Assembly (NCBI GenBank): GCA_003963405.1
Contig: RXIY01000001.1
Coordinates: 1-53,309, forward strand
Direction: 5' to 3'
Source of the DNA: Hyphomicrobiales bacterium
GTDB lineage: Bacteria > Pseudomonadota > Alphaproteobacteria > Rhizobiales > Beijerinckiaceae
DNA: 53,309 nucleotides
Positions 1-53,309 of this stretch are shown here, piece after piece. The notes below the pieces were generated by a model. The model had not been told where the DNA came from. It saw only the letters and a program-made list of their open reading frames with translations, and made no database searches. A program made the position numbers and the translations under genes. Each line of letters starts with the position of its first letter. The first letter of the stretch is position 1.

Positions 1-2
1 TT

Positions 3-257
3 ATCGTTGGTTTTTCGCAGGCAATCTTCTTTTATAATGTCTTTCGCAGCATAAGACAGGGCCCCCATGCCGGCGGAAATCCCTGGAGAGCAGCCTCGCT
101 CGAATGGCAAACACCTGAGACGCCGCCGGGTCACGGCAATTGGGGGGAAGAGCTCCCAATCGTCTATCGCTGGCCGTACGCCTATAGCGTTCCAGGAGCG
201 CCAGACGATTTCCTGCCTCAAAATGCTCCCCCGCTAGACGAAGAAGATGCGACATGA
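3..257 (+). CDS. Cytochrome c oxidase subunit I, C-terminal end (partial)
   Basis: The window opens inside this gene; the open frame starts at base 3 and runs to TGA at 255-257, giving 84 residues. The visible part begins with the end of a last membrane helix (IVGFSQAIFFYNVFRS) followed by a polar tail with EWQTPETPPGHGNW and a proline-rich end, which is the usual C-terminus of aa3-type heme-copper oxidase subunit I. The heme- and copper-binding histidines lie upstream of the window and cannot be checked. The next gene overlaps the stop as ATGA, so the two are translationally coupled. With two subunit III-type genes following, the arrangement resembles rhizobial coxMNOP rather than ctaCDE (inference). 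Confidence 0.85.
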   Translation: MVGFSQAIFFYNVFRSIRQGPHAGGNPWRAASLEWQTPETPPGHGNWGEELPIVYRWPYAYSVPGAPDDFLPQNAPPLDEEDAT

Positions 258-955
258 GTATCATGGGACCGATCTTCCTGCTATACGCTTCAATAGCATT
301 TTTATGGCTGTGGCGCGAAGGAATTGCACACGCCCCTTGGGTGCAGGAAGGAGAGGTCCTAACTTCTCACAGGCGCAGTGGACGTACTGGAGCGGGAAAG
401 ACTGGGCTCATTGTATTTCTTGCCGTCGCCCTGTGCCTCTTCTCCTTGATGTGCGCCGCTTTTTTCATGCGCATGGAAGCACCCGATTGGCAATTGCCGC
501 CGACGCCGCTCATATTATGGGCAAACACTCTCTCCCTCATCGTCAGCTCTGCTGCCCTGCAAATCGCTTATTCTGCGGCAAGGCGTCGCCAGATCGCGCG
601 CACCAGAGCGTTTCTTGTTGCTTGTATGCTCGCAAGCCTCGTCTTCCTGCTCGGTCAGATCTGGGCCTGGCGCGAACTCGTAGCACGAGGCTTGTTCGCT
701 TCCGAAAATCCCGCTAACGCCTTCTTCTTTTTATTGACAGGCGCCCACGGTCTGCACCTCATCGGTGGCTTTGTCGTGCTCGTCGGCGTAACAGGGCCCA
801 CGCTTCACCGTATCGAGAGTGAGATAATGACTGCGCGCCTCGGACTCTGCGCCACCTACTGGCACTTTCTTTTAGTCGTCTGGCTTCTGTTATTCATGCT
901 CATTTCCGGTTTTACGGATAACGTCGGCGTCATATGCCGCCGCCTGCTCTACTGA
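254..955 (+). CDS. Cytochrome c oxidase subunit III-type membrane protein (CoxO-like)
   Basis: A 233-residue membrane protein with about six hydrophobic segments. The end contains the subunit III hallmarks: FFFLLTGAHGLHLIGG (about residues 155-172) and YWHFLLVVWL near residue 203, which match helices VI and VII of heme-copper oxidase subunit III. It begins with ATG overlapping the stop of subunit I (ATGA) and is followed at once by a second subunit III gene. Subunit III does not carry redox centres; it stabilises subunit I and shapes oxygen and proton access (family knowledge). This copy is more divergent than the next one. Having two subunit III-like genes in a row is a feature of coxMNOP-type alternative oxidases. 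Confidence 0.82.
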   Translation: MSIMGPIFLLYASIAFLWLWREGIAHAPWVQEGEVLTSHRRSGRTGAGKTGLIVFLAVALCLFSLMCAAFFMRMEAPDWQLPPTPLILWANTLSLIVSSAALQIAYSAARRRQIARTRAFLVACMLASLVFLLGQIWAWRELVARGLFASENPANAFFFLLTGAHGLHLIGGFVVLVGVTGPTLHRIESEIMTARLGLCATYWHFLLVVWLLLFMLISGFTDNVGVICRRLLY

Positions 956-975
956 AACCACGAGAAGAGGCCGCC

Positions 976-1695
976 ATGAATTCTCCCTTCCAGAGCTCGA
1001 AGATCGGCGGAGTCCGGCCAAGTGGCCTGCCAGGTCTCCTAGCAGACTGGTCCTCAGATCAGCGCGCGTTCAAGAGCGCATCCTGGGGAAAGGGCATGAT
1101 GTGGATTTTTCTTGTCAGCGACACATTCATCTTCAGCTGCTTCCTTATCTCCTACATGACTGTACGGATGTCGACGACAGTCCCATGGCCAAACACGAGC
1201 GAGCTATTCTCTCTGGACATCGCAGGAAGAAGCATACCCCTCATACTCATCGCCATCATGACATTCGACCTTATTACTAGCTCTGGCACAATGGCGATGG
1301 CGGTCAATTTTGCCTACGCACGCAAGCGAAAGACAGCGGCCGCGTTGATGTTTGTGACCGCCTTTTTCGGCGCAGCATTTGTAGGGATGCAGGCCTTTGA
1401 ATGGACCAAACTTATCCGTGAGGGCGTTAGGCCGTGGAGCAATCCTTTTGGCGCATCCCAGTTCGGAGCCTGCTTCTTTATGATCACCGGCTTCCATGGC
1501 TTTCACGTCTCTGTGGGCGTCTTTTTTCTGCTGATTCTCGCGGCCGCTGTCTGGCGTGGGGACTACGAGACTGGCAAACGTGGCTTCTTCACGAGCCGAC
1601 GAGGGCGGTACGAAATTGTCGAGATCATGGGTCTTTACTGGCACTTCGTCGACCTCGTTTGGGTGTTCATTTTTGCATTTTTCTACCTCTGGTAA
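976..1695 (+). CDS. Cytochrome c oxidase subunit III (CoxP-like)
   Basis: A 239-residue protein with seven likely membrane helices. It shows GKGMMWIFLVSDTFIFSCF at the first helix, FMITGFHGFHVSVGVFF in the middle and YWHFVDLVWVFIFAFFYLW at the C-terminus, the classic subunit III pattern. I start it at ATG 976, behind GAGAAGAGG at 962-970; an in-frame ATG at 934 lies inside the preceding gene and would add 14 residues with no homology. It follows the first subunit III-type gene by 20 bases and is followed by a subunit IV-like gene, so all four reading frames form one operon for a quinol- or cytochrome-linked terminal oxidase, most likely of the cytochrome c type. Confidence 0.88.
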   Translation: MNSPFQSSKIGGVRPSGLPGLLADWSSDQRAFKSASWGKGMMWIFLVSDTFIFSCFLISYMTVRMSTTVPWPNTSELFSLDIAGRSIPLILIAIMTFDLITSSGTMAMAVNFAYARKRKTAAALMFVTAFFGAAFVGMQAFEWTKLIREGVRPWSNPFGASQFGACFFMITGFHGFHVSVGVFFLLILAAAVWRGDYETGKRGFFTSRRGRYEIVEIMGLYWHFVDLVWVFIFAFFYLW

Positions 1696-1705
1696 GGATA
1701 TGGCC

Positions 1706-2113
1706 ATGACCCCGGATGCCGAATACAGAAACAACGTAGCGGCTCGAGCCATAAAGAATCCGCTGGCATCTGATCAGCGGCAAGCTCATATCCCAGCCGA
1801 CAAGCATGGTGAACAGCACCCGATTGCGCTCTATCTACTCGTGTGGGTGCTGCTGTTTTTTCTGAGCGCCTGCTCCTATATGGTCGATTACCTCGACTTC
1901 CACGGCCCCCTTCGGTGGGGACTTATTGTGCTCTTTATGTTGCTGAAGGCGGGTCTTATTGTCGCCGTGTTCATGCATATGGCCTGGGAACGCCTTGCAC
2001 TTGTCAGCGCAATCCTCATTCCACCTCTTGCCGTCCTGGTCTTCGCCGGCACTATGGCGTTCGAGGGGGACTATACGAATATCACCAGACTTTTTTTCTT
2101 CGGCTTTGGTTAG
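1706..2113 (+). CDS. Cytochrome c oxidase subunit IV-like protein
   Basis: A 135-residue protein with an N-terminal polar stretch and three hydrophobic helices (YLLVWVLLFFLSACSYMVDY, then WGLIVLFMLLKAGLIVAVFMHM, then a third near the end). The KAGLIVAVFMHM segment is the signature of the small prokaryotic subunit IV (CtaF/CyoD-like, COX4_pro type). Two ATGs are possible, 1700 and 1706; AAGGA at 1694-1698 is only one base from 1700 but seven from 1706, so 1706 is preferred. It ends the oxidase operon, 16 bases from the convergent universal stress gene. Confidence 0.78.
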   Translation: MTPDAEYRNNVAARAIKNPLASDQRQAHIPADKHGEQHPIALYLLVWVLLFFLSACSYMVDYLDFHGPLRWGLIVLFMLLKAGLIVAVFMHMAWERLALVSAILIPPLAVLVFAGTMAFEGDYTNITRLFFFGFG

Positions 2114-2129
2114 CTATGGAGAGAGTCTG

Positions 2130-2552
2130 TCAACGCAAGACAATTACGGAACAATTTGCGTGTCGAACGATTGCGCTCGCGTTCGATCCGATCAAAAATC
2201 GCTCCATCTCGGGTCGGTGAGAACAGAGCAAAACGACATCGCTTCCCCAGCTTTCAGCTTCGCTCAAAACCTTCTGGTAAACGGGACCGAAGAGGAGAGA
2301 TGTTGAAATCCGCTCGGGCGCCCGGTCGATATCAGCGGCAATCGACGCCAATTCGTCCTCTAGGCCACGTCGAACCGACTCGTCGAAATCTTCGGGGACG
2401 TAGTCAAGGAAAGGCAAAGGAACAAGAGACTGGACATTTACCAGCCTTATATCTGCATCAAAAGCTTTTGCAAGGGCCTCCGCGTAGCGGACAGCGTAGT
2501 TGCTCATCTGAGGCTCTGACAGATCGAGTGGAACGAGAATTTTCGAAAACAT
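2130..2552 (-). CDS. Universal stress protein, UspA family
   Basis: A 140-residue single-domain Usp protein. It starts MFSKILVPLDLS, the usual first beta strand, and ends with SNASAIVRHANCSVIVLR, close to the family ATP-binding end (G-x9-G-S/T-V-x-V-L), although the pocket glycines in FLIGSNAS are only partly matched. I use ATG 2552; a TTG at 2603 would lie at the promoter itself. A GGAAC-N16-CGTT element at 2586-2610 lies just upstream, so the gene can be transcribed by an EcfG-type sigma factor on its own, besides read-through from the PAS-phosphatase gene 90 bases upstream. The role is stress survival; the exact ligand is unknown. Confidence 0.88.
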   Translation of the reverse strand: MFSKILVPLDLSEPQMSNYAVRYAEALAKAFDADIRLVNVQSLVPLPFLDYVPEDFDESVRRGLEDELASIAADIDRAPERISTSLLFGPVYQKVLSEAESWGSDVVLLCSHRPEMERFLIGSNASAIVRHANCSVIVLR

Positions 2553-2585
2553 GGCGAACGTCCATAACTGATCAGCTTTGTTAGG

Positions 2586-2610
2586 AACGCCAATCAGAAG
2601 CATCTGTTCC
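2586..2610 (-). promoter_or_regulatory. EcfG-type general stress promoter for the usp gene
   Basis: Read on the minus strand: GGAAC (complement of 2606-2610), 16 bases, CGTT (complement of 2586-2589). GGAAC-N16/17-CGTT is the published consensus for EcfG/RpoE2 sigma factors of alphaproteobacteria. The predicted transcript would start about 10 bases further, some 25 bases before the ATG at 2552. This is a perfect match with correct spacing, placed between genes. Confidence 0.68.
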
Positions 2611-2641
2611 GAATTTCGTAGAGCATTCTAAAGAACCCTTG

Positions 2642-5224
2642 TCATTTTATCTCGGCGACGACGATAGCGATGTCATCGCTCAGCTGCACTTGGCCGCAAA
2701 ACTTCTTCACGTCGCGCAGGAGAGCCTTCATGACGCCTTCCGGCCCGAGCGATCTGTTGTTTCGGAAACTCTCACACAACCGATCTAGCCCGAAGAACTC
2801 CCCCGACGCGTCTTGCGCCTCAGTTACGCCGTCCGTATAGAAGAGAAGCTTGTCGCCCGGTTCAAGTCGCGCGATTTTTTCTTCGAAAGTGACAGACCGC
2901 TTGGCGCCGATCACGAGACCCTCTCCATCCAGTTGAGCACATTCGCAGCTCCCTGCGTGTAAGAGCAAGGCTGGATTGTGCCCCCCGTTTGCATATTTGA
3001 GCTTGAGCGTTTCCGGTTCGAATCGGCAGCAAAACATAGTAATGAATAGTTCGGCCTTGGTAAGATCATCGTGCAACAGTTCGTTCAGGTCGTGCAGAAT
3101 CTCACTCGGATGTGCGCTCGCACTCTGCCGACACCGCGCGCGTACCATGCTCCTGACCTCGGTCATAATCAAAGCCGCTCCGACATTGTGTCCTGAGACA
3201 TCTGCTATGACGAGATCCGCGCCGTCTGCATTCTCAAAATAATCAAAATAATCTCCTCCGACATGAGTCGCCGGAAGACAAAAACCTGCTACCTCTGCCC
3301 GCCGCATTCTCAGTGGACGACTTGGAAGCAAAGAGAGCTGGATTTGCTTAGCAATTTCCAAGTCGCGGCGATTCTGTTCGGCTCGCCGCCTTTCTGTCAC
3401 GTCCGTCTGAACGCTCACATAATGCGTGATCAATCCAGATTCGTCCGGTACTGGGGAAATCAGTATTTCATTCCAAAATAGCTCGCCGTTCTTGCGTCGA
3501 TTCTGCAACGTGATTTCATAGCTTTGTCCGCCTGTGAGGATGCGACGGAATTGGGGGAATGCCTTCGAATCGGCGCCGGGTCCATACAATAGCTGAACCC
3601 CTGCCTTGAGTAACTCATCGCGCGAATACCCGGTGATATCTGAAAGCGCGGGGTTCACGTAAATATTCGGATGTTTAGGATCCCGAGCGTCAGATATGAC
3701 GACTCCAACCCGGACTGCCTCCATTGCTCTGTTTCGCACACGGAGAGCGTCTTCGAAATTTTTCTGCGCAGTTATATCGCGATCGACGCCACGCCATTTT
3801 ACCAGTCCTCCCTGCTGGTCAAATATGGGAGCGCCTGTCGACTCCGTGTAAACGGACGCGCCGTCGCGGCGACGATAGCAGTTGATCACCCGATGGAATG
3901 GCTGCGCAGGCATTTTCGTTGTATCTAGACCGGATTTATCCGCAAATAACTCAAGGTAGGTCTTTCCTATGAGCGCCTCGGGATCAATACCAAGTATATC
4001 GCGCACAGCATCGCTGCTATAGATATAACGTCCATTGGCGTCCTGCTCCCAAAGCCACTCGCCGACCATCTCTGCAACCTTGCGAAAGCGTTCCTCGCTG
4101 AGAGCGAGAGCTTCCTTGTCGTGCCGTTGCTCGGTCACGTCCTGCTGGAGCGCAAGGTAGTGAACAATATCCCCGTCGGCGTTTCTAAGAGGCGTAATTA
4201 TCTCGAAAGCCCAGTAATTCTCGCCATTTTTCTTGCGGTCCTGAATTTCACCTCGCCACTCTCCACCTTCTCCTATGGTCGCCCAAAGGCGTTCATACTG
4301 ATTTGTGGGTGTTTCAGATCGCAAAAGGCGAGGATTTTTCCCGATCAACTCATCCTCGGCATAGCCGGTTAGTCCAACAAAACGACTATTGACATATTCT
4401 ATACGGCCATCTCTGTCTGTGATCATGACCGCGACGGGGCTTTGCTCCACGGCTGCGGACAGCATCCATAGTCGTCCCTCGACGATCTTCGCGCGCGTCA
4501 GGTCATGGGTGACCCCGACAAAATAGCGGCGTCCTTGCAGCCAAACTTCTCCAACAGATAGATACATGGGAAAGATCGATCCGTCTTTCCGCCTCCCAGA
4601 AACTTCTCGCCCGATGCCGATTATCCTGGGAATTCCACTCTGGCGATAGGCTGCAAGGTAAGCATCATGATTTTCCTGATACGGAGACGGCATGAGACAT
4701 TTCACATTTTCGCCAATGACCTCCTCGGCTCTAAAGCCGAACAACCTCTCCGCGCCGGCGCTGAAGAGCTGAACTGTTCCCTTTTCATCAATGAGGACAA
4801 GTCCGTCCGCCATTCCCCCGAAGATTGCTTCGAGCTTTATTTTCATGTCTTCCAGATCGGCGTTCATGCCTTCCGGACGATTCTCCGGACGTAGCTTTAT
4901 CAATATCCCAGACGCAGCGTTAGGGCCGAGTCGACGGGCAAAGCAAAGGGCGTCAAATTCCTTATTGTCTCTGAGCTCGAGGCGTATGCCTATCCATTGC
5001 CGGTCGGGCGCGTGTCTCCACAGGTGAGTGTTATCACTCGCATCGGCTGATATTTGCAGCTTTCCCGGAAATGGTCGCCCGAGCAGATCGATCTCTTGAT
5101 ACCCTGTCATCTTCTCCGCAAGTTCGTTCATCGCCTGGACTCGCCCGTCTGCGTCCAGAACGCAAGCTCCGTCGCTGCTTGCCTCAAGAAGCAGGTGAAC
5201 AAGCGACTTTTCCGCCAAGCTCAA
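2642..5224 (-). CDS. Multi-PAS sensor with C-terminal PP2C/SpoIIE phosphatase (RsbU/RsbP-like)
   Basis: An 860-residue soluble protein. I count five PAS units: about residues 5-60, 130-245, 250-370, 380-490 and 500-615. They are followed by a linker with KQIQLSLLPSRPL, typical of the helix before SpoIIE domains, and a PP2C/SpoIIE phosphatase from about 630 to the end with GGDYFDYF, VIADVSGHNVGAAL and LLFYTDGVTEAQ as metal-binding motifs. No membrane segments are seen. The last PAS lacks the LOV cysteine motif. It starts with TTG at 5224, overlapping the glutamate dehydrogenase stop (TTGA), so it is translationally coupled. In partner switching such phosphatases dephosphorylate the anti-anti-sigma factor; the cognate RsbV- and RsbW-like proteins are encoded upstream in the same run. 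Confidence 0.9.
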   Translation of the reverse strand: MSLAEKSLVHLLLEASSDGACVLDADGRVQAMNELAEKMTGYQEIDLLGRPFPGKLQISADASDNTHLWRHAPDRQWIGIRLELRDNKEFDALCFARRLGPNAASGILIKLRPENRPEGMNADLEDMKIKLEAIFGGMADGLVLIDEKGTVQLFSAGAERLFGFRAEEVIGENVKCLMPSPYQENHDAYLAAYRQSGIPRIIGIGREVSGRRKDGSIFPMYLSVGEVWLQGRRYFVGVTHDLTRAKIVEGRLWMLSAAVEQSPVAVMITDRDGRIEYVNSRFVGLTGYAEDELIGKNPRLLRSETPTNQYERLWATIGEGGEWRGEIQDRKKNGENYWAFEIITPLRNADGDIVHYLALQQDVTEQRHDKEALALSEERFRKVAEMVGEWLWEQDANGRYIYSSDAVRDILGIDPEALIGKTYLELFADKSGLDTTKMPAQPFHRVINCYRRRDGASVYTESTGAPIFDQQGGLVKWRGVDRDITAQKNFEDALRVRNRAMEAVRVGVVISDARDPKHPNIYVNPALSDITGYSRDELLKAGVQLLYGPGADSKAFPQFRRILTGGQSYEITLQNRRKNGELFWNEILISPVPDESGLITHYVSVQTDVTERRRAEQNRRDLEIAKQIQLSLLPSRPLRMRRAEVAGFCLPATHVGGDYFDYFENADGADLVIADVSGHNVGAALIMTEVRSMVRARCRQSASAHPSEILHDLNELLHDDLTKAELFITMFCCRFEPETLKLKYANGGHNPALLLHAGSCECAQLDGEGLVIGAKRSVTFEEKIARLEPGDKLLFYTDGVTEAQDASGEFFGLDRLCESFRNNRSLGPEGVMKALLRDVKKFCGQVQLSDDIAIVVAEIK

Positions 5225-8200
5225 CTCTTAGCTCCAGATGAATCGCCTTGGAAAGTTTGGGTTTCGATGGCTTCGATGAAGCCCTCGAGCTCAATTACGA
5301 ACAAAGCAATCGGGGCGACAATTTTTGGGGTCGCTTCAATGACTTCTCGCCGCAACCGCCCAAGGCGAGCAAGATGCGGACTTGCCACAACACTTTCGAA
5401 AAAGATTCGCGGATCGTCGAAGTTGATTTGCAGCATCATCGCTGTGATCTTCGCTGTGGCCGCTCGGAGGCGCTGTTCGATCTCCTGTTGCAAGAGGGCC
5501 TCCCATGTATCTCGGGGATTCGTTTGAGCTGTAAGCCTACCAAGCTCGCTAAGCCCAAGATGCTTCGCAACTGCGTCAAAGGCTCGAGCGACTACAACGA
5601 TATTTTTGCCGGAACCGCGCGCCAGATCGACCATAAACGGAAACGCCCGCATTTGTCCCTCGAAAAGTTCCTTAAATCGCCCGCCCCCCTCGTGTATGGC
5701 AGCTTCGACAATCTGGGGAAACTCCGTGAAATATTCTCGTAGATACCTCTGCCACTCTCCAACGATCTGCTTGCTTGGCTCCAATCTGCGCCCACGCTGA
5801 AGCGCCCATCGACACAGGTATGCCAGAATTTCTTCAACTTGCTGAAGATATTCATAGCTTTGCTCTATGGCCATCCTGTTTTCTGAATTACGTATGGCCT
5901 GCCGCCACTTATCCGCCTCCATAATCTCATCGAAAGCCAGGTAGGTTTTCACGGCGTCGATCAACACATGGGGCGCGGCTATTTCATCGAACAGCAGGAA
6001 TCGGGTGCCTGCTCGGTCTATGATCTTATTGGAGATGACGGTTAGCGCGATCTCTTTGGCGAGCGAGTGATGTAGGATTTCGTCCAGGAAGCAGGATCGC
6101 ATTGATATTGGAAAATATTGGATGAGACAGTTTTTGACCCATTCCGGCTCGAGTATATGCGGCTCGTCCAGAAGCGCGCGCTTCATCGATAATTTCGCGT
6201 TGGCCATCAGCAGAGCCAGCTCTGGCCTCGTGAGACCGCTCTCGGTCCTCGAGAGAATATCCTTGCGAGATGGAAATGCGTCGTTCTCCCGGTTTAGAAT
6301 ACCTGCGGCCTCGAAGCGGTCAGCGATGTTCATAAAGCTCTCGACATCAATCGAGGCGCGTCGCTGATCGAGTGACAAACACAGGCTCTGGTTATAACTA
6401 TCCTCCAGAACGGCGGCACATACGTCTTTGGTCATGTCCGCCAGCAGCCGGCGCGCCTGCTCCGTCGTGAGGCTCGTTGAGCGTAGAGACGATTGATGCA
6501 GAGCAATCTTAAGGTTCACTTCGTGATCGGAGAGATCTACGCCAGCTGAGTTGTCGACCGCATCGCTGTTGATTTTCCCTCCCTTCAGCGAGTATTCGAC
6601 GCGCCCGCGACGCGTGAAGGCAAGGTTGGCGCCCTCTCCGACCACTTTTGCACGCAGCTGATTGGCGTTGACGCGCGCACCGTCGTTCGCCCTGTCGCCG
6701 ACGCTTTCGTCTGTTTCGAAACTCGCTTTGACATAAGTCCCTATTCCACCCATCCAGAGAAGATCGACTGGCGCCGTGAGCAGCAGCCGGATCAACGCCT
6801 CCCCGTCAATCAAGCGGTTCCGCGCCTGCAGTAGTGACCGGGCCTGGGGACTGAGTTCGATGTCCTTTTCATCTCGCCGATACACTCCGCCGCCTTGGGA
6901 GATCGTCTCCTTATCATAGTCCTGCCAGCTCGAACGGGGCATTTGAAAAAGCCGCCGCCGCTCGGCGTAGGAGATCACAGGATCCGGATCTGGATCGATG
7001 AAAATGTGGTCGCCGCTGAATGCGCCGACCAACCGGATATTATTCGATTCAAGCATACCGTTACCGAAAACGTCGCCATCCATGGAACCCACGCCGACGA
7101 CGGTGATTGGCTCCTTTTCAAGGTCGTGGTCGAGTTCGCGGAAATGACGGCGCACGCAGACCCAAGCTCCCCGCGCTGTGATGCCCAGACGCTTATGATG
7201 GAAGCCGTTCGACCCGCCGGTGGCAAAGGCGTCCCCAAGCCAGAAGCAGTGCGACTCCGATAATTGATTTGCGAGATCGGACCATGTCGCCGTGCCTTTG
7301 TCCGCCGCGACAACGAGATAGGGATCGTAATCGTCATAGGCGACCACGCCGGGAGCGCGATCCCCGCAAGTGGTTTGGGGATTATCTGTCAGTGTAAGAA
7401 GAGAATTTATGAAGTCGCGATAAGCCTCCCTCCCCTGGGCCTCCCGCTCCAGAGAATTCGAGCCGGACTGCTTGACGACAAATCCGCCTTTGGCGCCTTG
7501 CGGCACAATCAACGCATTCTTGATCATCTGCGTCTGCATCAGATCGAGTATTTCTGTGCGCAGGTCATGCGCACGGTCGGACCAGCGAATGCCCCCGCGA
7601 GCCACCTTGGCGCCGCGCAGATGCACGCCTTCCAGCAAGGGAGAATGCACATAGATTTCGACGGCGGGTTTCGGCGTCGGCGCACTGATCACCCCCATGC
7701 TGTCGATCTTGAGCGCGATCGTGTTTCTATGCGAGCTCTTTTCTTCCAAATAGAAATTGGTTCGAAGGGTAGCATCAATGATGTTGAAGAGATCACGAAG
7801 GATGCGATCATCGCTGACGTCAGATACTGTGTCGAAAGAATCCGAAATGCGTTGGCGAATTTCAGCGAGAGCGTCGAGCGAACGCTCTTCTGTATCGTCG
7901 GGGCGAAAGCGAGCTTCGAAATAAGAGAACAGAATTTTGGTGACGGCCCTCTCACTGAGTAGCGCCTGGTACAGACGGGATCGACCGAAGCGTCCGCCAA
8001 GCTGCAAATAATAGTTGCAGTAAGCGCGCAAGAGATCGACGTCTCTCCAGCCAAACCCTACGCGAACGATGAGCTGGTTGAGAGAGTCGTCCTCTACGTC
8101 TCCATGCAGAAGCGCGACGAATGCAGCGAGAACGCTTTTCTTGTTGGTGGGCGGCGAGTTTTCTACGGAAAAAATCACGCGGAAACTACGCAGGAATCGT

Positions 8201-8550
8201 GGCTCTCCCTTTACTGCGATTATAAACTGCATCTGATCGAGAACAATCAAGCCCAAATTGTGCAAGAGCGGTATGAGTCTGTCCAGAGGATGCATTTGCA
8301 GACTGCAAATTCGGAAGTCATAAGCTCTTGATTGGCTTGCCACAATGCGGTCTCTCGTCAAATCGGCGGCGTCGCCTGTATCTGTTGCGAGGCTCAGCAA
8401 CAGCAGATCCCGCGCGGCGCGGTGAGTGGAAGTGGCGTCGTGGTAATGGAGTGGAAACTGCACATCTGTGAGACGCGGAGGATCGGCGGCGATGCGCAAC
8501 CGTTGCGTCGCTCGTCTCAGAAATTTGCGAAAATAGGCTTCCCGATCCAT
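5221..8550 (-). CDS. NAD-specific glutamate dehydrogenase, short large-type form
   Basis: A 1109-residue protein of the large NAD-GDH family (Bac_GDH, GDH2), which oxidises glutamate to 2-oxoglutarate and ammonia. The catalytic core is intact by eye: ARGGIRWSDR at 317-326, KGGFVVK at 354-360 and the dinucleotide-binding GVGSMDGDVFGNGM at about 486-499, followed by the long alpha-helical C-terminal region. Usual proteobacterial members have about 1600 residues; this one lacks roughly 500 N-terminal residues containing ACT-like regulatory parts. Only 34 bases separate its start from the rsbW-like stop, so no missing half lies upstream, and the frame is unbroken: it is a short form, not a visible pseudogene. 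It is embedded between rsbW-like and phosphatase genes, and its stop overlaps the next start. Confidence 0.88.
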   Translation of the reverse strand: MDREAYFRKFLRRATQRLRIAADPPRLTDVQFPLHYHDATSTHRAARDLLLLSLATDTGDAADLTRDRIVASQSRAYDFRICSLQMHPLDRLIPLLHNLGLIVLDQMQFIIAVKGEPRFLRSFRVIFSVENSPPTNKKSVLAAFVALLHGDVEDDSLNQLIVRVGFGWRDVDLLRAYCNYYLQLGGRFGRSRLYQALLSERAVTKILFSYFEARFRPDDTEERSLDALAEIRQRISDSFDTVSDVSDDRILRDLFNIIDATLRTNFYLEEKSSHRNTIALKIDSMGVISAPTPKPAVEIYVHSPLLEGVHLRGAKVARGGIRWSDRAHDLRTEILDLMQTQMIKNALIVPQGAKGGFVVKQSGSNSLEREAQGREAYRDFINSLLTLTDNPQTTCGDRAPGVVAYDDYDPYLVVAADKGTATWSDLANQLSESHCFWLGDAFATGGSNGFHHKRLGITARGAWVCVRRHFRELDHDLEKEPITVVGVGSMDGDVFGNGMLESNNIRLVGAFSGDHIFIDPDPDPVISYAERRRLFQMPRSSWQDYDKETISQGGGVYRRDEKDIELSPQARSLLQARNRLIDGEALIRLLLTAPVDLLWMGGIGTYVKASFETDESVGDRANDGARVNANQLRAKVVGEGANLAFTRRGRVEYSLKGGKINSDAVDNSAGVDLSDHEVNLKIALHQSSLRSTSLTTEQARRLLADMTKDVCAAVLEDSYNQSLCLSLDQRRASIDVESFMNIADRFEAAGILNRENDAFPSRKDILSRTESGLTRPELALLMANAKLSMKRALLDEPHILEPEWVKNCLIQYFPISMRSCFLDEILHHSLAKEIALTVISNKIIDRAGTRFLLFDEIAAPHVLIDAVKTYLAFDEIMEADKWRQAIRNSENRMAIEQSYEYLQQVEEILAYLCRWALQRGRRLEPSKQIVGEWQRYLREYFTEFPQIVEAAIHEGGGRFKELFEGQMRAFPFMVDLARGSGKNIVVVARAFDAVAKHLGLSELGRLTAQTNPRDTWEALLQQEIEQRLRAATAKITAMMLQINFDDPRIFFESVVASPHLARLGRLRREVIEATPKIVAPIALFVIELEGFIEAIETQTFQGDSSGAKS

Positions 8551-8584
8551 TCGGAACGCTTCCCCTCGCCGCCCAGCGGGGCTT

Positions 8585-9010
8585 TCATTTCAGCGTCTTG
8601 CGCATTTCGAGGACGTTGCCCTCTTCGCTCATGCGATAGGCGACCGAGTCCATGAGGTTTCTGATGAAAAATATTCCGCGTCCGCGTTCACTGAGTTGAT
8701 CAAGGTCCGGCGTGGGCAGGTTCGAAATGTCAAAACCCTGCCCATGGTCATAGACCTCGATCCGTAGCTCCCTGTCCTCGATCGACAGACAGACTTTCAC
8801 GGTGTTGTCCGGCCGTTTGTCGCCGCCGTATTCAATAGCGTTGGCGACTGCCTCGGTGAGGACGAGGTTGAGGTGATAGGCGAGCGTATCCGGGTCGTAG
8901 TCTTTCGTCTCGAGTTCTTTGGCAATCTGTTCCGCAATGTTGCCGATCAATCGCAAATAGCGCGTCTGATTTGGAACGACGATGTCAACGTTCATGCTCG
9001 TCTCGGACAT
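8585..9010 (-). CDS. Anti-sigma factor serine kinase, RsbW/SpoIIAB-like
   Basis: A 141-residue GHKL ATPase of the HATPase_c_2 type. Motifs: N-box LTEAVANAIEYG (51-62, with E53 and N57), G1 box DHGQGFD (88-94) and the lid/G2 region ERGRGIFFIRNLMD (108-121). Family members phosphorylate the serine of an STAS anti-anti-sigma partner and bind either this partner or a target such as a sigma factor. The partner gene ends nine bases upstream. Downstream come the glutamate dehydrogenase and the PAS-PP2C phosphatase. No sigma factor gene lies in the cluster, so the output target is unknown. Confidence 0.9.
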   Translation of the reverse strand: MSETSMNVDIVVPNQTRYLRLIGNIAEQIAKELETKDYDPDTLAYHLNLVLTEAVANAIEYGGDKRPDNTVKVCLSIEDRELRIEVYDHGQGFDISNLPTPDLDQLSERGRGIFFIRNLMDSVAYRMSEEGNVLEMRKTLK

Positions 9011-9019
9011 TGGGGACCG

Positions 9020-9370
9020 CTACGTGACAATGGGAGAGCCGCTGCTGATTGCTTCCTGCAAGCGCGGATAGATCTCAAAAACGCGGTTCAGCCGGGTAAG
9101 CTCGAACATGGAGCGCACACGTGGCTGCAGGCCGGAAAGAATGAATGCTCCCGACCGCTGGTTCGCATTCTTGTAGCCCGAAAGGAGCGCGCCCAAGCCC
9201 GAGCTGTCGATGAATTTGACGTCGCTGAGATCGACGACGAGGCGACGGCCGCCTTCCTCCAGGATACGCAGGATGCGGTCTTTCAGCTCGTTTGAATTAT
9301 GCGCGTCGAGGCGTTCTTCCTTTACGGCGATGACAACCTGGCCGCTCTGCGTCTGGGTTTCGATGTGCAT
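9020..9370 (-). CDS. STAS-domain anti-anti-sigma factor, RsbV/SpoIIAA-like
   Basis: A 116-residue single STAS domain. FIDSSGLGAL at residues 53-62 contains the conserved phosphorylatable serine (S56, possibly S57) following D55. This is the first gene of the minus-strand run and is followed after nine bases by its presumed kinase. In the unphosphorylated state such proteins sequester the RsbW-type kinase; the PAS-PP2C protein encoded two genes downstream is the obvious phosphatase. Start ATG at 9368-9370. Confidence 0.9.
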   Translation of the reverse strand: MHIETQTQSGQVVIAVKEERLDAHNSNELKDRILRILEEGGRRLVVDLSDVKFIDSSGLGALLSGYKNANQRSGAFILSGLQPRVRSMFELTRLNRVFEIYPRLQEAISSGSPIVT

Positions 9371-9704
9371 GACGGGGCCGATCGAAGCCGATTGGTTTGA
9401 TTGCAGGGTAAGCGTTTAGCTAGAACGCTCTCCGGCGACGTCAATGCGGGCGCGATCTACAGGCCGGGACTGCGCGCATGCGCGGGCCATCATCTCTCAG
9501 CCATTCGCCTCTTCGCCTGTCCGCGTCGGGAGCGCCCAATCTGTCGGCGGGCGAGCAAGTCTCCGCACCATCGGCGGAAGCTCGGAGGGAGCTCAAGGGT
9601 GATTTCGAGGCGGACTGGCGCATTGACCAGCTGTCGGGGGTGAACTTTGCCGTTCGATCGGGGTAGAATGAGAATGGATCCATTCGCACCCACCCGCTTG
9701 ACAC
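9371..9704. promoter_or_regulatory. Divergent intergenic region between rsbV-like and phosphoesterase genes
   Basis: A 334-base gap that must hold promoters for both directions. I see a near-palindrome at 9411-9429 (AGCGTT, seven bases TAGCTAG, AACGCT), about 40 bases upstream of the rsbV-like start, a candidate operator. No GGAAC-N16/17-CGTT element is present here, unlike upstream of usp. No convincing small gene was found. The base composition rises towards that of the rest of the window in this gap. Confidence 0.35.
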
Positions 9705-10682
9705 ATGAATTCAACACGTTTTCTGGACTGTGACGAAATCAGGAGAAGGCTCGACGCGCGGCTCGGTCCCGTGCATGCAAGACAGCGCATCGGGATTGAA
9801 AGAGAGCATGAGGCCCAGGCCTTCGGGCAGGGTCTGACCCTGCTCCACATGGAGAATCTGCCTTTCTCCAACGCGATCATCGAGGCCGTTCTGCGCCTGA
9901 GCGGCATGTACTGGATTGGCCGGCACAACGCCGGCAAGGTCCGCGTCCTGACGCACGACGTCGTGGCCGACTGCCTTCCCGATCGTTTCGATGGCTACAC
10001 AATTCTCCACCTGACCGATCTCCATTGCGACATGAACTCTCGCGCCATGGCCAATATGACGCGTCTGATCGAAGCGCTCGATTACGATCTTTGTGTCTGG
10101 ACGGGAGACTATCGCGGCCAGACCTTCGGGGATTTTCGGCCCTGCCTCAAAGGATTGGCCCGCATTCGCGAGGCAATCAGGACCGATGTCTATGCCGTGC
10201 TCGGCAATCACGACACCATTTTGATGACGCCGGACATGGAGCAGATGGGCGTCAAGCTTTTGCTCAACGAGCAGGCTATACTCGAACACGAGGGCCAGAG
10301 AATTTATCTTGCCGGCGTAGATGACGCTCACTTTTTTCGCGTCGACAATATCGAGAAGGCTGCGGCGGATATTCCGGAAAGTTGTTTTTCCATCCTGCTG
10401 TCACACACGCCGGAGATCTACAGGCAGGCGGCGCATGCCGGCTTCAAGCTCATGCTCTGCGGGCATACGCACGGCGGTCAAATTTGCCTTCCAGGAGGCA
10501 TTCCGGTGACGCTGGACGCCGCCATTCCCCGGCGCATGGGCCGCGGGGCCTGGGAATTCTGTGGCATGGCCGGCTACACGAGCGTCGGCGCCGGCTCATC
10601 GATCGTGCCCGTCCGTTTCAATTGCCCGCCGGAGATAACATTGCACCGTCTCTTGCGCGCTGAAACGTCGCCCGCTCAATAG
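9705..10682 (+). CDS. Metallophosphoesterase, YkuE/calcineurin type
   Basis: A 325-residue protein with the complete calcineurin-like metal-site set: LTDLHCD, TGDYR, LGNHD, LSHTPE and CGHTHGGQ, in the order expected. About 100 residues precede the domain (RRLDARLGPVHARQRIGIEREHEA), a known N-terminal extension in alphaproteobacterial members, supporting the ATG at 9705. There is no signal peptide. Substrate unknown; relatives act on phosphodiester lipids or nucleotides. It converges with the next gene with a seven-base overlap of coding ends. Confidence 0.88.
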   Translation: MNSTRFLDCDEIRRRLDARLGPVHARQRIGIEREHEAQAFGQGLTLLHMENLPFSNAIIEAVLRLSGMYWIGRHNAGKVRVLTHDVVADCLPDRFDGYTILHLTDLHCDMNSRAMANMTRLIEALDYDLCVWTGDYRGQTFGDFRPCLKGLARIREAIRTDVYAVLGNHDTILMTPDMEQMGVKLLLNEQAILEHEGQRIYLAGVDDAHFFRVDNIEKAAADIPESCFSILLSHTPEIYRQAAHAGFKLMLCGHTHGGQICLPGGIPVTLDAAIPRRMGRGAWEFCGMAGYTSVGAGSSIVPVRFNCPPEITLHRLLRAETSPAQ

Positions 10683-11164
10683 GGTCGATCCTTGATCTTG
10701 AGCGCGAAGAGCAGGCGCGAGCCGACGAGCTCCGCAATGAAGAAAAGGACGACGACGACCAGAACATCCAAGATCGAAAGCCCCATCGCCCAGGCGGCGA
10801 ACAGAGCGGGCAGAATGGCTTCCGGTATCTGGTCGACGCCGAGCATCTGGTCGCTGGGGGCTGCCCCGCAGCGCCGTTTGGCGAAACTCGAAAGAAGATC
10901 TCCGGCCATGGAGAGCGCCGCGACGATCGCGCCAAAGACCCAGCTCAGCCGCGCCAGTTCAGCCGCCGCCATCGTGGCCAGAAGGCTGGTGGCCACGCCG
11001 CGATAGGTCTTTGAGGAACCGAAGAGCGCGCGTCCGTCCGAGAGGCGCGCGGAGCCGTCGATCGGCCAATCGAAGCGGCCGCCAATGAGCCACTTCGCCA
11101 GAACCGGCGCGCCATTGGCGACGCCCAGAAGAAACAGCACCTGCCCGATGGCGATGAGATTCAT
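10676..11164 (-). CDS. CDP-archaeol synthase (CarS) family membrane protein
   Basis: A 162-residue protein with about four hydrophobic helices. ANGAPVLAKWL near the N-terminus, GRALFGSSKTYRG at about 44-56 and SMAGDLLSSFAKRR at about 85-98 match the CarS/DUF46 family, which in archaea makes CDP-archaeol from CTP and digeranylgeranylglyceryl phosphate. Bacterial members are common in proteobacteria but their substrate is not established, so the archaeal reaction should not be assumed. The frame remains open far upstream, but that part overlaps the next gene antisense-free and has no homology; ATG 11164 is chosen because the family motifs begin directly after it. Confidence 0.75.
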   Translation of the reverse strand: MNLIAIGQVLFLLGVANGAPVLAKWLIGGRFDWPIDGSARLSDGRALFGSSKTYRGVATSLLATMAAAELARLSWVFGAIVAALSMAGDLLSSFAKRRCGAAPSDQMLGVDQIPEAILPALFAAWAMGLSILDVLVVVVLFFIAELVGSRLLFALKIKDRPY

Positions 11165-11249
11165 GCGAGGCTCTCCGAAAGGATCACGCTCCCAGCCTGG
11201 CGGGCGCCGGGCTCCGTGAAGACGGCGCCTACGGGGAGGCCCCGGCAGG

Positions 11250-12164
11250 TTACGGCTTTCTTGGGCGCGCGACCCAGCTTGCCTGAGCGGGCTTGGTGAA
11301 ATCGAGCTCCCAGTTGAACCGGCTGAGGACGTTGTAGCCCAGCACGACGGACGCCCGAGGGCCAATCGCTTCGCGCAGGGCGCCGAAATCATAAGCGAGC
11401 GCATAGACCCCGTGCAAAACATGTCCGTCTCCAAGATCGAGCGTCCTGATCTTGTAGAGCCGCGACACAAGGCCGCCGCCGCTGGCCTCGCTTGCTCTGG
11501 TCTTCCCTTTGACGGGTGTGAAGAGGGCTTTATGACGATCGATGAACTGCTGATCGACGGCGGATATCTCGGCGCCGGTATCGAGCAGGCCGAGAGTTGT
11601 CGCGCTTCCGATCCGTAACGGGATCCCGAGAAGGCGCTTTTCTGGCCCCAGCGGCTGGAAGGGGACCGGCCGCCAGTCGGGCCGTGTATCGCTGAAAAAG
11701 ACCATTTGGCTGTGATCGAAATCCAGCGTGAACCGGGCTCCCTTGAAGAAATCGAGTCCGAGAAGGTCGTCGCCATCGCTCGCGGCGCAGCGCGTGACCT
11801 CATATCCGGCTCTGCCGACGTTGTTCCCCTGCGTGGCCGTCAGCTCGACGTTTTTTGCTTCCACGTCGTCGCAGCGGGTCACCCTACCGAAAGCGCCTGT
11901 CGAATCGCTTTGACCCAGGACCGGCAAATCCTTATTCCAGGGCGCAAGTGTAATACGGCTGGTCGAGGCGCCAGTATCGAGCCGCATTTTGCCCATGACA
12001 TTACCGAAGCGGACTGGGACATAGATGCGGCCACCGTCATACCCCCCTGACGCGAGCGTCATCGTGACGGTCGAAGGACTGCCAGCGCCGTGCGCAAGGG
12101 ATGGGGCCGCAAAGATAAAGAGGAGAAAGGCGAGGCGTTTCAATGATCTCGTCTCTGGTTGCAA
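11250..12164 (-). CDS. Exported retropepsin-like aspartic protease with two catalytic lobes
   Basis: A 304-residue protein. A signal peptide is visible at the N-terminus (hydrophobic core LAFLLFIFAAPSLA, then HGAG). Two aspartic protease motifs occur: LDTGAS with D63 and LDTGAE with D195, each followed by a hydrophobic-hydrophobic-glycine element (LLGLDFF and VVLGYNVL). Retroviral-type bacterial proteases usually have one motif and act as dimers; here both lobes are in one chain, so the protein looks like a fused, potentially self-sufficient protease of the periplasm. Start is uncertain: TTG 12164, or TTG 12143 giving MKRLAFLLF. Substrate unknown. Confidence 0.78.
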   Translation of the reverse strand: MQPETRSLKRLAFLLFIFAAPSLAHGAGSPSTVTMTLASGGYDGGRIYVPVRFGNVMGKMRLDTGASTSRITLAPWNKDLPVLGQSDSTGAFGRVTRCDDVEAKNVELTATQGNNVGRAGYEVTRCAASDGDDLLGLDFFKGARFTLDFDHSQMVFFSDTRPDWRPVPFQPLGPEKRLLGIPLRIGSATTLGLLDTGAEISAVDQQFIDRHKALFTPVKGKTRASEASGGGLVSRLYKIRTLDLGDGHVLHGVYALAYDFGALREAIGPRASVVLGYNVLSRFNWELDFTKPAQASWVARPRKP

Positions 12165-12291
12165 TGGCGGCGGGCGCGAGCTTCATCGTCTCGAATGCGA
12201 CTCTTAACGGCCTTGTGGCCCACCGCAAGCCCGAGATCGCCAAGCATAGTGTCCATCCGCTGCATTCGAGCGGGAAACCCTGGAAATTGAT

Positions 12292-12801
12292 TTGAAAAAA
12301 CGGCAAGAGGCGCCCTCCTGGCGACATTTGCGGCCATCCGACCTTCCTGCGCTCGTCCGTCTCGCCGATGAAATGCATCCTGACGCTCGCGAGCGGGCGG
12401 AAGTGTTCGAGGAGAAGCTCGATCTTTTTCCTGACGGCTGTTTCGCCTTCGAGGGAGGCGGCGGCCTCCTCGGATATGCGATCTCCCACCCATGGGTGGA
12501 CAACGACATTCCGTCGCTCGACGCTTTCTTGGATCAGCTCCCCGACGCGCCGGATTGCCTCTTCCTGCACGACGTGGCGATTTCCGCCGAAGGGAGAGGC
12601 CGCGGGGCGGCCGCGACCTTGATCGAGCGATTGACCGACATTGCGAAGCGCGAGCGACTTCCGTCTCTCGCTTTGGTCTCCATGTATGGAACAGAGCCCT
12701 TATGGCGCCGGCGGGGCTTCGATTGCTTTCGTAGCGACGCCCTCTCAGTTCAATTGGCAAAGTATGGAGCGGCCGCCGTCTACATGAAAAAAATCATTTG
12801 A
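12292..12801 (+). CDS. GNAT family N-acetyltransferase
   Basis: A 169-residue protein with the GNAT fold markers: LFLHDVAISAEGRGRGAAATL (about 90-110) contains the acetyl-CoA pyrophosphate loop, and EPLWRRRGFD matches the usual motif B. It starts at TTG 12292; no better ATG exists close by. The substrate is not predictable. It stands alone between a divergent protease gene and a convergent small membrane protein gene. Confidence 0.8.
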   Translation: MKKRQEAPSWRHLRPSDLPALVRLADEMHPDARERAEVFEEKLDLFPDGCFAFEGGGGLLGYAISHPWVDNDIPSLDAFLDQLPDAPDCLFLHDVAISAEGRGRGAAATLIERLTDIAKRERLPSLALVSMYGTEPLWRRRGFDCFRSDALSVQLAKYGAAAVYMKKII

Positions 12802-12931
12802 AAGTCCGGCGCAGCCTCGGAGGAAATCCCGCGCAAAGGGAATGCACCCAGCAACCGAAGCGGAATGGCGCGGCGTTCTGGAATGGAGGCGACGTCCATG
12901 AGCTGCGCGCCGAAAGCCGCGGCTCTTTCGC

Positions 12932-13147
12932 TCAATCGCGCGCCGTATCCGAGGCAGAGGCCGCCCCCGCGACAAACAGCCAGCCAAAAACGGACAAGCC
13001 GACCCATAGCGCCAGGAACGGATGTCCTGTCTCGAAGAGCGCAATCAGACAAAGCCCAATTGAAGCGAGAAAGGTGGCCGCCATCGCCCGATGGGAGATC
13101 GCTCTCGGAGAAAAGCGATTTCCGGGACTGTTTACAATATAGGCCAT
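12932..13147 (-). CDS. Small membrane protein under a stress promoter
   Basis: A 71-residue protein with two hydrophobic helices (AATFLASIGLCLIALF and LALWVGLSVFGWLFVAGAA) separated by ETGHPF. ATG 13147 sits five bases after AGGGGGA on the minus strand, a good ribosome-binding site; a longer frame from 13171 is less likely. A GGAAC-N16-CGTT element lies at 13200-13224. I recognise no family. Promoter plus clear start make it a probable general stress membrane protein. Confidence 0.68.
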   Translation of the reverse strand: MAYIVNSPGNRFSPRAISHRAMAATFLASIGLCLIALFETGHPFLALWVGLSVFGWLFVAGAASASDTARD

Positions 13148-13199
13148 TTCGTCCCCCTGACGCGCCGCCAAGCTTCAGCATGCTTGGAAACATCTTGTT

Positions 13200-13224
13200 A
13201 ACGCATGACGCTCCGAAACGTTCC
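13200..13224 (-). promoter_or_regulatory. EcfG-type promoter for the small membrane protein
   Basis: Minus-strand GGAAC (complement of 13220-13224), 16-base spacer, CGTT (complement of 13200-13203). It matches the alphaproteobacterial general stress consensus exactly and lies in the gap between the HU-like gene and the membrane protein gene, about 50 bases before the ATG. Confidence 0.68.
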
Positions 13225-13267
13225 CCAGTCGGCTGGCGCCAAAGCCAGCCAGCCGAGCGGCGGCCGA

Positions 13268-13648
13268 TCAGAGCTCGTCTGTCGGATTGCCTTCCGAGAC
13301 CGCCGCCTTCAGATATTTCGAAGCCCGGAAACTCACGACCTTGCGCGGCTTTACGAGCGCGAAATCGCCTGTTCGGGGGTTGCGGCCCTTTCTCTCCTTC
13401 TTTTCGACGATCACGAACTTGCCGAAATTGCAGAGGGTCACGCTCTCCCCGCTGACGAGAGTTTCGAAGATTTCCTCCAGAACCTGATCCACAAGAGCCG
13501 CAGCCTGCCGGTGCGCGAGCCGGTCGCACGCCACGAAAAGCGATCGCGCGAGCTCCCGCCTGGTGACCGTGTGTCGGTCCGACGGCTTTTCATACTCCCT
13601 CGGAGCATAATGCAGGCGGCCATAGACCTGTTGCACATCATCCAGCAT
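13268..13648 (-). CDS. HU/IHF family DNA-binding protein
   Basis: A 126-residue protein. Residues from about 28 onward form an HU/IHF fold, with NFGKFVIVEKKERKGRNPRTGD as the start of the DNA-wrapping arm (arginine-asparagine-proline tip) and RKVVSFRASKYLK at the C-terminal end. The first 27 residues are an extension absent from typical 90-110 residue members. It resembles the IHF alpha subunit more than HU, but the main ihfA gene is probably elsewhere and this looks like a divergent paralogue. ATG 13648 has GGTGGA upstream. Confidence 0.85.
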   Translation of the reverse strand: MLDDVQQVYGRLHYAPREYEKPSDRHTVTRRELARSLFVACDRLAHRQAAALVDQVLEEIFETLVSGESVTLCNFGKFVIVEKKERKGRNPRTGDFALVKPRKVVSFRASKYLKAAVSEGNPTDEL

Positions 13649-13776
13649 CGACGTCCACCCTGTTTGCAGCGCCCCATCCTCAAGAATGGCGCCTGCGCCG
13701 AACCCTGCCTGCCCGAATGGAAGGATACCTCAGTAAATTCAGGCCTGTCCTTATCCATTTTGCGTAAAGTGAAGCT

Positions 13777-14811
13777 TTAGCATAAGCCCCCGCCCATATG
13801 GGCTTGCTCCTTCGGGCAGGCCATGGCGCCCGCCCGCGAGCCCGCGCCGCCGGGAAGATCGACGGACGGCAGGACGCCGAACATCTCCCGGTAATGTCCG
13901 GCGAATCTCCCCAGGTGATTGAACTCGTGCGCTTTTGCGATGCGGCCGACGCCGGATGAGCCGCATCGCTCCCGTCGCAGGGCGGCGTGGACCTGGTGCA
14001 GGCGGATGGCGCGCTTGAGCTCGACAAAGCCGAGGCCGAACTCCTCCTGCACGGCGAGCTGGATGCTGCGCCGGGAGCACCTCAGCCGGCGGGCGGCGTC
14101 CTCGAGGGAGAGCCGGCGCGATTCGCCGGCGTGCGGCGCCTCCCAGAGAAGATTTTCGATCGTGAGCGCCAGCCTGCGCCGGCGTCTCGCGCCCCGCGGC
14201 GCCGGCGTGCGGCCGACCGCGTCGGCTTCACGGAGCAGATCGGCGCTTAGCCCGACCATCGCGTCCCACTCGGGCGGCGGCGGCCGGCGGGCCAAGTTTT
14301 CTTCCCCAGATTCGCCCCCCGCGAGCAGGCGCCGTGCGCTCTTCTCGAGCGCGCGGGCGCTCGGCGTGACGCAAGAAAGCAGCGGTTCGAAATCGAGAGG
14401 ATCCTCCAAACGCCGCCGCAGCTCGGGCGTCGCCGCTTGCGCGACGATGCGCTGCACGGCTGCAGGGCTGAAGTGAATGCTCAATGCGGAGGCGGGAAGA
14501 TTCGCCGCGAGGTCCAGGGCGCCGCCGCCGCAGGCGAGGGCCACGGCCTCTCCGCTGACGCGAGCGCCGAGAAGCCGAATCTCCTCCGCCTTCACGAAGA
14601 CGATCTTGAGCGCGCCGGCGGCGATCCGCCCGTCGATTCTGAGCCCCCCGCCGAGCAACCGAATCTCCTGAATGGAGACGCCGCATCCGAACGCCAGACA
14701 GGCGCGCGCCAGATGCAGCGCGCCGCCCTTCAGCCGGTAGAGGCGCGGCCGCCGGGAATTCAGGAGCGCCGGCGCTCCCGCCTGATCCGTCAGGAATGTC
14801 AGCTCGTCCAC
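13777..14811 (-). CDS. AraC family transcriptional regulator
   Basis: A 344-residue protein with a C-terminal AraC double helix-turn-helix: LSLEDAARRLRCSRRSIQLAVQEEFG at about 237-262 is the first, and RIAKAHEFNHLGRFAGHYREMFG at about 295-318 is the second, with the family FNHLGRF core. The N-terminal 200 residues are a cupin-like, poorly conserved sensing domain rich in alanine and leucine. The start is GTG 14811. The adjacent genes (HU-like downstream, a small exported protein upstream) do not reveal its target. Confidence 0.85.
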   Translation of the reverse strand: MDELTFLTDQAGAPALLNSRRPRLYRLKGGALHLARACLAFGCGVSIQEIRLLGGGLRIDGRIAAGALKIVFVKAEEIRLLGARVSGEAVALACGGGALDLAANLPASALSIHFSPAAVQRIVAQAATPELRRRLEDPLDFEPLLSCVTPSARALEKSARRLLAGGESGEENLARRPPPPEWDAMVGLSADLLREADAVGRTPAPRGARRRRRLALTIENLLWEAPHAGESRRLSLEDAARRLRCSRRSIQLAVQEEFGLGFVELKRAIRLHQVHAALRRERCGSSGVGRIAKAHEFNHLGRFAGHYREMFGVLPSVDLPGGAGSRAGAMACPKEQAHMGGGLC

Positions 14812-14970
14812 TTTTTCGGTTTCCGTAGAGGCTCTCGGCTAAGCTCTGCCTTGACCATATGGTAGCGGGCCATTGACTTGAGCGCAACAGTTTGCGAGCG
14901 CGGCGACGCTTTGCTTCACGCCTGTGCGCGCCAGATGGCTTCTGAGCCGCTCGGAACAGGGAGAATGGCC

Positions 14971-15171
14971 ATGCCTCGGCCTCGGGTTTGGCGTAACGCC
15001 GTTCTGGCGCTCATCGGGATCGCCCTCGCCTTCGCGGCCTGGACCAATCGCTACGAGCCCGCGGCGTCCCCCTATTTCCACCGCAACCGCTTCACGGGGG
15101 CGGAATGCCACCGCGGGCAGGAGTGCTGGACCCCGCGTCCGCCGAGGGTCTGGCCAGAACCAACCCGGTAG
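14971..15171 (+). CDS. Small membrane-anchored or exported hypothetical protein
   Basis: A 66-residue protein with one N-terminal helix (NAVLALIGIALAFAAW) followed by a basic, proline- and aromatic-rich tail with two cysteines (GAECHRGQECW). ATG 14971 is preceded at eight bases by AGGGAG; ATG 14965 is the alternative. I recognise no family. The stop lies nine bases from the convergent NUDIX gene. Confidence 0.5.
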   Translation: MPRPRVWRNAVLALIGIALAFAAWTNRYEPAASPYFHRNRFTGAECHRGQECWTPRPPRVWPEPTR

Positions 15172-15180
15172 CGCGGCCGT

Positions 15181-15645
15181 TCAGCGGATTTCCAGCCTGC
15201 GCGCCAACGCCTCCAGCGCGCCCCGCTGGCCTTTGACGATTTTGCCCATCGCTTCCGGCAGGGAGAACCAGGCCGCACGGTCGATCTCGGGAATGTCGAT
15301 CAGGCGGCCGGTCTTGGGCGGCCATTCGATCTGGCAGAAGTTGCTGGAGAGTTCCGAGGGATCCACGTCGCCCTCGAGGGCGTAGGCGAGAACGCGCTTG
15401 CCGCTGGGCTGCCTGAACTCCCCGAGCGCGGTCAGCTCGCCTTTGAGGGAAAAGCCGGTCTCTTCGAAAAATTCGCGCCGCGCCGCCTCTTCGGCGCATT
15501 CCCCCTCGTCGATCTCGCCCTTGGGGATGGACCAGGCGCCCTCGTCCTTTCTCGCCCAGAACGGCCCGCCCGGATGCGCCAGCAGCACCTCGGGGACTCC
15601 CGCCCTGAGACGGTACAGCAGGACGCCGGCGCTACGCTTCGCCAT
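15181..15645 (-). CDS. NUDIX hydrolase
   Basis: A 154-residue protein with a recognisable Nudix box: GEIDEGECAEEAARREFFEETG (G-x5-E-x7-R-E-x2-E-E-x-G). It begins MAKRSAGVLLYR, as in the family of NUDIX proteins of about 150 residues related to NTP pyrophosphohydrolases. ATG 15645 has AAGGAAG eight bases upstream; the longer frame to 15747 has no family support. Substrate not predictable. Confidence 0.87.
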   Translation of the reverse strand: MAKRSAGVLLYRLRAGVPEVLLAHPGGPFWARKDEGAWSIPKGEIDEGECAEEAARREFFEETGFSLKGELTALGEFRQPSGKRVLAYALEGDVDPSELSSNFCQIEWPPKTGRLIDIPEIDRAAWFSLPEAMGKIVKGQRGALEALARRLEIR

Positions 15646-15776
15646 CGCTCGAGCTTCCTTGTTTCCGATCGCCGCCCGTCGGACTGCGGCCGCAATTCTC
15701 TCCGCAAAGTAAACGGGGGCAAGCGAGGGCGGCGTTAAGCGGCGCAATGGCGCGGCAATGAAAAGGCGTATTCGGC

Positions 15777-16349
15777 ATGGCGCAGGCGCGCGTGATTTTT
15801 CTGTCTGTCTCTCTTGTCGTCTCGGCGGGCTTCCCCGCCGCGGCGCTGGGCGGTCCCCTGGACCGCGGGCCGATCGCCGATTTCCTGACGATCTTTCGCG
15901 AGCAGTCCATCCCCCGGCAGATCGTGGCCTGGCGCCATCCGGAGTATAAGGCGGGCGCGGTGGTGGTCTCGACCCGCGAGCGGCGGCTCTATTACGTGCT
16001 CGGCGGCGGCCGCGCCATCGAATATGGCGTCGGCGTCGGCCGCGAGGGCTTCACCTGGTCGGGCGTGAAGACGGTTTCGCGCAAACGCGAATGGCCGGAC
16101 TGGCGTCCGCCGGCGCCCATGCTGAAGCGGCGCCCGGATCTTCCCCGCTACATGCCGGGGGGCATGGAAAATCCGCTCGGGGCGCGGGCGCTCTATCTCG
16201 GCTCCAGCGACTATCGCATCCATGGCTCGAACGAACCCGACACCATCGGCGCGGCAGTCTCATCGGGCTGCATCCGCATGACCAACAACGACGTCATCGA
16301 CCTTTACTCCCGCGTGAAGGTCGGAACGAAGGTCGTCGTGCTCAAATAG
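15777..16349 (+). CDS. L,D-transpeptidase, YkuD domain
   Basis: A 190-residue exported protein. Signal peptide at residues 1-26. The YkuD domain has HGSNEP with H149 and SSGCIRM with the catalytic cysteine C165, the standard arrangement. Such enzymes form 3-3 cross-links in peptidoglycan or attach proteins to it in the periplasm. It converges with the htrA-like gene; only 12 bases separate their ends. Confidence 0.9.
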   Translation: MAQARVIFLSVSLVVSAGFPAAALGGPLDRGPIADFLTIFREQSIPRQIVAWRHPEYKAGAVVVSTRERRLYYVLGGGRAIEYGVGVGREGFTWSGVKTVSRKREWPDWRPPAPMLKRRPDLPRYMPGGMENPLGARALYLGSSDYRIHGSNEPDTIGAAVSSGCIRMTNNDVIDLYSRVKVGTKVVVLK

Positions 16350-16361
16350 GACGAAGGCCCG

Positions 16362-17420
16362 TCAGCGCGTGCGGACGAGGTCCGTTTCCGCAGCCTTCTG
16401 GCGCCCCGCCTCGATTCGCAGCCGCGCCTGCATCGCGGCGTCGCCCCGGCGGAAACGAACCTCGATTTCGGTCCCCGCCGGCAGGATCGCGAGGAGCGTG
16501 CGCAATTGCGCCGGCGACGAGATCGTGCGGCCGTCGACGGCCGCGATGACATCGCCTTTCGCAAGCCCCGCGAGCGCCGCCGGCGAAGAGGGCTCGATGG
16601 CGACGATTTCCGCGCCGGGGCGCCCGCCAAGAGGCGCCCGAATCGACACGCCGATCTGGCCGCGACGCACTTCGCCCGTCTCGACGAGCTGCGTCATGAT
16701 GCGACGGGCCATATCGATGGGAATGGCGAAGCCGATCCCGTGGCTCGCGCCCGACTTCGAGAAGATCGCCGTGTTCAGCCCGACGAGCCGCCCGTCGAGC
16801 GTCACCAGCGCCCCGCCGGAATTGCCGGGATTGATCGACGCGTCGGTCTGGATGAAATCCTCGTAGCCCTCGATGCCGAGGCCGGTGCGGCCCATGGCGG
16901 AGACGATGCCGGAGGTGACCGTCTGGCCGAGGCCGAAGGGATTGCCCACGGCGAGAACGAAATCCCCGACCTCCAGCGCGCGGCTGTCGCCCATGGGCAC
17001 GGCGGAAAGATTGCTTCCCCTTATTCGCAGGACAGCGACGTCCGTCGCCTTGTCTCGCCCGATGAGCTGCGCGCGGAAACGCCGATCGTCCTTGGTCGTG
17101 ACCTCGATCACCGACGCGTCGCGAACGACATGCTCATTGGTGAGGATGAGGCCGCGCTCGGCGTCGACGATCACGCCCGAGCCGGCGGACGTCGTCTCTC
17201 GCTTGAGACGCGCATTGGGAATGTCGAAGAACTCCTGCAACACAGGATCGACGGCGGCCGGGACTTCGACGGATTCGATCCGCTTCGTCGCAATGTTCAC
17301 CACGCCCGGCGTCACCGCGCGCACGACCGCGGCGACGGACGCCTTCTGGCCAGGCGGCAGGGCGCCCGCGAAAAGCGGCGCCGGGATGAGCAGGAAGAGC
17401 AGAACGAGGCGTAAAATCAT
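16362..17420 (-). CDS. Periplasmic trypsin-like serine protease with one PDZ domain (DegP/HtrA family)
   Basis: A 352-residue protein. A signal peptide is visible (residues 1-19). The catalytic triad is complete: H97 in TNEHVV, D127 in ATDVAVL and S201 in GNSGGA. A single PDZ domain occupies about 250-345. Length and single PDZ fit DegS/DO-like small HtrA proteases, but the N-terminus looks cleavable rather than an anchor. The role is periplasmic protein quality control or regulated proteolysis. It is monocistronic. Confidence 0.9.
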   Translation of the reverse strand: MILRLVLLFLLIPAPLFAGALPPGQKASVAAVVRAVTPGVVNIATKRIESVEVPAAVDPVLQEFFDIPNARLKRETTSAGSGVIVDAERGLILTNEHVVRDASVIEVTTKDDRRFRAQLIGRDKATDVAVLRIRGSNLSAVPMGDSRALEVGDFVLAVGNPFGLGQTVTSGIVSAMGRTGLGIEGYEDFIQTDASINPGNSGGALVTLDGRLVGLNTAIFSKSGASHGIGFAIPIDMARRIMTQLVETGEVRRGQIGVSIRAPLGGRPGAEIVAIEPSSPAALAGLAKGDVIAAVDGRTISSPAQLRTLLAILPAGTEIEVRFRRGDAAMQARLRIEAGRQKAAETDLVRTR

Positions 17421-17697
17421 GGGCGTCGAGCTTCCGGCGCGCCTTGGCCAAAAGATGGCGCCCGCAGACTTGCGCAGAGAGTGATCTGATCATGGTTAGA
17501 AATCCGTTCTGAGCAGACCGCGCCTTCGGGAAAAAAGCAGCGGAACGGGCCGCCGCGCGCGTCAGGAGGGCGGCGCCAACGAAATCAGCACTCCGCCGCT
17601 CTGCTGATAACACATTGTTATGCAATAAAGTTCTGGCGCAGGAGTTGCTTCTCGTCCCAGGCCGCCACAAGATTTCGAAGAGAGGGAGGAGCGGGAC

Positions 17698-17967
17698 ATG
17701 GCGTCCAGAGCGTTCCATTTGCAGATGCAGGGTTATGGGCTCACCACCGCCAATATTTTCTATCGTCTGCCCGATCACCCGAAGATCATCCAGTCCTACA
17801 TCTGGCAAGATTACGATCTTCACCCGCATTTTCCCGAGTTGAAGAAATTCCTCGACTTCTGGACCCGCAGCCTCGACGGGCCGCTCCACGCCGTCACGGT
17901 GGCGCACGCGCAGCTGATCAGGCCCGCTGAACTGCGCCTCGTGAACGGCGAGTTCAGCGTGCATTGA
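17698..17967 (+). CDS. usg: Usg family protein
   Basis: An 89-residue protein matching the Usg family: LTTANIFYRLPDHPKIIQSY and WQDYDLHPHFPELKKFLDFW are its hallmark stretches. The family is found in alphaproteobacteria, has no established biochemical function, and was first noted next to tryptophan genes; no trp genes occur here. ATG 17698 follows GAGAGGGAGGAGCGGGAC, an unusually purine-rich ribosome-binding site. Confidence 0.83.
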   Translation: MASRAFHLQMQGYGLTTANIFYRLPDHPKIIQSYIWQDYDLHPHFPELKKFLDFWTRSLDGPLHAVTVAHAQLIRPAELRLVNGEFSVH

Positions 17968-18178
17968 GTCGGCGGCCTTTACGAAAGCTTGATGGACGCC
18001 GCCCCGCGCCTGTCCCGGACCGGGACTTTCGAGACATCGCGAAGACAAAGGCGGCACGAATCGGGCACGGACAAAATGCCGCGCCAATTCCTTCAAGAAT
18101 CCTTTCGCCGGGAAGCTGGCGCAAGCGCCGCCTGTGCGCCAGAATGAAGCGCCATTTTTGGCCAAGGGAAGGACAAGA

Positions 18179-18439
18179 ATGAAAAAGGAAACGATCAACG
18201 GGGCGACTCTCGCCGTAGCGGCGGTCTCCCTTGCGCTCGCCGGCGTCGCCCCGGCGGCGAAAGCCGAGACGACGGCGGCCCGCGTGCACTGCCTCGGCGT
18301 CAATGGCTGTCAGGGCAAGAGCGACTGCCATACGCCAAAAAACGCCTGCAAGGGAAAGAACGCCTGCAAGGGCCAGGGTTGGCTCTACAAGGAATCGGCG
18401 CAGGCCTGCCTGGACGCTGGCGGCAAGGTTCTGGACTGA
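18179..18439 (+). CDS. Bufferin-type periplasmic metallophore, BufA2-like
   Basis: An 86-residue exported protein. The signal peptide runs to about A29. The mature part has six cysteines (C38, C44, C50, C57, C63, C77) in HCLGVNGCQGKSDC and KNACKGKNACKGQGW, a pattern matching the BufA2 family of small RiPP-like metallophores thought to bind copper after cysteine modification. The usual partners bufB (DUF692) and bufC are not adjacent in this window, so either they lie elsewhere or this copy is unmodified. ATG 18179 follows GGAAGGAC. A hairpin lies directly after the stop. Confidence 0.72.
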   Translation: MKKETINGATLAVAAVSLALAGVAPAAKAETTAARVHCLGVNGCQGKSDCHTPKNACKGKNACKGQGWLYKESAQACLDAGGKVLD

Positions 18440-18443
18440 AAAA

Positions 18444-18473
18444 GCAGGAACAGCCCGCGTGGGCTGTTCCTGT
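18444..18473 (-). terminator. Intrinsic terminator between bufA2-like and His-rich genes
   Basis: Perfect stem: AGGAACAGCCC (18446-18456) pairs with GGGCTGTTCCT (18461-18471), loop GCGT, with an added C-G and G-T pair outside. On the minus strand the stem is followed by five T (complement of 18439-18443), so it terminates the minus-strand gene at 18500; on the plus strand it has no T tract but may still end the bufA2-like transcript. Confidence 0.8.
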
Positions 18474-18499
18474 CTCCAATTGCGGGGATCGCGCTCTTC

Positions 18500-18769
18500 C
18501 TAGATGCCGCCGCCGCTCTTGCCGCTGGAGCTCGTCGAGCCCTGGTCCGTGCTCGAGGGCCCGCTGGTCCCCTGATTCATGTTCTGGGAATTCTGCGAGC
18601 CGGTGCGGCTGCCCTTGTTCATCGACTTGCTGCTGCCATAGCTCCCGGTCTCGGCGTTGCGCGCATGGTGATGGCGGGAGCTCTTCGAACAATGGTGCGC
18701 CCAGGCCGACGCCGGCGCGAGGGCGATGATGGGCGCCACGAGCGCCGCTGCGAGGATCCTTTTATGCAT
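18500..18769 (-). CDS. Small exported Ser/Gly/His-rich protein
   Basis: An 89-residue protein. The signal peptide ends at about ASAWA (24). The mature protein begins HHCSKSSRHHH, with a cluster of five histidines and one cysteine, then a low-complexity tail of Ser, Gly, Asn, Thr and Gln. This composition is like cheap metal-binding or surface proteins; no family is recognised. It converges with the bufA2-like gene through a shared terminator. ATG 18769 is in good position for the signal peptide. Confidence 0.6.
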   Translation of the reverse strand: MHKRILAAALVAPIIALAPASAWAHHCSKSSRHHHARNAETGSYGSSKSMNKGSRTGSQNSQNMNQGTSGPSSTDQGSTSSSGKSGGGI

Positions 18770-18913
18770 GGCATTCTCCCGAAAGACTGTCCGGTGCGCC
18801 GGATCAGGGGGAATTAATCAGGCCCGCCCCTGCGGCAAGCCGGCGATATGTCCGGATTATTGCTGGGCGGATGTGAAGGCGGCGCGGGCCCGACGAAGCC
18901 CGCGCGAAAATGC

Positions 18914-19162
18914 TCAGCGGCAGAGCGTGCGATATCGCTGGCAGTTGCCGCGGCCGACCTCGCCGAGGTCTTCCTTGAACAGGCAGGCGCGCCTCAGCTC
19001 CCGGCAGTCCGGCCCATAGCCCCAGTGTCCCCTGCCCCACTCGCCGCGATAATAGTCGCGAACCTGCACGACGCCCGCGCTGGCGCCCGGGTCGATCGGC
19101 GCGGCCGTCACGGGAAGCGTGAACACGCCGGCCAGGCAGGCCGCAAGGATATATGCGCGCAT
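18914..19162 (-). CDS. Small exported Cys-containing protein under a stress promoter
   Basis: An 82-residue protein with a signal peptide (1-20, ending PVTA) and a mature domain with a GRGHWGYG stretch and four cysteines in CRELRRAC...C...C spacing, which could form two disulfides in the periplasm. ATG 19162 follows GGAGG at six bases. A GGAAC-N16-CGTT element is located at 19237-19261, about 75 bases upstream. I recognise no named family; short proteins of this type are frequent in Hyphomicrobiales. Confidence 0.62.
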   Translation of the reverse strand: MRAYILAACLAGVFTLPVTAAPIDPGASAGVVQVRDYYRGEWGRGHWGYGPDCRELRRACLFKEDLGEVGRGNCQRYRTLCR

Positions 19163-19236
19163 CTGTTCCTCCATTGTCCCCAGCCCCGTCAGCCTCAGCG
19201 CGGAGAACGGCTTGCCCGCGTGCGGCGTCGCCATGT

Positions 19237-19261
19237 AACGGCGCGAGCGCCGTCCTGTTCC
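19237..19261 (-). promoter_or_regulatory. EcfG-type promoter for the small exported protein
   Basis: Minus strand GGAAC (complement of 19257-19261), 16 bases, CGTT (complement of 19237-19240). Exact consensus and spacing, in the gap just past the end of the upstream minus-strand gene at 19273. Confidence 0.65.
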
Positions 19262-19272
19262 TGAAAGGTCTC

Positions 19273-19503
19273 TCAGCGGCGCGCCCTGAACTGGCGCTGG
19301 CAGGCTTTCGAGAGCGCGCCCATGTGCTCACGCAGGCATTTCTCGACCGCGATGGCGTCCGGCTCCGCAGCGGCGCAGAATCTATGCGAATCCCGCTCAC
19401 AGGCGGTTCGCTGCCTGGCCGTCCCAGCCGTTCCTTGCGCGGCCGCCGGTTGGAGAACGCCGAGGCCGAGCACAGCCGCGACGACGAGAAAAAGCTTGCC
19501 CAT
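19273..19503 (-). CDS. Small exported cysteine-rich repeat protein
   Basis: A 76-residue protein with a signal peptide (1-22, PAAAQG) and a single four-cysteine unit: C-E-R-D-x4-C, then CLREHMGALSKAC. This C-x3-D-x3-F-C...C-L-x-x-H/N-x-x-x-L-S-x-x-C pattern is the cysteine-rich-repeat unit found in periplasmic proteins of proteobacteria. ATG 19503 follows GGAGAG. It is followed by the other small exported gene on the same strand but that gene has its own promoter. Confidence 0.68.
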   Translation of the reverse strand: MGKLFLVVAAVLGLGVLQPAAAQGTAGTARQRTACERDSHRFCAAAEPDAIAVEKCLREHMGALSKACQRQFRARR

Positions 19504-19639
19504 GGCGACTCTCCGAAAAAACCGCCGCGGGCCCCGGCAGCCATCCGAGGCACATGGAGCGATCCGAGGCACATGCCGCAACTGGAACGGGATGCGGGGA
19601 GATCAAGCTCAGCGGGGATCGGGAGAACGTCGGAGAGGC

Positions 19640-20056
19640 TCAGGCCGGGGCGAGCAGCAGGCTCGTCTCGCTTCGCTCGACGCCCTCGATCTGCCGCACC
19701 TTGGTCAGCACGCCGTCGAACTCCGCCAGATTGGCCGTCTCGATTTCGGCGATGAGGTCGAAGGCGCCGTTCGTGCTGTGGATCGTATGGATCTGGGGCA
19801 GGCCGCGAAGCGCCTGCGCGACGCGGCGCGTGTTCTTGCCAGACACCTCAATCATCATGATCGCACGAATACGGTCGCTTTGCGCGCTGCTTTTCAGCCG
19901 AACGGTGAAGCCGAGGATCACCTGCGAGTCGATGAGCCGGTTGAGCCTGTTCTGAACCGTGCCGCGCGAGACGCCGAGCCGCTTGGCGAGTTCGGAAAGA
20001 GACGCCCGCGCGTTGGTCCTCAAGGCCGAAATCAGCCGGTGATCGAGTTCGTCCAT
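19640..20056 (-). CDS. Lrp/AsnC family transcriptional regulator
   Basis: A 138-residue protein beginning MDELDHRLISALRTNARASL, with a helix-turn-helix (LSELAKRLGVSRGTVQNRLNRL) and a C-terminal RAM ligand domain including HSTNGAFDLIAEIE. ATG 20056 is the start used by the family; a TTG at 20101 would add 15 residues. It is divergent from the ornithine cyclodeaminase gene with 135 bases between, so it is likely to control it in response to an amino acid, perhaps arginine or ornithine (inference). Confidence 0.88.
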   Translation of the reverse strand: MDELDHRLISALRTNARASLSELAKRLGVSRGTVQNRLNRLIDSQVILGFTVRLKSSAQSDRIRAIMMIEVSGKNTRRVAQALRGLPQIHTIHSTNGAFDLIAEIETANLAEFDGVLTKVRQIEGVERSETSLLLAPA

Positions 20057-20191
20057 GGTCAGCTCTGTCACTTCGTCAGAAAGATAGGCCGATTTGCGCA
20101 AAGAACTAACGTTTTCCAGACAGGTTTGCGATTTCGGTCAGCGCTGCGTGCGCCTAGCATCCTGGAAAGTCAACAAGCCGGGAAGCGGGGA

Positions 20192-21256
20192 ATGGTCACT
20201 TTTCTGAGCGCGCGGGACATCGCCCGGATCGTCGATCGGGTGGGAACGGACGCGTTTTGGCCGCGCCTCGTCGACTATCTGCGGGAAGACTTCGCCGCCT
20301 GGGACTCCTTCGACAAGTCGCCGCGTTTCGCCAGTCATTCGCAGGGCGGCGTGATCGAGCTCATGCCCGCAGGCGACAGCCAGACCTTCGCGTTCAAATA
20401 TGTCAACGGGCACCCCGGCAACACGCAGCTCTGCCTGCAAACCGTCGTGGCCTTCGGCGCCCTTGCGGATGTTGCGACCGGCTATCCGATCTTGCTCTCG
20501 GACATGACGCTCGCGACGGCGCTGCGCACCGCGGCGACCTCCGCGCTCGCCGCGCGCAGCCTTGCGCGGCCCGAGAGCCGAACGATGGCCCTCATCGGTC
20601 TCGGCGCGCAGTCGGAGTTTCAGGCTCACGCCTTCAACGTCATCCTCGGCGTCGATCGCCTGCGCATTTTCGACATAGACGCGGAGGCGTTCGACAAGTT
20701 CGAGCGCAACATGGCGGGCGCCGGCGTGGCGCTCACCCGCTGCGCAAGCGCGCGCGAGGCCGTCCAGGGCGCGGATATCGTGACGACCATCACCGCCGAC
20801 AAGAAGCGCGCGACGATCCTGACCGCCGACATGGCGGCGCCGGGCATGCACATCAATGCGGTGGGCGGCGACTGTCCGGGCAAGACGGAACTCTCCCGCG
20901 ATCTGCTCCTGCGCGGCGAGGTGTTCGTGGAATATGCGCCGCAGACCCGCATCGAGGGCGAGATCCAGCAGCTTCCCGCCGATCATCCGGTCACGGAGCT
21001 TCACGACGTCGTCGCCGGACGCAAGAGAGGCCGCGCGTCTTCCGAGGCGATCACCATCTTCGACAGCGTCGGCTTTGCAATCGAGGACTTCTCGGTTCTG
21101 CGGCTGCTGCGCGATCTCGCAAGGGAGACAGGCATAGGCGGCGAGATCGAGTTGATCGCCGCGCCGGTCGATCCCAAGGATCTTTTCTCCCTCCTGCGGC
21201 CCGCCGGGGAGCCCCGACGCAGAGAGCCCGCGCGCCGGGAAATCGCCGAAATCTGA
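20192..21256 (+). CDS. Ornithine cyclodeaminase family protein
   Basis: A 354-residue protein of the OCD/mu-crystallin family, which converts L-ornithine to L-proline and ammonia using bound NAD. Visible features: FKYVNGHPGNT and VATGYPILLSDMTLATALRTAA of the substrate and active-site region, MALIGLGAQSEFQAHA as Rossmann glycine motif, INAVGGDCPGKTEL and the FDSVGFAIEDF C-terminal element. Length matches true OCDs. The frame is open upstream to 19322 but that part is antisense to other genes; ATG 20192 follows GGAAGCGGGG. It precedes the arginine hydrolase gene by 25 bases. Confidence 0.87.
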   Translation: MVTFLSARDIARIVDRVGTDAFWPRLVDYLREDFAAWDSFDKSPRFASHSQGGVIELMPAGDSQTFAFKYVNGHPGNTQLCLQTVVAFGALADVATGYPILLSDMTLATALRTAATSALAARSLARPESRTMALIGLGAQSEFQAHAFNVILGVDRLRIFDIDAEAFDKFERNMAGAGVALTRCASAREAVQGADIVTTITADKKRATILTADMAAPGMHINAVGGDCPGKTELSRDLLLRGEVFVEYAPQTRIEGEIQQLPADHPVTELHDVVAGRKRGRASSEAITIFDSVGFAIEDFSVLRLLRDLARETGIGGEIELIAAPVDPKDLFSLLRPAGEPRRREPARREIAEI

Positions 21257-21281
21257 ACTCAACGCCAGGATCGCGAACACG

Positions 21282-22166
21282 ATGAACGTCCACGTCAAGA
21301 CCCAGGAGAAAGACGCGCGGCCGCGGGCGGCCCTTGCGACGATCCTGATGTGCGCGCCGCATCATTTCGGCGTCGATTATGTCATCAATCCCTGGATGGA
21401 GCGGCAGGTCGGGCGCACCGATAACGCCCGCGCGCGCGCCCAGTGGGAGAATTTGCGCCGCCATCTCTCGGACTGCGCCGACCTCGCCTTCGTGACGGCG
21501 GAGCCGGGCTTGCCGGACATGGTCTTCACCGCCAATGCGGGGCTCGTCGTCGATGGCGCCGTGATCGTCTCGCGCTTTCACGCCAGGGAACGCCAGCCCG
21601 AGGAAAACCTGTTTCGCCGGTGGTTCGAGGATCAGGGATACGACATTGCGCCCTGGCCCGAGGACGTCGCTTTCGAAGGCGCCGGCGACGCGCTGACGGA
21701 TCGCGCCCGGCGGCTGATCTGGTGCGGCCACGGCTGGCGCTCCAGCAAGCTGGCGCCCGCTCTCATCGAAGCGGTCTCGGGCTGGCCGACGGTCGGCCTG
21801 AAGCTCGTCGATCCGCGCTTCTATCATCTCGACACATGCCTCTGTCCGCTTCCGGACGGCTCGCTGATGTATTATCCCGCGGCTTTCGATGGAGAGTCGC
21901 TGGAGACGATCCGCGCGCTTGTCCCGGCGGAAAAGCGCATCGAAGTCGGCGAGGCGGATGCGCTCGCCTTCGCCTGCAATGCGGTCGCGGTCGGCGCACG
22001 GATATTCATGAACGCCTGCTCCGCCGAACTCGGAGCGCGTCTGACGACGGCCGGATTCGCTCCAGTCGTCACGCCGCTTTCGGAATTCCTCAAAGCGGGC
22101 GGCGCCGCGAAATGTCTGACGCTGGAATTGAAACGCAGCTCTCTTCGATCCAGCGCGGCCCCGTAA
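21282..22166 (+). CDS. Arginine dihydrolase / dimethylargininase-type guanidino hydrolase
   Basis: A 294-residue protein of the amidinotransferase superfamily. Hallmarks: MVFTANAGLVVDG (substrate-binding Asn), FEGAGDAL, FYHLDTCLCPLPDG with the active-site histidine, and GGAAKCLTLEL with the nucleophilic cysteine near residue 281. The family contains DDAH (dimethylarginine to citrulline) and the newer ArgZ/AgrE arginine dihydrolases (arginine to ornithine, CO2 and two ammonia). Adjacent ornithine cyclodeaminase on the same strand argues for the second reaction, giving arginine to ornithine to proline, as in the fused AgrE of cyanobacteria. Confidence 0.78.
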   Translation: MNVHVKTQEKDARPRAALATILMCAPHHFGVDYVINPWMERQVGRTDNARARAQWENLRRHLSDCADLAFVTAEPGLPDMVFTANAGLVVDGAVIVSRFHARERQPEENLFRRWFEDQGYDIAPWPEDVAFEGAGDALTDRARRLIWCGHGWRSSKLAPALIEAVSGWPTVGLKLVDPRFYHLDTCLCPLPDGSLMYYPAAFDGESLETIRALVPAEKRIEVGEADALAFACNAVAVGARIFMNACSAELGARLTTAGFAPVVTPLSEFLKAGGAAKCLTLELKRSSLRSSAAP

Positions 22167-22215
22167 GGCGCGCGGCCGCCGCTTGAGCGGCCTGCCGCCC
22201 GCTTGTGCAACCGCG

Positions 22216-22356
22216 CTATTTTCCAGTCCCGTGCTGCTCCATCAAATTCACGAGCATCGTGGGAAGGTGCAGAAAACCCCGCAAAAGCGCCATCGGCAAG
22301 ACAAGAACGGCTTTTGACAAGCGGGCGCCGCTGCGCCCGATTTCATGCGAGTTCAT
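22216..22356 (-). CDS. Possible 46-residue small protein
   Basis: ATG at 22354-22356 on the minus strand, preceded by AAGGGAGA at a good distance, opens a 46-codon frame ending TAG at 22216. It begins MNSHEIGRSGARLSKA and continues with an amphipathic, mostly hydrophobic stretch (VLVLPMALLRGFLHLPTMLV) ending in a charged tail. No homology is recognised. The region 22167-22539 otherwise holds a near-palindrome at 22422-22444 (CGGTTTTCTGC / GCAGAAACCG) and a GGAAC-N16-CGTC near-match on the plus strand at 22395-22419. Confidence 0.4.
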   Translation of the reverse strand: MNSHEIGRSGARLSKAVLVLPMALLRGFLHLPTMLVNLMEQHGTGK

Positions 22357-22539
22357 GCGCTTCTCCCTTCATTTGCGTGGGCGGCCATCGCGAGGAACAT
22401 GCAAAATGCGTGCGCGTCTTTCGGTTTTCTGCGCGCAGAAACCGTCGAGACATGAAAGCGAAAAGATAGGCCGCTTTAATGATCCAGCGACAGCTTCCGC
22501 GGCGTGCGCGTCGCGCAGAATTTCAGGAGCGAGGGCCAC

Positions 22540-22815
22540 TTGTCCACGGAATGGCGAATAGAGGCCGCCAACAGTGAAATGGCCGCGATTGCCGACATCG
22601 AGACGCCGCCGCACGACCGCCGGGACCGGATGCGCGCCATCTGGCAGCCGATCGTCCAGGCCCTCGCGGACGCCTCCCGCGCCGCGCCCGAGCAGGAGGA
22701 AGCCGACCCAAATTACGTCGGATTCACATCGGATACGGGGCGCCCCGTTTTTCTCGCCAAAGTCACGTCGCCGGGCGGCCTTGTCTATCGCAAGTTCGTC
22801 GTCCGGCGCTCCTGA
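22540..22815 (+). CDS. Hypothetical protein
   Basis: A frame of about 91 residues from TTG 22540, which has GAGGG and AGGAG upstream; alternatives are GTG 22504 or ATG 22579. The C-terminal half (PNYVGFTSDTGRPVFLAKVTSPGGLVYRKFVVRR) looks like a folded small domain; the N-terminal half is charged and helical. No family is recognised. It is isolated between the arginine hydrolase and the chemoreceptor. A degenerate EcfG-like element lies 120 bases upstream. Confidence 0.45.
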   Translation: MSTEWRIEAANSEMAAIADIETPPHDRRDRMRAIWQPIVQALADASRAAPEQEEADPNYVGFTSDTGRPVFLAKVTSPGGLVYRKFVVRRS

Positions 22816-23070
22816 CGTCTCCGGACATCGGGCGGGCGCGGCGTTTCCCGCCTCGTTTCGAACATAAGAAAATTTAAATCCGTTCGCGATTACGCTGACA
22901 TCGATTCGATTTGATGCGTCTCGGCGGTCTGGCCGACGCAGAGGCATGACGCAGCCAAATCGTTGCCCGACATGACGTCGCTTCCCAAAAAAGGAAAAAC
23001 GCCGGGGCGATCCATCAGCCGCGGGCGCAGCATCCTTTTTCCCAAATCCGCCTGCTTCACGGAAGCCGCC

Positions 23071-24981
23071 ATGCGACTCGATCTCGACAACATGAAACTC
23101 GGCGTCAAGACGCTCATCCCGCTCGGGGTGATCGCGGCGCTGTTCACGATCGTTCTTTGTCTCAGCGTTTACCGCTCGCACAAAACGAGCAGCGAATACG
23201 GCGCCCTCGTCGAGCGCGCAAACATCGCCCTCGTCAAGGTGATGCGCGCCAACCGCCTCGCGACGGACATCGGCTACGCCGCCCATGTCATTCTCGATTT
23301 GCAGCCGACGAGCCCGGAGTGGCTTGCCGCGCAGGACTCCTTGCGCGTGTCGCCGGCGCTCGCGCAATCCTTGTTGAAGGAAGCGGCCGGCCTCCAGCCG
23401 CAATATTCTGCCGAGTTGCAGGGGTTCGCCGAAAGGATCCGCACGATCGCGGAAGAAGCGAAGCGCGCGAGCGCGTTCGCCGCCTCTGAGAACGATCAGC
23501 AGACACGGGCGGCGAAGGCCCTCGGCGGGATCGACGCCCGCGTACAGAAGATCAACGCGGAGATCGCCGCCTTCAACGATCTTCGGCTTGCCGAAAACAC
23601 ACAGACGAGCGTGGAGCTGCGCAGCCGGGCCGACAATACGATCCTGATGACCCTTGCAGCCTTTATCATCGCGGTCGGCGCCGGCTTCGGCGTCTCGCGC
23701 TGGCTGACCCGCACCGCCATCGTTTCGCCCATTCTCGCGCTTTCGAGGCAGATGCGGCAGATCGCCGACAATGATCTGGCTGTTTCCGTCGCCGGGCTCA
23801 ATCGCGCCGACGAAGTCGGCGACATGGCGCGCGCATTACAGAATTTCAAGCAGAAAGGCCTCGAACACAGGGCGGCCGAAGAGCGCACCGCGGAGGAGCG
23901 CCGGCGCATCGAGGCGGAATATCGCGAGCTCGAGGAGAGCAGCCTGCAAAAGGAACGCGATACGGTGGCGCAATCGATCGGCCGCGGCCTCGAGCGCCTC
24001 TCCGCAAAGGATCTCACGCATCGCATCGACGACAATCTGCCCGACGCCTATCGTCGCCTCCAGAATGATTTCAACGCCGCGCTGAGTCAGCTCGACGGCG
24101 CGATTCAGCATGTCGCAGGCGGCGCCAATCTCATCGGCACGGCCACGATGGAAATCACCAGCGCCGCCGATGATCTCTCGCGGCGCACGGAGCAGCAGGC
24201 GGCGAGCCTCGAGGAAACGGTGGCCGCGATTTCGGAAATCGCGACGACCGTCGCGAAGACCGCGACCGGCGCCAAACACGCGAGCGAAGTGGTCTCCGCG
24301 ACCAAGGCGGACGCCGAGAAGAGCGGCGTCGTCGTGCAGCAGGCCATGGAGGCGATCAACCGCATCGAGAAATCCTCCAACAACATCGCCCAGATCATCG
24401 GCGTCATCGACGAGATCGCCTTCCAGACCAATCTCCTTGCGCTCAATGCGGGCGTCGAGGCGGCGCGCGCGGGCGAGGCCGGCAAGGGCTTCGCGGTCGT
24501 CGCCTCCGAAGTGCGCGCGCTCGCCCAGCGCAGCGCCGAGGCGGCGAAGGAGATCAAGGGACTGATCTCCGCCTCGACCGACGAGGTCGGCGAAGGCGTG
24601 ACGCTCGTCGTCGAAGCCGGCAAGGCGCTCGCCCGCATCGTCGAGGCGGTCGGAGAAATCGACGGCATCGTCTCGGGCATCGCCATCGGCGCGAGCGAGC
24701 AGTCGACCTCGCTGCAACAGGTCAACTCCGCCATTTCGCAGATGGACCAGGACGTTCAGAAGAACGCCGCGATGGTCGAGGAGACGACGGGGGCCACGCA
24801 TAATCTCAGGCGGGAGACGGAGGCGCTGATCTCCTCCATCTCGAGCTTCAGATTATCCGAGACGGCCGCCGCCGCCCCGCCGCAAAGAAAGGCGCCGAGG
24901 CCTCGGGCCGCCCTGAGGTCGCTTGGCGGCGAGGCCACCGCGCGAAAGATCGACGCCGAAGGAGAATGGATGGAGTTCTAG
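23071..24981 (+). CDS. Methyl-accepting chemotaxis protein
   Basis: A 636-residue receptor. First membrane segment about residues 11-31 (TLIPLGVIAALFTIVLCLSVY), a periplasmic helical domain of about 160 residues, second segment near 195-215, HAMP domain about 217-270, a second HAMP-like unit with coiled coil, and the MCP signalling domain with the hairpin tip EIAFQTNLLALNAGVEAARAGEAGKGFAVVA at about 450-480. No C-terminal CheR-binding pentapeptide. The ligand is unknown; the sensory domain is of the four-helix type. ATG 23071 is used; 22963 is possible. No che genes are adjacent. Confidence 0.9.
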   Translation: MRLDLDNMKLGVKTLIPLGVIAALFTIVLCLSVYRSHKTSSEYGALVERANIALVKVMRANRLATDIGYAAHVILDLQPTSPEWLAAQDSLRVSPALAQSLLKEAAGLQPQYSAELQGFAERIRTIAEEAKRASAFAASENDQQTRAAKALGGIDARVQKINAEIAAFNDLRLAENTQTSVELRSRADNTILMTLAAFIIAVGAGFGVSRWLTRTAIVSPILALSRQMRQIADNDLAVSVAGLNRADEVGDMARALQNFKQKGLEHRAAEERTAEERRRIEAEYRELEESSLQKERDTVAQSIGRGLERLSAKDLTHRIDDNLPDAYRRLQNDFNAALSQLDGAIQHVAGGANLIGTATMEITSAADDLSRRTEQQAASLEETVAAISEIATTVAKTATGAKHASEVVSATKADAEKSGVVVQQAMEAINRIEKSSNNIAQIIGVIDEIAFQTNLLALNAGVEAARAGEAGKGFAVVASEVRALAQRSAEAAKEIKGLISASTDEVGEGVTLVVEAGKALARIVEAVGEIDGIVSGIAIGASEQSTSLQQVNSAISQMDQDVQKNAAMVEETTGATHNLRRETEALISSISSFRLSETAAAAPPQRKAPRPRAALRSLGGEATARKIDAEGEWMEF

Positions 24982-25148
24982 ACCGACGGTCAGAGTCGTT
25001 GGACAGGCCCGGGATCGGGGCAGGATTCCCGGGAGCCAGACGCGGCCGTTTTCTTGCCCGGCGCCTTGGGCTATTGACATCGGGGCCGTGAAAAAACGGT
25101 CCCGACGCCTCCTCGCCGGGAGGCGCCCCTCATCTCGAAAGGGCGCAA

Positions 25149-26423
25149 ATGCAGTCTTCCGAAGAGAAGCGCCTGGACGGTGGCCCGCGCTGGCTCGTCT
25201 GGTGGCGCTCGACCCCGCTCTATGCGCGCATTCTCGCCGCCGTGCTTCTCGGCGCGCTCGCCGGCGTCGCGCTCGGCGACAACGCCTCCGCGCTCGCCAT
25301 TCCGGCCAAGCTCGTGCTGCGCGTCCTGGGGGCCCTCGCGCCGCCCCTCATCCTCTTCGCCATCGTTCAGGCGCTGATGAGCGCGCCGCTCGGCGGCCGT
25401 CAATCCCTGCGGCTCGTGGTCCTGCTCGTCACGAACACACTCGTCGCCATCGGGGTCGGACTGGGCGTCGCCAATGTCTTGAAGCCTGGAGAATGGGTGA
25501 AGGCGGGGCCGCCGCCCGATATGGCCAAGGCTGCGGCCACGGGGCCCGACCCGATCACCCAGTTTCTCGACAGCGTGCCGCGCAGCGTCGCTGGCCCCTT
25601 CGCGGACGACGGCAAGGTGATCGGCGTCATCCTGCTCGCCATCGCCTTCGGGATCGCCCTGCGGCGGCTGAGGCATCATCCCATTCGCACGGTCGAGGAT
25701 CTGGTCCATGTCGGGCTGACGAGTTTCGTGACCATTCTCGAAGCCGTCGTCGAAGTGGTGCCGCTCGCGGTTTTCGGCGTCGTCGCCAGCATCGTCGGCG
25801 TCAAGGGTTTCGGCGACTTCGCCGCGCTCGGCGGCTTCGTCGTCGCCGTGATCTTCGGGCTTCTCCTGCAGGCCGGCTATTATCTCCTGCGGGTGCGGTT
25901 CGAATCCTGGGTGCGTCCGGCGGCGCTGCTGCGCGGCGTGCGTGACGCGCTGGTGATGGCCTTCTCGACGGCGAGCTCCACGGCCACCATGCCGGTCACC
26001 TATCGCTGCCTGCGCGTCAATGTCGGCCTGCGCGAGCACTCGGCGAGCCTCGGCGCGCTGGTCGGCTCCAATTTCAACAATGACGGCACCGCGCTCTACG
26101 AGGCCATGTCGGCGCTCTTCGTCGCACAGCTCCTCGGCCTGCAACTGACGCTGACCCAGCAATTGGCCGTGGTGCTGACGTCGATCGTCGCCTCGGTCGG
26201 CGCGGCCGGCATTCCGGAGGCGGGCCTCGTCACCATGACGCTCGTATTCAAGTCGGTGGGCCTGCCCACCGAATATATCGCCATGCTGCTGACCGTGGAC
26301 TGGTTCCTCGACCGCTGCCGCACGGCGATCAACGTCATGGGCGACGTGACGGTGAGCTGCCTGCTCGACGGCCGCGCCCGCCAGGACGAGGAAGAAGAGG
26401 CCAGGGAGCTCGTAGACGTTTGA
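25149..26423 (+). CDS. Dicarboxylate/amino acid:cation symporter (SDF/DAACS family)
   Basis: A 424-residue membrane protein with about eight hydrophobic segments and the SDF signatures: MAFSTASSTATMPVTYRC (serine-rich hairpin), NNDGTALYEAMSALF, AAGIPEAGLVTM and the substrate-binding VDWFLDRCRTAINVMGD near the C-terminus. These motifs define Na+- or H+-coupled glutamate/C4-dicarboxylate carriers. The arginine in the DRCRT motif is typical of carriers for acidic substrates. It stands between the chemoreceptor and the convergent sulP gene, 13 bases apart at the ends. Confidence 0.9.
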   Translation: MQSSEEKRLDGGPRWLVWWRSTPLYARILAAVLLGALAGVALGDNASALAIPAKLVLRVLGALAPPLILFAIVQALMSAPLGGRQSLRLVVLLVTNTLVAIGVGLGVANVLKPGEWVKAGPPPDMAKAAATGPDPITQFLDSVPRSVAGPFADDGKVIGVILLAIAFGIALRRLRHHPIRTVEDLVHVGLTSFVTILEAVVEVVPLAVFGVVASIVGVKGFGDFAALGGFVVAVIFGLLLQAGYYLLRVRFESWVRPAALLRGVRDALVMAFSTASSTATMPVTYRCLRVNVGLREHSASLGALVGSNFNNDGTALYEAMSALFVAQLLGLQLTLTQQLAVVLTSIVASVGAAGIPEAGLVTMTLVFKSVGLPTEYIAMLLTVDWFLDRCRTAINVMGDVTVSCLLDGRARQDEEEEARELVDV

Positions 26424-26436
26424 ACCCGCCCGCCGG

Positions 26437-28686
26437 TCAGCGTTGCAGGCCGGCGACCTCGCGATTGGCGAAATCGAGACGCGAGGCCAGCGTCCGGACG
26501 ACGAAGCGGTGGAAGGCGTGGGCGAGCTCCGGCTCCTCACGCTCCATCCGCGCGATCGCGTCCCGGGTGAAGCGATAGACGACGGTCGGCTCGTCGACGA
26601 GAACCGAGGCGCCGCGCGGCATGTCGCGATAGAGCCCCATCTCGCCCAGCAGCGTGTGGCCGACCATGGAGCGCAGGCGCAGGTCATGCCCGTCGGGCGC
26701 CGTGAACAGGATGGTGACGCGGCCCGAGGAGAGGAGAAAGATGCTCTCGCCCGCCTCCCCCTGCCGGAAGACGAAGTCGCCGGGCCCGAGCTCCATCACC
26801 TCGAAATAATCGCTCAGCCGCGCGAAGAGGCTCTCGCCGCCGAGCTCGGCCTTCAGCCATTCCTCGGTCGAGCGCCGGCCCTCCTCGACGGCGGCCGCAT
26901 GCGCCAGCAGCCGGTCCTCGCACCATTCCAGAGCCGCGTCGAGATTTTGAAAGATGCGACAAATCCGGTCGCCGTCCTCGCGGATCAGGCCGCCCTTGAC
27001 GAGCGAGCGCGCCACATTGGGCGGAAGGCCCGCGAAGACGAGGTCGAAGCCCTCCCGCTCGGCGAAGTGACGCAGTTTGTGGAGCGTCATCACCGCCGAA
27101 TAATCGATCCCCAGAACCTGCCGAAAGTCGAGGATGAGGCTGCGGCACGGCGTCGCCTCGCGCCGCAGGGTCTCCTTGATGTGCATCAGCAGGTTATGGG
27201 CGCTACCGAAGAAGATGAAGCCGTGCAGCCACATGATCTGAATGCCCGCGCCGTGCCGCCGCAGCGCCTCGGCGTGGTAATTGGGCCGGTCGACGCGGCT
27301 GGCGAAATTGCTGCGGTCCATGCCGTGCTTGACGAGGCGGATGCGGCTCGTATTGACCGCGAAGGTGATGCAGGCGGCGATGACGCCGACCCCGACGCCC
27401 GCGACGAAGTCGAAGAGCGCGATGGTCAGGAAGATCACGACGAGCTGGAGATAGTCGGCGCGCTGCATGGCGCGCCAGCCGCGGATCAGCCATTCGTCGA
27501 GCATGCCGGCGCCGAGCTGGAGCAGGAGCCCCGCCAGAATGGGCACGGGCACGAAGCCGAGCGGCGCCGGGCCAAGCGCGAGGGGGAGAAGGCAGAGAAG
27601 CCCGGCGAGCGCGCCGCCGCCCCGCGAGCGGGCGCCGGTCTTGTAGCCAAAGAGCGTGCGGCTGACCGAAAGCGTCGTCGCCACGCCGGCGCCCATGGCC
27701 GCGACGGCGTTGGCCGCCCCGTTCACCTTCAGCTCGTAATCGAGATCGACCTCGGCCTGGGTCTCGACCTCGAGCGCCATGATGCTGAGAAGCAGCGTCG
27801 CCACCACCACGGTGATGAGCGCCACATAGTCGCCCGAGCGGCGCAGGATCTCCCGCCAGTCGATCGCAGAGGCGACGTCATGGAGCCATAAGACCGGCAA
27901 AGGCGCGGAGGAGGAGGGCGGCAGATCGAGGAGCCAGCCCGCCGCGCGCGCCTCCTGCGCCGGAACGCCCAGCAGGAAAAGAGCGAGCGGCAGGACCATG
28001 GTCCCGAGCACCAGAAGCGCCGGAAAGGCCAGCTGATTGCGGGCGCGCTGCGCCAGAGCGAGAAGGCCCGCGAACAGGACGCCGCAGGCGAGCTGCGCCA
28101 CATGCCGGCCGGCGGCGATGTCCGAAAGGAGCTTGAGGGACAAGGGCTCGCGCGCCAGAATCCGGATCGCGCCGCTCGTGAGGAACCAGCCCGACGCGGC
28201 CATGAAGCCGCCGATCACCGGATAGGGCAGGAAGCGGATCCACCGCCCGAGCTTCAAGACGCCGAAGAGATAGGAGGTCGCGCCGACAATGGCGGAGCCC
28301 GCGACCACCGCCGCGAAGGCGGTCGCCCCCGCCTCGTCGGCGCGGCCCTGCCGGGAAAGATCCGTCGCGATGAGCCCCGCCATGGAGGCGAGGACGGCGA
28401 TCGCCTTGGAGTCCGGCGCCGCAATGGCGAAAGGCAGCCCGCTCAGCGCCGCGAAAACGATGGCGCCGAGCCCCGCGCCGATCAGGCCGGCGCCGATGCC
28501 CATCGGCAGATAGTCGGCGAGCGGACCGGAGAAGATCAGCGCCGAATAGCTCAATGAGGTGACGATGATCACGACCGGCGCCACCAGACCGGAGACGACG
28601 TCGCGCAGCGTCATGGAGAGACGTGGCGCGCCCGCGCCCGGCCATGGGCGGTTCGGCGAGGAAGACATGCGGACAGGGCGGTTCAT
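26437..28686 (-). CDS. SulP anion transporter fused to STAS and cyclic-nucleotide-binding domains
   Basis: A 749-residue protein. Residues about 25-430 are the SulP/SLC26 membrane domain with roughly 12-14 helices (LSYSALIFSGPLADYLP at the start). A STAS domain follows at about 480-580 with ILDFRQVLGIDYSAVMTL. A cyclic-nucleotide-binding domain occupies about 620-740, with GDFVFRQGEAGESIFLLSSGRV and LLGEMGLYRDMPRGASVLVDEP, the phosphate-binding cassette. Substrate (sulfate, bicarbonate, or other anion) cannot be told. The cNMP domain suggests gating or membrane recruitment by cAMP or cGMP. Confidence 0.87.
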   Translation of the reverse strand: MNRPVRMSSSPNRPWPGAGAPRLSMTLRDVVSGLVAPVVIIVTSLSYSALIFSGPLADYLPMGIGAGLIGAGLGAIVFAALSGLPFAIAAPDSKAIAVLASMAGLIATDLSRQGRADEAGATAFAAVVAGSAIVGATSYLFGVLKLGRWIRFLPYPVIGGFMAASGWFLTSGAIRILAREPLSLKLLSDIAAGRHVAQLACGVLFAGLLALAQRARNQLAFPALLVLGTMVLPLALFLLGVPAQEARAAGWLLDLPPSSSAPLPVLWLHDVASAIDWREILRRSGDYVALITVVVATLLLSIMALEVETQAEVDLDYELKVNGAANAVAAMGAGVATTLSVSRTLFGYKTGARSRGGGALAGLLCLLPLALGPAPLGFVPVPILAGLLLQLGAGMLDEWLIRGWRAMQRADYLQLVVIFLTIALFDFVAGVGVGVIAACITFAVNTSRIRLVKHGMDRSNFASRVDRPNYHAEALRRHGAGIQIMWLHGFIFFGSAHNLLMHIKETLRREATPCRSLILDFRQVLGIDYSAVMTLHKLRHFAEREGFDLVFAGLPPNVARSLVKGGLIREDGDRICRIFQNLDAALEWCEDRLLAHAAAVEEGRRSTEEWLKAELGGESLFARLSDYFEVMELGPGDFVFRQGEAGESIFLLSSGRVTILFTAPDGHDLRLRSMVGHTLLGEMGLYRDMPRGASVLVDEPTVVYRFTRDAIARMEREEPELAHAFHRFVVRTLASRLDFANREVAGLQR

Positions 28687-28749
28687 CCCCCCTGTCTAGT
28701 CGATTTGCGCACAGGCGTCGCCGTTGGAAATGGGTGGGCCGCCGCCGGC

Positions 28750-30594
28750 TCAGGCCTCCTCCATCGCCTCCAGCTCGCTGATCAGCCCGTCGATCATGTC
28801 GAGGCCGATGTTCCAGAAGGCCGGATCGCGGGCGTCGAGGCCGAAGGGCGCGAGCAGCTCGTTGTAGGGCCTGGCGCCGCCCGCCTCGAGAAGCGCGAAA
28901 TAGCGCTCGGCGAAGCCCTCGTGCGCCTGGCTGTAGACCCCGTAGAGCGAATTCACCAGGCAGTCGCCGAAAGCGTAGGCGTAGACATAGAAGGGCGAAT
29001 GGATGAAATGCGGGATATAGGCCCAGAAGGTCTCGTATCCCGGCCCGAGGCGGATCGAGGGGCCGAGGCTGTCGCCCTGCACGCTCATCCAGATGTCGCA
29101 GACCTGGTCGGCGGTGAGCTCGCCGTTGCGGCGCTCGATATGCACCTTCCGCTCGAAGGCGTAGAAGGCCATCTGCCGCACGACCGTATTGATCATGTCC
29201 TCGACCTTGGAGGCGAGCAGCGCACGGCGCTGGACCTTGTCCGTCGCCTGGGCGAGCAGCGCGCGGAAGGTGAGCATCTCCCCGAAGACCGAAGCGGTTT
29301 CGGCGAGCGTCAGCGGCGTCGGCGCCATCAGCGCGCCCTGCCGGGCCGCGAGCACCTGATGCACGCCATGGCCGAGCTCATGGGCGAGCGTCATCACGTC
29401 GCGCGTCTTGCCCTGATAGTTGAGCAGCACATAAGGGTGGGCGGAGGGCACGGTCGGATGCGCGAAGGCGCCGGGCGCCTTGCCGGGGCGCACCGGCGCG
29501 TCGATCCATCTCTTGTCGAAGAAATCATTGGCGATCTCGGCCATGCGCGGCGCGAAGCCCTTATAGGCCGAGAGCACGATGCCGCGCGCCTCCTCCCATG
29601 AATAGCGTCGGGAAGGCGTCTCGGGCAGCGGCGCGCTGCGGTCCCAGTAGTCGAGCGCGTCCTTGCCGAACCATTTGGCCTTGAGCTTGTAATAGCGGTG
29701 CGAGAGGCGCGGATGGGCCGCCGTGACCGCCTTGGCCAGCGCCTCGACCACTTCGGGCTCGACGCGGTTCGAGAGATGGCGCGAATCGGCGACATCCTTG
29801 AATCCGCGCCAGCGATCGGAGATTTCCTTGTCCTTGGCGAGCGTGTTGGTGATGAGCGAGAAGGTGCGCAGATTGGCCTTCAGCGTCTGGCCGATCGCCT
29901 GCGCCGCCTCCCGGCGCTTTTCCTCGCGCGGGTCCTGCATCAGATTGAGAACCGGCTCGATCGCGAGCTCCTCGGTCCCGACCCTGAAGCGCAGGGAGGC
30001 GATGGTCTCGTCGAAGAGGCGGTTCCAGGCGGCCGCGCCGGAAATGTATTTCTCGTGGAAGAGCTCCTCGAGCCGGTCGTCGAGCTCATAGGGCTTTTCC
30101 TTGCGAATGTCCTCGAGCCACGGTTTCCAGCGCGAAAGCGGCGCGGTCGCGGCCGCCGCCATCAGCGTCGCGTCGTCGAGGCGATTGAGCTCGAGCTGGA
30201 AGAAGAGGAGCTGCGCGGAGGCGCTCGTCACCTTTTCCTGCACGTCGCCATAGAATTTCGCCCGCGCCGGATCGGTCGTGTCGCCGCTGTAGAGAAGCCC
30301 GGCATAGGACATCAGTCGGCCGACGAGATCCTGTAACGCCTCGTAGCGCGCGACCGCCTCGCCGATTTTCGCGCTGGCGTCGGAGGCCGCCGCGAGCGCG
30401 GCGAGCTTGCCGCGATACTCCGCGCCGAAGCGCGCCACCTCCTCGGCCATGCGGGCGAGGTCCGCCTTCAGACGCGGCGAATCGGTCCCCTCGTAGAGAT
30501 CGGCGAGATTCCATTCGGGAAGGGTTTCGGCGAGACCCGCCGCGGTTTCGGCCGGCGAATGGACACTCGAAAAATAGCGCATGGCAAAGACCAT
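28750..30594 (-). CDS. pepF: M3 family oligoendopeptidase F
   Basis: A 614-residue cytoplasmic zinc peptidase. The active-site motif HELGHGVHQ and the downstream glutamate in LAETASVFGEM match M3B peptidases of the PepF/oligoendopeptidase F type, with the N-terminal start LPEWNLADLYEG typical of this clade. It degrades short peptides. Starts at ATG 30594 or ATG 30582; the frame extends to 30645 without support. It is isolated, divergent from the sigma-54 response regulator. Confidence 0.9.
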   Translation of the reverse strand: MVFAMRYFSSVHSPAETAAGLAETLPEWNLADLYEGTDSPRLKADLARMAEEVARFGAEYRGKLAALAAASDASAKIGEAVARYEALQDLVGRLMSYAGLLYSGDTTDPARAKFYGDVQEKVTSASAQLLFFQLELNRLDDATLMAAAATAPLSRWKPWLEDIRKEKPYELDDRLEELFHEKYISGAAAWNRLFDETIASLRFRVGTEELAIEPVLNLMQDPREEKRREAAQAIGQTLKANLRTFSLITNTLAKDKEISDRWRGFKDVADSRHLSNRVEPEVVEALAKAVTAAHPRLSHRYYKLKAKWFGKDALDYWDRSAPLPETPSRRYSWEEARGIVLSAYKGFAPRMAEIANDFFDKRWIDAPVRPGKAPGAFAHPTVPSAHPYVLLNYQGKTRDVMTLAHELGHGVHQVLAARQGALMAPTPLTLAETASVFGEMLTFRALLAQATDKVQRRALLASKVEDMINTVVRQMAFYAFERKVHIERRNGELTADQVCDIWMSVQGDSLGPSIRLGPGYETFWAYIPHFIHSPFYVYAYAFGDCLVNSLYGVYSQAHEGFAERYFALLEAGGARPYNELLAPFGLDARDPAFWNIGLDMIDGLISELEAMEEA

Positions 30595-30841
30595 CTCGTT
30601 TCGTGGCGGACCTCCTCCATATGGGCAAAGCCCAAGGGGGATCAACCCGAGAGCGCCGCGCCGGGGCTCTCTTCAAAAGGTAAAGCTCAAGCATAAAATT
30701 CTCAACGCCGAAAAAGCCTTGCGTTTCATTTCGAGGCAGAAATCGACGGCCGTTTAACCCGGTTTTTACCCTGTGCGGCGAAGGATGACGCCTGACACAA
30801 CCGCCGGGCGGCCATCGCCGGACCGGGACCGCGGGAGCGCC

Positions 30842-32338
<1,497 letters not shown>

Positions 32339-32395
32339 GGCGAGGGTGGCGTAGGCGGCCAAATTGTGCGAGCCTTTCCAGCAAAGGAGAGGCGC

Positions 32396-32872
32396 ATGAC
32401 GCTCTACGACATAGAGGCCCGCGCCATCGACGGCGCCACGAAAAGCCTGCGGGATTATGAAGGAAAGACGCTGCTCGTCGTCAATGTGGCGAGCAAATGC
32501 GGCTTCACCCCGCAATACAAGGGGCTCGAAGCCCTCTATCGCAAATATGCCGGCCGGGGCTTCGTCGTGCTGGGCTTTCCCTGCAACCAATTCGGCGCGC
32601 AGGAGCCGGGCTCCGAGAGCGAGATCGCGTCCTTCTGCTCGACGGCCTATGACGTGAGCTTTCCGATGTTCGCCAAGATCGGCGTCAATGGCGAACAGAC
32701 GCACCCGCTCTACAAACTGCTCAAGCGCGAGGCGCCGGGCCTTCTCGGCTCCGAGGCGATCAAGTGGAACTTCACCAAGTTCCTCGTCGATCGCAGCGGC
32801 AAGGTCGTGCGGCGCTATGCGCCGACCGACACGCCCCAATCACTCGAAAAGGACATAGAGGCGGCGCTGTGA
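32396..32872 (+). CDS. Glutathione peroxidase family protein
   Basis: A 158-residue thiol peroxidase. NVASKCGFTPQY with the peroxidatic C35, FPCNQFGAQEPG and KWNFTKFLVDRSG are the standard motifs with the catalytic Cys-Gln-Trp-Asn set. Cysteine replaces selenocysteine. Such bacterial enzymes usually use thioredoxin or glutathione to reduce peroxides. ATG 32396 follows AAGGAGAGG. Its stop overlaps the next start (GTGA). Confidence 0.92.
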   Translation: MTLYDIEARAIDGATKSLRDYEGKTLLVVNVASKCGFTPQYKGLEALYRKYAGRGFVVLGFPCNQFGAQEPGSESEIASFCSTAYDVSFPMFAKIGVNGEQTHPLYKLLKREAPGLLGSEAIKWNFTKFLVDRSGKVVRRYAPTDTPQSLEKDIEAAL

Positions 32873-33153
32873 GCGCGACGATCGAGGTGAAGAAGAGCGC
32901 CGGCGGCGACCCGATGACCTTCGCGGTCGCCGTGCGCGAGGACGAGAGCGAGACGCGCCACGACGTGACGCTGTCGCGGGCGTATCTTGCGCGCGTCGCG
33001 CCCGGCGCTTCCGCCGAGCAGGCGATCGAGGCCGCCTTCCGCTTCCTGCTCGATCGAGAGCCGAAGGAAGCGATCCTGGCGCGTTTCGACGTGAGCGTGA
33101 TCTCGCGCTATTTTCCACAATTCGAGACGCGCCTGCCGGATTATCTGCGCTGA
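32869..33153 (+). CDS. Conserved hypothetical protein coupled to glutathione peroxidase
   Basis: A 94-residue protein starting with GTG 32869, which overlaps the gpx TGA (GTGA), so it is translationally coupled. Its sequence (DVTLSRAYLARVAPGASAEQAIEAAFRFLLDREPKEAIL...ISRYFP) belongs to a small alphaproteobacterial family without known function. It has no signal peptide or membrane segment. Coupling to a peroxidase hints at an oxidative stress role only. Confidence 0.75.
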   Translation: MSATIEVKKSAGGDPMTFAVAVREDESETRHDVTLSRAYLARVAPGASAEQAIEAAFRFLLDREPKEAILARFDVSVISRYFPQFETRLPDYLR

Positions 33154-33156
33154 CCG

Positions 33157-35292
33157 TCAGAAGGCGGCGCGCAGTCTCAGGCCGAAGACGTTCACCGGCC
33201 CGCGCGCGCTGTTGTGCGCCGGATTGATCAAAAGCTGATAATCGAAGGTCGCGTCGAAATTCTTTCCAAACCCCACCTTGTAATAGGCTTCCATATTCTT
33301 CTCGCCGCCATAGGTCAGGGCGCCGTCGCCGATATAGACGCTCAATCCCCCGAGCCCGAAATAGCGGACCCGATCTCCATGAAGTCCGCTGAAGGCCACT
33401 GCGGCGCCGATCTCGTCGTCATCGCGCCCCCATAAGGCGCCGCCGCCGACAAGTCCGAAGGCGATGCTGCGGTCGATGTCGGTGTAATCGACAGTCTCGA
33501 AACGCCCGTCCGCCATGCTCGCGCGCAGGAAGAACCCCAGATGCGGCATGAGCTGCTGCTTGATATTGACGCCGCCGCCTGTTTTGACGGCGCGCCGGCG
33601 CGAAGACTCGACGGTCGGCGGGAATTCGCCGGTGATGAAGGCATAGCGGATGGCGTCGTCCGCCCTGGTGAGGAGGCCATTGTCGCCGAAGCCGAGAAAT
33701 TTGATGGCGCCCGGCTGTCCGAGTAGCTCGTAACGCGCCTCGAACTCCGCAACGGCCATGAACTGCCGAAACAGCACGGGCTCGATGTCGTCGCTATTGG
33801 GAACCGTCGAGAGCTGAAAGACGCCGCCGCGCGCGGTCCACCAGTCCTGTTTCCACTCCAGCGCCAGACCATGCGTATAGCCCCAGGCGTCAGCCGCATA
33901 ATCGAAGGCGCCCATGTTGTTGAAGGCGAAATTCAGGAAGCCTGTGGTCGGATCATGCGCATAGACGTTGTCGTCGAAGACGTCGCCGACCGCGAATTTC
34001 CCCAGCGTGACGATGATCCGGTCCTTGTCGACCCGCCCCGAAATCTGGTTCTGCGTCGACTCCAGCACCTCGCTTCGCGAGCCTTCGTCGGAGGCGCTCT
34101 CCGTCTGCGAGCCGTCGAGGCCGATGATCTGCCGCAGGAAGTAGCGCTGGAAGCGCATGTAGGGAGCCGCCCGGCCGACTTTTGCAACGGCGCCGTCCAC
34201 ATAGGAGGCGGCGCCGACGGAGTTCGCAAGCCCGTAGCCGGCGTCGATCTCGGGATTGAGATAGGCCGCGCCGCCCGGCCAGAGTCTGAGACCCATGTAA
34301 AGATTGGATGTCGAACCCAGATTCGCCTTGCCCTGCGAGGGAAGGCTGTTCGGGCCGTCATAGGCGGCAGGAAACTTCGGATAGGCCTGCCCGACATTGG
34401 TTGTCTGGCCGTGGACGCTGTAAAGCTCCTCGCTCACGCCTCCGGCCGCCTCGTCAGGGGCATGGCCGCTGCGATCCCCGTTACGGCCGCCATATCGAAT
34501 GGGCCCCGGAATGCGGTCCTCCTCGCCGAAGTGATAGTTGAGGCCGAATCTGAGGATGTGATTCTCGTTTTTCACCCGTGAGACATAGGCGAGGCCGCTC
34601 CCGTCGTCGAAAGTCTGCGTGTTCAGCGACTGGCTGAGAAAGAGATATTCGCCGCGCGCCGACCACTCTTCAGAAAGCGCATATTCGAGACCGGCGCCGA
34701 GCGCGAATTTCATCCGCGAGGACTGCGACCATCCGGCCGGGAAGCGAGCGCCGTCGACCGACAATGTCGCCGGCCCGCGCGCGCCCCCAGCCGCGACGCC
34801 GCCCGTGAGATAGAAAAGCGCGCTGCCGACGGCGACGCCGGCGCGCCCCCGAAGGCTGGCGAAGAAATTGGCGCTCGGCCCCGCGTCGAGTGAAAAAAGC
34901 GGCGGATATGGATAGGCCCCAAAACTAGGGTAAGCGCCGATGGGGGCGCGGCGGCCGTCGAGAAGGCTGAGATCCGTCTCGAAACCCCATACCCAGGGGC
35001 CGCTTTGCCAATTGTAGCCGGCCTGCGCGCCGACCGAGACGCCGAGGCGCGCAAAAGACGGCGGATAGAGATCGGGCCGGGGGAAATCGACGCCGCCCAC
35101 CGCCTGGAGACGTTCTCCGCCATGGACTGGCCGCGCGGCGCCGAGACTGGCGCCGAGGTAAAGACCCGCCCAGTTGAAAGGCGGCGCGCCAGCGGCCGAA
35201 GCCGGCGTCGACGCCCCCAGCGCGGCCAGCAAGGCGGCGACGCAGGAGGAGGCGCGGAGCAGGCAGGCGGCAAACCGTCGCACGGCTTTCAT
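33157..35292 (-). CDS. Outer membrane protein with two beta-barrel parts (Omp25/31-like plus OprB-like porin)
   Basis: A 711-residue exported protein. Signal peptide 1-33 (ASTPASA). Residues about 38-265 resemble the eight-stranded Omp25/31 or LomR-type porin family (FNWAGLYLGASLGA start, LRFGLNYHFG end). Residues about 310-711 resemble carbohydrate-selective OprB porins, ending in an aromatic-terminated barrel strand (NVFGLRLRAAF). The C-terminal phenylalanine fits BAM recognition. Having two barrel-type domains in one chain is unusual. ATG 35292 follows GAGGG; the frame extends to 35367 without support. Substrate unknown. Confidence 0.8.
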   Translation of the reverse strand: MKAVRRFAACLLRASSCVAALLAALGASTPASAAGAPPFNWAGLYLGASLGAARPVHGGERLQAVGGVDFPRPDLYPPSFARLGVSVGAQAGYNWQSGPWVWGFETDLSLLDGRRAPIGAYPSFGAYPYPPLFSLDAGPSANFFASLRGRAGVAVGSALFYLTGGVAAGGARGPATLSVDGARFPAGWSQSSRMKFALGAGLEYALSEEWSARGEYLFLSQSLNTQTFDDGSGLAYVSRVKNENHILRFGLNYHFGEEDRIPGPIRYGGRNGDRSGHAPDEAAGGVSEELYSVHGQTTNVGQAYPKFPAAYDGPNSLPSQGKANLGSTSNLYMGLRLWPGGAAYLNPEIDAGYGLANSVGAASYVDGAVAKVGRAAPYMRFQRYFLRQIIGLDGSQTESASDEGSRSEVLESTQNQISGRVDKDRIIVTLGKFAVGDVFDDNVYAHDPTTGFLNFAFNNMGAFDYAADAWGYTHGLALEWKQDWWTARGGVFQLSTVPNSDDIEPVLFRQFMAVAEFEARYELLGQPGAIKFLGFGDNGLLTRADDAIRYAFITGEFPPTVESSRRRAVKTGGGVNIKQQLMPHLGFFLRASMADGRFETVDYTDIDRSIAFGLVGGGALWGRDDDEIGAAVAFSGLHGDRVRYFGLGGLSVYIGDGALTYGGEKNMEAYYKVGFGKNFDATFDYQLLINPAHNSARGPVNVFGLRLRAAF

Positions 35293-35412
35293 ATCCCTCG
35301 CAGTAACGCAGAAGCCCGCGATTTGGAACCATTCCGCGTCGATTCTCGCCTCGCGATAAAGCTTCACTGTGCAGTCCGAATGACAGGCGGAGGCGGTTCA
35401 TGGCTCCTGCAA

Positions 35413-35428
35413 GTGGCACGCTTCTTGT
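35413..35428 (+). promoter_or_regulatory. Possible sigma-54 promoter upstream of the CP-ATP-grasp operon
   Basis: TGGCACG (35414-35420), four bases, TTGT (35425-35428). The -24 element is perfect and the spacing right; the -12 element has GT instead of GC. It lies 72 bases before the ATG at 35500, in a 207-base divergent gap also serving the porin gene. Confidence 0.35.
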
Positions 35429-35499
35429 CTCCTCTCCCTCCGGCAGCATGTCTGCGTCGCGCCCGCAAACAGAGGCGCGCGGCAAGGAGAGGAGCGTCG

Positions 35500-36942
35500 A
35501 TGGACCTTCGTGTGACGCAATTCGATGAAATGGCGGGTTCGGACGGCGCGACCCGCGCCCCCTATCTGAAGCTCGCGCAATGGCTCGACGGCGCGCCTTC
35601 CGACCTGCTGGCCTCCCGGCGCGAACAGGCGGAATTGCTGTTTCGCCGCATCGGCATCACCTTCGCCGTCTATGGCGCGCAAGAGGCGACCGAGCGGCTC
35701 ATTCCCTTCGACATTCTGCCGCGCATCATCGCGCGCAGCGAATGGGCGGCGCTGGAGCGCGGCCTCGCGCAGCGCGTCACCGCCCTCAACATGTTCCTCA
35801 AGGACATTTACGGGGCGGGCGACATTCTCAGGGCCGGCAAGGTGCCGAGCGAACTCGTCTATCGCAATCCCGGCTACTGTCCTGAGATGGCGGGACGGCG
35901 CGCGCCGCATGACATCTTTGTCCATATCGCCGGCGTCGACATCGTACGCACCGACGATCACGGCTTCTATGTGCTCGAGGACAACGCCCGCACCCCGTCC
36001 GGCGTCTCCTACATGCTGGAGAACCGCGAGGTGATGATGCGGCTCTTCCCCGATCTCTTCGCCATGCATCGCGTGGCGCCGATCGAGGACTACCCCGACA
36101 AGCTGCTCGCGACACTGCGCTCGGTTGCGCCGCCACGCGCGGCGAGCGACCCGACCATCGCGCTGATGACGCCGGGCTCCTTCAACTCCGCCTATTACGA
36201 ACACTCTTTCCTGGCCGACAAGTTGGGCGTGGAGCTCGTCGAAGGCCGCGACCTCTTCGTCAAGGACGACGTCGTCTATATGCGGACCACGGAAGGACCG
36301 CGCCGCGTCGACGTGATCTACCGACGCATCGACGACGACTTCCTCGATCCGCTGACGTTCCGGCCCGATTCGGCGCTGGGCGTCGCCGGGCTGATCGGCG
36401 CCTATCATGCGGGCAATGTGACGCTCGCAAATGCAGTGGGCACGGGCGTCGCCGACGACAAGGCGATGTATACTTACATGCCCGACATCATCCGCTTCTA
36501 TCTCGGGGAAGAGCCGCTGCTCCAGAACGTGCCCACCTGGCGCTGCCGCGAACCCGAGGCCCTCGCCTATGTGCTCGACCATCTGGACGAGCTTGTGGTC
36601 AAGGAAGTGAACGGCTCGGGTGGCTACGGCATGCTCGTCGGGCCGCACGCCTCGCGGGGTCAGATCGAGGAATTCCGCGCCAAGCTGAAAGCGCAGCCCG
36701 ACAATTTCATCGCGCAGCCGACGCTTGCCCTGTCCACCTGTCCGATCTCCGTCGCGCAGGGCGTTGCGCCGCGCCATGTCGATCTGCGGCCTTTCGTCCT
36801 GCAAGGCGCGAATGGCGTGCGCGTCGTGCCGGGAGGCCTCACGCGCGTCGCCATGACCGAGAAGTCTCTCGTCGTGAATTCGAGCCAGGGGGGCGGAACC
36901 AAGGACACATGGGTGATCGACGACGCAGCGGGAGCTGCATGA
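35500..36942 (+). CDS. Circularly permuted ATP-grasp protein (CP_ATPgrasp)
   Basis: A 480-residue protein of the circularly permuted ATP-grasp class (DUF404/DUF407). Characteristic parts: YRNPGYCPEM, VLEDNARTPSGVSYMLENR (metal/substrate loop), SFNSAYYEHSFLADKLGVELVEG, VVKEVNGSGGYGML (ATP-binding glycine loop) and AQPTLALSTCP. By fold it should form amide bonds from a carboxylate, amine and ATP; peptide-tagging or peptide synthesis has been predicted, not shown. ATG 35500 follows AAGGAGAGGAGCG. The stop overlaps an ATG of the next frame. Confidence 0.88.
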   Translation: MDLRVTQFDEMAGSDGATRAPYLKLAQWLDGAPSDLLASRREQAELLFRRIGITFAVYGAQEATERLIPFDILPRIIARSEWAALERGLAQRVTALNMFLKDIYGAGDILRAGKVPSELVYRNPGYCPEMAGRRAPHDIFVHIAGVDIVRTDDHGFYVLEDNARTPSGVSYMLENREVMMRLFPDLFAMHRVAPIEDYPDKLLATLRSVAPPRAASDPTIALMTPGSFNSAYYEHSFLADKLGVELVEGRDLFVKDDVVYMRTTEGPRRVDVIYRRIDDDFLDPLTFRPDSALGVAGLIGAYHAGNVTLANAVGTGVADDKAMYTYMPDIIRFYLGEEPLLQNVPTWRCREPEALAYVLDHLDELVVKEVNGSGGYGMLVGPHASRGQIEEFRAKLKAQPDNFIAQPTLALSTCPISVAQGVAPRHVDLRPFVLQGANGVRVVPGGLTRVAMTEKSLVVNSSQGGGTKDTWVIDDAAGAA

Positions 36943-37082
36943 TGCTGGACGGTCTTCACGCCTTCGAGGATGTCGAGCGGCGCATGTATGGCGAAGCCGG
37001 CGACGCCGCGCCCCGCCTCCCCGCGCCGCTCTCGACGATCAGAAAAGACATCAGGCGCGAGCGCGCGCAGACGGAACGACAC

Positions 37083-38030
37083 ATGCTTTCGAGCACAGCC
37101 GACAATCTCTACTGGCTCGCCCGCTATATGGAGCGCGCAGATTTCCTGGCCCGCGCGATCGAAGCGTCGCGCCGACTCGCCGCCTTGCCGAAAACCTATG
37201 GCGGCGCCGACACGGAATGGGGAAGCGTGCTCTTGTCCTCCGGGGCCGCGCAGGCTTTCGAAGCCGCCGGCCAGCCGCTCAGCGAGGCCAATGTCATCGA
37301 GTTTCTCACCTTTTCACGCGAGAATCCGAGTTCGATTCGCAATTGCATCGAATGCGCGCGCACCAATGCGCGCGCCGTGCGCACGGCGCTCACCGTCGAA
37401 ATGTGGGAGGCCATCAACGGCGCCTATCTCGAGATGAAGGCGATGGAGGCGCGCCGCGGCGCCTATTCGTCGGACGAACTGGGCCGCTTCCTCGAATTCG
37501 TGAAGCAGACGTCCCTCACCTATGACGGCGGCGCCTATCGGACCATGCTGCGCAACGACGCCTATTGGTTCTCGCGCGTCGGCCTCTTCGTCGAGCGCGC
37601 GGACAACACCGCCCGCCTGCTCGACGTGAAATATCACGTGCTCCTGCCGGAGAAGGAGATCGTCGGCGGTTCGCTGGATTATTTTCAATGGTCGGCGATC
37701 CTGCGCGCGGTCTCCGCGCATACGGCGTACCACTGGGTTTATCGCACCAGCATGAAACCCTGGCTTGTGGCCGATCTTCTCATCCTGCGTCCCGAGATGC
37801 CGCGTTCGCTCATTTCCTGCTATGAAAGCATCGTGCGCAACCTCGACAATCTCGCCCGCGCCCATGGTCGGCAGGGCGGCGCGCAGCGCCAGGCGCGCAG
37901 CACATATGGCAAGCTCGAAGCACTCACCATGGAAAGCGTCTTCCAAGGCGGCCTTCACGAATTCGTCCAGGGATTCCTCAGCGAGAACAACCGCCTCGGG
38001 GCGCTCATAACGGAACAATATCTCTTCTGA
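37083..38030 (+). CDS. Alpha-E domain protein (DUF403)
   Basis: A 315-residue, nearly all-helical protein starting MLSSTADNLYWLARYMERADF, the usual alpha-E N-terminus, and rich in glutamate- and arginine-bearing helices. Function unknown; genes of the family consistently neighbour CP-ATP-grasp and transglutaminase genes. An in-frame ATG at 36939 overlaps the previous stop and would add 48 residues (MMLDGLHAFEDVERRMYG...), so the true start might be coupled; family length favours 37083. Confidence 0.87.
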   Translation: MLSSTADNLYWLARYMERADFLARAIEASRRLAALPKTYGGADTEWGSVLLSSGAAQAFEAAGQPLSEANVIEFLTFSRENPSSIRNCIECARTNARAVRTALTVEMWEAINGAYLEMKAMEARRGAYSSDELGRFLEFVKQTSLTYDGGAYRTMLRNDAYWFSRVGLFVERADNTARLLDVKYHVLLPEKEIVGGSLDYFQWSAILRAVSAHTAYHWVYRTSMKPWLVADLLILRPEMPRSLISCYESIVRNLDNLARAHGRQGGAQRQARSTYGKLEALTMESVFQGGLHEFVQGFLSENNRLGALITEQYLF

Positions 38031-38063
38031 CTCTCGAGAGCGCGTTCTCACCGGAGTTTCAAG

Positions 38064-38909
38064 ATGCGCATCCGCATCCGCCACGAAACCACCTATCGTT
38101 ACCTCAAGCCGGCCAAGTCCGTCATCCAGCATCTGCGGCTGACGCCCCGCAATTTTGACGGCCAGCATGTCAAGAACTGGCGCATCGAGGTCGACCGCGA
38201 TTGCCGGCTGACCAGCGCCGAGGACGCCTTTGGCAACATCCTCCATCGTTTCACGGCCGATGGACCGCTCGACTCGATCACGACCACGGTCGAGGGGGAA
38301 ATCGCCACTTTCGACACGGCCGGCGTCGCCTCGGGCGCGCTCGAACGCTTTCCGCCGGCGCTCTACATGCGGCAGACGCCACTGACCGCGCCCAGCGCCG
38401 AAATCCTCGATTTCGCACGGGAGACCGCACGCGGTGGCGACGATCTGTCCCGGCTCCATGCGCTTTTGGCGGCGATTTACGCGGAAATGAACTTCGACAC
38501 GGACGCGACCCACGCCGCGACGACCGCGGTCGAAGCCTTCGACGCGCGCAAGGGCGTGTGTCAGGACTTCGCACATCTTTTCATCGCCTGCGCGCGGGCG
38601 ATCGACGCGCCGGCGCGCTATGTCAGCGGCTATTATCTGAGAAGCGACGGCGACGCGCAGGTCGCGGGCCACGCCTGGGCGGAAGCCCATGTCGCGGGCC
38701 TCGGCTGGGTCGGCTTCGATCCAGCCCATGGCCTTTCGCCCGGCGAGCGCCATCTGCGCTTGGCGACCGGGCTCGACTATCTGGGCGCCGCCCCCGTTCG
38801 GGGCGCCCGCGCGGGGGGCGCGGGCGAGACGATGGGGGTGAAGGTGCGCGTGGCGCCGAGCGTCGCCCAAAGCCCAAGTCCAAGCCAGAGTCAGAGCCAG
38901 GCCCAGTAG
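38064..38909 (+). CDS. Transglutaminase-like cysteine peptidase
   Basis: A 281-residue protein. An N-terminal all-beta domain (MRIRIRHETTYRYLKPA) precedes a transglutaminase-like core with a complete triad: C166 in KGVCQDFAHL, H203 in GHAWAEAH and D219 in GFDPAHG. The family contains predicted peptidases or amide-bond-forming enzymes. The C-terminal end is a low-complexity SPSPSQSQSQAQ tail. It is the third gene of the CP-ATP-grasp/alpha-E operon, 33 bases after the alpha-E stop. Confidence 0.88.
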   Translation: MRIRIRHETTYRYLKPAKSVIQHLRLTPRNFDGQHVKNWRIEVDRDCRLTSAEDAFGNILHRFTADGPLDSITTTVEGEIATFDTAGVASGALERFPPALYMRQTPLTAPSAEILDFARETARGGDDLSRLHALLAAIYAEMNFDTDATHAATTAVEAFDARKGVCQDFAHLFIACARAIDAPARYVSGYYLRSDGDAQVAGHAWAEAHVAGLGWVGFDPAHGLSPGERHLRLATGLDYLGAAPVRGARAGGAGETMGVKVRVAPSVAQSPSPSQSQSQAQ

Positions 38910-38919
38910 GATAAGGCCT

Positions 38920-39288
38920 TCAGGCCGCCACCCTGTCCGGCCCGGCCTCGCATTCGATCGCCGGCGCCAGTTCGGCCCAGCGCAGGCCCGCCTCGTCATA
39001 ACGAAGCCCGGCGGCTCCCTGCCGCTGGAGCGCCTCGACGACCTTGGGCCAGACGCCCTTTTTCTCCCAGCGGTGGTAACGCGTATAGGTTGTGTACCAC
39101 TTCCCGAATTCCGGGGGCAGGCCACGCCAGGGCGACCCCGTGCGCGCGACCCAGAACACGCCCTCCAGGAACAGCCGGTTATCGCGCCCGTGGCAGCCGG
39201 GATCCCCTTCTTTCCCCGGAAGAAGCGGCGCAACCGCCGTCCAAAGCTCGTCCGTCAAGATTTTGTCGTCCACCCCAGCCTCCGTCAT
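38920..39288 (-). pseudogene. IS5-family transposase fragment (first reading frame)
   Basis: A 122-codon frame containing the N-terminal, DUF4096-like part of IS5/IS1031-type transposases (LTDELWTAVAPLLPG, RLFLEGVFWVARTGSPWRGLPPEFG, TRYHRWEKKGVW). The second half with the DDE catalytic core is absent: the frame ends 10 bases from the transglutaminase stop. A minus-strand TTGACA lies at 39357-39362, upstream of it. It is a decayed insertion, not an intact element. Confidence 0.7.
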
Positions 39289-39328
39289 TGACCGAGCAAG
39301 GCCAGCCCCTGGCCCCCAAATCACAGTC

Positions 39329-39371
39329 AAGCTTATGCTACCGGAGGTTGCATTCTTGTCAACATAAGCTT
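39329..39371. repeat. Nine-base inverted repeat next to the IS remnant
   Basis: AAGCTTATG (39329-39337) and CATAAGCTT (39363-39371), perfect, separated by 25 bases. It may be a remnant of the insertion-sequence end or an operator. Nothing else is recognised from here to the tRNA at 39529. Confidence 0.45.
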
Positions 39372-39528
39372 CGCCGTAAATTTTTCGTTAACGCCGCGGA
39401 CAGACCACGACGCAGCCGCGTGGGAGGCGCCAGCCGACGCCCCCGTCACCACGCTTGCGACTCGCGCCGGGCTGTGGCACAAGGCGCTTGTCCGCGCGGC
39501 CGAAGGCTGCGAGGTACGAAAACCCAGC

Positions 39529-39603
<75 letters not shown>

Positions 39604-39719
39604 TTCTCTCATCGAAGCGGCTGCGCGAGCGTCTTCCCGGAATGGGCAAGGGCGTCTGCCGCCGCGCAGGGCCATCGACCCGGTAATTCATCCGTTTTTT
39701 CCAACACATGCCTGCGCGG

Positions 39720-39736
39720 TTGGAACGCTTCTTGCA
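39720..39736 (+). promoter_or_regulatory. Sigma-54-like promoter upstream of nasT
   Basis: TTGGAACG, then CTTC, then TTGCA: GG at 39722-39723 and GC at 39734-39735 are separated by exactly 10 bases, as sigma-54 holoenzyme requires; only one base deviates from the TGGCACG core. A start near 39747 would leave a short leader before nasT. No NtrC-type palindrome was found by eye in the 115 bases before it. Confidence 0.5.
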
Positions 39737-39768
39737 GCGCCGCACGCGAAGATGTTACGGGCGCAAAA

Positions 39769-40341
39769 TTGAAAATTGTTATCGTCGATGAAAGTCCGAT
39801 CCGGGCCGCGATCCTCGAGGAGGGTTTGCGGGAAGCGGGGTTTGTCGAAGTCGAGCGCATCGCGCAGACGCACAATCTGCTCAAGCGCGTCTACGCCATC
39901 GACCCCGACGTCATTCTGATCGATCTCGAAAACCCCTCCCGCGACGAACTCGAACAGATGTTCCAGGTCAGCCGCGCCGTCCGGCGGCCGGTCGCCATGT
40001 TCGTCGATCAGTCGGACGCAGCCTCGATTCAGGCGTCGGTGGACGCCGGCGTCTCCGCCTATATCGTCGACGGCCTGAAGAAAGAACGGATCAGGTCGAT
40101 CCTCGACCTCTGCATCTCGCGATTCAACGCCTTCGCGAGCCTGCAAAGCGAACTCGAGCGTGCGAAATCGGATTTGCTGGCGCGCAAGACGATCGACCGC
40201 GCCAAGGGGATTTTGATGAAGTCCAAAAACCTGTCGGAGGACGAGGCCTATCGGCTGCTGCGCGGCGTCGCCATGCGCGAGAACAAGAGAATCGCCGATA
40301 TCGCACAGTCCGTCATTACGGCGTCGGAGTTGCTGAAATGA
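39769..40341 (+). CDS. nasT: NasT, ANTAR-domain antitermination response regulator
   Basis: A 190-residue protein: pseudo-receiver 1-115 (LKIVIVDESPIRAAI; D54-like acidic residue in ILIDLENPS), coiled linker, and a C-terminal ANTAR domain from about 135 with RAKGILMKSKNLSEDEAYRLLRGVAMRENKRIADIA. ANTAR proteins bind paired hexaloop hairpins and prevent termination. No in-frame ATG precedes; TTG 39769 is the start. The stop overlaps nasS (ATGA). NasS holds NasT inactive without nitrate or nitrite. Its predicted target is the leader at 41657-41759. Confidence 0.9.
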   Translation: MKIVIVDESPIRAAILEEGLREAGFVEVERIAQTHNLLKRVYAIDPDVILIDLENPSRDELEQMFQVSRAVRRPVAMFVDQSDAASIQASVDAGVSAYIVDGLKKERIRSILDLCISRFNAFASLQSELERAKSDLLARKTIDRAKGILMKSKNLSEDEAYRLLRGVAMRENKRIADIAQSVITASELLK

Positions 40342-41492
40342 TGTCCCGCCGTCCGATCAAGATCGGATTCATGCCGCTTGTCGATGCGGCCAGTCTCTTC
40401 ATTGCGGTCGACAAGGGTTTTGCGGCGGTCGAGGGCCTCGACGTCGAGCTCGTGCGCGAGGTGTCCTGGTCCAACATTCGCGATCGTCTCGCCATCGGCC
40501 ATTATGACGCAGCGCATCTCCTTGCGCCGATGGCCATCGCCGCGACGCTCGGCCTCAACCAGGCGAGAGTCGCGCTCGTGGCGCCCTTCAATCTGGCCTT
40601 CAACGGCAACGCCATAACAGTCTCGCGCGATCTCCATGCCCGCCTGCTTGCGGCCGCGGACGGCGATATCGCCGACCCGTCCGTCAGCGCCCGCGCCCTG
40701 GAAAAAATCATCCGCGAAGGCGAGCGGCGTGGCGCTGAGCCGCTGACCTTCGGCATGACGTTTCCCTTCTCTGCGCATAATTACCAGTTGCGCTACTGGA
40801 TGGCTCAAGGAGGCGTCGATCCTGATCGGGATCTTCGCCTTGTCGTGCTGCCGCCGCCCTTCATGGCGGAAAATCTCGCCAAGGGACAGGTCGACGGCTT
40901 CTGCGTCGGCGCTCCCTGGAGCGAGGTCGCCGCGGAAGCCGGCGTCGGCGTCATTCTCCACTCCGCAAGCAGGATCTTCAGCCCGACCCCGGAGAAGACC
41001 CTGGCGATGCGGGAGCGCATGGCCAAAGACGAGCCCTCGCTCGTCGTCGCGCTCATCAACGCCTGTCTGAAAGCTTCGGATTTCATCGCATCGCCACAGA
41101 ATGACGAGGAAGTCGCGTCGATACTCGCACGCCCGAACCGGGTTGGCGTCGAGGCGCGGATACTCCGTCGCATCCTCTACGACCGCCGGAATGCATCGAC
41201 TCCCGGCGCCGACGGCGATCTGATGCTTGGCGACCGTGTCCTCGGCCGTCCCTTTCCCTATCAGGCGGCCTGGCTCTATGCGCAGATGGCGCGCTGGGGG
41301 CAGGCGCGCTTGTCGATCGACGCCCTTGGCGCGTCGAAACGCGTGTTCGATCCTTGCTTTTTCGACAGGGCCGAGGGCTGCGCGCATAAAACCGCGCCGC
41401 GTCCCATCACGGCCTTCGCCGGTCCTTCCTTCGACGCCGGCGACATCCCGGCCTATGTCGCGGGCTTCGCAATTGGCGCGAAGCCCGAGTGA
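40338..41492 (+). CDS. nasS: NasS, nitrate/nitrite sensor of the NrtA family
   Basis: A 384-residue protein related to the nitrate-binding NrtA/CmpA proteins (IKIGFMPLVDAASLFIAVDKGF; PPPFMAENLAKGQVDGFCVGAPW) but without signal peptide or twin-arginine motif, so cytoplasmic. This is the known form of NasS, which binds nitrate or nitrite and then releases NasT. ATG 40338 overlaps the nasT stop (ATGA). The gene is upstream of the leader region of the nitrate operon. Confidence 0.9.
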   Translation: MMSRRPIKIGFMPLVDAASLFIAVDKGFAAVEGLDVELVREVSWSNIRDRLAIGHYDAAHLLAPMAIAATLGLNQARVALVAPFNLAFNGNAITVSRDLHARLLAAADGDIADPSVSARALEKIIREGERRGAEPLTFGMTFPFSAHNYQLRYWMAQGGVDPDRDLRLVVLPPPFMAENLAKGQVDGFCVGAPWSEVAAEAGVGVILHSASRIFSPTPEKTLAMRERMAKDEPSLVVALINACLKASDFIASPQNDEEVASILARPNRVGVEARILRRILYDRRNASTPGADGDLMLGDRVLGRPFPYQAAWLYAQMARWGQARLSIDALGASKRVFDPCFFDRAEGCAHKTAPRPITAFAGPSFDAGDIPAYVAGFAIGAKPE

Positions 41493-41656
41493 CTTTTTTG
41501 AAGTCGTTCGGCCTCATGGTTTGGCGCCCTACGCCCAGCGCCGCGGCGCCGAACAAGGCGCGCCCGGACGCCCCCGTTCAAGCCCGCCCCCTTGTTTTGA
41601 GTGGCGTTCGCCGCATGAGCCCGACTTGGCGCCGCTATTGCAATTGAGTTCTTGAA
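41493..41656 (+). promoter_or_regulatory. Upstream control region of the nitrate operon with sigma-54 promoter
   Basis: The gap after nasS. TTGGCGCC (41626-41633), four bases, TTGCA (41638-41642): GG and GC are exactly 10 bases apart, matching the -24/-12 consensus. Predicted start is about 41652-41655, which puts the first leader hairpin almost at the 5' end. Upstream sequence is GC-rich with repeats of GGCGCC; no NtrC-type palindrome is evident, so the activator site is not identified. Confidence 0.62.
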
Positions 41657-41759
41657 CGCGCCGCTCGTGGCGCGGAGCCCATCGAAGGGCTCATGCAGCA
41701 ACGCCGCTGTGACGAAAACGTCCGAAGCTTTCGGACTTTTCGCGCAGCGGCTTTTTTTT
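41657..41759 (+). promoter_or_regulatory. ANTAR-type antitermination leader with intrinsic terminator
   Basis: Four structures follow each other. Hairpin 0: CGCGCC / GGCGCG, 41657-41674, loop GCTCGT. Hairpin P1: GAGCCC-ATCGAA-GGGCTC, 41675-41692. Hairpin P2: CAGC-AACGCC-GCTG, 41696-41709. Both P1 and P2 have six-base loops with A at position 1 and G at position 4, the two-hexaloop signature recognised by ANTAR regulators. Terminator: GCCGCTG (41703-41709), an inner hairpin GTCCGAA / TTCGGAC, CAGCGGC (41745-41751), then eight T (41752-41759). The 3' arm of P2 is the 5' arm of the terminator, so P1-P2 and terminator exclude each other. NasT is encoded upstream. The first gene starts at 41796. 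Confidence 0.85.
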
Positions 41760-41795
41760 CGCCACACGCGCGGCGCGCAGGATCGGAGGTAATCG

Positions 41796-43106
41796 ATGTC
41801 GACGACATCAGGCGGTCTTTCAGCAGGGGCGATGCTCGATCGAAGAAGCGTGCTGAAAGGCGCGGCGGCCACTGTAGCGGCGGCCGCGACCGGCGCGCCG
41901 CGCGGCGTGTTCGCCGAGTCGGCGGGTCCCGAGACGACGAAAGCGGTCCTTGGCTACATCGCCCTCACGGATGCAGCGCCGCTCATTGTCGCAAAGGAAA
42001 AGGGGCTCTTTGCAAAATACGGGATGCCCGATGTCGAGGTCGTCAAACAGGCGTCGTGGGGCGCGACCCGCGACAATCTCGTTCTCGGCGGCGCGTCCAA
42101 TGGCGTCGACGGCGCCCATATTCTGACGCCCATGCCCTTCCTCATCGCCACAGGCAAGGTGACGCAGAACAACACGCCGACGCCGATGTATATCCTCGCG
42201 CGGCTCAACCTCGATTGCCAGGGGATTTCGGTCTCCAACGAATATGTGGATCTCAAGGCGACCGTAAAGGCGGATTCGCTGAAAGCCGCTTTCGCGCAAA
42301 AGAAAGCCCAGGGAAAAGAGGTCAAGGTCGCCATGACCTTCCCCGGCGGCACGCATGATCTCTGGCTTCGTTACTGGCTCGCGGCGGCGGGCATAGACCC
42401 CGACAAGGACGTCTCCACCATCGTGGTTCCGCCGCCGCAGATGGTCGCGAATATGAAGGTCGGCAATATGGACGCCTTCTGCGTCGGCGAGCCCTGGAAC
42501 GAGCAGCTCGTCACGCAGGGCGTCGGCTACTCGGCCTGCACGACGAGCGAGCTGTGGCAAAAACATCCCGAGAAGGCGCTCGGCATGCGCGCGGAATGGG
42601 TCGACAGGAATCCAAAAGCCGCTCGGGCGCTCGTCGCCGCCGTGATCGAGGCGCAGCAATGGTCCGACAGGAATGAAAATAAAGCCGAAGTCGCGGCGAT
42701 CATCGGACGCCGGCAATGGCTCAGTGCGCCGGTACCCGACATTGCGGGCCGCCTGAAAGGCGACATCAATTACGGCGCGGGCCGCACGGAGAAAGGCACG
42801 ACATACGGGATGAAATTCTGGCGCGACAACGCCTCATATCCTTTCAAGAGCCATGACGCCTGGTTCGTTACAGAGGAAATCCGCTGGGGAAAGCTGGATC
42901 CGAAGACCGACATCAAGGGCCTCGTCGCCAAGGTCAATCGCGAAGACATATGGCGCGAAGCGGCAAAGACCGCCGGAGTCTCGCAAAGGGACATTCCCTC
43001 GTCGACGTCGCGCGGGAAGGAGACCTTCTTCGACGGGAAGGTCTTCGATCCCGAAAGACCGCTCGATTATCTGAAAAGCCAATCCATCAAGCGCGCCGTG
43101 GCCTGA
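41796..43106 (+). CDS. nrtA: Nitrate ABC transporter, substrate-binding protein
   Basis: A 436-residue protein with a twin-arginine export signal (LDRRSVLKGAAATVAAA, residues 15-31) and the NrtA core (GYIALTDAAPLIVAKEKGLF; FPGGTHDLWLRYWL; PPPQMVANMKVGNMDAFCVGEPW). It binds nitrate and possibly nitrite in the periplasm and delivers it to NrtB. ATG 41796 follows GGAGGT at five bases. It is the first gene behind the antitermination leader. Confidence 0.92.
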   Translation: MSTTSGGLSAGAMLDRRSVLKGAAATVAAAATGAPRGVFAESAGPETTKAVLGYIALTDAAPLIVAKEKGLFAKYGMPDVEVVKQASWGATRDNLVLGGASNGVDGAHILTPMPFLIATGKVTQNNTPTPMYILARLNLDCQGISVSNEYVDLKATVKADSLKAAFAQKKAQGKEVKVAMTFPGGTHDLWLRYWLAAAGIDPDKDVSTIVVPPPQMVANMKVGNMDAFCVGEPWNEQLVTQGVGYSACTTSELWQKHPEKALGMRAEWVDRNPKAARALVAAVIEAQQWSDRNENKAEVAAIIGRRQWLSAPVPDIAGRLKGDINYGAGRTEKGTTYGMKFWRDNASYPFKSHDAWFVTEEIRWGKLDPKTDIKGLVAKVNREDIWREAAKTAGVSQRDIPSSTSRGKETFFDGKVFDPERPLDYLKSQSIKRAVA

Positions 43107-43125
43107 AAAAGGAAAAGAGAGCAGC

Positions 43126-44016
43126 ATGACGATGCCCCTCACGCGCGATGAGCGCACGCCAGCCATCTACGACGACGAAATCGAGGAAGCCTTCCGACGC
43201 CGCCGCACGCCGTTGCTGATCAAATACAAGGAACCGATTAAGGCGTTCTTCGCCGCGCTCCTGCCCCCGCTGATCACGCTCGCGCTGCTTCTTCTCGTCT
43301 GGCAGCTTCTCTGCGCCAGGCCGACTGCGGCGCTTCCCTCGCCCGCGCGCATCTGGTCAGAGGCGTCCGACCTCATTCTGCATCCTTTCTACCAGGCAGG
43401 CTCGCAGGACATGGGATTGGGGTGGCGCGTCGTCACATCCCTGCGGCGCGTTGCGGTCGGTTTCGGGCTTGCGAGCGTCGCGGGGGTGCTTCTCGGCGCC
43501 TTTGTCGGTCAGTCACAGTGGGCGACGCGCGGACTCGATCCGATTTTTCAGGTGTTGCGCACCGTGCCTCCGCTCGCGTGGCTGCCGATCTCGCTCGCCG
43601 CCTTCCGCGATAGCCAGCCGTCGGCCATCTTCGTGATCTTCATCACCTCGATCTGGCCGATCATCATCAACACCGCCGTCGGCATCAGGAACATTCCGCA
43701 AGATTACCGCAACGTCGCGGCGGTGCTGCGTCTCAACCAGCTCGAGTTCTTCTGGAAGATCATGATCCCCTCCGCGGCTCCCTATATCTTCACGGGCCTG
43801 CGCATCGGCATTGGCCTCTCCTGGCTCGCCATCGTCGCCGCCGAAATGCTCACGGGCGGCGTCGGCGTCGGCTTCTTCATCTGGGACGCCTGGAACTCAT
43901 CGCGACTGCCCGACATCTTCGTTGCGCTCGCCTATATCGGCGTCACGGGATTCATCCTCGATCGTCTCGTCGCTCTTCTCGGCTATCTCGCGACGCGCGG
44001 CATGCAGACGAACTAG
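43126..44016 (+). CDS. nrtB: Nitrate ABC transporter, permease
   Basis: A 296-residue permease of the NrtB/SsuC type with about six helices and the EAA motif region (AAVLRLNQLEFFWKIMIPSAAPYIFTG, about 200-226). It forms the membrane channel with NrtC as ATPase. Starts at ATG 43126 behind GAGAGCAG, 19 bases after nrtA; nrtC begins 11 bases after its stop. Confidence 0.92.
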   Translation: MTMPLTRDERTPAIYDDEIEEAFRRRRTPLLIKYKEPIKAFFAALLPPLITLALLLLVWQLLCARPTAALPSPARIWSEASDLILHPFYQAGSQDMGLGWRVVTSLRRVAVGFGLASVAGVLLGAFVGQSQWATRGLDPIFQVLRTVPPLAWLPISLAAFRDSQPSAIFVIFITSIWPIIINTAVGIRNIPQDYRNVAAVLRLNQLEFFWKIMIPSAAPYIFTGLRIGIGLSWLAIVAAEMLTGGVGVGFFIWDAWNSSRLPDIFVALAYIGVTGFILDRLVALLGYLATRGMQTN

Positions 44017-44027
44017 GGAAGCGAACA

Positions 44028-44822
44028 ATGCCCGGTTATCTCAAGATCGAAAACGTCGACAAAATCTTCACGAGCGGCGGGAAGACCGCCAGGGTTCTCG
44101 AAAATGTCTCGCTGCGGGTCGAAAAGGGAGAGTTCATCTCCATCATCGGCCATTCCGGCTGCGGTAAATCCACGCTTCTCAATATCGTCGCCGGATTGAC
44201 GCGCGCGACGAACGGCGTCGTCCTGCTCGAGGAACAGGAAGTCGACGCGCCCGGTCCGGACCGCGCCGTCGTGTTCCAGAACCACTCGCTTCTTCCCTGG
44301 CTCTCCGCCTACGACAATGTGCGGCTGGCCGTGGACAAGGTCTTTGGCTCCTCGGCGAGCCGCGCCGAGCGGCGCGACTGGACCCTGCGGAATCTGGAGC
44401 TCGTGCGCATGCTCGAGGCGAAGGACAAGCGGCCAGGTGAAATCTCGGGCGGCATGAAACAACGCGTCGGCATTGCGCGCGCCCTTGCGATGCAGCCGAA
44501 AGTCCTGCTGCTCGACGAGCCTTTCGGCGCACTCGACGCTCTGACGCGGGCGCATTTGCAGGACCAGGTGATGGCGCTACAGGACAGCCTCGGCAATACG
44601 GTGATGATGGTCACGCACGACGTCGACGAGGCGGTTCTCCTGTCCGACCGTATCGTGATGATGACGAATGGGCCGCAGGCGACCATCGGCGAGGTGCTCG
44701 ACGTTGCGCTGCCCCGCCCGCGCGACCGCATCGCGCTCGCAACGGATCCGGTCTATCTCGCCTGCCGCCAGCGCGTGTTGCAGTTCCTCTACGAACGTCA
44801 TCGCTACGTGGAGGCGGCGTGA
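44028..44822 (+). CDS. nrtC: Nitrate ABC transporter, ATP-binding protein
   Basis: A 264-residue ATPase: Walker [10 protein letters not shown] (41-49), Q-loop region [17 protein letters not shown], signature ISGGMKQR, Walker [15 protein letters not shown] and switch histidine in MVTHDVDEA. It is the short NrtD-like form without the extra NrtA-like regulatory domain of cyanobacterial NrtC. The stop overlaps the start of the next gene (TGATG). Confidence 0.92.
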
Positions 44823-46048
44823 TGGAAAATCGCGGGAACCCGGAAAGACTCGTCGTCGTTGGCGGCGGCATGGCCGCGACGCGGCTCATCGAAGAGGTGA
44901 CGGCGGCGGCGCCCGGACGCTATCGCATCACCGTGGTGGGGGAGGAGCCGCAACCTGCCTATAATCGCGTCCTGCTCTCCTGTGTGCTTGCGGGCGAGGC
45001 CGACATTGCCGACATCGCGCTGAAGCCCGAGCAGTGGTGGCGCTCGGCCGGCGTCGAGTTTCTGCGTGGGCGCCGGGCGGTGGAGATCGACCGCGTCGCG
45101 CGCAAGGTGCGGCTCGACGACGGCGCCCGCCTTTCCTATTGCAAACTCGTGCTCGCCACAGGGTCGCGGGCCCTGCGATTGGATATCGACGGCGCCAGGC
45201 TTCCGGGCGTCCATACGTTTCGCGACCTTGCGGATGTCGAAGCGCTGTCGCGGCTCGGCGCCAACGGCAAGAATGTCCTCGTCATTGGCGGCGGCCTGCT
45301 TGGGCTCGAGGCCGCGCATGGGCTCGTACGGCGCGGCGCTAGAGTGACGCTCGCCCATGTGATGGACCGGCTGATGGAGCGCCAGCTCGACGCCGACGGC
45401 GGCGCGCTCCTGAAAACTCTCGTCGAAACGACCGGCGTCCGCGTCCTGCTCGGCGCCGACACGAAGCGCATCGCCGGCGCGGGGCGGGTCGAGCAAGTCG
45501 AATTCGCCGACGGATCGGCCCTCGAGGCCGACGCTGTCGTCTTCGCCGTCGGCGTTTGCGCCAATGCCGAGCTCGCCCATGACGCAGGCCTCGCCGTAAA
45601 CCGTGGCGTCATCGTGAACGACGGCCTCGTGACCGACGACCCGGACATATTCGCACTGGGCGAATGCGCCGAACATCGGGGCGTCTGTTACGGGCTGGTG
45701 GAGCCGGCCTATGAACAGGCGCGGGTTCTTGCCGCGCGCCTTGCCGGCCATGAGGCGCAGTATGGAGGGAGCGTCGTCTCCACCAATCTCAAAGTCTCGG
45801 GGGTGCGGGTCTTTTCCGCCGGCGACCATCTCGGGCGGCCGGGCGCGGACGTCTTGTACTGCAAGGACCCGCGCATGGGCGTCTACAGGAAGCTCGTCGT
45901 CGAGGACGACAGGCTGACCGGCGCCATTCTTTTGGGCGAGACGAGCGGCGCCCGCGATTGCCTTGATCTCATCCGCTCCGGCCGAAGCGTTGCAAACGTG
46001 CGCGATCAGCTGATGTTCGGCGCGCCGCGCCTTCAGGAGGCCGCCTGA
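44822..46048 (+). CDS. FAD-dependent NAD(P)H oxidoreductase, like the N-terminal part of NirB
   Basis: A 408-residue flavoprotein corresponding to the first half of the NADH nitrite reductase large subunit NirB. Two dinucleotide motifs: VVVGGGMAATRL near the N-terminus for FAD and VLVIGGGLLGLEAAHGL near 158 for NAD(P)H; ALGECAEHRG is the FAD-binding C-terminal motif. The siroheme part of NirB is missing here and is provided by the separate next gene. It probably feeds electrons to nitrite or nitrate reductase. ATG 44822 overlaps the nrtC stop. Confidence 0.85.
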   Translation: MENRGNPERLVVVGGGMAATRLIEEVTAAAPGRYRITVVGEEPQPAYNRVLLSCVLAGEADIADIALKPEQWWRSAGVEFLRGRRAVEIDRVARKVRLDDGARLSYCKLVLATGSRALRLDIDGARLPGVHTFRDLADVEALSRLGANGKNVLVIGGGLLGLEAAHGLVRRGARVTLAHVMDRLMERQLDADGGALLKTLVETTGVRVLLGADTKRIAGAGRVEQVEFADGSALEADAVVFAVGVCANAELAHDAGLAVNRGVIVNDGLVTDDPDIFALGECAEHRGVCYGLVEPAYEQARVLAARLAGHEAQYGGSVVSTNLKVSGVRVFSAGDHLGRPGADVLYCKDPRMGVYRKLVVEDDRLTGAILLGETSGARDCLDLIRSGRSVANVRDQLMFGAPRLQEAA

Positions 46049-46049
46049 C

Positions 46050-47804
46050 ATGACTGTTGACTTCACACTCGATCAGAAACGCTATCTCGAGGGCTTCGCA
46101 GCCGGCCTCGCGGCGCGCGGCCGCGGCGTCTCTCCCGCAACGCAGGGCAGGACGTCGGGTCCGGAGGCCGCGCTGCTGGAAGCGCAGGATCGCGCCGCCG
46201 CCTCGGGCGCGAAGCTTTGCGATCAGGAGAAGTGGAAGCGCGAGGAACATCCTTTCGACGCCTATCCGCGTCTCGTCACACAGGCGCGGGAGAACCGCCC
46301 GCCCAAGCCCGCGGACAATTTTCGCTGGCGTTATTACGGCCTCTTCTATGTCGCTCCGGCGCAGGACGCCTATATGTGCCGGCTGCGCATTCCCAATGGC
46401 GCGCTGACGCATTGGCAGCTGGCTGGACTTGCCGGTCTTTCGGAAAATTTCGGCGGCGGCTATCTGCATGTGACAACGCGCGCCAATGTTCAGATCCGCG
46501 AGATCGCGCCGTCGGACGCCGTCAATGTCGTGGAGGCGGTGCAGGATCTCGGCCTCTGGTCGAAAGGCGCCGGCGCCGACAATATCCGCAATATCACGGG
46601 AACCCCGACCGCGGGCGTCGATCCGCAGGAGCTGATCGACACGCGCCCTTATGCGCGCGCGATGCACCATCACATCCTCAATGACCGCTCGCTCTTCGGT
46701 CTGCCTCGCAAATTCAACATCGCCTTCGACGGGGCGGGCCTGATCGGCGCGCTGGAAGACACGAACGACATCGGATTTCAGGCCGTTGAGATCGCGGCGG
46801 GCCATGACGCGCCTCCCGGCGTCTATTTCCGGCTGACGCTCGGCGGCGTCACGGGGCACAAGGATTTCGCGCGCGATACGGGCGTGATCGTGCGGCCCGA
46901 CGAGGCGATCGAGGTCGCGGACAGAATTCTTCGCGTCTTCATCGACCACGGCGACCGCGCCAACCGCGCCAGAGCGCGGCTGAAGTATCTGCTGGACGCC
47001 TGGGGTTTCGAAAAATTCCTGGCGGCCGTCGAGGAAAAACTCGAACGCAGGCTCTTGCGCAGCCCGGCTGGCGCGATCCTTCCGCGCCCGCGACAGGGCC
47101 GCGGCGCGCATATCGGCGTGCACGAGCAAAAGCAGCCGGGCCTGCGGTGGATTGGCGTCGGCCTGCCGGCCGGCCGGCTGACCCCCGCGCAGGCCAGGGG
47201 ATTGGCCGATGTGGCGGCGAAATATGGCGACGGCGGCGTGCGGCTCACCGTCTGGCAGAATTTGCTGCTGACGGGCGTCGGCGCGGAAAAGGTCGCGCAG
47301 GCGGAGGCGGCGATCGAGGCGCTCGGTCTCTACACGCGCGCGTCGCCTATCCGGGCCGGCCTCGTCGCCTGCACGGGCAGTTCCGGCTGCCGTTTCGCCG
47401 CCGCGGACACGAAACGCCACGCCGTGGAAATCGCCGACTGCTGCGAGCGCGCGGCGCCCGTCGATACGCCGGTGAACATACATCTCACGGGCTGCCATCA
47501 CTCCTGCGCGCAGCATTACATTGGCGACATCGGCTTGATCGGCGCACGCGTTCCGATCAATGACGAAGGCGATGCGGTGGAAGGGTATCATATCGTCGTC
47601 GGCGGCGGCTTCGCCGAGAACGCCGCAATCGGCCGGGAACTCTATCGCAACATCCGCGCGGAGGACGCCCCACGCGTCGTCGCAAGCCTCCTTCGCGCCT
47701 ATCGGAAAAATCGCGAGAGCGAGGCCGAGGATTTCGCCGCCTTCGCGCGACGCGTCGAAACGGAGACCATTCGTCGTCTCGCCGATGCAGAGGAGACCGC
47801 ATGA
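46050..47804 (+). CDS. Siroheme assimilatory nitrite reductase (NirA-like)
   Basis: A 584-residue hemoprotein of the nitrite/sulfite reductase family, six-electron reduction of nitrite to ammonium. Both duplicated ferredoxin-like halves are present (TTRANVQIREI near 142-152; LTVWQNLLLTGV near 399-410). The [4Fe-4S]-siroheme ligands are C441 and C447 (CTGSSGC) and C482 and C486 (GCHHSC). The length and lack of a flavin part resemble ferredoxin-type NirA. It has an extra N-terminal stretch FTLDQKRYLEGFAAGLAA similar to the N-terminus of the next protein. Stop overlaps the next start (ATGA). Confidence 0.9.
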   Translation: MTVDFTLDQKRYLEGFAAGLAARGRGVSPATQGRTSGPEAALLEAQDRAAASGAKLCDQEKWKREEHPFDAYPRLVTQARENRPPKPADNFRWRYYGLFYVAPAQDAYMCRLRIPNGALTHWQLAGLAGLSENFGGGYLHVTTRANVQIREIAPSDAVNVVEAVQDLGLWSKGAGADNIRNITGTPTAGVDPQELIDTRPYARAMHHHILNDRSLFGLPRKFNIAFDGAGLIGALEDTNDIGFQAVEIAAGHDAPPGVYFRLTLGGVTGHKDFARDTGVIVRPDEAIEVADRILRVFIDHGDRANRARARLKYLLDAWGFEKFLAAVEEKLERRLLRSPAGAILPRPRQGRGAHIGVHEQKQPGLRWIGVGLPAGRLTPAQARGLADVAAKYGDGGVRLTVWQNLLLTGVGAEKVAQAEAAIEALGLYTRASPIRAGLVACTGSSGCRFAAADTKRHAVEIADCCERAAPVDTPVNIHLTGCHHSCAQHYIGDIGLIGARVPINDEGDAVEGYHIVVGGGFAENAAIGRELYRNIRAEDAPRVVASLLRAYRKNRESEAEDFAAFARRVETETIRRLADAEETA

Positions 47805-49399
47805 ATCATACTGCGCCGCCGGCCCTTCTCATTCCTGAAACCGCGCCTTTCTCCACCGAACAGCGCGCCTGGCTCAACGGCTTTTTCGCCGGCTTCGCGG
47901 CGCCGGAAGGCGCCGCCGTCACCCCGCTCAGCCCGGAAGGCGCAAAGGCCATCATGGCTGGCGCCGCCGCTGACGATGACGACGGCGAGGCGCCCTGGCG
48001 CGATCCCACGCTTGCCCTCGACAAACGCATGCAGCTCGCCGACGGCCGGCCCTTGCGCAGGCGTCTGATGGCCGCGATGGCGCAGCAGGACTGCGGCCAA
48101 TGCGGTTACAATTGCGAGGCCTACGCCGAGGCGATCGTGTCGCGGAAAGAGGCGCGCCTCAATCTCTGCGCGCCGGGCGGCAAGGAGACTGCGCGCATGT
48201 TGAAAACGCTCGCGGAAGAAATGCGCGACGCGCCCGCCACGACGACCGCCCCCGCCGTCGAGCCGGACGCCGCGCCGGTCTGCGCGCCCGGGCGCTCGCG
48301 CGGCGCGCCCGTCCCCGCGACGTTCCTCGCCCGGCGGCGGCTGAACAAGGGGGGCTCCGAGAAAGAGACCTGGCATCTCGACTTCGACATATCGGAGAGC
48401 GGGCTGGATTACGCCGCGGGCGACAGCTTCGGCGTCTTCGTGAAAAACAATCTGGGCCTGGTCGATCAGATCATCGCCATGCTCGGCGCCTCGCATGTGA
48501 CGCCCGTGCGCGGCAAGACCCTGCGCGAGACATTGCAGACCGATCTGTCGCTTTCGCCTGCGCCGGACGCGCTGTTCGACCTCATTTCCTTCGTCACCGG
48601 CGGCGCGGAGCGCGAGAAGGCCCGGCGTCTGGCGCAGGGCGAGGATCCCGACGGCGACGCCGCGACGCTCGACGTGCTCGCGGCGCTGCAAAAATTTCCC
48701 GGCGCGCGGCCGCATCCCGAAGCCTTCGTCGAGGCGCTCGAACCGCTGCAGCCGCGCCTCTATTCGATCTCGTCGTCTCCGAAAGCCGCGCCGGGGCGTC
48801 TGTCGCTCACGGTCGACGCCGTTCGTTACGTTGTCGGCAAGCGCAAGCGGCTGGGCGTCGCCTCCACTTTCCTCGCCGAACGGATCGCGCCCGGCGAGAC
48901 GCTGCCGGTCTATGTGCAGGCGGCGCACGGCTTCGCGCTGCCCGGCGAGGGATCCAGACCGATCATCATGGTGGGTCCCGGAACGGGCGTCGCGCCGTTT
49001 CGCGCCTTTCTGCAGGAGCGCGCAGCGACTGGCGCGACAGGACGGAACTGGCTGTTTTTCGGCCATCAGCGCGCCGCCCATGATTTCTTCTACGCCGAGG
49101 AGTTCGACGCGATGAAGGCGACTGGCCTGCTGACGCGGCTGTCACTCGCCTGGTCGCGCGACGGCGGAGAAAAATTCTACGTCCAGGATCGCATGCGCCA
49201 GGCGGGCCGCGAGCTTTGGGCCTGGCTCGCCGAGGGTGCGCATTTCTATGTCTGCGGCGACGCGCAACGCATGGCCAAGGACGTGGAGAGGGCGCTCGTC
49301 GACATCGTCGCCGAATATGGCGCGCGCAGCGTGGACGAGGCGATCGCTTTCGTGGCGGGACTGAAGAAATCCGGCCGCTACCAGCAGGACGTTTATTGA
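47801..49399 (+). CDS. Fe-S/FAD/NAD(P)-binding reductase (CysJ-like without flavodoxin domain)
   Basis: A 532-residue protein. N-terminal motif FSTEQRAWLNGFFAGFAA (17-34), then a four-cysteine Fe-S unit C98, C101, C105, C123 (CGQCGYNC...C), then an FAD-binding module with RLYSISSSP (about 323-331) and an NAD(P)H module with GPGTGVAPFRAFLQER. In CysJ the FMN flavodoxin domain would occupy the place of the Fe-S unit; here it is replaced. It should pass electrons from NAD(P)H through FAD and [4Fe-4S] to NirA or NasA. Gene overlaps nirA by four bases; nasA follows after ten. Confidence 0.85.
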   Translation: MNHTAPPALLIPETAPFSTEQRAWLNGFFAGFAAPEGAAVTPLSPEGAKAIMAGAAADDDDGEAPWRDPTLALDKRMQLADGRPLRRRLMAAMAQQDCGQCGYNCEAYAEAIVSRKEARLNLCAPGGKETARMLKTLAEEMRDAPATTTAPAVEPDAAPVCAPGRSRGAPVPATFLARRRLNKGGSEKETWHLDFDISESGLDYAAGDSFGVFVKNNLGLVDQIIAMLGASHVTPVRGKTLRETLQTDLSLSPAPDALFDLISFVTGGAEREKARRLAQGEDPDGDAATLDVLAALQKFPGARPHPEAFVEALEPLQPRLYSISSSPKAAPGRLSLTVDAVRYVVGKRKRLGVASTFLAERIAPGETLPVYVQAAHGFALPGEGSRPIIMVGPGTGVAPFRAFLQERAATGATGRNWLFFGHQRAAHDFFYAEEFDAMKATGLLTRLSLAWSRDGGEKFYVQDRMRQAGRELWAWLAEGAHFYVCGDAQRMAKDVERALVDIVAEYGARSVDEAIAFVAGLKKSGRYQQDVY

Positions 49400-49409
49400 G
49401 GGAAGTCCG

Positions 49410-52106
49410 ATGCTCGACGTAGTTTCAATCTTCGGCGCCGGCGCGGAGCCCCCTGCGCTCTCGCCCCGCGCGACGGCGACGCGAACGACCTGCCCTTATT
49501 GCGGCGTGGGATGCGGCGTCCTTGCATCCGCCAATGACGCGGGCGGCGGCGACGTCTCCGGCGATCCGTCCCATCCGTCGAATTTCGGGCGCCTGTGTTC
49601 CAAAGGGGCCGCTCTGGGGGAAACGCTCGGCCTCGAGGGTCGCCTGCTGCATCCCATGCGGCGGCTTGGGGATGGGCGTTTCGAGCGGGTGTCCTGGGAG
49701 AGCGCTCTCGACGCCGCAGCCGGGGAATTCAGGCGCATCATCGATCGCCATGGGCCCGACGCCGTCGCCTTTTATCTCTCCGGTCAACTGCTCACGGAAG
49801 ATTACTATGTCGCCAACAAGCTGATGAAAGGCTTCATCGGTTCGGCGAATGTCGACACCAATTCGAGACTCTGTATGGCGTCCGCGGTCGCGGGACAAAA
49901 GCGCGCCTTTGGCGCGGACGCCGTGCCCGCCTGCTACGAGGATCTCGACGCTGCGGATCTGATCGTGCTCGTGGGGTCGAACGCCGCGTGGTGCCACCCC
50001 GTCCTCTTCCAAAGAATGTTGCGAAATCGCGACGCGCGGGGCGCCCGCCTCGTCGTCATCGACACACGCCGAACGGCGACGGCGGAAAGCGCCGATCTTT
50101 TTCTTCAGATCGCGCCGGGCGCGGATCAGGCGCTGTTTTGCGGCCTGCTTGTCCATCTTGCGAAAAACGGAGCCCTCGACGAGGATTTCATCGAGCGGCG
50201 CACCGACGGCTTCCAGGCGGTTCTCGAGCAGGCGCGAGGCATCTCTCCGACGGTCGCGGCGACAGCGGCCGCGGCCGGCCTGCACGAAACCGACGTTGCG
50301 GTCTTTTTCGAGATGTTCGCGCAGACGTCGCGCGTGGTCACCGCCTTCTCTCAGGGCGTGAACCAGTCGGCGCAGGGAACAGACAAGGTCAACGCCATCG
50401 TCAATTGCCACCTCGCCGCCGGCCGCATCGGAAAAGTCGGAGCGTCGCCCTTTTCGCTCACGGGTCAGCCGAACGCCATGGGCGGTCGCGAGGTGGGCGG
50501 CCTCGCGAACAGCCTCGCGGCCCATATGGGGTTCGAGCCCGAGAGCGTCGACCGGGTTCGACGGTTCTGGCGGGCGCCACGGATGGCCGAACGGGAGGGA
50601 CGCAAGGCCGTCGAGATGTTCGAGGCGATCGCGCGGCGAGAGATCAAGGCGCTTTGGATCGCGGGCGCAAATCCGGCGGCCTCGCTGCCGGACGCAGACG
50701 CCGCGCGCGCGGCATTGGGAACGCTCGATCTCCTCGTCGTTTCCGACAATGTGGCATCCAACGACACGATCAACAGCGGCGCGCATATTCTGCTCCCCGC
50801 CCACGCCTGGGGCGAGAAAAATGGAACGGTGACGAATTCGGAGCGCCGGATTTCCCGGCAGCGCCCCTTCCTTTCCGCGCCCGGAGAGACGCGAGCCGAT
50901 TGGGCGATCTTCGCCGGTTTTGCCCGCAGGCTCGGTTTTCCGGGCTTCGACTTTCACTCGGCGGCGCACGTCTTTCGCGAACATGCCGCCCTTTCCGCTT
51001 TCGAGAACGAGGGGGCGCGCGACTTCGACATCGGCGCCCTCGCCCATTTGAGCGACGACGGCTACGATACTTTGGAGCCGACGCAATGGCCCATCGGGCC
51101 GGGCGAAAGGGTCGGGCGCGCGCGGCTTTTCGACAAGGGCCCGTTTTATACCCCGGATGGGCGCGCGCGGTTCGTCACGCTCGCGCCCCCCGCGCTGGCC
51201 TCTGCGCCAAGCCCCGAATTTCCGATGCGGCTCAACACCGGGCGCGTGCGCGACCAATGGCATACGATGACCCGCACGGGGAGGAGTCCTCGCCTCGCCC
51301 GCCACGCCCCCGAGCCCTTCGTCGAAATCAATCCGGGCGACGCACGGCTTCTCGGCGTCGAAGATCACGGCTTTGCGCGCGTCTCCACTGAGCATGGTTT
51401 CTGCGTTTTGCGGGCGATCGTGACCGAGCGCCAGCCCAGCGGGCAGATATTTGCGCCGATTCACTGGACCGACGAAACATCCGCTCAGGCGCGGATCGGC
51501 GCGCTCGTGCGGCCGTGCGTCGATCCTTTTTCCGGACAGCCCGAATCGAAAGCGACGCCGGCGGCGGTCGCCCCCGGCGCATTTGCGCGCCAGGGCGTCC
51601 TGCTGGCGCGGCAGCCGCTGGCGCTGCCTCGAAATATCTGGTGGGCGCGCATCGCCGTGGCGGGGGGCGTCGGTTACCGTGTCGCAGGCGACGAAGACTG
51701 CGCCTTCTGGCTCGCCTTCATGCGAAGCAATTGCTCCCGGGACGTTATCGAATATAGCGATGAGGCCAGGGGAATTTTGCGCGCCGCGGCCTTTCTGGCC
51801 GACCGCGCCGAATTGTTCCTGTCACTTGGACCCTCGGCGCCGGCAGCGGACGCGGGGTTTGATTTGAACGCGATCGAGGGGATGAGCGCCTCGCAGCGTT
51901 TCATGCTGCTGTCCGATGGTCAGGAGCCGCGCGACGCGCCGGGAGGTCACGCCGTCTGCGCCTGCTTTGGCGTGAGCGAAAAAGAAATCAAAGCCGCCAT
52001 AGCCACGGGCTGCAAGAGCGCCGCAGAGATCGGCCGGATGCTGCGCGCGGGAACGAATTGCGGCTCCTGTCTTCCGGAGATCGGGCGCATGCTCATGAAG
52101 CAATAG
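49410..52106 (+). CDS. nasA: Assimilatory nitrate reductase catalytic subunit
   Basis: An 898-residue molybdopterin oxidoreductase. N-terminal [4Fe-4S] ligands C28, C31, C35 (TTCPYCGVGCGV) and C63 (RLCSKG); Mo-bisMGD domains through about 700, with INTGRVRDQWHTMTRTG (about 604-620) in the dinucleotide-binding end. The C-terminal 50 residues form a BFD-like [2Fe-2S] domain (VCACFGVSEKEI...NCGSCLPEI), an electron-entry domain typical of NasA. Two-electron reduction of nitrate to nitrite in the cytoplasm. ATG 49410 follows GAGGGAAG. Last gene of the operon. Confidence 0.93.
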   Translation: MLDVVSIFGAGAEPPALSPRATATRTTCPYCGVGCGVLASANDAGGGDVSGDPSHPSNFGRLCSKGAALGETLGLEGRLLHPMRRLGDGRFERVSWESALDAAAGEFRRIIDRHGPDAVAFYLSGQLLTEDYYVANKLMKGFIGSANVDTNSRLCMASAVAGQKRAFGADAVPACYEDLDAADLIVLVGSNAAWCHPVLFQRMLRNRDARGARLVVIDTRRTATAESADLFLQIAPGADQALFCGLLVHLAKNGALDEDFIERRTDGFQAVLEQARGISPTVAATAAAAGLHETDVAVFFEMFAQTSRVVTAFSQGVNQSAQGTDKVNAIVNCHLAAGRIGKVGASPFSLTGQPNAMGGREVGGLANSLAAHMGFEPESVDRVRRFWRAPRMAEREGRKAVEMFEAIARREIKALWIAGANPAASLPDADAARAALGTLDLLVVSDNVASNDTINSGAHILLPAHAWGEKNGTVTNSERRISRQRPFLSAPGETRADWAIFAGFARRLGFPGFDFHSAAHVFREHAALSAFENEGARDFDIGALAHLSDDGYDTLEPTQWPIGPGERVGRARLFDKGPFYTPDGRARFVTLAPPALASAPSPEFPMRLNTGRVRDQWHTMTRTGRSPRLARHAPEPFVEINPGDARLLGVEDHGFARVSTEHGFCVLRAIVTERQPSGQIFAPIHWTDETSAQARIGALVRPCVDPFSGQPESKATPAAVAPGAFARQGVLLARQPLALPRNIWWARIAVAGGVGYRVAGDEDCAFWLAFMRSNCSRDVIEYSDEARGILRAAAFLADRAELFLSLGPSAPAADAGFDLNAIEGMSASQRFMLLSDGQEPRDAPGGHAVCACFGVSEKEIKAAIATGCKSAAEIGRMLRAGTNCGSCLPEIGRMLMKQ

Positions 52107-52133
52107 GCTGGCGGCCAGGCTTAATCCCGCGCG

Positions 52134-52157
52134 CCTTGCCGCGACCAAGCGGCAAGG
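52134..52157 (+). repeat. Perfect hairpin after nasA
   Basis: CCTTGCCGC (52134-52142), loop GACCAA, GCGGCAAGG (52149-52157). No T tract follows, so it may stabilise the nasA transcript end or be a weak terminator. It lies between nasA and the rhamnose reductase gene. Confidence 0.5.
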
Positions 52158-52198
52158 GATAGACTTTGCGCCAGTCGTCATCCGGACAAAGGCGCGTC

Positions 52199-53089
52199 AT
52201 GACTTTGCGAATCGCCGTCACCGGCCTCACCGGCCAGGTCGTCAGCGCCCTGATCGAGCGCGCGGCGAAGGACATTGAAATCACGGCGCTGGGACGCCCT
52301 CAGCTGGATCTCGGCCTGCGGAACGCCGTTCTCGCGGGCCTGCGTCATGCCCGCTGCGACGCCATCGTCAATGCGGCCGCCTATACGGCCGTGGACAAGG
52401 CTGAGAGCGAAGCGGAGATCGCCATGCGCATCAATGGCGCGGGCGCCGCTCACGTCGCCGAGGCGGCGGCCGAGCTGAATGTGCCGCTGCTTCATCTGTC
52501 GACCGATTACGTTTTCGATGGCACCTTGGACCGCCCCTATCGCGAGGACGACCCCACGGGGCCGACGAGCGCCTACGGGCGCTCCAAGCTGGCGGGCGAG
52601 CAAGGGATCGCCGCAGCCCATGACAATCACGTCATTTTGCGAACGGCCTGGGTCTACAGCCCTTTCGGAGTGAATTTCGTCAAAACCATGCTGCGCCTCG
52701 GAGAAACGCGCGACGAAATCTCGGTCGTCGCCGACCAGATCGGCAATCCCACGAGCGCGATCGACATCGCCGATGCGATTTTCATCCTTGCCCGTCGCCT
52801 GGTCGACGACCCTGCGCCAGATTTGCGGGGCGTTTTTCATCTCTCCGGCGCAGGCGAGGCGAGTTGGGCCGACGTCGCGGAGGCGACCTTCGCCGAGGCG
52901 GAGCGGCGCGGACGCCGTCCCGTCCACGTCAAGCACATCACCACAGCCGATTACCCGACGCCCGCACGACGGCCGGCGAATTCGCGGCTGGATAATGGAA
53001 AGCTCATCGCGCGCTACGGGCTACGATTACCCCCGTGGCGCCCATCGCTGGGAAGCTGCGTCGCGCGTCTCCTTGGAAGCGCAGGATGA
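52199..53089 (+). CDS. rfbD: dTDP-4-dehydrorhamnose reductase
   Basis: A 296-residue Rossmann enzyme of the RmlD/RfbD type: glycine motif VTGLTGQV at 7-14 (a variant lacking the third glycine), NAAAYTAVDKAE, STDYVFDG with YRE, the YGRSKLAGE catalytic Tyr-x3-Lys, LRTAWVYSPFG and DQIGNPTSAIDIA. It makes dTDP-L-rhamnose for polysaccharide. It has no partners (rfbA, B, C) nearby. ATG 52199 is the family start. Confidence 0.87.
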   Translation: MTLRIAVTGLTGQVVSALIERAAKDIEITALGRPQLDLGLRNAVLAGLRHARCDAIVNAAAYTAVDKAESEAEIAMRINGAGAAHVAEAAAELNVPLLHLSTDYVFDGTLDRPYREDDPTGPTSAYGRSKLAGEQGIAAAHDNHVILRTAWVYSPFGVNFVKTMLRLGETRDEISVVADQIGNPTSAIDIADAIFILARRLVDDPAPDLRGVFHLSGAGEASWADVAEATFAEAERRGRRPVHVKHITTADYPTPARRPANSRLDNGKLIARYGLRLPPWRPSLGSCVARLLGSAG

Positions 53090-53192
53090 ATTTCATCCTG
53101 CGCGGTTGGGAGCGTGCGAACACTGGTCAATAATTGAAGCGCGGGAAGCCTCGCAGGGGAAACATGCTTTCGCGCGCGCTGCGGCGATGCTT

Positions 53193-53227
53193 GGCGGATG
53201 GTCCGCCGTCTATTTTTGGATTTTTTG
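53193..53227 (+). terminator. Intrinsic terminator downstream of rfbD
   Basis: GGCGGA (53193-53198), loop TGG, TCCGCC (53202-53207), followed by two T tracts (53212-53216 and 53221-53226). It ends transcription from rfbD, 104 bases after its stop. Confidence 0.7.
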
Positions 53228-53244
53228 CTAATTTTTGAAGTCCT

Positions 53245-53309
<65 letters not shown>

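Follow-up and report, generated by a model that had tools for sequence, protein, structure and literature searches.

Control of nitrate assimilation through two gates is known from Klebsiella and Paracoccus, with Ntr control reported for Klebsiella (PMC5424462; this and the following accounts of published systems go by those parts of the cited papers that were available). The Klebsiella nasF system relies on NasR, a one-component protein with a NIT domain, for which a binding motif with two hairpins has been described (PMC7496416). In Paracoccus denitrificans, the nasABGHC operon is under the control of NasS-NasT, and of the two hairpins in its leader the first is required for expression, the second associated with attenuation; nitrate assimilation in this organism depends on NtrBC, and the tested NtrC site is located before nasT (PMC3795266, PMC5424462). 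NasS releases NasT upon nitrate or nitrite (PMC3795266), and in Bradyrhizobium diazoefficiens NasT acts on several genes, with hairpins predicted before some of them (PMC6759348). The target RNA of EutV from Enterococcus consists of tandem hairpins whose six-base loops carry A at position 1 and G at position 4 (A1/G4), the second hairpin being mutually exclusive with a terminator (PMC3369931, PMC8934654). EutV, an ANTAR dimer, must contact both hexaloops, one at a time, cycling from P1 to P2 (PMC8934654); a linker of 3 nt impaired a EutV leader, the linkers of the E. faecalis eut leaders being 5 to 12 nt long (PMC3369931).

The window, that is, the whole analyzed stretch of 53,309 nucleotides (contig RXIY01000001.1, positions 1 to 53,309, from a Hyphomicrobiales bacterium of the genus Methylocystis), carries an assimilatory nitrate operon that is, on the evidence of its sequence, very probably controlled by two gates in series, sigma-54-dependent initiation and NasT-dependent antitermination. 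The hairpin that occupies the predicted 5' end of the transcript is considered here in most detail.

The nitrate operon and its leader

The initial annotation had placed nasT and nasS directly upstream of the leader, and Pfam domains confirm both assignments. The genes of the locus are as follows:

39760..40341, + strand: nasT, ANTAR response regulator (PF03861, 69.2 bits; receiver domain PF00072, 38.7 bits; open reading frame listed from TTG 39559)
40338..41492, + strand: nasS, nitrate-sensor-like binding-fold protein (PF13379, NMT1_2, 244.9 bits)
41796..43106, + strand: nrtA, nitrate transporter binding protein with a Tat-type signal (PF13379, 359.1 bits; TIGR01409, 20 bits, cut-off 16.7)
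43126..44016, + strand: nrtB/ntrB permease (TIGR01183, 307.1 bits, cut-off 209.05)
44028..44822, + strand: nrtC/D ATPase (TIGR01184, 339.2 bits, cut-off 291.8)
44819..46048, + strand: NirB-like FAD/NAD reductase half (TIGR02374, 395.3 bits, below the cut-off of 578.35)
46050..47804, + strand: NirA-family nitrite reductase (NF007126, 966.2 bits, cut-off 523)
47801..49399, + strand: CysJ-like flavoprotein reductase (NF004859, 855.1 bits, cut-off 432)
49410..52106, + strand: molybdopterin oxidoreductase, nasA (assimilatory nitrate reductase) by context (PF00384, PF01568, PF04879, PF04324)

The product of the last gene was named NasA from its context, all NCBIfam models shown for it being below cut-off. 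The order nasT-nasS-leader-nrtA is also found in Methylocystis sp. MJC1.

Between nasS and nrtA, a promoter, a 5' hairpin, the hairpins P1 and P2, and a terminator had been proposed, and direct reading finds every one of them in its proposed place; the list below adds a hairpin at the end of nasS and a likely ribosome binding site:

41461..41487, + strand: terminator-like hairpin with a T run at the end of nasS (pattern match only)
41626..41642, + strand: sigma-54 -24/-12 element TTGGCGCCGCTATTGCA (GG-N10-GC exact, read directly)
about 41653, + strand: predicted transcript start (from spacing, 12 bases after the -12 C)
41657..41674, + strand: P0, 5'-terminal hairpin (arms CGCGCC/GGCGCG, loop GCUCGU)
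41675..41692, + strand: P1, hairpin GAGCCC-ATCGAA-GGGCTC (hexaloop AUCGAA, 41681-41686)
41696..41709, + strand: P2, hairpin CAGC/GCUG (hexaloop AACGCC, 41700-41705; two extra outward pairs possible)
41703..41759, + strand: intrinsic terminator (stem 41703-41751, eight T at 41752-41759), mutually exclusive with P2
41785..41789, + strand: GGAGG, likely the ribosome binding site of nrtA, judging from its sequence

The hexaloops of P1 and P2 both have A1/G4, just as the initial annotation had it, and both are closed by C:G. The 5' arm of the terminator (from 41703) comprises the 3' arm of P2 (41706-41709) and half of the P2 loop. The linker between P1 and P2 is 3 nt long if P2 is counted as a 4-bp core, and 0 to 5 nt in close relatives. 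The predicted fold of 41653-41800 (148 nt) has a z score of -5.69, none of 200 shuffles being equally stable; here the partner of the 5' arm of P0 is 41770-41777, downstream of the terminator, and not its own 3' arm. Folded alone, 41653-41674 forms the P0 hairpin at -11.5 kcal/mol (2 of 200 dinucleotide shuffles equally stable). Terminator-like pattern matches in this region, the hairpin at the end of nasS among them, number 15 against a shuffle mean of 12.9.

In the proposed mechanism, sigma-54 RNA polymerase would start near 41653 once an enhancer protein, most likely NtrC signaling nitrogen limitation, is active. Within the first 107 nt of the RNA, P0 and P1 would then form, followed by P2 or, alternatively, the terminator. 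In the absence of nitrate, NasS would hold NasT and the terminator would form; with nitrate or nitrite, NasS would free NasT, which would bind P1 and then P2, and P2, by occupying the 5' arm of the terminator, would allow transcription of nrtA and the genes behind it. The protein steps of the second gate are taken from Paracoccus NasS-NasT and Enterococcus EutV; the present analysis contributes the structures and the co-occurrence.

Recurrence of the leader and its promoter

A search of the whole window against Rfam returned only two tRNAs at the gathering score and nothing at the leader, and covariance models were therefore built here. (Matches around the leader at a permissive threshold belonged to unrelated families and were discarded.) Model R1 was derived from 18 leaders, including that of the window, and so is partly trained on the genus; model R2 was derived from 20 leaders, none of them from Methylocystis. 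With R2, 41675-41757 reaches 54.3 bits (E = 5.6e-12), and no other place in the window exceeds 14.1 bits (E = 0.055); the model also recovers 13 of 13 already known leaders in 11 further loci of the genus (E <= 1.8e-7). An antisense match at 41697-41776 (23.9 bits with R1, 12.4 bits with R2) is the mirror of the terminator palindrome and was rejected. In alignment A2, which includes the window leader, the P1 and terminator stems covary, with 25 cells changed on both sides versus 8.1 +/- 2.6 expected (0 of 500 shuffles); the overlap of the terminator with P2 is conserved, and the closing pair of P1 is C-G in 18 of 18 sequences. Comparative sequence analysis confirms the window leader as a predicted ANTAR two-hexaloop target RNA with an overlapping terminator and adjacent NasS-NasT genes.

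NasT is encoded in 31 of 39 Methylocystis genomes. A strong match to R1, at E <= 2.2e-8 in the NasT-bearing genomes, was found in all 31 of these versus 2 of the 8 without NasT (Fisher 8.6e-6, with a model partly trained on the genus). The two exceptions are G174 (59% complete) and G179 (97% complete); a third NasT-less genome has a weak match (E = 0.046), and completeness does not exceed 81% in five of the 8. Among the 55 places in the genus at E <= 2.1e-6, 54 were examined, near-identical pairs still being present among them; L049, from a genome of the same species, was excluded because its stretch is that of the window. The P2 loops of the 54 leaders are AACGCC (25), ATCGCC (18), AAAGCC (6), AATGCC and ATTGCC (2 each), and GACGCC (1), so that A1 is found in 53 and G4 in all 54. 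The P1 loop starts with A in 44 leaders, with U in 7, and with G in 2, the remaining leader having no such P1; G4 of P1 is not an independent result, as it served as the search criterion. The A1 rule is thus soft in P1 across the genus. Loss of the loops or of the terminator overlap in close relatives had been named as what would speak against the assignment: P2 retains A1/G4, while A1 of P1 is lost in 9 of 54.

The gene downstream of these leaders, identified by tblastn, is omp in 32 cases, nrtA in 9, and a NirB-like gene or nirA in 3, which makes omp the commonest target. No downstream gene was found for the remaining 10 leaders, 3 of which lie near contig ends and 7 of which (L098, L120, L123-L127) constitute a third group, followed by a small open frame that has KIAP or a similar motif near its start. 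The P1 loop of this third group starts with U, and P2 is AAAGCC in 6 of the 7; judging by eye alone, the small frame is followed by an MFS transporter in 4 cases and by a homospermidine-synthase-like frame in 2. The omp genes encode a secreted-looking family of about 380 to 450 amino acids, labelled by look only (e.g., L044 1078-2211, L003 9650-10999, and L132 3656-4906), that has no Pfam match, no NCBIfam match above cut-off, and no PDB sequence match with E below 0.25; a structure prediction from four sequences reached a mean pLDDT of 27.3, too low for use. RefSeq names the gene at the place of omp in Methylocystis sp. MJC1 an alpha-amylase. Before nasT, where M. rosea has omp, the window has a tRNA gene (39529-39600). 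In another alphaproteobacterial order, leaders L262 and L247 precede a gene of the Alginate_exp type, at 26.1 bits (above the cut-off of 25.2) and 22.3 bits (below it), respectively. Leaders L240, L248, L251, and L257 precede NrtA-like genes. The presence of the same leader before omp and Alginate_exp-type genes points to candidate nitrate entry proteins, omp among them.

The genome of the window encodes two ANTAR proteins, both NasT and each followed by NasS, one in the window and the other, 70% identical to it, on contig C114. Four leaders were found in this genome, all with GG-N10-GC and with a hairpin between the predicted start and P1: one precedes nrtA in the window, two lie on C114 (ahead of the second nas operon and of the omp gene upstream of nasT2), and the fourth precedes another omp gene, on contig C11. 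The second nas locus (C114:3000-14951) comprises omp2, nasT2, nasS2, the leader, a short NirB-like remnant, nirA2, a cysJ-like gene, and nasA2, and nrtABC is absent from this stretch. A genome of the same species, G163, has three nasT hits, one identical, one 86% identical, and one 72% identical, partial and with a stop codon.

In the genus, a same-strand leader lies no more than 4 kb upstream of nasT at 28 of 34 places, so that nasTS mostly sit behind a leader themselves, and at 10 of the 34 one lies within 2.5 kb downstream; the nasTS pair of the window has no leader before it. Beyond the genus, 58 of 80 named NasT loci, many of them from Bradyrhizobium, lack an R1 match (E <= 0.1) in the surrounding 5 kb, so this leader type is far from universal beside nasT. 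Six plasmid loci were also searched; R1 matches were obtained in Methylocystis sp. MJC1 (two leaders), Methylocella tundrae (1.2e-7), and Novosphingobium (5.7e-6), and none better than E = 0.17 in Sinorhizobium meliloti, Paracoccus pantotrophus, and Microvirga.

All these leader counts are lower bounds, because R1 misses a second class of leaders that was recognized through a weak R2 match (11.9 bits) in the stretch between nasS and a NirB-like gene in M. rosea (L132 6855-7048). There, a sigma-54-like element, CTGGCCCGAAAAGTGCA, is followed by CGGUC-AACGAC-GACCG at the predicted start, a middle hairpin CCGG-UCCG-CCGG, and then GAGCCC-AAAGUC-GGGCUC. Leaders of this class are present, each with its own sigma-54 element, in 22 of the 24 post-nasS loci of the genus that have no R1 leader there (L055-L073 and L075-L077; none in L054 and L074), the sequences being close relatives of each other. 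Of the 22 first loops, 21 read AACGAC and 1 reads AACGGC; the later loop has A1/G4 in 19 and G1/G4 in 3. In eight of these leaders that were folded and inspected by eye, no clear intrinsic terminator was found behind the leader; in most of the eight, GGUCGUC further downstream could pair with GACGACC of the first hairpin.

The -24/-12 element of the window agrees with the sigma-54 consensus at 12 of 13 positions. GG-N10-GC is located at the same place upstream of all 54 genus leaders examined. In a larger set of 127 leaders (54 from the genus, 29 of 37 family NrtA loci, 16 named, and 28 order-level leaders from 61 places listed), 119 have an element with a score of 9 of 12 or higher when any base is allowed at -12, versus 145 of 6,350 mononucleotide shuffles (2.3%). 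C occupies the -12 position in 53 of 53 genus leaders; all 16 named leaders and 17 of the 24 order-level ones have A or T there. Beyond the genus, the -12 element often reads TTGAA or TTGTA, not TTGCA, with unchanged spacing (L165, L137, L219, L224, and others). These elements bear on the idea that nrtA is transcribed mainly by read-through from nasTS, the leader merely attenuating and the sigma-54 site being unused. The collinearity of nasT, nasS, and nrtA and the leaders before 28 of 34 genus nasT places would fit such an arrangement; against it stand the sigma-54 elements at 119 of 127 leaders, the second class's own elements in 22 of 24 loci, and, in the window, a terminator-like hairpin, albeit a pattern match, that closes nasS. 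We consider read-through a highly improbable main source of nrtA transcripts.

The identity of the activator of the sigma-54 promoter is a separate question. The pattern TGC-N11-GCA has the half-site spacing of NtrC sites. It is found in 42 of 81 non-redundant upstream regions versus 10.4 +/- 3.0 expected, mostly 100 to 160 bases upstream of the -24 element; among the 13 spacings tested, spacing 16 is enriched as well (28 versus 9.5 +/- 2.3). The pattern is absent from the 825 bases upstream of the -24 element of the window, where the best resemblance to two NtrC consensuses is 8 of 11 and 8 of 13. Within up to 400 bases, it is present in 19 of 53 Methylocystis leaders and lacking in 34, and Methylocystis may have a different enhancer protein or a different site for it. 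The genome has an ntrC gene above its cut-off and rpoN in two pieces on two contigs. Another activator gene of the NtrC family (413.7 bits, under the ntrC cut-off) is located in the window at 30854-32281. As regards the two-step control put forward in the initial annotation, promoter, P1, P2, and terminator recur together and track NasT, and the promoter is supported by sequence and conservation; the part assigned to nitrogen limitation stands less firmly, for no NtrC-like site was found for the window, and we infer NtrC as its activator.

The 5'-terminal hairpin P0

The distance from the predicted +1 to P1 is 16 to 40 nt in 108 of 119 leaders. Since R1 begins at P1, P0 was not a criterion in the selection of leaders. 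Of the 127 rows, 39 were dropped (8 lacking a promoter, 17 lacking a P1 where the model starts, 6 with P1 within 12 nt, and 8 with a 5' A1/G4 hexaloop), and the remaining 88 were reduced to 39 regions differing by more than 30%; this filtered set replaced an earlier test on 49 regions, which also contained leaders whose 5' hairpin is P1. With the regions treated as independent, the mean minimum free energy (MFE) is -9.80 kcal/mol versus -5.55 kcal/mol for dinucleotide shuffles, and 22 of 39 regions rank at <= 0.05 (Fisher 5e-22). Regions with swapped halves average -5.56 (n = 1,482; Mann-Whitney 6e-11). The 14 genus regions alone give -7.94 versus -4.31, with 7 of 14 at rank <= 0.05. P0 is retained in the MFE fold of the leader up to the T run in 35 of 39. 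Not all genus leaders have a firm P0: no stable fold was obtained for L098, the values for L109 and L111 are about -4 kcal/mol, and L088 has just 4 nt ahead of P1.

Each position of the P0 stem shows mixed pair types, and the arms differ even within the genome of the window (CGCGCC/GGCGCG versus ACCACG/CGTGGT). This pattern also bears on the suggestion that P0 is a DNA palindrome serving as a repressor or activator operator over the start site, with the RNA hairpin as a by-product. An inverted repeat at about +5 to +22, which is what P0 amounts to, lies at the usual operator position. An operator, however, would be expected to keep its sequence, and here the arms vary between paralogous leaders and between groups with complementarity preserved; moreover, some relatives carry an ANTAR loop at P0. 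An operator role is accordingly improbable. To judge from these comparisons, P0 is a conserved RNA structure with changing arm sequences, a new addition to the leader type: neither a 5' hairpin before P1 nor three hexaloops are described in the available text of PMC3369931, PMC5424462, PMC6759348, PMC3795266, PMC7496416, and PMC8934654. The remark in the initial annotation that an extra 5' hairpin could be a stabilizer or a third contact has held up in that the hairpin is conserved in relatives; its loop in the window, GCUCGU, lacks the ANTAR signature.

From the predicted start to the P0 stem the median distance is 4 nt, and the P0 loops vary, those of 4 nt being the commonest (20 of 38), as would suit a hairpin that acts purely as a 5' stabilizer against RNA decay. 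Overhangs of up to 8 nt, on the other hand, would leave the 5' end accessible, and a purely stabilizing role is possible rather than probable. Somewhat better placed, though still tentative, is a reading in which P0 descends from, or stands in for, the first ANTAR hairpin and would serve here as a 5' structural element, either protecting the end or acting as an insulator against mispairing of the 5' end.

Leaders with a third hexaloop

In other lineages the hairpin at P0 does carry the ANTAR signature. In the loop-agnostic test, P0 has A1/G4 in 7 of 36 non-Methylocystis regions versus 0.41 +/- 0.60 (maximum 3) in 300 mononucleotide shuffles; the 7 include L033, a leader with a degenerate P1 place, and L213, with a 71-nt 5' stretch. 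In the class outside the order, a leader match was found in 16 of the 385 genomes searched (17 with the own one); of the 17 class-level places, all but L254 were read, yielding 9 non-redundant regions for the loop test. In 4 of these 9 the best P0 hexaloop closed by C:G is A1/G4 (strict count). In group f91, leaders are present in 4 of the 10 genomes searched; each of these four leaders, of which two are new, shows A1/G4 in P0, P1, and P2 (P0 loops AAGGAA, AAAGAC, AAUGGC, and AAAGAC). In f172, a second order with leaders in 2 of 4 genomes, P0 has A1/G4 in L247, L251, and L257, with the loops AAAGUU (an inner A-U pair is drawn in the MFE fold), AAGGAC, and AAGGUC; AACAAG, seen once, lacks A1/G4, and two further weak places in this order have no promoter. 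Some alphaproteobacterial leaders thus appear, by their predicted folds, to carry three tandem ANTAR hexaloops.

These leaders, together with the A1/G4 hairpin at the predicted start of the second genus class and the binding of single hexaloops by EutV, cycling from P1 to P2 (PMC8934654, in the text available), are what would speak for P0 as a third contact on which NasT loads before shifting to P1 and P2 as they emerge. In the window, position 4 of the P0 loop is C; in Methylocystis, only 1 of the 14 non-redundant regions of the window's leader type has A1/G4 in P0, and L033 and L213 weaken the count of 7. A third contact is unlikely, if less so than an operator. A broader evolutionary scheme may be sketched, with reserve, from the same observations. 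Alphaproteobacterial NasT leaders might be three-hairpin devices in which an A1/G4 P0 provides an early loading site for NasT (P0, then P1, then P2); some lineages might have lost the loop identity of P0 (the window type, Afipia and relatives) and others that of the middle hairpin (several genera of the same family and the second class of Methylocystis), the hairpin at the sigma-54 start usually being kept. In the family NrtA set, which was chosen regardless of P1, 26 of 39 rows have P2, a terminator, and a promoter, 5 have P2 but no promoter by score, and 8 have no P2 by pattern. In several genera of the family the 5' hairpin is the A1/G4 one; against the three-hairpin scheme, 10 of the 26 rows have no strict A1/G4 hairpin ahead of P2.

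The locus resembles Paracoccus NasS-NasT in that nasT (ANTAR) and nasS adjoin the operon and the leader has two hairpins of the known kind; unlike in Paracoccus, the sigma-54 element lies directly before the nrtA leader, P0 is placed between them, and the transporter is of the NrtABC type. It shares with NasR-nasF the two-step scheme of Ntr-dependent initiation and nitrate-dependent ANTAR antitermination, the protein steps here being deduced, but has the NasS-NasT pair in place of NasR with its NIT domain. The NasT targets of B. diazoefficiens include nos, nap, and nirA (PMC6759348, in the text available), whereas those found here are nrtA, the second nas operon, and omp genes. The two-gate logic as such is not new. 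The additions are a third hairpin with a fixed place at the 5' end and, in some lineages, a triple set of A1/G4 hexaloops. Compared with the EutV leaders, the leader of the window has this third, 5'-terminal hairpin and, with P2 counted as 4 bp, a 3-nt linker versus 5 to 12 nt, and U or G is allowed at position 1 of P1 in the genus; the three-hexaloop leaders would provide a natural test of the model in which an ANTAR protein cycles through one hexaloop at a time (PMC8934654, as far as its available text goes).
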